Notes under the pieces: model-generated | Told to the model about the DNA's origin: nothing | The model's database searches: none | Seen by the model: only the letters and a program-made list of their open reading frames with translations | Assembly (NCBI GenBank): GCA_948099385.1 | Contig: CANUEZ040000167.1 | Location: 5,927,001 to 5,991,000 of the forward strand | Direction of reading: 5' to 3' | DNA length: 64,000 nucleotides | From: Fasciola hepatica | Taxonomy: Eukaryota > Platyhelminthes > Trematoda > Plagiorchiida > Fasciolidae | Made by a program: the position numbers and the translations under genes | Shown: positions 1 to 64,000 of the stretch, piece by piece | Layout of the letters: every line of letters starts with the position of its first letter | Position numbering within the stretch: the first letter of the stretch is position 1

Positions 1-410
1 TCTGTATGCTTTGTTCGTTGAGACCAGCAGTACATTGGAGGCAGAAAAATAACACGTTTGACCCAGGAAGCCGGAATGGTCTTACCCAAATAGCTCGACT
101 TCTTTAAACCTACGAGACGTGATGCAAGATTGGGGACTTTAGAAGACAAAAGGACCTGACACATAACTGTGTACGTGCATTTAACCGTGTTTGTGCTTCA
201 TTTACTCAGATTTTGACTTTTGCCTCTGTTACAATGAGAAAAGTCCTCTCACCAGTTGTCTATCTGTTCTGTGTTGATCGTCCTCCACCTCTAGCCCAAT
301 TCGGAGGCATACGAAACCGAGAAAATAAGCGACTGGCCTACAGTATCCCTTCAAATGGGCTTATCATTTTATTGTTTCATTTCCCTTCGTACTACACGAC
401 TAGGTACAAC
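1..410. other. Unassigned sequence
   Basis: I see no gene, tRNA or recognisable element here. Reading frames are short and none resembles a known family. Confidence 0.4.
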
Positions 411-530
411 ATTTCTGGAAGGGGGCCGCGGTCAATGAAAGGTTGCCAAGTAGAGAAGTGAGCGACGGTGGCGGGAATAGAGTCAAAGTTCACGATGATA
501 ACCATTTGACCACTTGCAGTGTGTGCTAGG
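411..530 (-). repeat. tRNA-derived SINE, family S1, decayed copy
   Basis: A degraded minus-strand member of the SINE family whose clearer copies lie near 25.1, 37.8, 50.1, 50.7, 51.0 and 55.4 kb. The order of landmarks is the same as in those copies: a 'ctggaaggggg' tail edge, then 'gaagtgagcgacggtggcgg', then the position of the pol III B box, then 'gatgataaccatttgacca'. The B box itself is decayed. This is recognised by comparison within the window only. Confidence 0.55.
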
Positions 531-1404
531 AAGTCCAAAAACTTCACCGAAACAAGTGACTAAACCACTCGAGCATGCCATACCGGACAGAATAATTCAT
601 AATCTGTAAACCGTTTGATCGCTCAATAATTCACTCCATTTTTCTAGTCGAGCAGTAATCTGCAGTCCGACGCAAATCGGCTCAGTGGTCAATAATCGAT
701 CCGGCCGACGTTTTATCAGCCCGATCGGTCCGACAAGGCATGAACATGACTGAAAGCCCACAATCGGGAATGTTGCATTTTCGCTTTAAATACCCCACTG
801 TAATTTCCGTAAATACACTGTTATTTTGACGTGCTGTGTTGTTGTCTTTTGATTTGCGACTGCGGGCTGCATCGATAAGAGTTGAGAGCGGAGATCAAAT
901 GTGTATTGAAATCAAAGAATGGAGCTAGTAACATGTATAGTCTAGCCCGTTCGTTACTCACCTGAAAGATCGACAATCGATCCTGGTATTAATCTGACCA
1001 GGAAAGTGGAGGACAACTTCTGGATGTCCACATCGGCCATTCTCGTGTGAACCATCGTAGATGTTCATCTCCGGCCTGTGAACAAAATTCATCCAACCCC
1101 AACAGATGACTCTGTAAATGACATATAAGATCAAAGAGTTGTCCAATTCTATCCTCAGTAGTCAGTAATGTTGACGGTTGAATGAGTTCAAGTATTTTAA
1201 AGCTACTTTAAAACAGATCAGTTTTACTTAAGATCGGCCAGCCAGTCTTTCAGATGGTCATTCGATCCAATTCAAAACAATATCGGCCTGATTGGATCAG
1301 ATGACTATGTAAAATGATGATGACGATGATGATGATGATGACTATTATTATCATTTTTATTGTATTTGTGATGAACATGTAAAGTCAAGTGCATGCTTTA
1401 CACA
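531..1404. other. Unassigned sequence with a short GAT microsatellite
   Basis: No gene or family is recognised. A short (GAT)n-like run lies at about 1316-1340. Confidence 0.4.
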
Positions 1405-1469
1405 TCCAAGTTTGGGTACTCTGCTACCCAGTGAATGTGCACTACTGATGATTATTCCGAATAATATTG

Positions 1470-1518
<49 letters not shown>

Positions 1519-1530
1519 ATAGTGAGTAGT
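1405..1530 (-). repeat. Partial upstream unit of the hammerhead tandem repeat
   Basis: The order of landmarks here (a 'gggtactctgctaccca' hairpin-like motif, then AT-rich sequence, then 'ttgatagtgagtagt') recurs at 1764-1842, about 305-355 bp downstream. The segment is therefore the end of one unit of a tandem repeat whose following unit, 1517-1842, carries the ribozyme. An (AT)n tract has expanded inside it. Confidence 0.55.
1472..1516. repeat. (AT)n microsatellite
   Basis: An uninterrupted run of about 22 AT dinucleotides inside the partial repeat unit. Confidence 0.95.
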
Positions 1531-1838
1531 AGTATGTTAACGTGTGGACAAAATTTCCCCGGAAGCACACGACCGGTTTCGCGGTTGTTGCCGCTCATCA
1601 GGTATGCGTACCCGGTACTCCTCTGCCCACTCGTCTTCATACTTGTACACTCCGATGTTATATGTTCACTAGAATCTAATTTGAAGCGTCTGGAGTGTGA
1701 ATGGATACTCTTCATTGAAGAGCCCACAAATGAATCACAACTGTGATTTCTCATAGTTATTCGTGTCTGGGTCACTGCTAACCCAACGAACAACGAGGCT
1801 GCATGTGCAAGCGCTCATATTGATAGTGAGTAGTGGTA

Positions 1839-1842
<4 letters not shown>
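1517..1842 (-). repeat. Full unit of a hammerhead-bearing tandem repeat (retrozyme-like)
   Basis: The unit is bounded by two direct copies of 'attgatagtgagtagt' (about 1514-1530 and 1818-1835), some 305 bp apart, and has no convincing protein-coding content. It contains the type I hammerhead at 1557-1616. Short tandemly repeated non-autonomous retroelements of a few hundred bp, each with one hammerhead, are known from metazoans and are called retrozyme-like. Membership of that class is inferred from the unit length, the tandem arrangement and the ribozyme. Only one complete unit and parts of its neighbours survive here. Confidence 0.6.
1557..1616 (-). ncRNA. Type I hammerhead ribozyme
   Basis: On the minus strand every core element is present in order. 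The CUGAUGA box is at 1601-1595. Stem II is GCGG (1594-1591) paired with CCGC (1584-1581), closing the loop CAACAA. GAA is at 1580-1578. Stem III is ACC/GGU (1577-1572), only 3 bp with no loop, and C1571 is the expected cleavage-site nucleotide. Stem I pairs GUGUGC (1570-1565) with GCAUAC (1607-1602), has an internal loop, then pairs CCGG (1562-1559) with CCGG (1615-1612), so the ends of the RNA close on stem I, which makes it type I. A very short stem III is typical of hammerheads in satellite-like repeats and retroelements of flatworms and amphibians, and such RNAs usually work best as dimers. All core nucleotides are intact, so self-cleavage is likely if the minus strand is transcribed. Confidence 0.9.

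Positions 1843-1892
<50 letters not shown>
1841..1892. repeat. (AT)n microsatellite with one interruption
   Basis: AT dinucleotide run with one 'acat' interruption. It immediately follows the end of the hammerhead unit and mirrors the (AT)n at 1472-1516 at the same place in the previous unit. Confidence 0.95.
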
Positions 1893-1895
<3 letters not shown>

Positions 1896-2262
1896 AATAT
1901 TGATTGAAACGTCACCAGGACCTGTTCGCTGATTTCTCACTTTTGTCACTAATGGCAACTTGAAATCCACCTTGAAGCGCATTTCGTGACTACATTTCAC
2001 CTTGTGAATCACGACTACAAATGGAGGGGGGCATTTAGGAGCACAAATAGTTCCAGTTGTGTGTTCCATCATACAGTACGTCCGACGAACGCTCTCAATA
2101 ACGAAATGCCTCTGTTATTCCCGTTGGCTTCCGCAGGCCCCTGCAGAGAAGTTATCCATCATAGAAGTCGATCGGCGTGCAAGAAACGAAGCGTACCTTT
2201 GCAAAAAGTCAGTGACGGGACGGTGACAGATCATGTAGTGTTAATGTTCAAAAAAAAATTTT

Positions 2263-2420
2263 GAGGGCCAGTCGAGAGAGGCTCATGTTTAGGTGCTTGA
2301 CTCACAGTCCTTCATCCCAGGTTCGAGTCCCTGTAGAGGCTCAGTGGAAATGCACTGCTGATGGTTATTTCGAACAAGGCAGATAAAACTGTTGCATATT
2401 GCTTCGTCCGTGATATAGGG
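2263..2420 (+). repeat. tRNA-like SINE, family S3
   Basis: A pol III B-box match, 'ggttcgagtcc', lies at about 2319-2329 inside a tRNA-like segment with flanking 'gagaggctc' and 'tagaggctc'. The downstream body (2342-2377) is similar over about 36 bp to 1429-1464 in the hammerhead repeat. No acceptable full tRNA cloverleaf forms, so I call it a tRNA-derived repeat and not a tRNA gene. Confidence 0.5.
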
Positions 2421-2867
2421 ACAAGCAACAAGCGCCTACACGATTTGCATTGTTAAAGGTGAGCCCTAAAGTGGACCCCTAAAAGAGCCACGAAACCGTC
2501 TTTGCTGCAGATCGCAAAAGAAGTGGGACCTGTAGGTTTTTGGTGAGAATGAATTTGTAGTCCCGGTGACCTCCCTTCTAGCAATCAGGGCGGTACCTTC
2601 GCGACCAATCAACTCGTCTCGGACAGACAAGTAAGAGCATCACAATGCGGCCGGGAAATGAGCTTTGATCAGCTAATTCGTTTTCCAGCAATCGTTCCAC
2701 ATTTTAACGCGTTTCAACTGCAAGTGTGATTGTCAGTAAAGTTTCCATCCATTGACCGACACTCAGATTTGAAGCTGAGGCCGACCAAAGTGGATCAGAA
2801 TGAAACAAACGAGATGAAACACAAAACGAAACTGCGTCAAGCCGATCTCGACTGTAAGGACGTGTAG

Positions 2868-2966
2868 ACGTGTGTGCGTGTGTGCGTGTGTGCGAGAGGA
2901 CGAGAGAGAGGGTTGAGAGGAGAGAGGAGAGAGGAGAGAGAAGGGGGGGGGGGGGAGAGAGAGGAG
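2868..2966 (+). repeat. Low-complexity (GT)n, GA-rich and poly-G tract
   Basis: A short (GT)n-like run passes into 'gagagagg' repeats and a run of about 12 G around 2943-2955. Reading frames across it have biased composition and are not credible genes. Confidence 0.9.
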
Positions 2967-5900
2967 AGGGTTTGTACGAGGACTTTATTACCTGCCTCCG
3001 AGTGGGCGGATAAAATAAAGCAGAGAGGACCTACTGTGAGAAAAACTACAAATTATTCAGAAGAGAAAACTGAAAGAATCAACGTGTTCCAGACAGTAAA
3101 AGTGGTGATTGAGTGGTGTGAGCCATCATCATCACAGGTTCGAAGTTCGACCAGTAATCCGTTTTCATTCGAACCGCTACCCAGTCTGACCTGCTGATGT
3201 CATAAATGTTCCGCGACTCGAAGTCCTAAGGTCACGTTCACCAATACGTCCTGATTGACGGCACAATGGACGCATGAAATCGTGGGTGTGTCTCGTCCAG
3301 TGCACTGTAGGATATGCATGAAGTAAAAAGAACCTAGCACCAGATGATGTTTCTTGGTGTTTTCTGGACAGCAATTTTATGACTTCAGTCACTGAAAATT
3401 ACTGGGCCCCAAATTCCCACTGGACGGTAAATTTATGTGAGCCTGAATAGCTTATACACAATGCAACATCGTTGTTTCAAGTGAATTGGAGCAGTGATAT
3501 TCTGGCCTAGTTTGAGCTATTTGACACAACAGTAGGCTAAATCGAAGAAATGATAATAATGTACTGATAAGTGATGACATTTCTTCTGTGAGACGACAAA
3601 ATGCCGAAGACGTGTCGACGATTGAACCAAGTAAGATTTCCCTGCATCGCAATCAACTGGGCGGCGCAACACTTCCCGCCATGCTGCTGACTGCGGCGAG
3701 AACATCACAGCGTAAGCTCAGCGGTGCGCTGTCAGCGATCACATGCCGACACGTATACCATGGTCGAGGTTAATCAGCCAGAAAGAATGCATGAGTCAGA
3801 AGAGTCGGCAACTCAAGGTCGTGCAAGCGGATTTACGGTCCTGATATAGGCGTCATTACTACCGTCAGGCGATTCGCCCGACAGTACGCACATGCGGGAA
3901 TACATGTACACGATCCAAGCGTGTACGCGTACATATTCAACGCCAACATTGTACGTTCTTGGTGTGTCAGTTTATCTATTTGGCCATTCAAGTCCTCGCG
4001 TGATGATGCCGTTGCCCCCCCCCCTGCACAACTTTTTGGTCATCGTCATTTGTCCATCGGAATGATGACACACGTGTCCTTCCCTCTTTGAGTGTGTCTG
4101 TAGTCAACATTTAGGCTCTCGGGCTCTCAAGCCCCGTACTCTCACCCAAACTCGAGTGGCCCGGTCAAGTCGTTCAAACAGTGTTTGTGTGTAAGTGCAT
4201 GATGGGCGAACCACATGGGCCTTCAATTCTGTGGGTGGGAGGTCTCCCAAAAGGTACTACACGTGCATCTTTGTCTGTGTGTGACTGCATACTGCATTGA
4301 CGATCAGAGCACAGGGTGGTGAGGTGATATGCCTGCACGTACTACCAATCAATAACTATCATGGTCAACATGATGGTCACAAAATACAAGTCTGTGTGAT
4401 ATACTTAGATATTGGTCTATCGGGCGGTGAATGCCAGCTACTTGGATATGTGCGTGTGTAACTGCACGCGTACATGCTCAAACGTCCGCACCCCAACCTG
4501 TACACGCTCGCGTATTGGCTCAAATGGGAATGGTCAACATGGTCCCCAGAAGCGGACCGAGCCGAGCAGTACGGCTCTCGGGCGAGCAGGTTAGCTCATG
4601 GCCAGTGCGCGCGTCAGGCCATTCCTTGGCTGATGTGCTTACGCGACGGTTGGTCGTCGTCACGGTGCACTGGCGCGTTTGGTCGCAGCTTTCATTGCGC
4701 TATCAAGCAATCGCGGTTCAGATCGATTGATTCGCACTCCGCTCTGCCGCTGACTGTTGCACTCTGCACGTGTTCCTCCGTGCCACTACCATCGGTCAAG
4801 TGAACTACGCACATTTCTTTCGTTTATCACAGTAAGTCATTGACCGCTGCTACCTTTTTTCCGCTCTGCGTCTTTTCACGTCGCCAGTGGCCTTCCGACT
4901 AATGCTTGTGCCGCACGGTGCTCGCTATAAATTCAGTACAATTTATACGGTCAGGCGTTTCTCTTGCGCGTGCGTATCCGCACACAGTTCGAACGGTTGA
5001 GGCAGCTCTTCTCGCGTGCTCTGAGACAATCACCAGGTTTTGCCCCAAAGGTCGGCCCTGGCAGTGGCAATAGCCCTCTCTGAGATCGCGATTAAAGCTG
5101 GTTCGCTGTTCGCAAACGTCATTTGGCGTGCTGGATTATCATTGTTTCATTTGTCCTAACCGGGTCAGTGTGGTAACTGATCGTAACGCGAGGACAATTC
5201 GTCGAGAACATCTTCGTGAGGTAAGTGGAGGATGTTTCAAGGGCGCGTATTCGCGTGACCAAGTGGTATATTAATTGGACAACATCCCTGGTTCTTTGAT
5301 TAGCTAGAATGTGACAGGTTATAGGGTTAAGGGAGTCCATAGTTGTACTGCCTCCCTGTTCGCAGCTAGTGTGTCGTTCTTAATTTCGTGTCTCATCGGG
5401 CGGTTAAAAATGCTTGTCAGTTTCATTTATTGACCGGAGAATCGATTTAAGGATTTAAACTGGGAGATGTCATCCAGTGAATAGGAAGCTACTCTGTTGC
5501 TACGTTTGTACAGCTCGCCTTGTGTTCTTGCTTCCATCACCTATCATGTTCTAGGTGTTGCGTTTTCTTGTTGCTTTTATTCTGAACCGGATAATGATCC
5601 GAACGGTGGGTTCCGGTTCCACGCCTCTCCCACAAGTATACGTCGACGAGACCTTTTTGCTTGTTTGGATTTTGATGGGCGCTGACGGATAAGGCCTCGG
5701 CTGGGTTGTGCACGAAATTCGGAGACATCGTTTTGCTGCTTTTTTTCGGAGCCAAACGTCTTGGGTATGGCAGTCACAGTCTGTTGAGGTTGGTCGCCTA
5801 TACAGCCGCGTTGTCTCGTTGAAAGGCCGTGCCTAAGTTGATTTACTGGGAACATAGGAAAGGAATTCACTGAGTGTTATGAAGTCGTGCACGCACGACA

Positions 5901-7506
5901 TGATCCTGTCACCACCGTCAACGATTTAAACTTCTTCGCATCACTGGGTATCGTCTTTCACTCTCCATTCCAAGTGATGTGATTCGTGGCACTCCGGGGC
6001 AACGATTAATCATCCTAGCTGCTGATCTCATCTTGCGCTGCACATCTGGTGTGGACTGTAGTTGTACACCGTGACTGCCCAATTCCAGTCGCAAGGACCT
6101 CCGCAGCTCGGACACTTGTAAGTTGGTATGAAACACTGCGCAAGGACCTTCTCATTGGTTTGCTCGGAGTATTCCAATTCCCAATTGCGACAATGATTAG
6201 GATCAATTACAAAAGCTTGTAGATAACTTATCTACGTGGGAATTTTTTTTTTTCGAAATTCTGGTGTATGGTCTTGGTGAATAAGTGTTTTTCCCTATTC
6301 TAGCTCGAATAGTTTTAGGCTTCGCGCCAATGTTGTGTTTTTACAATCGTCAAAGATATGGTTAATAATGGCCTGATACGCAAAGTAACCGATAAATTTG
6401 GTAAATCTGATTGCTCATCTGAAAACCGTATCGGTTGGTTTCCATGTAGACCAGCAGTTGTCACTTTTCGTTGTTTGTGCTTTAAGATAAACCAAAAAAG
6501 TTGCTTATCTCATCGATAACTCTTGTGCCCTGTAAAACAAATCATGTGGACTGATAATTGATCAATTGTTCATTTCCATCAATACACGATCGGATCTCAG
6601 ATACCGGTGTTCAATCTAACTTTTCGGATAGAACCGGGAATCTGATGGGTTCAACGAACTAGACTAAAGTCAACTGTGTTTCCGTGCAACACGAGATGTA
6701 TATCTCCCGGTAATTAATTGTTTTTTTTCGCTTTACAATATTTCGACTGGTAAGCTTCGATTTCACATTCGTTATAACGCCAATAATATAGTAGATTACA
6801 GTGAACTGTTATTTACCTGGTACGTGGTGGACAGTAATGCACTGTTGTCCGGCTCGTTAACAAACCTGACCTATTGGGGCCTTATATGGATCCTCACTCC
6901 AAGTCTCATGGTCTGGTTGCCGGTAACTCAAATGATACATAAGGTCTTTGTAGCTATGGGGCTACCACCACTTCAAGTGCGCTCATGCTCAAGCATGTAA
7001 TTGATTGTGAGTATATTCCTCAATATTGAAAAAGTTCTGTTGTGTTTTGCTTGTATCTCGGCCATGGCAGTATCATTAATTGTAAATATTTGATCTTATC
7101 TATCCCAATTAGGCGAAAATGCACCGAACGGTAAAGATTCTGATGATCGATAATAGCATTCTACCGAATAATTTCCTGTATAAAGGTGGAAAATCGTAGC
7201 TCTCTACTTTTTCTATCCGTGATTCCGAGGTAAACTAACGCGTGTGGAAGTTTGTGATATTGTGTAGAGTAGACAGCTATGTAGGTGCGTCCGTAAGCAC
7301 CGATTATGTTTTCAGCGATATGTAAGATTATATTAGGCGAAAACCATCAATTAGTTGTATTCAATACTACCAAACAAATGGGATACGATCCGGGCGTACT
7401 CTCAGGGTTATTCGATGTCCATCTTCTGAATGGTCTTTTTTTGTTCCATGATACGCTCAGGGGGACACTGGAGCTGATTGAGAAATGAGATGTCGCTACT
7501 TTTAAC
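2967..7506. other. Unassigned 4.5 kb
   Basis: I could not assign this stretch to any gene or element. There is a poly-C run at about 4015-4023 and a poly-T run near 6242. Several frames of 60-110 codons occur (for example 4474-4803 plus, 5577-5870 minus), but they overlap each other in different frames, lack recognisable domains, and look like chance. Unrecognised exons or old repeats could be present. Confidence 0.4.
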
Positions 7507-7710
7507 CCAAATGTAACTTCAGAGAATTTTTTGTTGGCACGAGGAGCCTGAATCGTATCTAATGGAAAATCCACTTGCGTTCACATGGAAAAGTCGGACG
7601 CCGCGAGCCGGAGACGAACCGGCGACCCTCCGCATACCGGGCAAATGCTCAACCAGCGGCGTCCGACTTTTCCATGTGAATGCAAGTGGATTTTCCATTA
7701 CAAATGTAGA
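7507..7710 (-). repeat. tRNA-derived SINE, family S2, rearranged into a fold-back
   Basis: Begins with the same 'ttggcacgaggagcctgaat' edge as the copy at 40507, followed by part of the same tRNA-like head. Here 7561-7604 is repeated in inverted orientation at 7656-7699 (43 of 44 bases match), with a 51-base loop (7605-7655) holding the truncated tRNA-like region. The fold-back replaces the missing 5' part of the tRNA-like head, so the copy cannot have an intact pol III promoter. Confidence 0.8.
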
Positions 7711-8321
7711 TTCGGAGTGAACTTCATACACGGACTACTCAATAACATGACTATGAACCCCTTAGTGTTGAAGGTGAGACATCAACAGTAAAGGTCATTG
7801 CGTTCCTAACCCGGTTCGCTGTTTCCGCCCTTCGTCCACGGGCATTTGAGTAAATCGATTTATATTGACGATGTTCAAAATCCGCATGTATATTTCTTAC
7901 AGCGGTAATTCGACACATCTAAGGTGTTCGGTTCAAAAAAAGGAAAGTGGTGAGTTTAACTACATTTCATGCACAATATAGCCTTCGGGTGCTCGAAAAT
8001 GAGCAGCTTAACGGAAGTTCTGAAATTCAATGCATGTTATTTCCCATTCTATGGGAAAAGGTCGAATAACGAACCAGCTCGTTTTCGGCAACATCATCAC
8101 CGTGGCTAATCGAGTAACATTTAGGGGTTAGAAACGTATAAATTATGAACAACATTCTGAGTGTTGAGATGTGATTGGGTTGTCATCAAATTTGGTGTTG
8201 TGTAGTTAGGAAAGGTAGGAGGGAAAATGTTGTTGTCCCGTGGTCGGGAAAAGGACCGGTGATGCAATGAACATGCGTTTCGAGGAGTATCCATTTCCGG
8301 TTTCAACCAGATGGTCAGCGC
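7711..8321. other. Unassigned sequence downstream of the Penelope-like element
   Basis: Likely includes the 3' untranslated end of the minus-strand Penelope-like element, but I cannot mark its terminus. No second copy of a terminal repeat was recognised. Confidence 0.35.
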
Positions 8322-9868
8322 TTAGGTCACGTTGAGTTCCAGGGTCGCGGCCAGGCAGTTTGAATGCTCTGGATGATGGATGATCGCTACAGCCTCTATG
8401 ACTATTTTGAAAGGGTTATCGTTTACGTAATGTTCAGTGTCCGTAAGATGCGCCACAATTGCACTGGAAGTGGATTTCCGGTTTCCCCGTCGTCAGCCAA
8501 GCTGGTTTGTGCTCTTTGATCCTTTGCGATAGTTGCCGTGTCGTTCTACCTGTATGGCTTGCCGAACATAAGGAAACAAACTAATAGATTAGCATGGATG
8601 AGGTGAGCACAGGTAACTTGTCTTTTATGTTCTTTGAGATCACCGGTCGACTGGTGAAGCGGTAAAGGTACGAGCGATTGTCTTTTCCAAGTGTCTTATT
8701 GGTAACTCGCTTTTGTCGTCTCGTTTGAAAGGGAGTTGAATGTATAACTCTTTCTTTTTAACGGTCACTAACGATTGCCTCATTGCTGTTCTTGCTATAT
8801 TTTTTTGAATGGAACGTTTGGGGTATCCGTTATCCAGAAGCGTTCTCCTTAGAATGTTTAATTCTTGACTCATCGTCTCATGCGAGCTAATCATATGCAC
8901 ACGGACTGCGAGGGAGCGGATTAGGTTTTGCCTATGCCAATAGGTACAAAGCTAGCGAGATAGGTGTACTACCCTGTCCACGTTGGTTCGCAATATGCGC
9001 GACGAAGCAGTTTTTCCGTCGTCACCTCTTACAAGGAGTGCATCTAGAAGCAGATGTTCCTTTCTTCTACTCCCGATGTAAAGTCAACCGCATTATGAGT
9101 CTGACTGAACTCCTCCACCAATGACGCCAACCGTGTATGATTTTCAGTTAGAACAAAAATATCATCTACGTATCGACGGTAGATGGGTAGACTTTCCATC
9201 ATATCACTAAGTTTCGCATGTTCCAGCTTAGCCATGAATATATTAGCCAGCAAGGGGCCTAGAGGCGACACCATAGCGACTGCATCTGTCTGGCAGTATA
9301 ACTCACCGTTGAAGGTAAACTGGACATTGAAATTGCAAAAGTCCCATCAGATAGGTTACTGGAATATCGACAAGGATTTCGTTTCCTACGATGAAGTCAC
9401 ACGAATAATTGGTTGTTTCTAGAAGCGGAACGTTGGTGAACAAAGATGTCACATCCAGAGAGGCCGTCGTTAGTTCTCCGGCATATTACCCGCTAATGAG
9501 TTCTTTGAATCGGAAATTGTCTTATAGGCTGTAGCGGGCAATCCTTCGGCGAAACGATTCAAGCACATCTACGGGCAACTGAATGATGCACTTATGTTGA
9601 GTATCGGTTTCAATGCTATTGCTGACTTGTGAACCTTTAGTTATCCGTAAAGTCGAGGAATAGCGTCGCCAGTTGGTCTTAGCTGTTCCAGGGCTGTATG
9701 AGAAATAACATTGAGCTCTTTTAGTGACCTAAGAGCTTTCGTTAGTTGCCCTATTGTTCTAATTTTGCCCTTTTCTCCTTCGGGTTTCTTGAACTTTCTT
9801 CGATCCTTTAGTATATCATTCCTCTTTGCGATATAATCTGTACGTTCCATAAGGACAACCCCAATCAC
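8322..9868 (-). pseudogene. Penelope-like element: reverse transcriptase with GIY-YIG endonuclease, broken
   Basis: Domains run in the expected order on the minus strand. At 9868-9641 an N-terminal region starts with 'MIGVVLMERTDYIAKRND' and includes 'LRPTGDAIPRLYG', characteristic of Penelope-like enzymes. At about 9470-9044 the RT core has a 'SLDVTSLFTNVPL' block, 'SPLGPLLANIFMAKLE' and the catalytic box 'YRRYVDDIF' at about 9165. A basic connecting region follows (8900-8640). At about 8577-8322 lies a GIY-YIG nuclease region ('TGRTTRQLSQRIKEHKPAW', then 'VAHLTDTEHYVNDNPFK') ending at a stop at 8322-8324. The RT reading frame is broken by several frameshifts, for example near 9640, 9290 and 9040, and once more inside the nuclease at about 8455, so no full enzyme is encoded. 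Penelope-like elements copy themselves by target-primed reverse transcription using this nuclease. The 5' edge is unclear, and no terminal repeats or hammerhead were found next to it. Confidence 0.85.
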
Positions 9869-10717
9869 ATTTTAACACAGATATTTTTGATTATTTATGC
9901 GTTTCTAACCTCGATTAGCCACGATGATGTTACCGAAAACCAGCTTGTTCGCTATTCGTGTTTCCTATATATAATGTAATAGGATTATTCGGTGAATTTA
10001 CTGTGGTTAGTTCCACTTACCAACGCATCAACCATAATTTGCACTGTAAAATACCTGGGGAAGAATGGCAAAAGTATTTCGACGAAGCCTGTTCTCGGTG
10101 TTGGAACCAAACTCACAAAAACAATACACCATCGAAAGTTTCTCTTTTGACATACTAGTGCATTTGGCTCAGAGATACTCGCCTACACTACCTGATTCTC
10201 GTTTGATATCGTTGTTCTGCTTGAGCGCCGATCGATCAGTATTTGGGTCAGATGATCGATGAAGTGAAAGATTAATCGATTTTCAGCGTAAGATGCACCA
10301 ATGCGTACAGCAAAGGTCGAAAGTTCAACTGGTAAGGTCGCGTCCAGCCATAAAGAGACCGCGAACGTAACCGTACAATGAATGAGTTATTACCCAAACT
10401 GAAGTATAAACTCGTCGATCCTATTTTAGATATGCGTGGGACAGCAAAAAGAAACCAGGAAATTGGTAACGTTGGGAAATATTGCACGCTCCTTCAAAAG
10501 GAATTTCCGATTACTACGTGTCCGGCAATGCATTCACCAGGAGATGACTTATGTGACAACGGACTCTTCTGATGTGCTAATTTAGCAATTGCCTTCTGAT
10601 AGACACGGTAATTTTTTGATCCTCAGCTTCTGCTCAGTGTTCAAGAGAGAAGTTGAGACAGTTTCCCACCGTGGAATTTAACGAAGATGATGAGGCGTGA
10701 AATGAAGCCCTAGATAA
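9869..10717. other. Unassigned sequence between two transposons
   Basis: The first part may be the 5' end of the Penelope-like element. Frames at 9958-10262 and 10378-10572 have no recognisable domain. Confidence 0.35.
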
Positions 10718-11088
10718 CTACACCTTTTCCCATCAAGCTTTAGCCAAAATCCGCAATTATTTAGCCACGACTCACAATCCTTTAGCCACAACTCATCATT
10801 CATTAACCTTGACGCACAACCTTGAGCCATGCCGCTGCAAGCCAGTCAGGTCAAAAGTATCGGAATATAATGACATCAAGAGATACTGAAACAATTTTTT
10901 TATATAGAAAGATTGGTGTTCCAAAGCTAACGGAAAAAATGGGAAAGTGTGACGGTCGTATGTTGCGCAGTTAACCGTGGTAATGGTATCAAATTCTGCA
11001 CCGCAAATAGATTGGAAACAGTTTAAGCGCTGAGCCCGTATCGTCGAACCATGTGGCACAGCCCTTATTACTGTTGCATTTTCGGTGA
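10718..11088 (+). repeat. Left terminal inverted repeat of the DNA transposon
   Basis: Matches 12274-12644 in inverted orientation over its entire length with few differences. The outermost 110 bp hold imperfect repeats built on 'TTTAGCCACNACTCA', at about 10739, 10760 and 10781, which may be transposase-binding sites. Reading frames inside this repeat appear in both copies only because the DNA is duplicated. Confidence 0.9.
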
Positions 11089-11484
11089 TAGTAATACTGT
11101 CAAATGTTGCAGCATAAATAGACTGATGACATTAATGGGGGCGTACTTTGGGTAAACGTGTGTATTGCTCTCGGGATTTTAGTGTATCTACTTATCTAAA
11201 CGTTTAGGGAACCAAACCTTTATTTTGTTCCATCACATCCAGTTCTGATATCTGTCTGACTTGAAATGTAAAATACTGTACCGTTTGTTACATCACAGAT
11301 TTTACTTATAGGACTGCTTGTTTGTGACGTTTTACCCTTGCATGGGAAGACTCGTTTTCGATTTGTTGATATTTCGTTCGGAGACAGTCAGGCGATATAA
11401 TCACACCGCGGCAGTTTGTGATAGTGTTTGCCGTACTCTACCTGGCACAGTGCGCATCACCTCTTTACAATATGGAGAGCGGTA

Positions 11485-12130
11485 ATGTGTGAGAAGAACA
11501 GGTCATACCGTTTCACCAGCGCTGAAGATCGACGCAGGATAATCGAATGCGCACCATGGGGAGATGATATAGGGGATACTACCAAACACCTCAACATTAA
11601 GATCAAAACATGCCGTGCTATTGCAGCTGCAGATCGGGAAACGGCCTTCACTCCTGAGTCCTAGAAGACGAAGTCCAACGACGAGTTTGTCAAGCATTTG
11701 TGCGAAGTGGTGGACGAAAACCCCACAAGCCCATTGAGGCAGTTAACGGAAAGAATGGGCAAAGATTTCCCGAGCACAACAGTCAGCAAGTCACCCATCG
11801 ATCGATTGCTGGACGGGCATCACTATTCAATTAAGAAGCTGACTATTCAATCAGTGGAACGGAACTCAGATGTGGTCAAATCTAAACGAGCAGAGTATGC
11901 CGATTGGCTGCAACGATCGGGTACTGCAACTTTGAGGTTGTATGTTAGTGAGATCAACTACAACATATGGTGTTGTCGTAGCTATGGACGTTAAAAGTAG
12001 GCAGTAAAGCCATCCGAATTCTACCGCCAAGTAAAGGACCTAACTTGAAATTATTAGGTTGTTCATCTGTCGCCGGTATCTTGAAGCATGAATGTCATAC
12101 AAGGATTACATGGCATATTTTTAATAAGTT
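11485..12130 (+). pseudogene. IS630/Tc1/mariner-type transposase, broken
   Basis: The best start is the ATG at 11485 ('MCEKNRSYRFTSAEDRRRI'). A helix-turn-helix region follows ('LNIKIKTCRAIAAADRETA'), then 'EFVKHLCEVVDENPTSPLR', 'VDRLLDGH'-like 'IDRLLDGHHYSIKKLTIQ' and 'KRAEYADWLQ'. At the start of the DDE domain the expected aspartate is replaced, giving 'LYVSEINYNIW'. There is an in-frame stop at 11662, a frameshift around 11990, a recognisable continuation in the next frame ('ILPPSKGPNLKLLGCSSVAG') to about 12130, and then the C-terminal half of the catalytic domain is missing. The protein is therefore dead. Confidence 0.8.
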
Positions 12131-12273
12131 TCTCTCATGCTGCTCACCCAATACGTTTTCTTCCGCCGTACAGTCCATTTTTCAATCTGCTTGAAGAGGT
12201 ATTCAGTGAATTTAATAGTTAAAATGTTTGCCACTTTAATTTGTTTATATTTTTTAGTATATTAAGAACTGGT

Positions 12274-12644
12274 TCACTGAAAATACAACAGTGATGAGGG
12301 CTGTGCCACATAGTTCGACGATACGGGCTCAGCGTTTAAACCTTCTCTTATCTATTTGCAGTGCAGCATTTGATACCATTACCACGGTTAACTGCGCAAC
12401 ATACGACCGTCACACTTTCCCATTTTTTCCGTTAGCTTTGGAACACCAATCTTTCTATAAAAAAAAATTGTTTCAGTATCTCTTGATGTCATTATATTCC
12501 GATACTTTTGACCTGACTGGCTTGCAGCGGCATGGCTCAAGGTTGTGCGTCAAGGTTAATGAATGATGAGTTGTGGCTAAAGGATTGTGAGTCGTGGCTA
12601 AAGAATTGCGGATTTTGGCTAAAGCTTGATGGGAAAAGGTGTAG
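12274..12644 (-). repeat. Right terminal inverted repeat of the DNA transposon
   Basis: Inverted partner of 10718-11088, equal in length, ending GGTGTAG at 12644 and followed by TAA. Confidence 0.9.
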
Positions 12645-15600
12645 TAATCTCACCACTAAATTGGATCGATCCATACCCAAGAGGCTGGGAAAAATGGTCA
12701 CCGGAGTGTAGAATTTGGTTTGAGAGTAAACCTGAAAAACGTTTTTGTTAGTCCACGGTTCATACTGGTCACTTGTTTCCTCTCAATGTCCCACGTAACA
12801 CGCCCGATCATTATGATGTCCGCTGTCTCCTGTTCGAACCACCGACCAACCAGATGTTGTTTTTGCACTGACCTTGATTTGCGTTGACTGTCGGTCATTT
12901 TCAATGACTCCTGAACTTCTGTCGTATTTATTAACATCTATGACTTGTCGCAGTTAATCACGGCGAGAATACAGCTCTGCACTTGGGGTGCAGCTGTTTT
13001 TCTTGTCGCTCTTGCGTAGGTTCGCGTATAGATACAGCAGTTTATGACGAAGTTTCATTTATCCATGTAGACACTGGTCACAAAATGCGTTGATCTTCAT
13101 TGCCATTGTAATTTCATGTCCGCGTTGTAGGTTTCAGTGCGTATCGTTTTTGCAAGCTTTACGATTTTTTTGCTGCGGTACACCCGCGCATGTACCCATG
13201 CCTCTATAAACCAAAAGAGAAAAAACTCACATTTCACTTATTTCACCGATTGCTACGAGCAATCCATTGCTTGAAAAACGCTGCAGTCTGCTTAAGTTAT
13301 TTGTTCCGGTTTTTGCATTGTCTTCGGTTAATTAGAATTATTAGATATTTCAACTATCCGGAATTACTGAAGTCCCGAACCAGGACATCGGAACTCAAAT
13401 CCATCTCAGTCCGACCGTGCATCCGGTTATCCAGAAGATCACCAGTTGCGTCTATTGAAAACCGATTTCCATTGATTCCCGAGTCTGATCTTTCAAGCAT
13501 TTCACGTTACGATACTTACCCGTCTCCAATGTACACACGACTCTCCGCTAGACCAATGGCTTTCGTCATTTTCAATTCCAATTAAGTTTGTGTGTACGAT
13601 CGAGCCTTTCAAATGATCAAAGAGTGCAACGTAGTATGAAGGACGGAGTTATAGACTTGTAGTGACCTAGAGATGCAAAGTCACCAATTAAAATTACCCA
13701 TGTTTAACAAATACAGTCGAATACTTACTTAGCACTAAACAGCTTGTTTGTTGTTTGATGGCACAGGGCTGTGTTTGCTATTTGTTTGCTTGGTCTGACG
13801 GTTTCGGTTAATTGAAAACCCAGTTCTCGACCTTTCTGCTTACATATGGTTGAACCGTAGTCCCACCATAGTTTGCTTTGTGTCCGGTGTTGCTCTAGCA
13901 CTAGCAACTGATCCGCAAAGAAGTTTTTCCGGTGAATACTGTCCTTCGCGTAACCTACCGACTTTTCATCATCTGGTAATCCTTTTAAACACTGTATCAG
14001 GCTGTCCTTAGAATCTGATCAGTAACTGGTATCTTTAGGCACTATAGTATCGTGAATTATAAATTCCCGACAAATAGCTGGAATACGGCGTTGGTAAGCC
14101 ATGAACCGCATGTACCCCCTTATTTGTGTATACAAATTACACCGGCTTGAAGTAAAACCAGATGCCATCGCGAAAACAACATAAAAGGGGGAACTAAATT
14201 ACAACAAACTTGGGGGGAGGGCAAGCAAGTAGTAAAAAAGAAAGTATATTTCTGTTTTTCACCGTACATGCAATGGTGTCTATTGTCATTCTGTTTGTCT
14301 ATTTGACAATTTTGTGGAACGGGAACAGGCCGCACAGCATTCGCACCACGGACTTCTATTCTGAGTCATCCCTCAACGTCTCTGAACAACAGCTCCTCAT
14401 CCCATGGCCCCAACTAGGTTACTATCCTGGTGAACTGTCGCAGTCTATTAGTGATCGCAAATCCAAAGGCCAACCACGTTGTTGACGTGAAAACCCCGTT
14501 GAAAATGGACCGAATATTCAATCATGAAGATCCAGTTTGGTTCAGTGAATTAACCGTCGGATTTGTAACCAAAAAAGGAATATTTATTCACGAGGTTAGC
14601 GAAAGCTTTGCGACCCCCGCCCCGAGTCATTTCGCTTTCGCAGTTGCCAGAAACAATTTGTTGCAATTCGGCTGTAACTCATCCATCAAATGAGGGTCAG
14701 CTTTGTATACTGATTGTATCAACTTTTTGAACGGTTCATGTGTCAAACTATTCCCTGACACTTGCATGGCTCTGTTGATTCAAGTTGAGTGAAGTCCTCG
14801 AAATCGATAGAATCCGACTACAAATACGACATCGCCCCGCTGCCTTGAAAATTAGGTTTTCGATAGATAAAGGCTCCGGTTGTGAACCCCAAAGGTAGCC
14901 GCCTGCTTTGGCCCGGGCAACCTGGCAGTATTGCGCCCGCAAACAAGTCATGGCATCTGACGCCACCTACCCCTTCCACCACGGTGATGCCACGTTTTGT
15001 TTGGCGCACACCCTGAAATCAGGAGGGTATCAGTAAAAAAATACCGCCCCTACGCCATCCTCTGATATCACGGACATAAACCAACGATGGCTGTCGGTTG
15101 TCACGTTACCATTGTCAAAGCGTCGCAGAAAGAACGCTCGAACAAAGACAAAAGTTCAAAGTGTGAACATGTCACATGTCCGCCTCCGCGCCACTGTTTG
15201 GCTCAGGCCCAGGGCGCACGATCGATCATGACCAGTCCACGATACAAGGTGAAAGTCAACTGGGCGCCTTTGGGTCAGTGTTTATGGAGTTTTTCATTCG
15301 CTCACTTCTCAAACGCCGTCTGGTGATCTATATCTTTTCCCCGGTCTGTGAGCTGGCACGTTCTTATTTATCTATCGGGGTTTTTTACTTTGGGAGTTGG
15401 GAAGCGAAGGTTGTGATACATAGGATCGCCGGTAAGAAACACAAAAACACTACGAGGTTCTGTTCCGTTCTGTTCAGTTCAGTTTGCACAGGACAGATAA
15501 TGGCTACGGCCAATCAAGCGTCCAGAATCCCATCGATGGTATGCACCCATCACTGCACAGTGTATTTTGTCGAATCTCCGCTGAAAATGAGAGGGAAACG

Positions 15601-15738
15601 TAAAACCTCATCGCATACCAACTGCGAGAGATATTAGGCATCATGTGCGTTCACTGAGACGGCATGCAATAAACGAAAACGTCAATTACAACACACATCA
15701 GACGGACCGTAGTGCTACCCTTCATCCATCGCGATACT
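12645..15738. other. Unassigned 3.1 kb with a few unsupported open frames
   Basis: No family is recognised. Open frames worth noting are 13190-13585 plus (131 codons); 14273-14485 plus, which starts MVSIVILFVYLTILW and could be a signal-anchor exon; and 15176-15637 plus (153 codons from an ATG). None has a domain, a homologue in the window or a convincing splice site, so I do not call them genes. Confidence 0.35.
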
Positions 15739-16021
15739 TGAACTGATAAAACACATTGAGATTGCTCCAGCCAGGAACTAGGCACACCGAAATAGCGAGA
15801 AGACGAAAGCTGCGAAGCTGCAAGTTGATTTTTACCGTAGAATTGATTTGCATCAATATGTTACATCAAAGTTACCAATTGTCAGAGCATGTGCTATCCA
15901 ATCACAGCCGGCTTTTGTAGTACCCGTTCACCATGGTTCGAATTGGGTGCAGCTTCTCAGTGCATGTGGCCGCAAAGTTGTACTGTGCCGTGTCCCGCGT
16001 AATACCTGCTGAATGACCACA
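15739..16021 (-). repeat. 3' LTR of Gypsy copy A
   Basis: Aligns along its length with the 286-bp LTRs of copy B: 'tgaactgataaaacacattg' at the left edge, 'ctgctgaatgaccaca' at the right edge. The adjacent inner sequence reads GAGGAAGG on the minus strand, which fits the polypurine tract that primes plus-strand synthesis. Confidence 0.7.
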
Positions 16022-16431
16022 ACCTTCCTCAAGATCTCCTCGTGATCTCCACTGGCGGAACAGGTGGGTGGTCAAACAGAACACAACGGTCGTCCGTATC
16101 TTCGATCGCCACTCAGAAATGAATCTGGCTGAGAGGGTCTCGATGTACAGATCCACCATCCATACCTGTGATCTCGACCATAGACTATTCAAGTTATCTG
16201 GCAATGACTCCGCTAGTTGGTCGAAGTTCATTGCCATTGTGACGCCATTGGAGTCAAAACATTAGCAATGACTGCAACTTTCTTGAAATGAATGAAATAG
16301 CTAGTCGCATGCACCGCATTCTGGTATTTAAGCGGGAAATAGTAGAGAAACGCCTCCAAGTCAGACCACGTTCTCGCGTTGGTTGATGCCACTGCACTTT
16401 TCACGGATCGTACCAGATTCTCTGCTGTACC

Positions 16432-16794
16432 ATTTGTGAGGGTAACGGTTGATACGTGGCCAACACAGCTTGTCCACCCTGAAGTTATGGGACGCGCAAG
16501 CAGACCCTGTCCAGTATCGAGGTCAAGGTTTCAAACAATGGGAGCACGAGTGATAGGACAGCGGATCGATGACGTGGATCTATAAAATGAGAGGTGAATG
16601 TTGTCAAGAGGCGTTTTTCTTCAACACCAGCCAATTAGAAGGCTTGATCGCCCACATCACTCGGACCAACGCGTATTGTTCAGTGACTGGGTGCAAAGAA
16701 CAACACTCCATATAATTGTGTGCTACGTTAATAAAACGAGATTATTCGGGAACAAAGTGTTCTTTCTGGTTTTAGTGGAACAGGTCAGAACACA
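16432..16794 (+). repeat. LTR-like dispersed repeat, family Z, copy 1
   Basis: Interrupts the integrase region of Gypsy A on the opposite strand. It shares landmarks in order with the copies near 18.7, 39.6 and 57.3 kb: a 'cctgtccag' block, 'ggatctataaaatgagag', 'ccaattagaaggcttg', 'cattaataaaacgagattattcggga'-like sequence (here 'ttaataaaacgagattatt') and an end of 'tagtggaacagg'. A TATA-like and an AATAAA-like signal in that order suggest a solo LTR. Edges are approximate, and the left edge is the least certain. Confidence 0.6.
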
Positions 16795-18649
16795 GAGCGT
16801 GGGTGGTGTGGTGCCGTACGGAGATGTCAACAATTTCGTCAAACTGAATTTGTACCTCGGCTGCGCAGAAATGCGATCCGTTATCGGCGATCGACTGAAG
16901 CATTTTCGTAACATTTGAATTATGACCGAAGTGGTCGGTGAACTCGCCCGGGACTTTTATGGCCATTTGTAGTCTGAGTCCATCAGTACCAGGGCGTGGT
17001 ATGGGTTCAAGAACGGACCACAAAAGTCGGCATGGACCCTCTACTACGGAATGTAACATTCGGGCCATGGGGTCCGGCTGTTTGGCCTCGACTTAGCACT
17101 GTGCAGACACGCGTCGCAGTTCTTTACAATACTGCAGATATGGTTTCGATTTCCCCACGCCCAAATGTCCTCTGAGGAATTCATCTAGAATGACAGGTCA
17201 GTCACCGCGACAAATACCTCCATCCGACTGTATGCTGAATTCCTCTTGAAACACAAAGAATTGAGGATAATTCCGTTTCAACTCGGGTTGTCCATCCTTC
17301 CTGATCGCCGAAATCACTGATTGGCAGTAGCGTTTCGCATGTTCTCTCGATTCCTCCCTTGACGCAGGAGCATCCGGGGAAACGAAGCTGCACTGTTTTG
17401 CGGCTGTGAAGCCCGAGTACCTTGATAAGAAGTGTGCTTGTAGGATTATCTTGCCGGATCGACGCATAACATCGTAGTAATGGGCATTTAAGGCAATGCT
17501 CCATCTCCGAATCATAGCAATCGCCGGTTTGGCGATAGATTTCTCTCGGTTGGACGGGAACTTAAGAGCTTGGCGATTTGTGATAATCGTAAAAATCAGT
17601 CCAACTAGGTACTGGGGTAATCGACGTACCGCCCATAAGACGGTCAGAGCCTCCTTCTGCGTCCGGGAATCATCCGTCCTGTGCCGAGACTGCTCATATC
17701 CCCAATTCGGGCGCATCGGTGATGAGGACAGTGCGTTTGAATGATGAGAATGTGGCGAGTATTGATCGACCTTCATACTGCTCATTCGACTGCCACACAT
17801 CGGACAACTGAGCATAGAACAATGGTTGGGCTATGGTCACGAAGTTCGGAATGAATCCGAAATAGTACTGCACGCATCCCAGAAATGAGCGAAAGTGTGT
17901 CTGATTTTTATGTGACTCGATTCCGACTAATGGTCTGAAACGATCAGGATCCGGCTGATATCCGTTCGCATTGATCTTGAACACTAGGAAGTCCAATTCG
18001 GTGACACCAAACCTACTTTCGCTGGGCAAAACTCTCCGGTAGCTGTTGCAATAGGTCAGCATGTTCTCCCTTCGAGATTCAAAATAAGCACATCGTCCTG
18101 ATGTGCCGCCACCCCATCGAAACCACGGATCACCTCGTATATTGCAGTGTGGAGTATCCCGGATGACACGTGCAGATCAAACGGCAAGAGATTGTACTGG
18201 AACATCCCCATTGAGTGTTCACAGTCGTTAGTAATTTGGTTTTCCGTTTGTAGCGGAATTTGCAAATATGCATCAGCCAGGTACATCTCTGAGAGGTAGT
18301 TGCTGCCCATCATGCATTGCATGAAGTCCTCCAGCTCCACATTAGTTGATGCGCATTTCTGCAGCCGCAGATTCAGAGTCAACCGGTAATCACCGCAAAT
18401 TCGTGACATCTGCTCATCGCTCTTCGTTGGCACAACGATCGGGGTCACCCCATGTAGATGAGATCATACGTGTGATGGAATCCTGTTGTCCATCTCTTTG
18501 GCTGTAGAGCAGTACTTTCCGGTTCAGAAGTACTACCTTACCGTCAACTTCCAACTTCACTGATTCAGCCACCTTTGTTGCTAGAGTGTTAGACGATCAA
18601 TTTCCGAACAATAAACTGATCTGCTGGAGTTGTCTGTATAAGTGTTGGT

Positions 18650-18985
18650 TGATTCGTTGCTAGCACAAAGTTTGTCTTGGCCTACAGACCAGCAGCATCA
18701 CAGCGAGTCATTAGAGGCGCACACAGCGCCTGTCCAGAATCCAGGCTAAGGTTTGGGCCAGTGAAATCGCGAACAACAGTATTGATAAGACGAGAAAGGA
18801 ATCCCGTCAAGCTGAGGTTCGCCGTATCACCAATCAATCATAGGAGACGAGACCGGATACCTGTTGGCCAAATTAGTTTTGCGCTGAAACGCTTGGTAAC
18901 ATCAACTCTTCATTCTATATAAACAATAGGTTATGAAATAATAAACGGAAGTGCTTCGGAGCTAGAGACGTTCTCCCCAGAACTA
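18650..18985 (+). repeat. LTR-like dispersed repeat, family Z, copy 2
   Basis: Lies between the protease and RT of Gypsy A. Copies B and C have continuous coding sequence at the same place. It has 'cctgtccagaatccaggct', 'ctatataaacaatagg' and 'ataataaacggaagtgcttc' at the spacing seen in the other copies. It is on the strand opposite to its host element. Confidence 0.6.
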
Positions 18986-19300
18986 GTGGGTCAGCAGAAA
19001 CCAGTTTGAAGTGTCACTGGTTGATCCAAGGCACGCGGAGTCTTCAAACCCAGGATTGACCGACTGTCTATCGAAACAAGGAAGCGTACGGGGGCTTACT
19101 CGTGTTTCAGCCGTATCACAGTGTGGTTTTCCCCAGTAGTGTAAGGCGACGATCACTAACACCGTTGATGTACATTTCAGTGGACTGGATGGCCACCTGA
19201 TCGAATAAAGCCGTACACTTTTTTCGGGGATGATAGACTCACAACTCCCAGGATATACAATGAATTGATGCCACAATCCGCATTGGAATCAGCCCGTCTT

Positions 19301-20262
19301 TTAAAAGAATTGGCTACAGTCACTCGCCACATATAATGTACGCGGGATTAGCATCTTCTTTTAAACTATCCGGCGTCACATTCGCACCTCTGCATCTGGA
19401 TTTGCGATACACGATGCGGATATAGCAAGTTTTTACATGGGGATAGCATGTAGTATGAAAGGATCATTGTTCCTCCGAAGTGGATTGCACAGGTTCAATC
19501 TGCAAAATATATGATAGAAAACTCCATGAGCACAAAGGCTCAGTAAGTGCATCAACAGGATCCTACAGTTACGCTAATCGAACACCAATATGGCTACCAA
19601 CGGCCTGCTCGCCACAAGCACACTGCATTGCGGAAGCGGCAAGTGGAACGGAGATAAACTTCATCGCACGAAAAGCAACGAGTCATTAGCAGTGAGTTTT
19701 GTTCAGGAGCAGTCTAGGTTGTTGGCTTCGACTGAGGTTTTCGATGTGTGCTAACTGCCGTACGGGACGGAACGTGTTGCACACACACCGCGGTATATTC
19801 GGTTATCATTTCGGAGACATTACATATTGATCGAGCTTCAGTGAAACTTCTGCATCTCCGAACGATTCACACCGTCTATCAGTCGATTTCGCAGTTGGGC
19901 TGTTCATCAAAATTCTGTCCTGCAGCCTGCTTCCGTGGCACAAAGATGATTTCACGAGACTTCATGCTGGGACCACGGACAAGCGAATGGAGTTTGGCAT
20001 ACTCAGTCACTTACATGTTAACTGGAACGACGTAACTTAGGCGTAGGTTCTTCAACTCTTTGAACTCAACTGAAGAGGGTGTTTTTGAGAAAGCTATGTT
20101 CTTCATCAATGAATGCAATGAACGGTCGCCAGACGTCAAATTGAATGTCGTCTGATTCTATTTCTTCACATTCTGGAGTATGCTGCACCATAGCTCGAAC
20201 CGTTCAATCCAATCTTCAATTTCAGATGCACCGGCATGCAGGTTCAGCTGTTCAAAATCGGG
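19301..20262 (-). pseudogene. Gypsy copy A gag (degenerate)
   Basis: Collinear with gag of copies B and C at the DNA level: the plus-strand blocks 'caggttcagctgttc' (about 20240) and 'cttcatgctgggaccac' (about 19962) match B at 48640 and 48361. Many frameshifts leave no long frame. Gag would form the particle that packages element RNA. Confidence 0.65.
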
Positions 20263-20282
20263 AAACTATATGACACAATGCT

Positions 20283-20360
20283 TGAACTGAGAGAACGCAC
20301 CGTATGACTTGGGCTTTCTAGTATATGTAACCGCCGTGAAATGCCTATCGAATCACCACA
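20283..20360 (-). repeat. Probable 5' LTR remnant of Gypsy copy A
   Basis: Keeps the two LTR edges ('tgaactgagagaacgcacc' and 'cgaatcaccaca') but is only 78 bp long against about 285 bp for intact LTRs, so an internal deletion is likely. Confidence 0.4.
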
Positions 20361-22229
20361 GCATCGAAACGGTTGTAACTTGAACAAGTACTCGACAGAT
20401 CAGGCTGCAAAAATGAGGTCCTATCTTAACGTGCACACCTTTTGTCGAAGCCCTCACACTCAGTGACACTGATTCGTCCGCTGTGGTCAAAATATGTGCT
20501 CCTTATAATCTGTGCTCACACCAATATGGTGATTTGTTTCATTTGGTTGTTTTTCATAACCGGTGTTAGATCACGTGCATCGTTTGTGTCTTTTGGATCG
20601 CCCAATGAAAGCTTGGTTGCCTGATAAACAGAACTCTTGGGTCGATCCCTTATCCTGGAAACCTCTCGAGTATGTTGCAAAGGTCCTCGGCAAACCACGA
20701 ACAACGTGGCCAGCTGCGTTCGATACCGATTTTTAGTTCACCTGTCGCCTGACGGTTACATGGGCCGCGAAACAGACGGGCCTCACATGAGGGCTTGGTG
20801 GGTGCATCGGTGTCCGTGCACAATCTAGAAACAACGACAAAATTCATTTTGGCTGGTTATCGGTCGTCATGGTGTTGTTGGGCGCAGGCATTTTGGTAGG
20901 GTAAGGGAAGTCAGCCGCTCTCGATCTCAACGATACTGAATGTTTGAGTTTGGTATTTGAATGGTCCGTTATTGACGAAGAAAATGTATCCCATCTCGGA
21001 TAAAATGAATTCCGATGCTTACAAACTAGAACGTAAGAATGGGAAACGATTGGCTTGGATTGATGAAAATCCTCATCTTTTTTTCATATCAGAACCAGGT
21101 ACAATTTGAACATGATATGGTGTATCCGATATTTAACAATTTAAGCCTCGTGACGATGCCCTTACCAGGACAACAAGGGCTGGACCAGGTATGGCACGGT
21201 AGGCTCCTCATAAAGCTTCCCGAAGTTGGCTTCTTCACCGGGACTACCCATTTCGGGTTGTGCCTACAGGTCTCTTTCTGTTTTTTTTGCCAACGAGCTC
21301 CAATTTTCCTCAAGTTTTCAACGTTTCCTCTATGCGGCCTATTTTCCTCGATGATCTTTCATCCGACTGCGTAAACCGAATCTGTGCATTCGTCGTTGAT
21401 GCCTCTCTCTCTCTGTCAGTTCTTCCGTTGTGATTCCCGTCAGGTGCATCCACCTCTATATCTCACGGTCGTCATGCAGTAGGCACGTTATTGAACCCCT
21501 GGTATCTTTCCTATCTACAGAGCCGAAAGTCTGGGTATTTTTCTGCAAATCACGATAACAGTCAATTCAGCTTCATTTCTCAGATACGTCTTCGTTTCTA
21601 GCTCCCACCTGTACTATCGTGCATCATAGGCTTTGAAAGAAGCCTCACACATATTTCGTGCTTGATGGATCCGCTGGTCGGCTCTGTTTTGTCATTATCC
21701 ATAACCAAGTCTTGACTTCATAGCAATCACATCGGAGGTTGGATTCTGTGAAAATTGAATCCACCCGGCCAGTCGCATGCAATGCAAACCCAAAGCAATG
21801 ACCCGTACAGGACTAAGCGCGCTAAGAACTGACAAGACCAGAATAGAAATCATGTATTCTGTCACTATTGCTTGGTAAAATTTTGTTTATATTTGAAGGA
21901 AGGTATAATTTCCTTGGTACATAATGTACTGGCCAATCAGAAAATGACCTTGCAGTATCTGGACCATCTGACTGCCAATCTCCAATTTCACATGAGTGTT
22001 TGAATCCTGTAATGGAAGCTATGGCACCCCGGGCCGCGTGCAAAAGCATTCGAATCACCACGAATTCTCCTTCTCAGCTTCTGGATCGTTCCCGCAAAAA
22101 ACCTCCATCCATCTTATTGTTCCCGAACGGTTCCTCCGCATTCCTCTCTCCACTTTCAACAACTTGGATCCCGCTCTTCTGAACGGGCTTTCCTAATTAC
22201 CCTGGGCCATTCAGTTCCTATCACTCATC
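20361..22229. other. Unassigned 1.9 kb
   Basis: No gene or element recognised. The overlapping frames at 21039-21374 plus and 21089-21313 minus are mutual shadows without domains. Confidence 0.4.
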
Positions 22230-22600
22230 ACCTTTGCCCGAATGCATCCGTACAACGCATTTCCGAGAACAACCTTGTAATTTTCTTTCCATTGCGCACA
22301 AAACTGTGAAACACCTCGTCGGTTTCTGGTCTCTACTTTCATATAATCCTTCCAAGTCATTCATGCAAACATTCTCTTCATCTATTCCGTCTTATTGTGT
22401 TCATTGGACCACAAAAAGTGTTAGCCCATTTATCACGCACAAAATGTTTGGTCGGGAGATAACATCTTTACCAACTACAATCCCGCTGGTGAGGTTATTA
22501 CAAGTACCATATTTGGCATCGGGTTACATGGTACACCCCTTCTCATTCCACTGGACTTATATGCAAGGGCAATGCGCTTATGGATAAAGAATGGTGTAGC
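22230..22600 (+). pseudogene. Probable Gypsy integrase C-terminal fragment
   Basis: The frame at 22234-22587 contains 'SYCVHWTTKSVSPFITHKMF' followed by 'GREITSLPTTIPL', which resembles the segment after the integrase core in Ty3/Gypsy elements (Asn-Thr-Ser-Val-His then Ser-Pro-Phe...Met-Phe-Gly-Arg). It is not close to copies A-D, so it would come from a different Gypsy lineage. The rest of the element is not recognisable. This rests on one motif. Confidence 0.4.
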
Positions 22601-22963
22601 AGTCTATGGGGCGCCAAATCCAACTCATTTGTGGCTCTGAAAAGGTGATCATCTCTATTCTTTCTCAACACAAAACCAAAATATCAGGGCTAAATGAAAT
22701 ACTTGACGACTGGACTGAGTTAGATTTAGAGAAAGAGAGTTGAAAGTGGCTGAGTAACATTCAGTAGCGTAAAGAGGATGATCGGATAGAGGCAAACATC
22801 TTTTGATGTTATACTGTTGATCAGAATTAGGAATGGAATCTGAAATTAATCAGAAGAGGTCAGACACAATGTCAGCATATTTAGAAGTTATTCAGGTAAA
22901 CCTACGAGCACGTTGCTGGGTTGTGTTGGGACTAGATACAGGAAGATTCTTGGTTATGTATAT

Positions 22964-23255
22964 TGATTCGAATCTTTCTGCACGCGGCCCGGTGCGTCAT
23001 AACAATTTCCAGTACCCAACTAATTAGTTGACCGTGACAGTCAGATCGTCGAAGTACAGCGAAGTCGCTTTATGATTGATTAAAGCGTTATCTGCCAATG
23101 GCTACATGCCTTTGTCTATATATAAATGAGTTTGTACCAATCAATTCGGACAGAATACATTCCTGCTGTTCTAGTCTTGTCAATATTTGGTTTGGATGGT
23201 CTGGGCACGAGCCATTCCATTACGCATGGTTAGTCGGGTAGGTTCAGTTCTCACA
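22964..23255. repeat. Dispersed repeat X, copy 1
   Basis: Shares ordered landmarks with 34851-35373 and 62427-62728: 'gattcgaat', 'cacgcggcccggtgcgt', 'ttatctgccaatggctacat', 'acattcctgctgttct' and a terminal 'agttctcaca'. Read on the minus strand it begins TGTGAGAA. The class is unknown and no coding capacity is seen. Confidence 0.65.
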
Positions 23256-25089
23256 TCATGCTGATGCGACTTTTGGTCTGAGTAAAGCATCTCGCCCGCG
23301 CAAATTAGGATGTGACTAATTCTCGTATCTTTCACATCGTCAAAGTACGTATTTCGAATTCGCAAGAACACGCCACAACGGGATGCCAAACAGGTTCGCC
23401 TTCACGCGACACGATGATAGGTCCTGCGCAATCTGTACGCGAAACCGTGTTAGGTTAAACGGATCGCGTTGCTGATGTCATGAAAACCCAGTGGGTATTA
23501 CAACGACACGATCCCATTGAACGGTTGTATCCTAAATACGTTTTTAAAGACGGTTTAGCACAGCGCGTTCTCCGTATGCGCTCGGCTACAAGAGTTCTCC
23601 GGGGGTGAAAGTAATTTCAACCGAATATGAGAACTCGGGAGACTGCACGTGACTCGATCACCTAGTGCACCGGTTCAGCTTTCTTGGGGAGATTGAAAAC
23701 TTTCGCGCTGCAGAGCTCTACTATCACCGATGGATCATGTTGTATACGCTGTTACTGGCAACACATGGTACATAGGAGATCTGTTTATTCGTTCGTAAGT
23801 GAGCAGGCAAGCGAATCATCTATCGCAAGGGTGAGCAGTACGTGCAATCGCGTGCGATTAAGCAGAGTCGCTCAACAGGCAACGAATTAACAAGCAGTTA
23901 TGACCCAATGTCGAAGTTGGAACAAATAGTTAGTGGTATGGACAAATCTATGGGGATATGAGTACATGCATCCTTTATAGTAGTCTGTATTGATTAACAG
24001 ATCAATTAGTGCGTGAGTGGTGGCGTCCAAAGGACAGTCAGCCAATAAAGATCAATAAGTATGTCGGCCTGGACGGAAGGCAGTCAAAGGTTTAATCAAT
24101 AGTACGACCATACGACAGACCAGGAGACTGATAGACCAAATAGGCTCTTAAATGCTCCGCATACGTGACATTTTGGGTGCCGTTTTTCTCTCTTACAACA
24201 GCAAACGGGACCAATTCCCAGCCACCTGTGTTCACTATTCCCGGTGTACTCAAAAGCTGTCGAGAGAGAGAGAGAGAATGTAGCCTGATGAAGTGATCTC
24301 GGTTTTTATCCAACTTGACTTGATGTTCACCCAACCGCGAGTGGGTTTCACTCAGTGTATGCAATCTCATTCTCTCTATGTAGGAGCTTCTCGATCTTGT
24401 TGAAAAAAACAGTGTAAATTGGGAATGCATTTAAAACGTCCTTTGTGAGGTACCGGGTAATTTAAAAAGCTTTCTGCTTATAAGATCACAATAACTAAAG
24501 AGCCTTGTGACGTGAAAGGTTTTCTTAAAAACGTTTTAATGATCGAAATAACCATTTTAGACATGAATGGAGGCATTTTTGTGAGAGTATGGTCACTAGT
24601 GATGAGAGCGACACTCAACCTGAGAGTGCAAATCCCTGGGTGGACTTTCGAATTGCACATGAAAATTGCTTTCGGAACCGCTGTTATCATTTATAGATGA
24701 TAACTTACTGAATGCGAAAATCTTTTCGTGATACTGAAACACACATTGTAGAAGTAATGTCCAAAATAAATAAGTCATTTACTATAAATGCCAGAGGTAA
24801 TGATTCACATACCGAACACTCGCATTCATGACAGATATGTACTTGAAAACGAGTCCGCCTGAACCAATCGATCCAGGTAGAGATGAACGCATTCTTATTT
24901 GTGGTTAAACCGTCAAAAATCACCATGATAGATCTGTTTGAGTGCACGGACATAGTAGTTCGCATCGATTCATCGATCGATCAGATTATAAAAATTAACG
25001 GAAAGAGATCATCCATCCGAGTGGCTGTCCATAGACGAACGTATGGCCACCTTAGTCATTTTTCTTCTCTTTTTTCTCTCTTTAATTGA
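23256..25089. other. Unassigned 1.8 kb
   Basis: A short (GA)n run at about 24260-24276. The minus frame 24092-24430 (112 codons) has no recognisable domain. Nothing else was identified. Confidence 0.4.
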
Positions 25090-25255
25090 TTTCTTTTCAT
25101 TATATAATAATAACTCAGTGTTTCAGGAAGGGAGTCGCGGCCAATCTGAGGCTTCCAACCGGAGTGACCGGTGGAGACGCGGAGATTCGAACCCGGAACT
25201 GAAGGATGCAAAGCTCCCTGCGATGATTGTTTGATCACCGCCGGTCCTTGACCTC
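25090..25255 (-). repeat. tRNA-derived SINE, family S1
   Basis: A well-preserved copy. On the minus strand it has the B box 'ccgggttcgaatctc' (about 25181-25195), tRNA-like arms, then the family body ('ttggccgcgactcccttcct' on that strand) and an AT-rich tail ending 'ataatgaaaagaaa'. SINEs depend on a partner LINE or Penelope-type reverse transcriptase; which one serves this family cannot be told here. Confidence 0.8.
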
Positions 25256-25379
25256 GGACAGCAAGGTGAAAATAGAGTAAATCCAAACAGAAAGTCACCC
25301 ACGTTCACACACTGACAAATTCGATACTGTATATGAGTGGTACGAGATCTAATTTTGCAGTATCACTAGGTCGGGCATA

Positions 25380-25592
25380 CGAATAAAACCGGAACATGTG
25401 CTGTGTATCATTGGTATAATCGCTACGCATCAGAAGTTTAGATATATTGTGTTGTTCTGTCCGCGTCGAGCTGACTGGAGCGCGACAGATCTGTTGGTAG
25501 AACAACTGCTTGATAGGCGGAACGGCACCGGTTAGATTCTGACTCGTGGCGTGGAGCTTTGGATGCAAAAACTTCAAGTGGATTTTCCACTA
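25380..25592 (+). repeat. tRNA-derived SINE, family S2, decayed copy
   Basis: Plus-strand relative of the copy at 40507-40740. It keeps the upstream block 'tgctgtgtatcattgg', the tRNA-like head around 25470-25555 ('ctgttggtagaacaactgc', B-box position 'accggttagattctgac') and the downstream 'caagtggattttcca'. Confidence 0.65.
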
Positions 25593-25907
25593 CCTAAAAG
25601 AATATTGTACATAAATATGATGAATATTTAACTGATTTAGTAGTTTAGCCCCGTTTTGACCCGGTGTGGGTAATGAGGTAATCAAAAGTAGTCGAAAATA
25701 TGAGAGAGAAAACCAACTGCTGGAATTTTTTCCATTCCGTTGAAAGTGGGTTCGGAATGTAACAGTATGATTACAGTCTTCATGCTAACGGGATTGGCGG
25801 TTTCCCGATGGTCACCGCTGTGGAATAAAAGTCCATTTTTCCACGTCTGAATCCCGTCAACAGCGGTTGTCTCGGGCACCATCTCCACACGGAAAACTAC
25901 TTCTTTA

Positions 25908-26909
25908 AACTATTCGCCAGAAACCCCCACCTCGATAAGCATTGTACACTAGTGAAATCCTTGACTGATATATAGATATTCTGTTCATAGAATTGCGTGA
26001 TCTTTCTCAAAAAATTATTCATTAGCACATGGTTCAGCCACCTCTGGATGATATATCGGAATTAACCCGTCGATTCACGCTGGCTATCAACCGTCTGATA
26101 GTATCTTGTGACAAACGGTTCCATTCCTCCTTCAAAATAATCATTTACCCAAGAGAGATTTGCATTGCCGACTCTGATCTCCTTTAAGACCAAGTCGATT
26201 CCACCAAATTCCGAGGATCGAGTTGTTCACGAGAGCGTCTTTATGGCGTGACGCACATGAACCTTATGTACGATAACGGAACGATCTGAAGGCGCTTCGT
26301 CGTCCTGGGAAATCGCTATAGTAGTTGTACTCAACAGTGGCAAGGTGAGTCGGTTCAGGACTTTTAGATAAGCCTGACTACTGACGGTATGGTCCAGAAA
26401 CACCGGCTTTCTCCGACCTGCTCGTTAGATGACTCCCCAGACAGGCATTAAGCCTGAATTGTTGTTGTCATTAAACCACTTTCATTAGTTCCAGATATTT
26501 GGTTCAAAACACACTTTCGACGATCATGTTTGAAAAACGAAAATACGGGCTCATCGGGCCAAACGATGGATTTCTATTGTTGAACCATCTGCTCATTGTC
26601 CGTCTTGAAAGACCAAAATACTTGATAATTTTGTGGCGTGACTTCCGTGATTTCCCTCTTCCGATGGCGCGCCAGACGACCCTCACCTTTGGAAGTATCA
26701 CACGGACACATAATAACGGTAGATGTGAGGACTGTCAGACTGGAAATTACACAGGTGTGTGTCCGATTTGCATAACAAAACTCATCCATCAGTAGACTGT
26801 ACGACGTAAGAGTACAACAGTGCTGGGCTTGTTTGAAATATTTCGAACTTACGGTATGGAGCCTCAAAACCAGAGTTTATTTCGGTGGAGCGTTTCCTGG
26901 CGAATAGTG
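25908..26909 (-). mobile_element. Tc1-like DNA transposon, 1,002 bp, broken
   Basis: Terminal inverted repeats of about 35 bp: left 'aactattcgccagaaac' from 25908, and its inverted partner ending '...gcgaatagtg' at 26909. TA flanks both ends (25906-25907 and 26910-26911), the expected Tc1/mariner target duplication. The minus strand between them is a decayed transposase. Both ends and target sites can be read exactly, although the coding region is ruined. Confidence 0.8.
26000..26830 (-). pseudogene. Tc1-like transposase, degenerate
   Basis: From 26830 leftward: a DNA-binding-like part ('RVVWRAIGRGKSRKSRHKI'), a block with 'IVWPDEPVFSFFKH' near 26540 corresponding to the first catalytic region, and a C-terminal block near 26100 ('EEWNRLSQDTIRRLIASVN') typical of the end of Tc1 enzymes. 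The pieces are in different frames with several stops. Confidence 0.75.
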
Positions 26910-26911
26910 TA

Positions 26912-27633
26912 GTTCCCCATTATACTAGCTGTATGATAAAATGGCGGATCGAAGTGCCATTAAAAGTTTGTGCTGGTTCAAATTATTATCCAGTCCATAG
27001 ATGATCAGAGGTGTTAAAGCTTGACTTCAATCTTCTAATATACACCTTAATCCATCTGGATAATCGACTCCTGTCTTCACGTTACCACAATCAGCGCCCT
27101 TATCGACCCGGTGTGTGAAAAGTACATACACTGAACACAACCGACCGGGGCTGTGATAACCTGAAAATGAACAAACGAATGACGCGATCGATTGCATTCA
27201 GGTTCATCGTTAGTCACGTCGATTTAAAAGAATTCCGTAGGCGACTCAGCGTGTTCAGATCCATCGAACGGATTCCCTGAATCACTGTGGCCCTGGAAAG
27301 AGCAACACGAACGAACGAATTCACTTCACCTACCCTTTCTCAGCTTCCCACACCTTTGTTAGCTTATCGTATCCGAAAGTCACTTTTAAAACTGGGTCAA
27401 GGTCATCTCGTGTGTGGGTGGAAAACCGAACCGGGTTAACCATGGACCTGAGAGTGGACGGTTAATTGAATGCAAGACGATCGAGCACGCATTTTGCCAT
27501 GCCACATACCACATTGAGATTGATACAAGCACAGCCATTTTCCATTTGCACACATCGATTTTGTCCCTACAATTGGAAAAAGAATCATACGGGCCTAGAT
27601 TTGGATCATTCAGGTTTAATCGTGCTACGTGTT

Positions 27634-27636
<3 letters not shown>
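26912..27636. other. Unassigned sequence
   Basis: Nothing recognised. Confidence 0.4.

Positions 27637-27676
<40 letters not shown>
27637..27676. repeat. (GT)n microsatellite
   Basis: About 20 GT units. Frames crossing it on either strand give repetitive Val-Cys or Thr-His runs and are not genes. Confidence 0.95.
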
Positions 27677-27677
<1 letters not shown>

Positions 27678-28265
27678 ACAGAGTGAACGAGAGTAAGAGC
27701 GGGTGGTGTTAGACGATGGAATGTTATCCTGATTCATCACCGTGTCAATATACACACCGGACCGCCTGAATGCCTGAAGGCCCCGTCGAGCTGGGCGAAC
27801 GTGTTCCATCCTGATCTCAGGAGCAAACAATGCGTCGATTAAGCCCGCGTTCAACCAAAGCGGTTGGGCAGTGGGCGGTGGGGTGACGGGCAAGCGGAGT
27901 GCGTAGTGGTTTCAAATGGGATGCATAGTACACGGGTTTTGGTCAGGTCCAGGCTCACAAATTATCCTTCGGTGTGCGGACGGCTTTGCGTGCTGAACTT
28001 CATCACAAAGATTGTATTGACTAATTATGCAAGCACCGTTTGTCGAAGAAAATCCCGGTTTGCGAGGGAAAATCTCCGTCGTTAATCTCCGTTCCTGTCT
28101 GTCATGAGTGAGAAAAGCTTACAAAAGACGTACTGATTTGGTTTTAGGCGACAGATACTCACCTACTTCGCATGCACGGCTGGTTTGAAACGCGGTTTTG
28201 TATATGGCTTTCATGTCTGTCATTATGCACTAAATTGCGGCTAGCGTTTTCAAGGAACATACCCC
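27677..28265. other. Unassigned sequence, outer edge of an inverted duplication
   Basis: From about 28185 the sequence resembles 61503-61590 in inverted orientation at roughly 80% by eye, and then becomes nearly identical from 28266. Confidence 0.5.
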
Positions 28266-28867
28266 ATTCGGATATTCGAAATTCAGAATACTACATGCAA
28301 TCGAACTCACCATAGCCGACTTGATCCACGGCCTCGTTATTGGTGAAACCGGAGTCATGTGAACTGACCGGTCAGTGGTTTCGCCGAACAAACTAGCCAT
28401 AATTCGATCGAATTAAACAGTCTAGCAAACGTGAGTGTGTGTGTGTGTGTGTGACATCAGTTTTAGAAAAAAGTATACACGGATCTGACTAAATGACCTA
28501 GGATTAAATTCTCAGTTTGCATCTCATCCGAGATTCTCTTTTGTAAAACTAGCAACACATTGTGAACCTAGTCGGTGAACGAACAGTCACACTTTTCCCA
28601 ATCAACCGCGCCATCGACTGCCGGTTGGGGTGGAAAGATAAATTGTGCAGTACACAATTATTTTGCCAATACGCTTCGAAACTTGAACTGTGACGAGAAG
28701 TTCGATAGCCCCAGTATACAATATGTATCCTCACCTCTACCTGACTAACCTTGGTGCATTTTGTTTACAAATTTGACCATTTGTAATCAACTTCGATCTA
28801 GGCGGAAGCCGGTAATCTATGTGCTGGCTATTTTCCCTCTTATTTCATTCTGTTGCACGGACGAGTA
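28266..28867 (+). repeat. Inverted paralogous segment, high-identity core (partner 60903-61502)
   Basis: Nearly identical to the reverse complement of 60903-61502. For example, only two residues differ over the 61-codon open stretch at 28549-28734. It includes a (GT)n run at 28434-28453 that differs by a few bases from its partner. Identity falls sharply on both sides. The segment ends inside the exon-like region that starts near 28798. Confidence 0.85.
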
Positions 28868-29096
28868 CTCCCGTAATCACGGAGCTTTTCGTTCTATCAG
28901 ATACACAGTAGCCCACCCCCAGCCCCGCCCAGAATACACTCTCCCTGATTGTAGTATCGTCTCTCCAAGAGACATTTTTACCATTCAAGAGAATTCTCCG
29001 CCTTTGACCGCTTACGTCCCTTTCGGCAAGGAACGATTTGAGAGATTCCGACTAGTGTTTATTGATGAGCGGAACTGCTGTAACCGGAAAATATGA
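28798..29096 (+). CDS. Possible exon of a secreted protein (partial, uncertain)
   Basis: A frame of about 100 codons that has no ATG but begins after a plausible splice acceptor ('cttcgatctag' at about 28790-28800). It starts 'RRKPVIYVLAIFPLISFCC', a basic stretch followed by a hydrophobic run like a signal peptide, and continues to a stop at 29096 with 'PPLTAYVPFGKERFERF'. The related region at 60.9 kb reads the same way for about 25 codons and then stops, because the sequences diverge. In the ATG-initiated frame used at 60.9 kb, this copy stops after about 31 codons. No family recognised. It may be a real exon, a decayed paralogue or chance. Confidence 0.3.
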
Positions 29097-29239
29097 CGCC
29101 AAGACTTGTAATAGAGTAGGAAACTCTCCAGCAGACCAAAAGAAGGCAGTAATCCGGACAGGAGAACAAAACGCTGCTGTATGCTGCTGAAGTCTTCTAT
29201 GGTAGATGCAATAGAGTATCGGACAATTGGAAGGAGCTT

Positions 29240-29260
29240 TACTACTACTACTACTACTAC

Positions 29261-29321
<61 letters not shown>
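29240..29321. repeat. Compound (CTA)n(TAA)n(ATT)n microsatellite forming a hairpin
   Basis: About seven CTA units, ten TAA units, then ten ATT units. The TAA and ATT arms are complementary, so the central 60 bp is a near-perfect inverted repeat that can form a cruciform. Confidence 0.95.
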
Positions 29322-29329
29322 CAATATTG

Positions 29330-29375
29330 TTATAACGGACGTAATAATTCAGGAAGGGAGTCGCGCACAATATTC
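29330..29375 (-). repeat. tRNA-derived SINE, family S1, tail fragment
   Basis: 'attcaggaagggagtcgcg' matches the tail edge of the S1 copies at 25.1 and 50.1 kb, next to an AT-rich microsatellite as expected for a SINE tail. The tRNA-like head may lie displaced at about 29550-29610. Confidence 0.5.
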
Positions 29376-31134
29376 GGTATTTTAAATGACATTCTTTTAC
29401 ATAAATATATGAGGTGGAAGTGGAGGTGTACGCCCCATAGCTTCACAGACCTACCGTAGAACTATGGACAACTCGTAAAGTGACTCTAAGCAGATCCACA
29501 CGAGATTCCTGACGGTCAGTTATATGGTGATATGTATGTGGTAAAATTCCAAGCCCCTGACCTCGAGATGATAATCGTTGTTGCACCTCTACACCACCAC
29601 CGGCCAAAGAAGGCCCAACCAGAACATCCGATCATTCCAGCTGGTCACTCATACAAGTACTAACCGGAACCGGCGTTGCCTAATTTTTCGGTGATCGAAC
29701 GAGAATCGGTGATTCCAACGTGGTATTGGGTGGTATGTTTGTTGTGAATACACAAACGGATCGAATAAAATCTCGATTAATTCAGGAAGTGGGAAATTTG
29801 TAATTTGAGAAGAAATAACATTATCGTGAGCTCGGATGATTCACTTCCGGAACCATTTCGCTGCCTAATACAAAATGATGAGTTTATATAGCTCCGTATT
29901 TTTTTTATAGAACACACAGACGCTGATAGACCGTGCACTTCTGATTGCCTAGGACGAGTCAGGCTGGCATGACATGACCTTATTGGACATCGCCATTTCA
30001 CTTTCAAGAATTTCAACGAATAAAAACTCCATGTGGTGTATAGTATCCGAAATGATTCGACCGACCCGGCCCTGTGGTTTGCTTCTATCACGTGCCCTGA
30101 TGTCAGTGACGTAGGTACCCTGTGCATACTCTACAGCATTTTCCGCGGTTTAAGAGCCTTGTGCAACATTGGAACAGCCTTGCACCGCAGTTTAAGTACC
30201 TTGTAGCACCATATCTAGTACTGACCACGTCTACCATGTATAAAAGTGGTGTTTCGGATGTTTTGATTCACACGTTTTCAGCATTGATCTGAATTCCAGA
30301 TTGTGTTGGATCCTAAATGCGAAGCCAATTGCGCTGACTGTTGCTTGTTGACCCAACTTGATTGGGCGTATCGGTGTCCTTGTATTCTCTACAAATATAG
30401 ATTCTCATGTACGCTCCTCGTTCTGCACTGAGTTGACATGTAGTGAAGTGATTTCGGAATAAAATCGTGCAACCTGTAGACCGACACTATTCACTCGGTA
30501 CTTTCCTCTGTTCCCATCCGAATTTCATCTTCACCCATTCCATATAACATCGCATTGGAAATAAACCATAGACTTCAACACACAATTCACATTGATCTAT
30601 TGAGTAAACAAAGGAAAGGGAGTCGATATTACTGAAGTTCATTCAAATTTACTTTGGTCCATTATTCAATCAGTATCTTGGCTTTCGTTATCGACGATGG
30701 GTGTGCGCTTTGCCATGTACTTTAGATCCTAGATAAAACTACTCGGTCAAGGTTATCGCAAATCACTTGTGTTTGCACGACCTGACCTTCAATGCTTAGC
30801 ATCTTGTCCATGCGATTTTCGGAACGGGGTCACATATCCGTCCGTTTACGGGGCTCATTGAGTGATTCATCATGTAGATGTGGTATCAGTGCTCAATTCA
30901 CCGCGGAAAAATCAATCGGAACACAGTTGGTGGTTATTTTATTTCGCTTGTTTGGAACCATAAGTTGCAGTGCAAATAGACACTAAGCCCGAATTTAGCC
31001 TAGACACCTACGGTTCATTCATGTTCAAACTGCTGATATATACTGGCAACTGCAGCCAATAGAACCACGTCGGCGATGTGAATTTTCACTTTTCTTCTCG
31101 TGGAATGATTTACTGTACTATTCATAATGTAATG
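29376..31134. other. Unassigned 1.8 kb
   Basis: Apart from a possible S1 head remnant near 29550-29610, nothing recognised. The minus frame 29777-30127 (116 codons) has no domain. Confidence 0.4.
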
Positions 31135-32615
31135 CACTCTGTTTTTCCGCGATTCCTTTCGAACTTTATCACTTAGGCTAACCAAGTTTGGTTTAGTGAC
31201 GGATAAATCGATTTATTCTTGAAAAGGTGTCTGACAGGGGTCGAAATGATGTCAAAGCCCATCCCTGATTAAATGGCAGAAACAACCAGTTGGTTACGAA
31301 ACACTGACCTTTATTGTTAATCACTTACAACGTCCAGGCATGCTTCAAATTATATTTCGGATGGTCTCACGTTCTATGCTGTCCCATTGATCGAGAATGG
31401 GGGACTTCGAATCGCGCGAATGGCTGAAGACTCTTCAAACCCTCGTAGGCTTGCCTCGCTAACAGACCCAAGTTCAAGTCTGGACTGTGAGCGGGTCAGT
31501 CCGTAGTCTTAATGTTCCAGAACCATAGCCACATTCTGGTGAGATTGGCCGTATGTACTACCGCATTGTCATGTTGAAACATAAAGGGCGTAAATCGATT
31601 TGCCGGAATCTTTAAGGGAAGAAATGTGTTTAACGTTCTTATGTATGAGTCGGCCGTCTGTTTCGCTTCTGATTCTGTTAGTTGCAGTTTTCCGTCCTCA
31701 GAATCCGCACCCTAGCCCATCACAGAGCCACCACCAAAGGCCTGACGTCTGAGTTACAGCTTGATTTTCCTGAAATTGTGCCAGTAATACGTGATTACAT
31801 CAGGCTCGTCTGAATAAAACTTTTTATCATCACTGAACATCACGTTATTCCATTCAAAATCCCAGTGATGTCCTCTGACTCATTTCTCTCCATTTTGAAA
31901 ATGACGACCTGTCATCCTTTCTGTACCGAAAATTTGGGGCAGATTGTAGAAGTTACTGACCACGCCGAACGCTTACGTTCAGTTACAAATACCTCTGTAG
32001 CTTCGATACACTCGTAAGGCGGTTCGAAGCACCGCGCAAAAGACTTTTCGTGGCCTGTTCGGAGACGTTTCTTCCAGTTCCACTTCTTCTCCTAATCACA
32101 TAGTGATTTGAATCCCTCAAAAAGTTACGAATAACTATTGTTGGTCTGGAAATTTCCTCTGAAATGTGACATGCTTATCCCGAGTGTTTATATGAGAATA
32201 TTTTCGTTAATCCAGATCAAACAACCTTGGACCTGGCTCCGTTCCTTGGTTTCGGTCAATGAGACGTCTGTACTTCCAATCAGAACCCATAGCTCAAGCG
32301 AAATTTGTTCACGAATCGTTCGTGAAATGAACATTGTTAAATGGCACATCACTGATCATCGAAGACGAATCATTGCCGAACAAGGTCTCTGCGTCTTCAA
32401 GCCAGTTCGATGATTTCGCTATCATTACAGGGGTGGGTTTAATAATAATTCGCGCCCTCTCAGACACTTTTTCAGAAATAAATCGATTTATTTGTTTCCT
32501 GCTTCTAATCAGTGTGCATATTTGGTATATTAATGGTTTGACACTTCACCAAACCAAATTTGGTTAGCCCAAGTGGTTTAGTTCAAGAGTAATCGCGGAA
32601 AAACAGAATGGATTT
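31135..32615 (-). mobile_element. Tc1-like DNA transposon, about 1.48 kb, broken
   Basis: Long inverted repeats can be followed from both ends: 'ctctgtttttccgcgatt' (31137) and its inverted partner ending about 32608, then 'aggctaaccaagtttggttt' (31176) with its partner near 32550-32575, then 'ataaatcgatttatt' (31203) with its partner at about 32477-32491. The right repeat has some 58 bp of extra sequence. A degenerate transposase fills the middle on the minus strand. Exact outer ends and a TA duplication could not be fixed. Confidence 0.75.
31320..32410 (-). pseudogene. Tc1-like transposase, degenerate
   Basis: Blocks on the minus strand in order: 'VMFSDDKKFYSDEPDVITYY' at about 31850-31790 (first catalytic Asp region), a 'GGGSVMG' block near 31720, 'MFQHDNAVVHTANLT' at about 31580-31536 (second Asp), and 'AHSPDLN' near 31490, after which the residue expected to be the third catalytic acid is lost. 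Several stops and frameshifts intervene. Confidence 0.8.
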
Positions 32616-32635
32616 AATAACATTTCGCTCACTGA

Positions 32636-32780
32636 ATATGAACCGATGGGACGTATTGAAATCGCTCCAACCCGTAACTACGCACACCGAAATGATAGGA
32701 AGCCCAAGGCTGCGGAAATGTCCGTTAAGTTAATTGCAGAAGCAATTTGTAAAATATACCAAAGAAAATAACTGGTAGAT
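32636..32780 (-). repeat. Gypsy LTR fragment related to copies A and B
   Basis: 'tgaaccgatgggacgtattg' and 'aaatcgctcc' match the left edge of the copy B LTRs (44688 and 48699). Similarity fades after about 140 bp. It lies directly beside the Tc1-like element. Confidence 0.55.
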
Positions 32781-34850
32781 GATAAGTTTACTTAAAAAAA
32801 ACAGGCTTTTGTTGTATCTGCGCACCGCGATTTTGTTAGGTTCTTACGTCGTGTTCCGTGGAGCACCTGCAACCTGAGGAGCTAGATGTCTTGGTCCATT
32901 TAGTGGATTACCGACAGAACATGTGCGCACCGATTTTCATGTATGACAGAGCTCGTTTTGTGCGTGAGGTCGATTCTTAAGTGAGTGATGGAACAATTGA
33001 CTGATTGATTGATTGGGTCAGCCAGCCAGTCAGTCTGTCAATCAGTTTGTCTGTCTATCGTCCATTCATTTTCTTGACTGAGTGATTGAGTTAGTGAAAG
33101 TGAGGACTTCTCCAATTTGGGTTTATGCGGATACGCACAGCTGATCTGTTAGATGGGTAAAACAGGCTACAATGAGTGCTCCCACAAGTGTGCAGTTGTA
33201 AGTTAGTAAATCGCTCATCAATTTTGCTATTTGATGATTCGCATGAACTTGCAAATGTTCTTTGAACAAATGAATAGTACGTGAACGAATTCATAGCTTC
33301 AGTCTTATATCGAACGGAGGGATCCCGGTTCTGAGCTTGAGTTATTTCACCACTTACACTTTGATGGAATATCATCAGAATAGGCAATCTGCCTTGTGTA
33401 ATTCCGGGTCTAGCACAAGTTATATCCCTAAGTACCACGGATTTATTTCACTATGTTTAATTGTTTTGAATTGAATCTTCCGAGTGGATGAATTCAGTCT
33501 GACAAGGCAGGTGAAAGAGAGTGAGAGAGAAAGACAGAGATGTGTAACGGGTGTGACAATATAAGAAAGATTGTATGGTTAAGCTACCTGGGTATGCTAT
33601 AGCGCGACTGTATTTGCATGTAAGTGTCTACGTAGCTCAGTTGTCCGATGAAGACGAAGATATCAGCAACCGGTCGGCTCGGCTGTTACACCGGGTCCGA
33701 CAGCGTCGGTCTGGTCTATGAAAACGGCCATCAGCGGCTAGATTCCGCGTGGTTTGTGGTAGTGATGATTTTTAGGTCTGACAACTGGAATTTGGATAGC
33801 CAGGCTTCCGGTCTCTGGATTCTCCACGCCTAAGCCAGCGCAACAGCAAGCCAGTCAGTCAGTTGATCAACCGGGTGAAAATATCGACCGCGGTCACGTG
33901 TAACTTCACACTTCGATCGCGCGCACACGCGCCCGGATATGCTACACACATGCGCACGTCTATGAGGGAGCTCGTGAGCGGACGACTTGACGCCCTTCAA
34001 TACGATCACTGCTCAAAACGACCAAAGCGGATAACCATCTGTGGTACAGACTGGTTTGGTCTCTTGGACTAAGAAGGTTTATGCATATATGTGCATGCGT
34101 ATATACACATTCATGGATGGGGGGCGGGGTGGTAGGTGATGTGCACATTGCTGTCTGACAGGCGGATCACAATGCATAAAGCACCAGATATATACGGACT
34201 GTGAATCTAGCCTGCAACTGGAGGATGAATTGAGTCAGATATATGAAATGACCAGAGTACTATGCAAAGATACACAACAGTCCTCCCTATCAGAAGATAC
34301 TATGTGAACAGAGGAGAACAGAGCAAAAAATCAATAACTTCAGCTGTCAACACAGAGATAGACGGTAAACAAAGAAAAACACAAAACGACAATTTGTGGA
34401 GCAGACATTGTCTATCAGTTGTCAACAATTGTCAAGTTCTACTCTGACTGGATTTGGTCAATGAGAGTATAATCGTTCCATAATGCAATATCATAATTGT
34501 GAAATATTGCTCCCTGATTGTGTGATTTCTCACTTTTGTTCTCGAACTGTGTTGATTCCAGTAAACGATCAGAGTATATCAGCCTGACAGCTTGATTTCT
34601 ATCCGAGGACCAGTGTAACCACCAGCACTACGTATTAAAAACGAACACCAAGTACACTTGGAGTGATGGCCGAGTTGGGTCTCATTCCACTATTCCAAAA
34701 ACGATCTTAATAGGTTCAGCTAGGTTAGGTTGTTTTCCTGTTCGTCGTGAAGGGAGTTTCAAGTGTTTTTAAATACTGATGATGCTTGTAGCTCAGACAG
34801 ATAGCTTACATAAACTCCTATTGGTTGAGACTGATGTTCAGATCCGTAGT
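32781..34850. other. Unassigned 2.1 kb
   Basis: A stretch rich in 'gattgatt' and 'cagtcagt' tetranucleotides at about 32995-33090. Otherwise nothing recognised. The minus frame 33091-33438 (115 codons) has no domain. Confidence 0.4.
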
Positions 34851-35373
34851 GATTCGAATGTCTCCACACGCGGTCCAGTACGTTATAGCTTCGTTTCCAG
34901 CACCCACCAAATCTGGTGAAGTCCGACCTTGACAATTAGATCGTGCAGATACAGTGAAATCGCTGTGATTGGCCAAACAGTTATCTACAAATGGATTCAA
35001 GCCTCCCTTGTAACGCTTGGACATAGACCGCCATTACCATATCCTCTTACGCAAGTATTGGTGCTTGCGTATACGCTTGCTTCATCGAGTTTTACCCCTT
35101 GGCACTTGCAGATCGTACACGTGCAACCCCCACGGAAGAGCACTGCATCCAGAACACATCTGGCATGGCCGCGTGATGAATCGCCGTCGTTGTCTTGGAA
35201 GTCGTTTTCATGGTGTAGTGATCGTTGCATGTGATCATTACAAGTTTTTATTGATTAAATCCGACAGAGTACATTCTTGCCGTTCTTGTCTGGTCTTTTC
35301 AGTTCCTAGTGCGTGTAGTCCGGGCACGAGTCACTCCGTTATGTATGATTAAGCGGGGAGATACAATTCACAA
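34851..35373. repeat. Dispersed repeat X, copy 2, split by repeat Y
   Basis: The left part (34851-35009) and right part (35230-35373) together match X copies 1 and 3. The intervening 220 bp (repeat Y) is absent from both other copies, so it is an insertion. Confidence 0.65.
35010..35229. repeat. Dispersed repeat Y, copy 1
   Basis: Inserted in repeat X. It resembles 41759-41945 through 'gtaacgc', 'gacatagaccgcca', 'gcagatcgtacacgtgcaac' and 'gaagagcactgcatccaga'. Class unknown. Confidence 0.55.
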
Positions 35374-35701
35374 AAGATCGCCACATATTCATCACAAGCT
35401 GAGATGATTTCGTCAGTGCGCAGGTGACAATCCCCCTGATCGTCTCTGGAAGAAAATGTAGTATTTCGCATTTCCATCGAGGAAAAACTGAAGTAGCTGG
35501 ACGCATCAACTTCCCTGTCGCTCCCTCCCGCATGAATGCACGTCAAAAGAAAGTTACTTCAGAAAAAAGGGAAGTCGAAGAGTTTTTCCGAAATTCTGAA
35601 CAGTAGGCCAGAGCTAATTGCTGATTCATGCGGACAACTGCTACTAAGGAACGTTATGAGTGTTCTAAAAAGGACTGATTCCTGCTACAAACCGTGTCCA
35701 G
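35374..35701. other. Unassigned sequence
   Basis: Nothing recognised. Confidence 0.4.
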
Positions 35702-35761
35702 ATATTTGGTCGCCGAACATTTGATCGCTGGACACTTGGTCGCCGGGCATTTGGTCGAACG
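35702..35761 (+). repeat. 15-bp tandem iterons, four units
   Basis: Four adjoining 15-bp units related to 'acatttggtcgccgg' at 35702, 35717, 35732 and 35747. As 15 is a multiple of three, one frame reads as a pentapeptide repeat around 'AGHLV', but there is no sign of a gene. Similar units occur in inverted orientation at 36481-36523. Confidence 0.8.
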
Positions 35762-36480
35762 AACGTTTCGAAAGGCATACATTGATCACGAATCGGTAAG
35801 CAAAAAGGCTTGCGCTTTGCTGTTTGCTTTGCCATTTGATCCGGTTTCGAAGACACAGAGTGCAAATGCACCACAGTCAAATTGTTTTGACCGTTGTGAC
35901 CTCATAATAGTGTCACACCGGAATTCCTAAAGCCCAAGGCTTGAAACTAAACAACATAGCATAACGATCTTGTTTTTATATTTCTTATTTCCTCTATATA
36001 ATATCCGTCTGCGTGCATCTGATTGAAGTACGCATTTACAAGCAATGATATGGCTTCCCCTTTTATTTCATTTCACCGTTGAGCCTAGCCGGGCTTAATC
36101 GTAGTCCTCCATTCCAATTTTTCAAATTACTTATTCCGGCTTATATTTCGATAAATCTGTGCTTCAAGCGACGAAAAACACTTGCTGTATGAAGTGAGAT
36201 AATTCTGGTTCATAAGTAGTCGACCCTGAATCGAATTGTCGAATCGATTACTTGTTTTGACCAGTCACATATGAGAACAGCTTTCGTTAATCGGGTGCTA
36301 CTTTTGAGAGACTGGGGTTGATTTGGACGATAATGGAGACATTATACAGACTGTGACATTTTGAGGGTACTGCATTTCAAGGTTGAAAACCAATGGAAAA
36401 AAGGTTTAGAACTGGGTTTTTGCTACTTTCTGAAGGTGCGATATTTGACAGACTTGAGTGAATATAGTGTAGTTCAATCA

Positions 36481-36523
36481 TCGAAATGTCTGGTGACCAA
36501 ATGTCCGTTCGACGAAAAGTCCG
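36481..36523 (-). repeat. Inverted 15-bp iterons, about two units
   Basis: On the minus strand: 'cgtcgaacggacatttggtc' followed by 'accagacatttcga'. These are the same units as 35702-35761, also joined to a 'gtcgaacg' edge. The two arrays may be the subterminal ends of a small non-coding element of about 0.8 kb; 35762-36480 has no credible gene. Confidence 0.65.
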
Positions 36524-37739
36524 GGAGCCCTAAAAATAATTTGCCAGATGCATTCTACAAATATTAATTCAAAAACAAAGGTAGAGAACCAGATTCACCT
36601 ACGACAAATTGGGAGAACTGGATCTACCCGGCAAACCGTACGTATTGGAATAGCTCGTACAAGTTCTAAACCATCCCACTACCTCTAGTGAGGAGACCTT
36701 TCTGCCTGCGAACCAACTCGTCTTATTAGTGTAAAACAATGAACTTAGGATGTCGCTCCGTGTACCCAGACGTTGCACACGACGTATTGGTCCGAATGGT
36801 GAGGGCGATCAAACCTTGAGGCTTACACATCACTGACAGGAGTCGTCTCTTATTCTATTGGCCCATGCCATCGATCGGCTATCCTGTCGCTCGTGTTTTG
36901 GTATTCTCATGCTTTGGGTGCGGTACTGGGCAGGTGCTGACGCACTGTCCGCCAGCGAAACTAAGCCGTCTGTCGAACGGTTTGTCAAATCATACCTTCA
37001 TAGTACCCCGAATACGCACACTAATAGCCAACACGTCCATACGGGAATAGCTGCACTGTATTCTTTCCGACTGGCATAGTACAAACTTGTTTATATTTAA
37101 GATAAGGCACGAAACCAGGGGCAGACAGCGTACTAACCGATCACAAAACGACCCCGCTGTGTCTGGATAATCTGACTGTTAAGGTCCGGCTTCACCCGAT
37201 TGGTTGGATACTAGAAATGCGGCTATTGCATACTGGGCCAGGTGAAGAAACACTCAAATCGCCACAAAAATCCGCGTTTGGAACTTAACAAAAAGAGTTA
37301 AACACTACCACCGTCACAAAAAAGCACACTAGGGTTGAAGGGGAAAAGGAGCCGAAAACAGCCCAAAAATGTTTATTTTAAACAAGTAGGATTTCAGAAT
37401 TTCGTATCATTGGAGTGGGCTCGCTGTTGTGCTTGGTTTCACTCGGAATGCTGTACGCACCGGCGTATCTCCAGTCCGGAACTGGGCGCATTCATACTTG
37501 GGTCTGTTGGAAAATATCCTTGTAATATATGAAGTAAAGTGTGGCACTACTTAATGGTAGGCGATACGCCGACTCGGCACGATGTGGCCCGATTGTATCG
37601 CAATAATCAATGTACATGGTTTGGGATGGTTCAGACAGGTTAAGTTCTGTTCCCGTCGCCAGACACCTCACCAAGCACGGAAGTGCACCAATATTTACAA
37701 ACAACTTTGTTGATTAAAAATCAATGGTACGGCATCCAG
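36524..37739. other. Unassigned 1.2 kb
   Basis: Nothing recognised. Also applies to 35762-36480 between the iteron arrays. Confidence 0.4.
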
Positions 37740-37930
37740 GGAAGAAGAATTGAATAAACGGTAAGTAAATAATAAATAGCCTCATTTATTACTCCATACA
37801 AGAAAGTACAAAAGGGGACCGTGGTGAACCAAAGGCTGCCGATAGAGAAGTGACCGGCGGTGACCAGATTCCAACCCGGGACGTCAAGGTTTGAAGTTAA
37901 CGATGATAATCGTTTGACCATCGTCGATCA
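37740..37930 (-). repeat. tRNA-derived SINE, family S1
   Basis: On the minus strand the B-box region reads 'cccgggttggaatctgg' (one change from the usual GGTTCGA), within 'gaccatcgtcgatcataaac' and 'gaagtgaccggcggtgacc' landmarks on the plus strand shared with other S1 copies. Confidence 0.7.
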
Positions 37931-39539
37931 TAAACGTGAGTGAACAGAGGCCGACGAAGTGAAAGAACTTGGTCGGTTTCAACGAGGAGCTAACCCCGGT
38001 ACGATGAGTACTCATCAGTTCACTTTGATGGTCGTACGAGAACCGTTAGCACTTTGACTCGCTTATACATTTTTTTATCAACCTCCATTTTGTACACGTT
38101 TATTGATGACTGGATTGTTAAAATCCATCAAACCGCATTATGGCAGTTGATTTCTGTGCACTGGAAGAAAACGAAGTCAATGAACTCCAATGCGTACGTT
38201 GATAGTATTAACCGAAAATTCATTCACCCATCCGTTGATTCTCGAATTTCAGTGATCCCGGAAGATTGCGCCCACATAACCCCTTTATTGAGGGGGGGGG
38301 GGAGTGTTTGAGCTCTGACGACTAAAATAATTTCGGGTATCAGCTCTAGTGGTTTATGGTCATCGTTTTTACGACATAGCGCTGTTGCTCTGTCTGATGT
38401 ATTTACTTCTCTTCTAAACAAACCTCGATACTTTTATTTTATTCCCGATTCCTGGAGACACGTTACCATGGTCCCGATTCCCGAACTTTATATCTAGTGT
38501 TTAAGTCAAACGATTCCTTCCCATCTGGTCTTAAACTGGCACAACATGACATCGTTAAACGCTTGGGTTCCTCTATAGGTGTTCCCGACGATCCTCTTCA
38601 TTTCACCAATGACCGCTGTGAAATGTTATCGCTTCTGTAATCCATCATATAACTAAACTTTCGGATGCATATAAAATCCTTTCTGATTCTACATACCTTT
38701 TGCACAATGATCTACCCGATCATCGCTTAAACCTCTAAACGTTCTACGTTCTGTTCCATAGCCTCCTGCTTTATCCTCTACAGAAACTCAACCGTTCCCA
38801 ATCTGGCCCGAAATCTCACGAACGGGGTACGACACCCAGCTGAATTGCTTAGTAATTTTTAACGAGAATTCATTTTGGAATTTCCTTCATTCGATGAGGT
38901 GGCAAGTATAAGTCCTTTTTCATTGAAATGCGGACTTCTGTCCTTTGTAAAAATCTGATCGAATACCATTACACTTTTCGAAAATTGCAAACCATCAGAC
39001 AGAGTTGCACCGGGAGTATCAAGGGACACCAACAATCACATTTTCCAAATTGCCAAGTCGCTTACTTCACCATGGGACCGAAGACCCAGCACTCGAAGAG
39101 TAAACAATTTATAGAAACAATAACAAAGGTTACCATAAGAAATTATCAAAAATGACCGGGTGAACGAGAGAGGGAGAGAGATCAAGACTTTCCTCATAAG
39201 CAAAAAGCATTTTTTTAGAAGCTGCTCAGAGACCAGAAGTGTCCCAACTGATTAGAACGCAAGTCCGAATACGAAAAACTACGCTTTCCGGAGTATATAT
39301 AGTGTTTTGAATGAATCTAAACACTGCTCAGTGGGGTGAACTAAGCTATAACTTCGTGTTCTTTTGTTTCTACACCATAACTCAACCAATCAGAACGCCG
39401 CAGAACCAGATCGACAGATCATCCTCATACAAGCGTATCATTCAGGGACTAACCAGTACTTTTTCCACCAATAGTACCATATATTGTTTCATTTATAAAT
39501 GAGCCTATTGTCAATAAACTTACCGGTAATGCATATTCA
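37931..39539. other. Unassigned 1.6 kb
   Basis: Contains a palindrome 'cgatgagtactcatcg' at about 38002-38017 and a poly-G run near 38291-38302. The plus frame 38054-38311 has no recognisable domain. Confidence 0.4.
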
Positions 39540-39925
39540 CAATCACGTTCGTCCAGACAGTCGGGGTGTGGGCTGACTCTTCGATGGTAGACAGCCCAGT
39601 CTTGTTTGCAGTCAGCACGTCAGCGCCCGTCCAGCTCTAAGCCCAAGGCATGAGACAACGGAAACCCGTAATCGGTCGATGGTGTGGATCAATAGAATGA
39701 TAGACAAATCTTGTCAAGCCGGTTTAAACCCCAACACCAGCCCATTAGAGGGCTTGGCCGCTCGCACCGGTCGAACCAGTGCGTTCTGTGCGACGTCCGC
39801 ATGCAAGGCTCAGAGCCCCATATAGTCATTGAGTTTTACGCCAGTGAAACGAGACTGTTCGGAAGAAAAGAGGCGTTCTTCCGCGCCTTACTGGAACAGA
39901 TTAGAACAGTCTATTTTCAACCACA
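39540..39925 (+). repeat. LTR-like dispersed repeat, family Z, copy 3
   Basis: The best-preserved copy together with 57223-57547. They share 'gggctgactc', 'agcccaaggcatgagacaac', 'ggaaacccg', 'aaccagtgcgttctg' and a terminal 'ggaacagattaga'. Here it is not inside a Gypsy coding region. Flanking 'gacag' and 'aacag' may be a decayed target duplication. Confidence 0.65.
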
Positions 39926-40506
39926 ACTTCGAATTGATTCGACCGGTACCGAAAGACACGAAGTAGCAAATTAGACATACAGATTCACTGTGAAAACGAT
40001 ATCGAAACAATGATTGAGACTATGAATAAGTTGTTCGGTCAAATAATCGAAACCACTGAGAAGCTTTTGAAATGGTACTCTCAATCTATGAACTTTATAA
40101 GTTAACATAATAAAATGGACCTATGATTAATAAATGTATCAAGTGTGTGAAATCGTACTTCGCATTCAACCTACTGCTACGCACACCCAGTAATGCGCAT
40201 TGATTGTGGTAGAATGTATCAGCGGCTGATATCAGCAGCCACTTTATGCCTAATTAACACTATTATTCAAATCAAAGAGGCTGCAGATGTGATATGTCAC
40301 GTTATCAGTCACATGATAGTCACATGACCATTGGTTTTGTAACACTTGAGCGTAGCTGTACTGTGCTGCACAATAACTGAAAGTATAGCTGTGTCAAATT
40401 TTAGACTTAAGCGGACTCCTGTGGATTTTAGCTGCCATTAGGCATTAATTTGGCTGAGCTGTGTTGCAAAATCCAATGTTCATGTGATTTTCGGAGAATG
40501 TATTGT
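39926..40506. other. Unassigned sequence
   Basis: Around 40150-40200 there is weak similarity to Gypsy LTR edges. Nothing else. Confidence 0.35.
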
Positions 40507-40740
40507 TGGCACGAGGAGCCTGAATCGTATGTTTTTGGAAAATCCACTTGCATTCTTCACATCGACGCCGCGAGCCGGAGACGAACCGGCGACCCTCCGC
40601 ATACCGGGCAGATGCTCTACCAGCTGAGCTATCGCGGTCCGGACAGTCCGGCGTGAATAACGCTAGTGAATAATCGATAGTGAGCAAACCACTATTCCAA
40701 TGATACACAGTATCTGTCCTGTTCATGTGATTGCCAAGTG
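40507..40740 (-). repeat. tRNA-derived SINE, family S2, best copy
   Basis: On the minus strand 40638-40567 folds as a tRNA: acceptor ACCGCGA/TCGCGGC with one mismatch, D-arm GCTC/GAGC, anticodon stem TCTGC/GCGGA, T-arm GCCGG/CCGGC around TTCGTCT. The anticodon loop is CCGGTAT, lacking the usual T at position 33, so it is better explained as the head of a SINE than a working tRNA. It continues through 'gaatgcaagtggattttcca' to 'aggctcctcgtgccaaca'. Upstream 'tactgtgtatcattgg' is conserved with 25380. Confidence 0.8.
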
Positions 40741-41758
40741 ACCGATATGGTGCCCTATCGCATCCGAGGATTCTTTGATATGAACAAGTATGTGTTAATT
40801 AGCACAAAGGGGCTGTTGACATTAGCCGCTGAAACACTCAATCACAACTAAAGAGCCTTATGGAAGTGTGCGTTGTAGTGGATAGTAATACAATTTCACA
40901 CACTAGACGCATTCAGTCAACGCAGGTCTGTGTTTTGTTAATAATTCACGTTGTAGATTTGCTTTGGTTAAACAGAAACTGTAACGCTAGATGGTCTGTA
41001 ACAGTTGCGAACTTGGAGTTGAACGAAAGTGATTGCGAGGTCGACATGATACCCTAAATATAACGCGCAGGTTGGTTCGTGGGTCTGCCACATATAGTCA
41101 CACAGATCTGAGCAATCACTCAAAACACGAGATCGGTAGCAATAGAAAACGAAGTTAGTAATTAAATGAGACTGTATTATCACAGTATGGCACAGCGCGA
41201 GACACTGATCGAAACCGGAATTCAGGGACCAACATCCACCGGGACCAAGGCCACAGTCTAAGGTGGGTGGCTCGCACATGCTTCGCCAGTGTTCTCTCTT
41301 GTGAGCGTGTCCGAAATAGTATCTGAAAGTGAAGCAGAATTGAGAGGATGATTTACAGTGTCAGCAATTCATTACACTAAACCCATGAGGTTCGAGCCTT
41401 ATATGATTAGATGCTGATTGCAGGGCATTTTCGATGAAAATCGGCGAAGCTGGATTTAGTGGATTTCGGCAAATGTGAACAACCGTCGGTTGTGTTAGGA
41501 CTCGAACCTATACTCAATTTTCACTTGGAAATTTTAGATCACAGAAGTTGAAAAACCTCTCGTCGTAACACGCACACAAACCTTTATCTACGTATTCATT
41601 TTGGATTATCATTTATATCAGACTTTTTATCCTCATTGTCATGATAATAAAACAAGACATATCATCGCAGTGATTGCAGTGTTATTGGTATTATTATTAC
41701 TATTATTTTTATCACTGACCACACACATCTTTCTTGTGTTCAGAAGTCCGTAGATTGT
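40741..41758. other. Unassigned 1.0 kb
   Basis: Nothing recognised. The minus frame 40968-41279 (103 codons) has no domain. Confidence 0.4.
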
Positions 41759-41945
41759 GTAACGCGCTCAGACATAGATCGCCACCTCCATCTTCATCAG
41801 TGTAAGTGTTGAGGTTTGCTTATGCATCTATTGAGTTCCGGCTCACCGAGTCTTCTTTCTACCTTCGCAGATCGTGCAAGAGCAACCTCCACCGAAGAAT
41901 ACTATATCCAACATACTACAGGTTGCTGATAGAATAACGCTGTAT
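41759..41945. repeat. Dispersed repeat Y, copy 2
   Basis: Relative of 35010-35229; see that entry for shared landmarks. Here it is not inside repeat X. Confidence 0.5.
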
Positions 41946-42467
41946 TGCAGACTGTCAACATGAACTGTACACGCTCAGATCAACGCAGAACTTGAATGGG
42001 CAATAGATCGATTGTCCTCGTGACCATCTTATCCGGACACTACAGTCTTTGAGATCGATCTTGCAGACAGTACATTTCGTGACGTTTTATGTCACCATTT
42101 TTGATAAACACTTGAATGTCTTGTACTTTTCCATTTCCAGTCCTAGTGGCTACCTGCTTTGTTTTACTCCTAATAAATTTCGATTAGCTACTCCGTTATT
42201 CTGTCTAGTATTGTTTGTTCCCGAATACATTTTTGGTTACCACGATAATAAACAACCGCTTCCTGATTACCCACGTAAAATGTGCTGAATTTCTACTTGA
42301 CTGGATCTACCTTTGACAGGCTGTGGTAAAAGTGATTCTTCTTGAACACTGGCTAGATAGTGACTGAGGCTCACTGTTCTACGTTGTATTGTATCTCCCG
42401 GCTAGTTCTAAAGTCGACACAAGGAAGGCACAACCATTTTCATTCCTCGTTCACCTTAAATTACAGA
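41946..42467. other. Unassigned sequence
   Basis: Nothing recognised. Confidence 0.4.
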
Positions 42468-42612
42468 TCGACGGTTGTCGAAACGTCATCATCATAGAGT
42501 TCAGACCTTCGTGTCCCGGGTTCGACTCCTGTCACTGCCGGTCACTTTCCCATTCGGCAGCTTTTGACTGGTCACGGTCTCCTTCCTTGAATATTTTGGA
42601 TTGTTTTATAAA
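42468..42612 (+). repeat. tRNA-derived SINE, family S1
   Basis: Plus-strand copy: B box 'cccgggttcgactcctg' at about 42525-42541, then 'cactgccggtcactttccc', then an A-rich tail with 'ataaaaaatgagaagtgaaa'. Confidence 0.75.
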
Positions 42613-44687
42613 AAATGAGAAGTGAAAGGTTAGTTAATTATTCGACGTGATTTGGCGTTTGCTTTCAGGGAATGATATGAACGACCTCAGAGATCAGAAC
42701 AGATAAAAATCGAACGAATTCATTATTCAATAAAGCTTACAAATATCTGTACATATGGTTATTTTTCGACCACTAGAACTGGTCCCAGCAGATCCGCTCT
42801 GAAATAGTTGACCTCCGTGAGCATTGACAAATGAGCTCCACTCACAATTTTTGACTCAGTTGACAACACCGTGATTTTTGATGTTCAATGAACTTCACAT
42901 TTATCTCAGTCACCATGCCACGGAACCCTCATCCCGCTTTGTCCATAGATCCAAGTCCACCTATAACTCTCAGTACAGCCAACTTGTCACCGTGACCCAA
43001 GTCATGTACTACAGTCATTTAGACCTCAGGAAGGTCATTCATGAAGAAGTTTGGGAGCATTCGAATACCTCTTCACCACCTGTTGTTAGGCTGATAACAC
43101 GTTCTTTGAGCAAATCAGTTGCTAAAAGTTCATTTTCTCATCATTTGTGACATTGTGAGGTTAGCTCTGGATATAACACGCTTATTGTAACTACATTTAG
43201 TTTCTATCTGTTGTTCACCCTATGTATGTATGTTCGTGTGTGTATGTGTGAGTGTGTGTGTGTGACTCGGTAATATGGTTGAACTGCCGATACCAGATAT
43301 GAAATTTTGAAAATTCTGAGCGACAACAGCATCAGCAAATTATCGAACAGGTTACGTAGACATCACATCCGATGGGGTAAAGCAACATTTTTGCACCGGA
43401 ATGAAAGTATTTTAAGGGGCTGAAAAGCTCTATGCTTAGTGCGCATGCATAACATTTCATACGATAGAATATTGATGACTGTAGAGTGATAGTAGGTCCA
43501 CTGGCATTCGATGCGGGGTAGAAATTACGGGACTCGACTATGGTGTTCGTCGCCATCCCCGATGAATGGATTCTAATGGCAAATGCCATCGACCTCGGTG
43601 GTTTCGAACCCACAACTGGGATTCACAAGTATTGACGGTGTCAACTGGGCTGGATATGGCATGCCTACAACCCGAAATGACAAATTCAACAATCAGAACC
43701 CATCGACTTAATTCATAAGCAGCTCCCAAATATTCAAAACCACTGAGAATGTTACAGTATTATATTGTATTGTACTGCATTGAGGACTTCAGCTAGTCAA
43801 CAAAATCAATTTTCAGTTTGTTGATCGGTAGGGAATACGAAACTGAGATACACAACTGGTCGGCAGTAGCCACAAGCGTTTTCCAGTGGATATACTTGCA
43901 AGAGATTTACAAACGGAGCTTGTGGAGGGGAATGGGTGGGGCTGAGAGGTCAACGTTTAATCTCCACTTGTACCACATAGAACCGAAATACAGCCGGAAG
44001 AACAATGCCACCAAGAGAATCTGAGCAACACGAACACAAACACACACGCACACGCATACATGCACATACACACACACATCACGCAAACACAGTTCGTGGT
44101 GCACACTACCTTTTCGAGTTTTCAGATCGCTGCGATCATTACCGTCACAAAATTCAATAACATTTACCCTAATACATGACCTACCAGCTCCTTTTACCGG
44201 TTCGTTGAACCAGTGGTTGAGATCGGAATAGATGTTTAAAACTCTTCCGCTGACTTTAGTGTGAAGTATAATCCACCCACAAATCGTCGCAGATTATTAG
44301 CGCAAAACGCATTATTCATATGGGAACAAAACAGTTACCGACACCAAACATTGACACAACCCTACTGGTTCATACCTGCGTCAAGTAGCCTGTCTTCTGA
44401 TTGGTTGATTGGTCAAACGACCAGCTACCACATGACGGGAATCCGTTCGCGTCCCATTGATCCGCTATATTGTAACTTGCGCATCCGCTGGCACAAGCAC
44501 TGACCTGGGTTCCGCACAGGCACTCACCTGCGCATTGGTGACGGGACATGGCTGACTATCGACCTGAGTCAGCACCCGGCCTCAAAATAGGTAGGAAATA
44601 CAAATAATTATTCACATGACAAACCGAACCGTATAAACTGAGTTCGCCTAAATATCTATAAGATCAAGGATGCTGCAGTATTCACAA
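42613..44687. other. Unassigned 2.1 kb with small repeats
   Basis: (GT)n-like run at about 43233-43263, (CA)n-like run at about 44036-44080, and a decayed S1-like segment at about 43585-43660 ('ggtttcgaacccacaactgg'). No gene recognised. Confidence 0.4.
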
Positions 44688-44973
44688 TGAACGAACTGAT
44701 AAGACGTATTGAAATTGCTCCCACTCAGAACTACGTGAACGGAAGCAGCAAGAAAACCAAGGATGCGGAATAGCACGGTATTTGTACTGCAAAACTGGTT
44801 TGTATAAATATGCTAAATCAGAGAGTATAATTGGTAGACCCAAGGATGATCAATCACAAGGAGCTTTTGTCGGCATTGTCCTCGGCGATCCTGATTGGTT
44901 GAGGCTCATCCACGTGCATAGCCACGAAAATGTAGCTGGCCGTATCACGTGTGACAGCTGCTGAATCACCACA
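44688..44973 (-). repeat. 3' LTR of Gypsy copy B
   Basis: Matches 48699-48985. It contains 'ttgtataaatatgctaaatc', a TATA-like box when read on either strand. Inner side: minus-strand 'gtaggaagat', a purine run fitting the polypurine tract. Confidence 0.85.
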
Positions 44974-44982
44974 ATCTTCCTA

Positions 44983-47870
44983 CTACAATAGATCCTCGTT
45001 CATTTGGCTCGCCTGTCGCACTGATCTTCGAACTGGAGCTGGTGGCTGTGGCTCAGCCGCTGCAGCAGTCGTTTCAGTTGGTGGAATAGACGGATCAGTG
45101 CCATAAACACGATTACCGTCAGGATCCTCAGTCGTCTCACCCGTGCGATCGGTTACATTGTGAGTTGCCATCATGACATGGATTTGGCTGTGGTGGCACC
45201 GATGCACAGATGCATCAACGAAGTCCGTGATCTCGACCATAGATTAGCCAAGTCGTCCTGTGATAATTCCACCAATTGGTCGAAGCTTGTTGCCACAGAA
45301 GTCTGTGACATCACTGGAGTCAAGACACATCAGCGATGACCGTAGTCTTATGGACTTGAAGAGAACGGCTGGACTCTCCTTGGTGGTTGTATGCACTGCG
45401 CTTCCGTACTGCAACAAGAAATTGTCGAGGAACGTTCTCAAGTCGGGCAATGTCCTCGGGTTGGCTGAAGTTATTTCACTTTTCACAGAACGCATTAAGT
45501 TTTCCGCTGCGTCGTTAGAACATGGGTCGCGTGGTGCCGTACGTAGATGCCAACACCCAACTCTATCAAGCCAGCATTTTAGCTTCACAGCACAGAATTG
45601 TGATCTCTTATCGGCGACTAGTACCTGTGAGACTCCTTCTCGGCTGAAGCATTTCCGTAACACCTGGTTTACGAACCAGGTGGTTGGTGAACTAGTCATA
45701 GGCACTTCCGGCCACTTAGAGTAAGAGTCGATCAGTACAAGAGCGCGATACCGGTTCAAGAATAGGCCACAGAAATCAGCATGAACCCCCTGCCATGGAA
45801 TGTAGCTTTCATGCCATGTATTCCAGTTGTTTGGCCTCGACTGAACTTTGTGCAAACCCGCATTACAGTTCTTTGCCGTAGTGCTAATATCCGCATTCAA
45901 TTCCGGACACCAACACATCTGTCGAGCCAGCGACTTCATTTTATCCATGCCCAAGTGGTCTTTGTGCAGTTCATCCAAAACTAACTTGCCCAATGTAGTT
46001 GGAATGACAAGCCGGTCATCTCGACGAAGGACGTCGGCAGGTTGGATACTAAATTCTTTTCGCAATACGAAGAACTGAGGAAATTTGTGCTTCACCTCGG
46101 GCTGCCATCCCTTCCGGATTGCCGAAATCACAGATGAGTAGTATCGTTTTGTCTGTCTGCTCGATTCCTCCCTCGACACAGGCACAGCAGGCGAAGTGAA
46201 ATGGCATCAGTCCGCCGCTGCAGTTCGTGAATGTTGTGACAGAAATCCCGTTTGAGGGACTGCCGCTCCGGGTCGATGCGGAGTAGTTCACTGATAGGCA
46301 GCTAAGGCAATGCTCCATCGCAGAATCATACCAGTCGTGGATTTGACGACGGACTTATCTGGGTTATATGGGAACTGAAGGGCTTAATGGTCGGTGACAA
46401 TCGTAAATTTCAGTCCAAAAAGGTACTTGTGCAGTCAGTGTACCGCCAAGAAAAAGATAAATGCTTCCTTCTGCGTCTGGGAATAACCCGTCTCAGCAAC
46501 ACTGTGAAGACGCGAGATGCAGATGATTGGATATCCATCTTGTCCCAGAAGTGTTCCTATCCCCATTTCGGACGTTTCGGTGATCAGCGTGGTCCGTTTA
46601 GATGGTGCAAATGGCGCTAGTATCGGTCGGTCAACGATACTTCGAGTAAAACCGCGTAGTGTCTCTTCAGACAGTTCGTTCCACTGCCACACATCAGATG
46701 ACTGAGCTAGAAACAATGGTTTGGCTCTTGTTGCAAAGTTCGGAATGATTCTGTAGTAGTATTGCAGGTATCCAAGAGTTATTCGTTAGTGTACCTGATT
46801 TTTCGCTGACTCGATGCCATTCACAGGCTTGAAATGATCTGGATCGGGTTGGTATCCATTTGCATTGACATTGAAATCAAGGAAATCTAATCAGATGATA
46901 CCGAACTTGTACTTGATGGCTTTGATCTATACATTCCTTCCCACAAATCTCTCCAGCAACTTTTGTAATCTCTTGTTGTGTTCTTCCTTTGTGGATTCGA
47001 AAGGGAGCACATCATCTTTATATGCCATCACCCCATCGATATCATGGATCACCTCGTGTATTGCAGACTGAAATATCCCGAATGATACGTGCAAACGGAA
47101 TGGCAAGAGGTTGCTTTGGAAAGGGCCCTATAAAGCGTTAAAAGTTGGTAATGTTTTAAATTCCGTGCTCAGAGGAATTTGTAAGCAGGCGTCAGCCAGA
47201 TCAACATTTTGTGAAATACATGCTGCCGAGCATGTATTTCTCGAAGTCCTCCACTGTAGTTGCCGCGCATTTCAGTAAACGAGAATTCAAGGTCAATCGG
47301 TAATCACCACAAATCCGGGGGTTTTGTCCATCACTCTCCATCACCACCACTATCGGAGTCACCCATGTGGACGAAGTCGTATGGGCAATGACACCGTCTT
47401 GTTCCATTTTGGTAAGCACCTTGAGAACACCCTCTCTGTGGCCGTACGGCAACACTCAGTGCTTCAGGAATATCGGATGACCATCCACTTTCAACTCCGC
47501 GGGCTCGACCACCAATTCACCTTTATTGTTCGAGCTTTGTGCGATCAACTGCTGAAGAACAAGCTGATTTACCGGACTGTCGGACGTCGTTTTCAGGGTT
47601 ACCGATTTCTCCGAGGCACGCAGGGTCTTCAAGCTCAGAATCGATGAACCATCTATGGAAATCAAGAATCGTACCGGGGTATAGTCGCCCTCCAACCGAA
47701 CCATTAGTGTAGTCTCACCTAGCAGTGAAAGTGGATTGGTTAAACCAAGTCGAACACTGATTTCGGGGTAATGGATTCACAGCTCCTGGTATCCACAATG
47801 AACTGATGTCTCAAGCCGCATTGGAATTGAACTGATCTGTACAGGTATTGGTTTGATTCACTCGAAATCT
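44983..47870 (-). pseudogene. Gypsy copy B pol: protease, RT, RNase H, integrase
   Basis: Protease near 47790 shows 'HQFIVDTRSCESITPKS', with Arg where the active-site Gly is expected. RT from about 47500: 'RICGDYRLTLNSRLL'; a frameshift at about 47218 just before the first catalytic Asp; 'MAYKDDVLPF' at about 47030. RNase H (46716-46300) has 'YSQTQKEAFIFF', then stops. Integrase (46185-45244) is a 313-codon open stretch: zinc-binding part 'HLGMDKMKSLARQMCWCPEL' with its last Cys replaced (CNAG), and catalytic residues all present in 'VHADFCG', 'VADKRSQF' and 'AAENLMRSVK'. The tail (45240-44983) is Pro- and Arg-rich. Integrase is the only domain without internal stops. Confidence 0.85.
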
Positions 47871-47939
47871 TCAGCGTGTACACGGGACTATCATCAGTTT
47901 TCCGATCTTAAGGGGTTGCACTCGTAACATTGCACTTGG

Positions 47940-48670
47940 ATTGACGACATATCTTGCGAATGTGACCAAGCTTTCCATAAGAATGGCATACCGCATTACG
48001 ATAGCAGCCAGTGAAACATAGGTGAAATTCGCCTCATGAGACGCAACGACTCTGCTCTACTTGTTCGCGTTCAGGAATCATTTTGTTAGCAGGCTTCGGT
48101 TGAGGCGTCTTCTTTGTAGAGACTGGTTTACGGGGACGAACGTGTTAGTAGTGCACTACGGAATGTACAACCATCGTATCGGCTACGTCATCGAATTTTT
48201 CGCAGGTTGACCGAGCTACAGAGAACGTAAGGTCGGGCTTCAGCAATTGCTTCTTTTGCAAAATCGGATGGTTTATGCCGGCAATGAGGCGGTCACGCAA
48301 GTGAACTCCAGAATTACACTTAGCAGCCTGTCTGAAGTGTCAGGATGAATTCACGGAACTTCATGTTGGGACCACAAACCAGCGAATGAAATTTGGCACG
48401 TTTGGTAGCCCGGAAATTGACCGGAACCACGTGGCTTAGCAGTACAGCCTTCAACTCGTCGAATGGAACTGCAGCAGGGGTTCTCGGATATGCAAGGATT
48501 TTCATCAACGAGTACAATGAACGGCCGCCAGCGGTCAAGAAGAATGCAGGCTGGTTCTCCTTATTCACAGTCTTTCGTATGCTACACCATAACTCGAGAC
48601 GTTCAATCGAGTCTTCAATTTCAGATGCACTATCACGCAGGTTCAGCTGTTCACTACTGGGCAGCTCCAT
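47940..48670 (-). pseudogene. Gypsy copy B gag
   Basis: The start fits the ATG at 48670 ('MELPSSEQLNLRDSA'), just downstream of the 5' LTR. Capsid-like part: 'ENQPAFFLTAGGRSLYSLM', 'FDELKAVLLSHVVPVNFRAT', 'AKFHSL' and 'KFREFILTLQ', closely parallel to gag of copy C. A stop at about 48320 is followed in another frame by the rest of gag and a zinc knuckle near 47970 ('GKLGHIRKIC') whose second Cys is Tyr. Confidence 0.8.
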
Positions 48671-48698
48671 GACGCGGTGCCAATTATAATAATCGTAA

Positions 48699-48985
48699 TG
48701 AACTGAATTGATAGTCCGTATTGAAATTGCTCCCACCCAGAACTACGTGAACGGAAGTAGCAAGAAAACCAAGGATGCGGAATAGCACGGTATTTGTACT
48801 GCAAAACTGGTTTGTATAAATATGCTAAATTAGAGAATATAATTGGTAGACTCAAAGATGATCAATCACAAGGAGCTTTCGTCGAAATTGTCCTCGGCGA
48901 TCCTGATTGATTGAGGCTCATCCGTGTACGTGGTTACGAAGCTGTACCAGGCCATATCACGTGTGACAGCTGCTGAATCACCACA
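48699..48985 (-). repeat. 5' LTR of Gypsy copy B
   Basis: Partner of 44688-44973. The inner neighbour on the minus strand has 'ttggcaccgcgtcatgg', which could hold the tRNA primer site, but it overlaps the gag start and lies about 20 bases from the LTR, so I do not assign a primer. Confidence 0.85.
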
Positions 48986-50039
48986 TCCACCCAAATTGGA
49001 CACCCGTGATTTGATCAAACGACTCGATAGGGAATGGTGATATACCCTGTGGAAAACGCGTTATACCAACACGTGATCAATATGAGCGTGTTCACTTCGT
49101 GATCATGGTTCATGTGTGATAATCACTTCATGGGGTTAGATATGTGATAATGTCGGGTTCGCACAATGGTATCGAATATATCACATACGATGATGGGAGC
49201 ATTTGTTGCGGATGACGAAAAGTGTCATCATCTGGTTTATAATCCTCGTCACTCTATCTATTCTCTGTTAAACATAAACTCACTTTTATTTTGATTAAAA
49301 CATGGGGTAACTTGTCTCTGAAAAGAAAGCGATAGAACATGTTTTACTCAGTACGAGAAACCTGATTCTGTCAATTTCTACAGGCCATAGTATGCAGCCA
49401 TACATGCGCATCAGCTGGGAGAATTATCGCCCACATTTCACAAAGCATATGCGAAATCTGTATTGTCGACTTTAGGTTGATAAAACTAGTGAATTAATTA
49501 ATTACAATGCCTAGAGCTCTCGATTGATCAGACGATCTTTTAAAAGAAAACCTGCGCATCAAAGCTTCATCTTCGTAAGAAGGACGCTTCGACATGTTGG
49601 CTTGCACAGTGATGAGCTGTTTACAAGACACTTGCTGTTCTAAGGTGAGAGCTGAACAAACAAATGTTGATCCAATTTGTATTTTCGGAAATGCTGCGAA
49701 ATATAGACGGGCATCTGAAGCTCTTTTGACCAGTGGGTCTTCCTTTAGTTTTTATCCTTCTTATGAACCATTTTCAAACTTTTGGTAAGGCTTTCCTTTA
49801 AAAGCTTTGTAATAATGCTTCTGTTGAGCAAAGGAAACTCAACAAAATATCGAAAAGCGAATCTGTAAGAACGCATGGATTTCTTTATTACAAGAATTTT
49901 GTCATTATGCTAAGCATAATGCCACACTCATACAATCATCTGATTGGAGTTTAGATTAATAGTTCTCTCCTTAACTTCGCTCACTGTTGGTGCGTGGATG
50001 ATAAACAACAATGATAACGATAATGTTTTACGTAATTAT
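48986..50039. other. Unassigned 1.1 kb
   Basis: Nothing recognised. AT-rich, with several 'gtgataat' and 'cacgtgatca' motifs at 49030-49160 that may be an old tandem duplication. Confidence 0.4.
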
Positions 50040-50210
50040 GTATTCATTAAGTAGAAATGATGGATTATTTCAGGAAGGGGGTGGCGACCAATTTGAGGGT
50101 GCCGGTTGGGGAAGTGACCGGCTACAGCGGTAGTAAGTTATGAACCCGGGGCCACAAGATTCTAGGTCTACCGGACCGCCTGTTTGACCGTCGCGGGTCT
50201 GCTAAGCTGT
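50040..50210 (-). repeat. tRNA-derived SINE, family S1
   Basis: Minus-strand copy: the plus strand reads 'atttcaggaagggggtggcg', 'gaagtgaccggctacagcgg', then 'gaacccggggcc' at the B-box position (partly lost). Confidence 0.7.
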
Positions 50211-50614
50211 TGCACAAACCCTCAAACCATGGAAAATACTGTGGCATTTAGGTTAACCCGAAATAACATGTGTACTAAAATCATTCTAATTCGGAAATGT
50301 ACGGTTACAGACCACAGAAGTTACGAGAGTTCCGAGGAAGTGGTTCTTTTACTTTTGTTCCAATAACCATAAACATTGAAAGGGCTTTCAGTCCATCTTA
50401 AAACCATCTTGATGAAGAGAACTAAACTCGTATCTTTGTTCAGATAGCATTCACACTAAAGAAACCAGTACTTCCTAAACAAAAAAGTAGGTATCGAATA
50501 TCGGTCGGTAACAGTTCGAATTCGTTTCTCATTATACACTGCACTTAATACAACTGTAAGTCTTCTTGAACACCTACTCCTACTGTAAACCATCCTCTGA
50601 ATGCGTGAACGTGC

Positions 50615-50785
50615 GTCTCCTCGGGGGTGGCTAAACGGTCATCGCGGTTGGCTTTCAACCCTTCGGCCCTGGGTTAGAGTCCTGCTTCCGCTGCCGGTCC
50701 CTTTCTCCAACTGGCGGCCTCAAATTGGCCGCGACCCCCTTCCTGAGATACTGTACCACTATTACATAATAAAAGGAATTAAATG
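50615..50785 (+). repeat. tRNA-derived SINE, family S1
   Basis: Plus strand with A-box-like 'gtggctaaacggtc', B-box-like 'gggttagagtcctg', body 'ggcggcctcaaattggccgc' and tail 'ataataaaaggaattaaatg'. Confidence 0.8.
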
Positions 50786-50939
50786 AAAAGATCAAAAAGA
50801 TATGATATTCAGGTCCACTGGAACAGATAAGTTTGCTATCGCCGATTACCTGACTTGTTTGACGACCCTTCTGGCTTTGGCACTGATTCGCGCTGGTGTT
50901 GTTATGAGCACTGTCAGTTATGGAGTGTTCTCGTCTGAT

Positions 50940-51112
50940 TTGACTGGTGGCAATCACACGGCCATCATGGTGGGCTTTGCACCGTTCAGTCCCGGGTTCG
51001 AATCTCCGCGCCACCGCCGGTCAATAGCCCCAATTGGCAGCCTTATTTTGGCCGTGACCCTCTGCCTGAGATATTGTACCGACATTATATAATAAAAAGG
51101 ATGTAAATGAAA
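50940..51112 (+). repeat. tRNA-derived SINE, family S1
   Basis: Second same-strand copy about 325 bp after the previous one, with a perfect B box in 'cccgggttcgaatctcc' and tail 'ataataaaaaggatgtaaat'. The two copies end alike, so they show the family's 3' end well. Confidence 0.85.
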
Positions 51113-51298
51113 AGAAAAAAAAGGATTTCACTAGTGCTCAAATGCGGAATAAATCAGGCACTTTTTACACATCTCTCGTTGTCGTAGGGAACGGGTCTGA
51201 GATAAAATGGTCTGAACCCTACCACGACCGGTCAAGTTTGATGGTAGACTGAAATAAACTGTCGCCCGAACCCCTTACCACGTGTGCAATATCGCAGC

Positions 51299-51299
<1 letters not shown>

Positions 51300-51344
<45 letters not shown>
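51300..51344. repeat. (GT)n microsatellite
   Basis: About 22 GT units followed by a G-rich stretch. Confidence 0.95.
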
Positions 51345-51345
<1 letters not shown>

Positions 51346-54300
51346 AGGGGGGTGGGGTAGTGTCCATTTCGAGTCTTAGGATCCTGGTTACGGGCGCACC
51401 ATTGGGCTCTTTAATCGTTATAAATAAACGAACAATGACCGACTTTAGTGAGTTCGACATGGACCACCGAGGTCATTCGCATTACACAGTTGGTGCACAA
51501 TGTTATAAAATTTCTTCGCATTCATTTCCCACGAGTGCAGTAGAGCAAACATAATCATTATTAACCACTGTATGATCAAGGCGAGTCGACAACCACGAGA
51601 CTTGGATTGTAGATGGGCATAAGTTCTCCTCAAATCCCAAGGATGTGGTAACGAACATGGTGACAACGCAGCGTTGTCCGTTCCCAAAGCTGACCAGTGA
51701 TGGTGGGATTCAGACTTGCCGTCGCCTCAGCCAGACAACAAAAAATAAATACAAACAAAAATTTCCGTCCGATTCGCCTTGATTTCATCTGATCCGGACA
51801 GGGCGTGCACGGGCTTAAGCCGATATGTGGCACACTATCAATCTGTTGGTATCGTTATGTCGTCACACCTAGGAAAATTTCATCGCAAAATCTCCTTTTC
51901 AATGGGTCTGTGTGATATGGACGCATACACATTCACAGACTGTAAAATCATTCACCTGAGTGTGGCTGCTGTTGTGTGTGTGCGTCTGTGTGTGTGTGTG
52001 GGGGGGGGGTGTATGTGTACCCGGCAGATCCATTTTATCGAAGCCAATAGCACATTTGCGGCTACGATATCGACCATCACTGACTATTGGCCATCATGCT
52101 CACAAGTTAAGCCCGGATCAAATCAAAGCGAAAAAGCTAGATAGAGAATAGTTGAAAAACACGACCACCCGGCCATTATCATCTAAACAAAGTGACCAAA
52201 CCCGCCTTTCCCCACACCAATTCTATGCCGTTCGAAAAACTGAAACGGTAGCTAAAATCAATACAATGCGACTGAAACCGGATGAAAACGGACTGGACCG
52301 AGTTACGCCTTCTAACCATTCGTATTGGTCCAGGTCTTCTCGCTTATGAATTCGAGATATGTGGTCAGCGCAGGGTAGGCTTGCACGGTTCGTACGAACC
52401 TAACTGTATGGGCACAAGGTTATGTTGTCCATAATCTGGGTCATTTTATAGTAGTCTGCTAAAAGGTGTCGATCGATCGATCAATTGAGCCAGCCAGCCA
52501 ACTAGCACAAGTGATTTGAAGATTTGAATTTATCAGTATGGCGTTGTGCCGAACGAATCAATCCTTGGTTAAAAAATCATTTTGACCGCAAGGCTGAAGT
52601 CAACCAATGTTTGTTTCAACTAAGGGGGTAGTGTGTTTGGGGATCCGGTTAATTTCAACGTCTATTACAGTGTGCAGCCCTTTCATCATTTCACGATCTT
52701 CACAGAAATGCTCATTGTGATGCAAAGAACAACACATTTGCGACCAACCACATTTCCACTGAGACAATTTTATTCGATAGAAAGCGAATGTATGCTGAAG
52801 GATGAAATTAAATTGAGCGATATTAATGGTATAGAAGGCCTAGGGTCAAAAATGTCTCCTTACAGCTCAGAAAAAGGATTCCGAAAGGATTGGGCTGTGT
52901 CCCTCCAACTCTTGGGAAAACGACCCCGATGTCCGTCATAATTACCTTGACAAAAATGCACAAATGAAAGAATATGCACTCATAAATGGATTCCAAGTAG
53001 ACAGTATATCTTTAAGACTCGAAGTTGACTGGTGAAGTTTTCACGTAAATAAGCGATAGTCTAGTCCAGCCGGCTATTCAAAAGTTCGCAAGTGGAGTCT
53101 CATTCAAAAATGGTCTGTGAGTACGGCATTTTCGGCTTCACTGTTGGTACCAGAGTCTTGTTAGGTTTCTCCAACATAGTCTTCCGCAAGAGCCGTTCCG
53201 GGATGAATATTTCCATGATTACACGTTCGGCAAACTCAAGCTATTGATTAATCCTCTCTTCCCAGTGAAGTTTACTTTCACGCGTCTCAATCAGAACGAA
53301 CAACATTTCGCCTGTCTTTCAATGGAACGAAACATTGAAGCGTGGAAACACTGAACCGTTCAGCTAGGCTTTGGATGTTTTACGTGTGGAAATTCCGCGG
53401 TTGGACATTGCGGTCTACAGGCTCATCACTTCTCAGGGAACACTTTGAGGGATAGATCACTTATTCGAATATATATTGTTATGCATTGGTATGAGTACGA
53501 ATAACTGAAAACGAGCTTGTTCGCCACGCTGTTTATTCTCAATGTGCTCTGTAGGATTATTCGAATACACTCGAATACGCTTCGAGCGGGCGGTCTCAGC
53601 AAGGGGGGGGGGGTGTAATAGAACCGAAATTAACACGTAGTGTTTGAATTGGCGCTTACTAATGTACACCATTTTCTATCATCTTCCAGGTCCCGCACAT
53701 AACCATTGGACGGGACCAGCGGATTCGTTGCCAGAACACTTTTGAAGTGTGGAACTCTTTTTCTTCGTGTATGTATGTTTTATCGAACTGGACGGAAGAG
53801 ACTTTTTGCCATAACTGTACACACTTGTGTTCGTGAACTTGACTTTTATTTGTGCCGCTCGGTTGGGACGCCGCCCCCCGAGAATACACAATAAACATTC
53901 ATTCGACACAGCGCTTTCTTGTTACTTACGCTGGCGACCTGGCCGTCGTTGTGTGTTGAACCGTTAACATTGCTCGTGTGCATTCAATTTCAGCTTGTTT
54001 GAGTCGACTTGCTGTCGTGAACTGAACCGTAAACCAAGAGACTTGCTCAGTCAGAGTCGAATATTGCAGGGGTTAAGAAAAGCAGCTTACTCAATGAACT
54101 ACGCATATCTGCCATCAGTTGTGCACCCTAAAAATGACGTATAATTTTGAGATCACTATAATAGAGTCTAACTCAGAAGAGCTCCAATACAACAGGAAGA
54201 ACGTTGGAGAAGAATTGGCGTAGCAAACAGTGGTGCAAACTGTCAAAGGTTTTGAAAACATTGCAGTTAGTCGTTCATTTAATGAATTTATCGCTCACTG

Positions 54301-54799
54301 GTATGACCTAAACGAATAACACAGAGGCCCATACACTATCCAGCAAACAGCGCTCTGTCTGACGTCACTGATTCCTGGTCTAATGAGAACCATACCATAT
54401 CAATGTAAGTGTTTTATTATCTGAATTCTATTCTTATTCATCGAGGCGTGAGACGTAGGAACAGTGAGTGCGTGACCGTGATCCAGTTTCAGATAAACAA
54501 GGGGTCAATGGCTTAATAAATAAGCTACACACGTTATTAATTATCTTCCGGTGGCACTACTATAGCCTTGATGCAGCAAATCCTTTGACCACTTGACCTA
54601 AGCGGCATTCCAGTCGTATCAGGTTAAGTGATAGGTCAGGTTGCCTTTCAGTTCACGGGTCATCCGAGGGAATGAAGGAATGGAGGATGAAGGGAGTGAG
54701 GGGGGGGGGGGGTACGATAGGAAGTCAAGTCGGTGCACAATGACAGTTCCGAATTAGTAGTTGTAATCACCTGCTGGTTTACATAGGGGTCGTGTTAGG

Positions 54800-54801
<2 letters not shown>

Positions 54802-54864
<63 letters not shown>
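54802..54864. repeat. (GT)n microsatellite
   Basis: About 31 GT units, the longest dinucleotide array in the window. Confidence 0.95.
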
Positions 54865-54865
<1 letters not shown>

Positions 54866-55404
54866 TGGGTGTGAGTGGGCCCGAGTGGGGCAATAGTCTT
54901 AAGTGAGACGGAGGGACTTGGTTTTAATCTAAGACGAGTAGCGTTACAATGACTGAAGCTGGTCGAGCCTGAACACGTGATCCGAATAGAATCCATCAAT
55001 TTCGGGTCATTGTATGCAACGATTTTCGTATTAACCTGGGAGAAGACACCAAGTATTCTTGTGTTCGTGAAAATCCTAACCTACTGGAACCACAGTTTAT
55101 TCTCGCGAACAATCATAGAGTGAAAATAAAAGACGAAATGTTCTGGTCTAGGGTTTTGAGTAGAAAAATCTAGGGCATTTTAATGGGCTGATGGTTACTT
55201 GTATAACCACAACCTGTTTCGTTTTGATCATTAAGACTGACCAGCAGAACGTGTCCACCAGGACAAGCTTGTGAACATTCGACCCTACTGTTGCTGTTAT
55301 CTCATGAAAATGACTGTTCCCCTTTTGAGGGATTGCTTTAGATCAACGATCTGTAACTCACCACTATCGACCTTAGAACCCATGCTTCTTCGAAGACATT
55401 TGCT

Positions 55405-55545
55405 TGATCGTCCGGAGCCACACGGTCATCATCATATGACTTAGACCATGACGTCCCAGATTCGATTCCGGCCACCACCGGTCAACTTCTATTCGACGAC
55501 TGTCGATTAGTCACCATCCTTTCCGTATAAATAAAAAATCAAGAA
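55405..55545 (+). repeat. tRNA-derived SINE, family S1
   Basis: Plus strand with 'gtccggagccacacggtcat', B-box-like 'cagattcgattccgg', 'ccaccaccggtcaac' and an A-rich tail 'ataaataaaaaatcaagaag'. Confidence 0.75.
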
Positions 55546-56577
55546 GATTATTGTTATTAATATTATTATTGCCATCATTAATGTTACCTTTTGGTGTTTT
55601 CTAGATCTATGAAGAGCCCTTTTCTAATAAGTTCTTCCAAAGTTCAGTCGTAGAACTACTACATTCAGATATACCGGAGAAAATAGTGCCTCTGCCACTG
55701 AACATCTGTGTAGAGGAATGGGCTAGCTCATTGCCAATAGACGACCTTGTTTGTTCGACAGAAGGCACGATGGTTTAGTGAGCAGATAGCACGTCTTTGC
55801 CTGGCCTGAATCGAGGACAAAAATGACGCGAACAAATCGGATTGAAAAATCAATCAAATGCCTCTTAAGTGACACTACATCCACTTCTGGCAATCATCAG
55901 CTCTATTGCCACCCCATGTATCTGCTTTGTTTCATCGCTCCGAACCAAGCTAATCGCGGTTCGACCGCCAATATGACACTCGCCATGTGAAATCATTTTG
56001 ATCGTTTCTCGTTCTGTCCTTTTTGTTCTGCTGGCTGGCATAAACGTCTTAGGAGCATCATTCGATTCATGACTGTAGTCATCAAAAGCTGACCTATACA
56101 GGCGACAGCCGTATTAGACATTCCCGCTTGCAGCCACCTATTTTTTTCAAAACCGATATAAAATCAGGAGTACCATTCTTAGCAGACTCCGGCGCGTAAG
56201 TAACTATTATTCAAACTTACTACACAGACCACTTCAGCCAGTCAAACATCGAGCTGGTCGAGACACTTACCAAGACTTACGGTAAGCGTTCTTTCACACT
56301 GAACTAGGTATATATCGTAATGTAATGAGGGTATTTATTGTTGCTGACCTTTTTTTTACTCAATCATTCGACTTTTCAACCGCATGGTTGTTTCGTCCGG
56401 TTATCGTCTTGTGAATATGACTACCAAAGTCTCAACCAGCCACACACAGTCCATTGAGTCAGAGCTGACCCAGTCCTCGTCATTCCTGTAGCTACAGACT
56501 GCTACCAGGAGCTCCCGCACGAGTCTCCTGGGCTATTCCAGCTCAGCAACATGCTACCACAAGTGTAGATCGGCGTA
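55546..56577. other. Unassigned 1.0 kb upstream of Gypsy copy C
   Basis: Short (ATT)n-like run at 55552-55570. Nothing else recognised. Confidence 0.4.
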
Positions 56578-56843
56578 CTTAAGGTTATTCAACGGGCGTC
56601 ACGTGTGACATGTTTAAGTACAGCTTCATGACTGCATACGCTGAGGACCTTGAACCAATCAGGGTCGCCAAGGACAGATAAACCAAAAGATCGCTGTGAT
56701 CTACCAATTAATTTTTTCGATTGGACATATTTATACAAATCGGTTCTTCAATACAGTTAACATGTTGTTCCGCAGCATTAATCTTCTTGCTACTTTGGTT
56801 TGAGTAGTTCCCGGTGGGGGTGATTTCATTACGTCTAATCAGT
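56578..56843 (+). repeat. 5' LTR of Gypsy copy C
   Basis: Collinear with the copy B LTR read on its own strand: 'gtcacgtgtgacatg', 'gtacagcttcatgac', 'ccaatcagggtcgcc' and 'catatttatacaaatc'. Edges uncertain by several bases. Confidence 0.7.
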
Positions 56844-56878
56844 TGGATTATTCCGAGTACTCCTATTGGCGTCGCGTC

Positions 56879-57833
56879 ATGGAGCTGCCCAGTACTGAAC
56901 AGCTGAACCTGCAAGCTGATGCACCTGAAAGTGAAGACTGGAGTGAACGGTTCGAGTTAAGATGCAGCATACGAAAGGATATGAAGAAAGACAACCAGCC
57001 TACATTCTTGTTGACCGCTGGCGGCCGTGGATTGTATGCACTGATGGTGAAATTAGCATACCCGAGAGACCTTGTTACAGCTCCATTCGACGAGTTGAAG
57101 GCTGTACTGCTAGGCCACGTAGTTTCGGTCACTTTCCAGGCTACCGAACATGCCAAATTCCATTCATTGGTTCGTGATTCCAGCGTGAAGTTCCGTGAAT
57201 TGATGATGATACTACAAGCACAGATTGTGGGGGGCATGGGCTGACTCATTGTCGATGGACAACCAAGTCACGTCATCAGCCAGAACGTGTGTGGAACCGA
57301 GCCCAAGGCTTGAGACAACGGAAACTCGAGTGACAAGACAGCCGACTGGTTCGATAGTCTGAGTGATGAACCCTGTCAGCGGTGTTCAGGCGTCAAGGCT
57401 CAGTTGCCTACACTAGTCGGACCAATAGGCTGAATCTAACGTCTGGGTACTTGAACCAGAATCTCACATATTCAGTATTTTACACTTATAAACGAGATGA
57501 CTCGAGGGCAGAAAAGTCTTTTCACTAGAGTTAGTGGAACGGTACGAAACACAGGCTGCGAATTGTAACCTCAGAAGACAATTGGAGACCCAATTGCGTG
57601 ACAGCTTAATTACCGGTGTAAATCATCCGGAGCTGCAGAAGAAGCTATTTCTGAAACCCAACCTCACGTTCTCTGCAGCTCGGTCAACTTGCGGGCAGTA
57701 CGATGACATATCCGATGTGACTACTGAACATTCCGTAGTGCCCTACCAACACGTTCGTCCCCGTAAACCAGCCCGTCCAAGTCAAACACATCAACCGAAG
57801 CCGACTAACAAGACGATTCCTGAACGCAAATAA
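56879..57833 (+). pseudogene. Gypsy copy C gag, split by repeat Z
   Basis: Starts at the ATG at 56879 ('MELPSTEQLNLQADAPES'). The first part reads 'NQPTFLLTAGGRGLYALM' and 'KFRELMMILQAQ', ending where repeat Z enters at about 57222. Gag resumes at about 57550 with 'LRDSLITGVNHPELQKKLF' and 'AARSTCGQYDDISDVT', then a basic Pro-rich segment to a stop at 57831-57833. A zinc knuckle follows in another frame near 57915 ('PCGKTGHIRKVC'), lacking its first Cys. Confidence 0.85.
57223..57547 (+). repeat. LTR-like dispersed repeat, family Z, copy 4
   Basis: Inserted in gag of Gypsy C in the same orientation. 'cacag' lies at both junctions (57218-57222 and about 57548-57553), a probable 5-bp target duplication. 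It contains 'gagcccaaggcttgagacaa', 'cttataaacgagatgactcg' and an end of 'tagtggaacggtacgaaa'. Confidence 0.7.
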
Positions 57834-60013
57834 CCATAACGGAATCGCTGATTCTCGTGCGACGAATTCCTTTTACACTTCACGTTTCAATTCCGTAATG
57901 CGATACACCATCCCTGTGGAAAGACTGGTCATATTCGAAAGGTGTGCCCTCAATCCGAGTGCAATGTGACGAGTGTAACCACTGAGGATCCGAAAAATGA
58001 TGACAATCTGGTATACACACTGAAGATCTCGAGTGAATACAGCCAATTACTGTACAAATCAGTCCAGTTCCAATGTGGCTTGAGACATTGATTCACTATG
58101 GATACCAGGAGCCGCGAGTCCATTATTCCGAAATCAGTGTTTGATTTGATTCAGCCCAGTGTGCTCATACATTCGACTGCCGTGCGCATTCACGGTGTCA
58201 CTGGTTATCGACTTTATTTACTGAGTGAGACTGCACTAATGATTCCGTTGGAGAGCAACTATATCCCGGTACAATTCCTGATTTTCAAAGAGAGTCCATC
58301 GATTCTGGGCTTGAAGGCCCTGCGTGCATTGAAACAATTTGTAACCTTCCATACAACTTCCGAGAATCCAATGGATTAGCCTATTCCCCGGCCGTTGATT
58401 GCACAGTGCTCCAGTAACAAGGTGGCATAGCGGTTGAGCTCGCAAGTTGGAAGTGGATGGTCATCCGATATTCCTGAAGCACTGAGTATTGCCGTACGGC
58501 CACAGAGAGGGTGTTCTCAAGGTGCTTACCAAAATGGAACAAGACGGTGTCATTGCCCATACGACTTCGTCCACATGGGTGACTCCGATAGTGGTGGTGA
58601 TGGAGAGCGACGGACAAAAACCCCGGATTTGTGGTGATTACCGATTGACCTTGAATTCTCGTTTACTGAAATGCGCGGCAACTACAGTGGAGGACTTCGA
58701 GAAATACATGCTCGGCAGCATGTATTTCACAAAAAGTTGATCTGGCTGACGCCTGCTTACAAATTCCTCTGAACACGGAATTTAAAACATTACCAACTTT
58801 TAACGCTTTATAGGGCCCTTTCCAAAGCAACCTCTTGCCATTCCGTTTGCACGTATCATTCGGGATATTTCAGTCTGCAATACACGAGGTGATCCATGAT
58901 ATCGATGGGGTGATGGCATATCAAGATGATGTGCTCCCTTTCGAATCCACAAAGGAAGAACACAACAAGAGATTACAAAAGTTGCTGGAGAGATTTGTGG
59001 GAAGGAATGTATAGATCAAAGCCATCAAGTACAAGTTCGGTATCATCTGATTAGATTTCCTTGGTTTCAATGTCAATGCAAATGGATACCAACCCGATCC
59101 AGATCATTTCAAGCCTGTGAATGGCATCGAGTCAGCGAAAAATCAGGTGCACTAACGAATAACTCTTGGATACCTGCAATACTACTACAGAATCATTCCG
59201 AACTTTGCAACAAGAGCCAAACCATTGTTTCTAGCTCAGTCATCTGATGTGTGGCAGTGGAACGAACTGTCTGAAGAGACACTACGCGGTTTTACTCGAA
59301 GTATCGTTGACCGACCGATACTAGCGCCATTTGCACCATCTAAACGGACCACGCTGATCACCGAAACGTCCGAAATGGGGATAGGAACACTTCTAGGACA
59401 AGATGGATATCCAATCATCTGCATCTCGCGTCTTCACAGTGTTGCTGAGACGGGTTATTCCCAGACGCAGAAGGAAGCATTTATCTTTTTCTTGGCGGTA
59501 CACTGACTGCACAAGTACCTTTTTGGACTGAAATTTACGATTGTCACCGACCGTTAAGCCCTTCAGTTCCCATATAACCCAGATAAGTCCGTCGTCAAAT
59601 CCACGACTGGTATGTTTCTGCGATGGAGCATTGCCTTAGCTGCCTATCAGTGAACTACTCCGCATCGACCCGGAGCGGCAGTCCCTCAAACGGGATTTCT
59701 GTCACAACATTCACGAACTGCAGCGGCGGACTGATGCCATTTCACTTCGCCTGCTGTGCCTGTGTCGAGGGAGGAATCGAGCAGACAGACAAAACGATAC
59801 TACTCATCTGTGATTTCGGCAATCCGGAAGGAATGGCAGCCCGAGGTGAAGCAAAAATTTCCTCAGTTCTTCGTATTGCGAAAAGAATTCAGTATCCAAC
59901 CTGCCGACGTCCTTCGTCGAGATGACCGGCTTGTCATTCCAACTACATTGGGCAAGTCAGTTTTGGATGAACTGCACAAAGGCCACTTGGGCATGGATAA
60001 AATGAAGTCGCTG
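57834..60013 (+). pseudogene. Gypsy copy C pol: protease, RT, RNase H, start of integrase
   Basis: Protease at about 58100 with 'MDTRSRESIIPKS' (Arg at the active-site Gly, as in copy B). RT: 'RICGDYRLTLNSRLL' at about 58625, a frameshift at about 58730 identical in place to that of B, and 'MAYQDDVLPF' at about 58915 with the usual YQDD retained. RNase H at 59225-59640 shares the stops of copy B. Integrase N-terminal part in 59756-60013 ends 'HLGMDKMKSL' and then runs into unrelated sequence. No domain can be active as encoded. Confidence 0.85.
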
Positions 60014-60585
60014 ACTCTATTGCTTTGTTAGTTTAAAGTCATGAAGTCTTTATAAGAGATTAGATTAAATTCAACTGCTAAGTAAGTGAATAACGGTGAC
60101 GCAGTTGTCAGGAAATAGTTACAAGCTGATAGACGTTTCTTTTTGGACAATTGCTTGAGGATAGCACTCGTCGGCTTTACTGATAATTCTTTTGAAGGAG
60201 ATTGATCAAAGTGAATTTCATCCCGTGAAATTAGCAAAATTCATGATCATTGGTAATCAAAGGCTCAAATCAAAATCTAGCTAGAGCTTACTACTGGGAT
60301 AAGTCTTATTATTTAGGAAACTCCTTGGGAAATGTACCGAAATTCAATCCAACAGATTATCGATTGTCAAGTGGTTGATGATTGCAAGCTTGTGGATCGG
60401 ACAAGGAAAATCAGCCGCTCTCATTCGCAGTGATACTAAGCGATTATGAAATGATTCAGTTAGCCCTTCACTAGACAATAGGTGAAATGCGGAGAAAGCT
60501 GAGAAAATTTGCCATGGACAATATCCGAAGGGAAAGTCGATAACTGCAACGACTGCATGCAGGTTAGAGAAAAAAAGAATCATAC
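60014..60585. other. Unassigned sequence after the Gypsy C truncation
   Basis: Unrelated to Gypsy. The segment 60550-60585 could be the start of an intron for the minus-strand reading frame at 60586 ('ctaggtatga' donor-like and 'aacctgcatgcag' acceptor-like on the minus strand). No known family. Confidence 0.35.
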
Positions 60586-60951
60586 CTAGTGGTCGAAAAT
60601 GAATGCTCCTGGATGATGGTCTTCATACGGGGCATAATAACTGCCAAGCCAGTGCAGCCTTTTATGCTTCTCATATGAGGCGGGACATTCAACATTAGAT
60701 GCCACAACGAAGCCACAATGATGAGAGTGATGCGGAGTTCTGGTAGTACCGGCAACCTCAGCGACACTCAGTGGCTTTTTGTTCTGCGGCTCGGATCGTT
60801 GCCTGCTTTTGTCTAGGGGAGCCTTTGGTTCTCCAATACATGTCCTGGGGTCATGTTTCCCGGGTATGTCTGACAGAGGGAAAAGCCCCATCATTACGGG
60901 AATACTCGTCCGTGCAACAGAATGAAATAAGAGGGAAAGTAGCCAGCACAT
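60586..60951 (-). CDS. Hypothetical secreted protein, 121 codons (uncertain)
   Basis: Opens at a true ATG at 60951. The N-terminus 'MCWLLSLLFHSVARTSIPVM' is hydrophobic, as in a signal peptide. The rest is polar with 'PHHSHHCGF' and 'CPASYEKHKRLHWLGSYY' and no recognised domain. It ends at a stop that overlaps a donor-like 'AG|GTATGA', so an exon reading past it in another frame is also possible. The first 15 or so codons lie in the segment nearly identical to 28266-28867. In that copy the same frame stops after about 31 codons, and a different frame is the longer one. The lack of agreement between the paralogues argues against either being a conserved gene. Confidence 0.3.
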   Translation of the reverse strand: MCWLLSLLFHSVARTSIPVMMGLFPLSDIPGKHDPRTCIGEPKAPLDKSRQRSEPQNKKPLSVAEVAGTTRTPHHSHHCGFVVASNVECPASYEKHKRLHWLGSYYAPYEDHHPGAFIFDH

Positions 60952-61502
60952 AGATTACCGGCTTCCGCCTAGATCGAAGTTGATTTCAAATGGTCAAATT
61001 TGTAAACAAAATGCACCAACGTTAGTCAGGTAGAGGTGAGGATACATATTGTATACTGGGGCTATCGGACTTCTCGTCACAGTTCAAGTTTCGAAGCGTA
61101 TTGGCAAAATAATTGTGTACTGCACAATTTATCTTTCCACCCCAACCGGCAGTCGATGGCGTGGTTGATTTGGAAAAGTGTGACTGTTCGTTCACCGACT
61201 AGGTTCACAATGTGTTGCTAGTTTTACAAAAGAGAATCTCGGATGAGATGCAAACTGAGAATTTAATCCTAGGTCATTTAGTCAGATCCGTGTATACTTT
61301 TTTCTAAAATTGATGTCACAAACACACACACACTCACGTTTGCTAGACTGTTTAATTCGATCGAATTATGGCTAATTTGTTCGGCGAAACCACTGACCGG
61401 TCAGTTCACATGACTCCGGTTTCACCAATAACGAGGCCGTGGATCAAGTCGGCTATGGTGAGTTCGATTGCATGTAGTATTCTGAATTTCGAATATCCGA
61501 GT
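60903..61502 (-). repeat. Inverted paralogous segment, high-identity core (partner 28266-28867)
   Basis: Reverse-complement partner of 28266-28867. Similarity continues beyond 61502 to about 61590 at a visibly lower level, and a little below 60903 before it is lost. Confidence 0.85.
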
Positions 61503-62426
61503 GGAGTATGTTGTCTGAAAAGCTAGTTGCAATTGGGTCCACGATGACAGACAAGAAAGCCATACACAAAACCGCGTTTCGAATTAGGTGTCCTTTAGAA
61601 GTGGGGAAATAATAACCACGAGGCAATTTGGGTTGCGTACATGTGATAACCGAATTGCCCGAAATGAAATCTGAAGACACACCAACTGACACTGAAATGG
61701 ATTGGTAACTTAGCCTATAAAATGCGGCATTTATACAGGTATGAAATGCGAAAGGGAACGCAAATGCACACAGGTATTGATTCACGCGCAAAGTGATTAG
61801 AGGGCAGAAACTTGCCGAATATTGTCACGTGATGTGGAAGCATATCATGCTCGCGAGACATGCGTACAGCGATAATCAGTATCCACGGCTGAACTATGAT
61901 GAGTCATGCCAGCGTGGTGCATTTGTTCGTTTGCGTAAAGGGATGGATGCCGACTGGAGTGTACATTGAACAAACGACACTGGTTGGTCCAACTAGGTTT
62001 TCTCGAATTACACATGAATAGGACAGAATCACCACAGTACATTCCCTCCGAACAATCGGAGACACACTGCACGTAGACCTTCTCGTTTGGAGTTTTGGCC
62101 GGTTTTGTGTGTGTAATACTCGGCAAAAATTCATCGTTCTCGATAAATAAAACAACCAAATAGTAACCATACCCCTCGAGAAAAGTTTCCAACCACCCTT
62201 GATTTTCCCGTTTGCAAAATTTTACATGCTCGAAGGTCTTCATCTCTGAGGAGGAACCAAGTGATCACATTCTTAACCAGAATACCGCACTGCAGTTGAA
62301 AACAGTGTATTGTATTAGAGCATTAAATTATGGATGCAAATGGGAACGCCAGTGGTGATAGGATTATCTGACGTCAAATCTATGTGGTCCAGTCAACGCT
62401 TTTTAAACTCTAGTGCCACGGATGCT
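61503..62426. other. Unassigned sequence with one open frame
   Basis: On the minus strand an ATG-started frame of 132 codons (62243-61845) has seven cysteines, several in 'VQCVSDCSEGMYCG', but no family I recognise and no homologue in the window. I treat it as unsupported. Confidence 0.35.
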
Positions 62427-62728
62427 CTTCGAATACTTCCACACATGGTCAGTAAGATATAGCTTCATTTCCAGTATCCAACCCAACAGGTGAAGTCGAG
62501 CCTTGACAGTCAGACGTTCAGATGCAGCTTAGTCGCTCGGTGATTGGTCAGTACGTTATCTGCCAATAGTTACATGCCTTTTCCTAAATATTAACGAGGT
62601 TGCACTGATCAAGTCCAGTAGAATTCATTCCTGCCATTCCCGCTTGGTCTTGCCAGTTCTTGGTGCGCGTAGCCTGGGTACGAGCTGTTCTAGTGCGTTC
62701 GGTTGGCCGGTTAGATCCAATTCTCACA
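62427..62728. repeat. Dispersed repeat X, copy 3
   Basis: Uninterrupted relative of 22964-23255, with 'ttatctgccaatagttacat', 'attcattcctgccattcc' and terminal 'aattctcacag'. It abuts a Tc1-like fragment. Confidence 0.65.
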
Positions 62729-63055
62729 GGACCATGATATAGGTTCCCGGTGTCCCTTTCACGAGAGACGACCGAGTGTTCAGTTTTTGACGCACATACC
62801 TTGGCATTATATAGAGCGGGCCAGGATTTCCTAAAGATCTTCACTGGGTTGAGGTCGGGGCTGCTTGCTGACCACATGATGACGTCAGTGCCACGGAACA
62901 GTAAGCAAGTTTTGGTCGCGTGTAACACAAGAATGGCTGAATTATCTCGCTGGAATAAATTAACTGGTCGGTTGTTTCTAGTCACGAATGGAAGAATATA
63001 ATATCCCAGTGCATGGACGTATGAATTCGAACTGCGAACCTCACGTACTATCACG
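62729..63055 (-). pseudogene. Tc1-like transposase fragment
   Basis: The minus frame contains 'LFQRDNSAILVLHATKTC' (second catalytic Asp region) and 'SASSPDLNPVKIF', where Lys replaces the third catalytic Glu. Only this C-terminal part remains. The open frame runs on into repeat X, which is not part of the protein. No inverted repeats were found. Confidence 0.75.
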
Positions 63056-63057
63056 AA

Positions 63058-63775
63058 ATGGAGTCACTAAGTAACCAAGCCCCCTTGAGATCTATTCTTG
63101 GTTGCTTGCAATACTATTCCAGATTCGTATCGAACTTCGCGGTGAGGGCCCAACTGTTCGTCCCTGACCAGTCGTCTGAGGTAGGGCAATGGACTCTCCA
63201 ATGCAGGAGAATATTACGTCATCATATTGATATTATCCAGATAAACAGTGCGCATCATGGACGTATCCGAAGTCGGAGTCGGTGTAGTGTTTGAACAGGA
63301 CGGACACCCGATTATTCGCGTTTCTCGACTTCTCAAAGTTGCTGTGAGAGGATAGTCGCAGACGTCCGAGGAGGACCTGGCTATGTTCTGGACGATACTT
63401 CGTCTCCACAGTACTTGTTTGGATCGAGGTGTATGATTGTTACAGATCACTAAACATTGCAGTTTCCATCAACCCAAATTAGTTCGTAGCCAAGTTCACA
63501 ACCGTTATGATGCAACGACTACGACATTCTACATCTGCCTGGCAGATCGATCCTGCATGTTGATTTCCTGTCAGGGCGTTCGCGATTCTTGGCGGTTGAA
63601 CAGTGCAATTTCATGTCGCCGGCCGCTCATGTATCAAGGGAAGAACTGCAAAAAACACCAAATCATACTACTTGTCGGTGATTTCTGCTATCACGAAGTG
63701 AAGGCGACATGGGGTGAAACGAAAGTATCCGCAGTTTTCCGTGCATCGACTGGGATTCTACGTGCACCCTGACTG
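63058..63775 (+). pseudogene. Gypsy pol fragment, copy D (RT end, RNase H)
   Basis: 'LRSILGCLQYYSRFVSNFAV' (63080-63140) is the RT connection region found also in copies A-C. Then, in other frames, 'FEQDGHPIIRVSRLL' (about 63290-63335), an RNase H part with stops, and sequence equivalent to the linker before integrase ('PAAHVSREEL', about 63620). It begins abruptly at about 63060 beside the Tc1-like fragment, and integrase is absent. More diverged from B and C than these are from each other. Confidence 0.75.
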
Positions 63776-64000
63776 AGTGTGCCGCCTTGGCGACTGATTT
63801 GTCATGCTCTAACAAAGAGGACAAGACGAGTGAGGCACACTTGTATTTGAACAGAAAAACAAGTCACGTCGGTGAAACACTCACAATCGTCCATCTAGTC
63901 CTTTTTCCAGGCTGCGCAGTAGCAAAATTGATCCTCCGGCTGTCTGAGTATTTTGGCTCCGTTCTGACCAGGACCCCGCGACCATTAGCTTGGATCTTTT
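63776..64000. other. Unassigned sequence at the window end
   Basis: Nothing recognised. The Gypsy fragment cannot be followed into it. Confidence 0.4.

Follow-up and report, generated by a model that had tools for sequence, protein, structure and literature searches.

A type I hammerhead ribozyme in a Fasciola hepatica repeat whose copies mostly end at two UAUA sites adjoining (TA)n

The window analysed here is a 64 kb stretch of Fasciola hepatica DNA (C167:5927001-5991000) that contains only one copy of a repeat with a unit length of 300-304 bp. This single dispersed copy lies on the minus strand at 1513..1838, measures 326 bp or 1.07 units and is 99.7% identical to the unit of an array on C186. 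Its sense strand is the minus strand, along which it spans unit positions 283 to 304 and then 1 to 304, and it is flanked on both sides by (TA)n, with a tract at 1472..1516 on the sense-3' side and a second, carrying one interruption, at 1840..1892 on the sense-5' side. A repeated ACTACTCACTATCAATAT was at one stage taken for a target-site duplication of ~23-26 bp around the copy, an idea that was dropped as ACTACTCACTATCAATAT lies inside the unit and the copy is therefore merely longer than one unit. In many copies of the family a target-site duplication (> 4 bp) would be indistinguishable from the flanking (TA)n. The remainder of the window holds an LTR-retroelement integrase-like frame (45244-46185, minus strand), in which Integrase_H2C2 scores above and rve just below the Pfam cut-off, and a stretch at 45924-48303 that is repeated in inverted orientation at 57591-60017 with 89% identity. 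A tRNA-Thr-like sequence (40566-40638, minus strand) lies within a stretch 87% identical to 7518-7657 and is perhaps a tRNA-derived SINE, and a 5S rRNA-like sequence (29617-29734, minus strand) scores 38.6 against an Rfam threshold of 38.

The repeat copy carries a type I hammerhead ribozyme at 1559..1615 on the minus strand, recognised by the Rfam HH9 model, by a motif descriptor and by the anatomy of its fold. Along the minus strand it consists of stem Ib (CCGG 1612-1615 paired with CCGG 1559-1562), an internal loop in stem I (GUAC 1608-1611 opposite UU 1563-1564), stem Ia (GCAUAC 1602-1607 with GUGUGC 1565-1570), the core CUGAUGA (1595-1601), stem II (GCGG 1591-1594 with CCGC 1581-1584) capped by the loop CAACAA (1585-1590), the core GAA (1578-1580) and stem III, the loop-less palindrome ACCGGU (1572..1577). 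Cleavage is predicted from this anatomy to fall after C1571 (1570..1571). A sequence-only reading had described a complete set of core nucleotides with the cleavage-site C, a 4-bp stem II with a six-base loop and a two-part stem I with an internal loop, and all of these were located. The conserved core CUGAUGA ... GAAA ... UH is present and both the 5' and the 3' end lie in helix I, as the HH9 alignment and the internal loop of stem I indicate, a topology that is type I and differs from the type III hammerhead of the plant LTR retrozymes.

HH9 (RF02275) matched positions 1548-1620 with 41.2 bits and an E-value of 5.6e-9 when 801 bases were searched, equivalent to 4.4e-7 over the whole 64 kb. 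The covariance-model match that had been proposed as a check was thus obtained, but it falls short of the curated gathering score of 52 for HH9, which is why it is absent from the default Rfam scan of the window, where only tRNA and 5S rRNA are listed. Such a scan reports the best model per clan only, and HH9 is the best hammerhead model for this sequence. The descriptor search, also proposed beforehand, used a loose hammerhead descriptor and gave a single match in 64 kb, at the same hammerhead, against an average of 0.03 matches in each of 100 random (Markov) sequences of 64 kb. Taken together the HH9 match and the uniqueness of the descriptor match relative to random sequence show that the hammerhead is real, and bear out the very low probability that had been attached to a chance origin.

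Stem III had been read as a loop-less helix of 3 bp. The sequence ACCGGU is indeed present, without a loop and as its own reverse complement, but with no loop between its three pairs the closing of such a stem costs energy, and a hammerhead with only the outer A-U closed over CCGG has a predicted energy of -12.9 kcal/mol, whereas without stem III the value is -18.4. Between two hammerheads the same six bases are predicted to form six pairs, and of the three helices stem III is complete only in this predicted double hammerhead. Two separate strands co-fold into the double form at -49.5 against 2 x -23.1, and for a natural two-hammerhead stretch from the C186 array the unconstrained fold is the double hammerhead at -129.1 kcal/mol, compared with -123.8 kcal/mol when two single hammerheads are enforced. 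These predictions favour the earlier suggestion that cleavage proceeds mainly as a dimer. The tandem arrangement that was to supply the dimer does not hold at the window locus, which has one copy of 1.07 units and one hammerhead, and tandem arrays are found elsewhere in the genome. With such a palindromic stem III the hammerhead should require a second one to work with, of which the sequence is a clean natural example, and it would then be cleaved only within tandem or multimeric RNA.

Short or weak third helices have been described in other systems. The available sections of PMC7229834 describe amphibian retrozymes with a weak helix III that are active as dimers, and the newt and axolotl satellite hammerheads (short helix III, weak monomer, efficient dimer) resemble the present one by description; the nearest Rfam model for the window hammerhead is HH9. 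Minimal Penelope-like hammerheads, as characterised in the parts of PMC7761336 consulted, are alike in having a very short or missing helix III and a proposed dimer cleavage; they differ in that the window hammerhead sits in a 300-bp repeat and that L079, a Penelope-like stretch of the same genome, has no hammerhead match.

The repeat as a whole has the properties by which metazoan non-LTR retrozymes are characterised in the accessible text of PMC7229834, namely tandem repeats ~150-450 bp long that contain a type I hammerhead, a GC content below 50% and a stable predicted fold. The GC content of the unit is 0.46, and its circular form folds at -98.6 compared with -72.9 +/- 5.0 in 200 shuffles (z -5.2). 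At 304 bp the unit is too short to code for its own reverse transcriptase, which sets it apart from the Penelope-like elements. No exact match to the RNA polymerase III box A or B consensus was found in the unit, and neither phage records nor an exact-pattern search of IMG/VR gave a match. The hammerhead probably belongs to a non-autonomous non-LTR retrozyme that has a unit of 301-304 bp and spreads by (TA)n-primed reverse transcription. Retrozyme anatomy with a dimer-prone type I hammerhead makes it a known kind of element, and what is new is that most of its sense-3' ends lie on the unit's two UAUA sites, generally adjoining (TA)n. Among metazoan non-LTR retrozymes it stands out by its loop-less palindromic stem III, by the two UAUA junction sites in (TA)n and by its frequent head-to-head copies.

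The two sites are the only places in the unit where ATAT or TATA occurs. Site A (unit 154-158; 1659..1663 in the window copy, minus strand; ACATATA) and site B (unit 301-304; 1513..1516, minus strand, overlapped by the sense-3' (TA)n tract; CAATAT) are both predicted to be single-stranded, with unpaired probabilities of 0.84 and 0.95, the mean being 0.377. Insertion ends were compared in 17 dispersed loci: the window, C61 (L014), C186 (L009), C20 (L015), C116 (L016, L037) and 12 others (L044, L048, L051, L052, L061-L064, L066, L069, L074, L076). The C20 locus runs into an assembly gap before any 3' end is reached, and the remaining 16 loci yielded 26 arms, of which three (C186 and both C116 arms) had their ends placed by hand and the others by one alignment rule. 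Eleven of the sense-3' ends, that of the window copy included, fell at site B (unit 299-304 or 1-3), eight at site A (150-160) and seven elsewhere. That 19 of 26 ends should fall within an allowed stretch of 20 of the 304 positions has a binomial P of 1.5e-17, the allowed windows having been made wide because alignment ends beside (TA)n can drift a few bases towards ATAT. A TA run >= 8 adjoins 15 of the 19 ends at sites A and B and 3 of the 7 others (window background 0.004), the four off-site ends without TA being L044+, L051+, L052+ and L066+.

A caveat attaches to these counts, in that the junction rule was derived from the earliest loci and then applied to 12 further dispersed loci, some of which were afterwards set aside. 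In four of these later-fetched loci (L066, L069, L074, L076) 7 of 8 arms ended at the two sites (P 4e-8); in the other eight, which were placed in a sister family once their ends were known, 1 of 11 arms did so, and with all arms of the 12 loci counted the figure is 8 of 19. The sister family comprises 14 loci with 19 arms (L041-L043, L047, L049, L050, L065, L067, L068, L070-L073, L075), which have the same hammerhead and another 3' sequence (TGTAGATACTA or similar in many). It was separated by this 3' sequence and by a shorter, mostly less similar match, and the identity ranges of the two families overlap (L071 reaches 88% over 108 nt). None of the 19 sister-family arm ends bore a TA run >= 8, and with these arms included 20 of 45 ended at the two sites.

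Four of 6 non-inverted copies, among them the window copy, also had a TA run >= 8 at their 5' end, which was lacking in L014 and L048; C20 had no TA run in the 5' flank examined. The youngest copies, with 5' ends at unit 254, 263, 263 and 283, made it look likely that these ends arose by run-off close to the cleavage site (unit 246), a reading rejected on the evidence of L048 (110), L061 (301) and L063 (83). The distribution of TA bears on whether the tracts preceded the insertions. They might be tails made during insertion by stutter of the reverse transcriptase on UAUA at the priming site, of the kind that could come from a telomerase-like enzyme or from LINEs with microsatellite tails. The bias of TA towards the sense-3' side (a run >= 8 in 18 of 26 arms) and the two copies without a run of that length on the 5' side are as such tails would leave them, but TA on the sense-5' side of the other four copies is not, and the 201-nt tract in L009 would need much stutter or later growth; we consider this origin of the tracts unlikely. 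(L009 also contains, at 4547-4699 on the plus strand, a U1 snRNA-like match whose 46.2 bits fall short of the 69.5 set as threshold for the family.)

The genome searched amounted to 1.50 Gb in 656 contigs. All 15 samples taken from C246 (512,635 bp) and all four from C403 (72,519 bp) consist of the unit, which makes up at least 1,490 of the 1,501 bases of each sample, and if the unsampled rest is alike these two contigs would hold ~1,900 units. Full units in the arrays read were 97.4-100% identical to the window unit. Older units of ~302 bp, 82-92% alike, filled every stretch read between 2.060 and 2.240 Mb of C72, and when a diverged relative served as the query there were 1,539 candidate places, 40 of which were scored and yielded 48 matches. 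Many of the dispersed copies are decayed.

The C116 array is head-to-head with about 3 and 24 units and has a haplotype of its own. Each of the 27 units covered at the two positions, whichever arm it belongs to, carries T64C and G175A, which are absent from all other loci compared (L009-L037 and the window). The four full units of C20 are alike (compared to position 292), as are the three full units of C186. Such uniformity within arrays would suit one RNA template read around several times, and would suit later amplification of DNA equally. Counting against a single circular template is unit position 293, where a mixture of C and T that such a template does not predict runs along both C116 arms with no regular period (8 T/7 C and 2 T/1 C in L016, 6 T/5 C in L037, one unit being common to both).

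Of the 114 distinct hammerheads taken from relatives, 83 retained the full set of 13 core nucleotides and 86 retained ACCGGT, a collection in which insertions in stem III would be missed because extraction was ungapped. In young arrays the 13 core positions had 2 distinct variants (8 of 3250 bases), against 102 distinct variants at the 247 positions of the rest of the unit, and the variability of the whole hammerhead was only slightly lower than elsewhere in the unit (0.63% against 0.80% of bases). Covariation in the helices gave no clear signal in 250 young-array units, 7 of 16 distinct stem I and II variants preserving the pair. An ordinary satellite with a fossil hammerhead, spread by unequal crossing-over only and leaving its dispersed copies as old debris, could accommodate the entirely satellite composition of the C246 and C403 samples, the decay of many dispersed copies and of some hammerhead cores, and a young-array hammerhead that is barely less variable than its surroundings. 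It is nonetheless improbable, for near-identical young copies occur in unrelated places with common junction rules, the C116 array has a private haplotype and the core is nearly invariant relative to the rest of the unit.

Further evidence on the route of insertion comes from copies with opposed arms, which were found in 10 loci. In nine of the 17 dispersed loci the arms are head-to-head with the sense-3' ends outside (C116, L044, L051, L052, L062, L064, L066, L074, L076), and in five of these nine both outer ends carry a TA run >= 8. Where the two arms meet, they overlap by 7 bases in L044, 9 in L052, 2 in L062, 3 in L064, 4 in C116 and 21 in L074; there is no overlap in L076, and in L051 and L066 the arms are separated by 5 and 3 bases. 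The tenth locus, L069, is tail-to-tail around one TA tract and may represent two insertions. A head-to-head structure is the product expected if priming took place on the two sides of a single break, because the palindromic nature of (TA)n allows either broken end to pair with UAUA. The polarity of the junctions was also apparent from pattern counts over the whole genome. The site-B junction CTATCA(AT)9 occurred 575 times (278 + 297), counted as pattern matches and not individually read, against 15 (7 + 8) for the reversed pattern, and (AT)9GAGCGC, on the opposite side of site B, occurred 20 times (13 + 7) against 6 reversed (3 + 3), a preference for the sense-3' side of ~29-fold in raw counts, in which old 5' junctions may be undercounted because GAGCGC holds a CpG and may decay. 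Capture of array DNA or extrachromosomal circles into (TA)n breaks by ATAT microhomology, with no RNA step, could draw on the break-prone nature of (TA)n tracts, the microhomology at the junctions and the tandem arrays available as donors, but is very improbable given this strong polarity at site B (with the CpG reserve on its 5' count) and the sense-3' ends lying outside in 9 of 10 opposed-arm loci, as two-sided priming predicts, with tail-to-tail L069 the other.

The following sequence of events is proposed for retrozyme spread by reverse transcription. Multimeric transcripts would cut themselves, mainly as double hammerheads, and the unit-length RNA would be circularised by analogy with known retrozymes; coral, mussel and axolotl retrozymes make RNA circles according to the available text of Cervera and de la Pena (2020, PMC7229834). 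An enzyme would break (TA)n microsatellites, and the 3' end of a broken tract would anneal to either exposed UAUA loop and prime reverse transcription. Priming by both ends of the break would give a head-to-head insertion. On balance we are inclined to think that the two UAUA primer-binding loops home the retrozyme RNA to (TA)n, where the ends prime, often on both sides, and that repeated rounds on the circle produce arrays such as that of C116. How such circles re-enter the genome, and which enzyme acts, is left open in the portions of PMC7229834 and PMC7761336 at hand, and the Discussion of the former, as far as it was available, leaves open whether target DNA or a small RNA primes the circle. 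The junctions described here point to one answer, priming at the two UAUA loops by (TA)n ends. If true, the proposal would explain how animal retrozymes are primed and integrated, the step that has been missing, and would show a way in which a dispersed retroelement can give rise to large satellite DNA.

No report of retrozyme ends at UAUA or (TA)n was found in the open-access literature searched. Schistosome W elements, which are likened to the present repeat by description, are satellite-like transcribed repeats with hammerheads in some families and some dispersed copies, and the accessible part of PMC8490949 describes no (TA)n junction rule for them. For Nematostella repeats 15-bp duplications are reported in the available section of PMC4918200.

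The available text of PMC7229834 names Penelope-like elements as a strong candidate for the enzyme. Their reverse transcriptases appear abundant in the genome, with 3,747 first-look candidates and open frames of up to 847 aa, 150 of the candidates having been scored. The query fragment for this search (L038) was named as Penelope-like by eye and matched no Pfam family, while the reverse transcriptase of L079 matched Pfam RVT_1 at 2.6e-11 and its GIY-YIG end was recognised by eye with no Pfam match. In L079, the one Penelope-like stretch read, there was no hammerhead match at E <= 1 and no TA tract, and the idea that a Penelope-like element carries the same hammerhead was rejected on these grounds. 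A preference of Penelope elements for simple, AT-rich target DNA is reported in the part of PMC3846280 consulted. The Anolis Penelope-like element PAc makes its cut in AT-rich DNA and extends both of the strands, and its reverse transcription begins within its own RNA, two start sites being noted (PMC11167929). The cutting of AT-rich DNA, the extension of two strands and the internal start resemble the junction pattern of the retrozyme, but the start site of PAc shares no homology with the DNA that it cuts (PMC11167929), whereas the UAUA sites of the retrozyme match (TA)n. The window itself contains, at 8488-9862 on the minus strand, a Penelope-like reverse-transcriptase relic in several pieces with 32-39% identity to the L079 frame.
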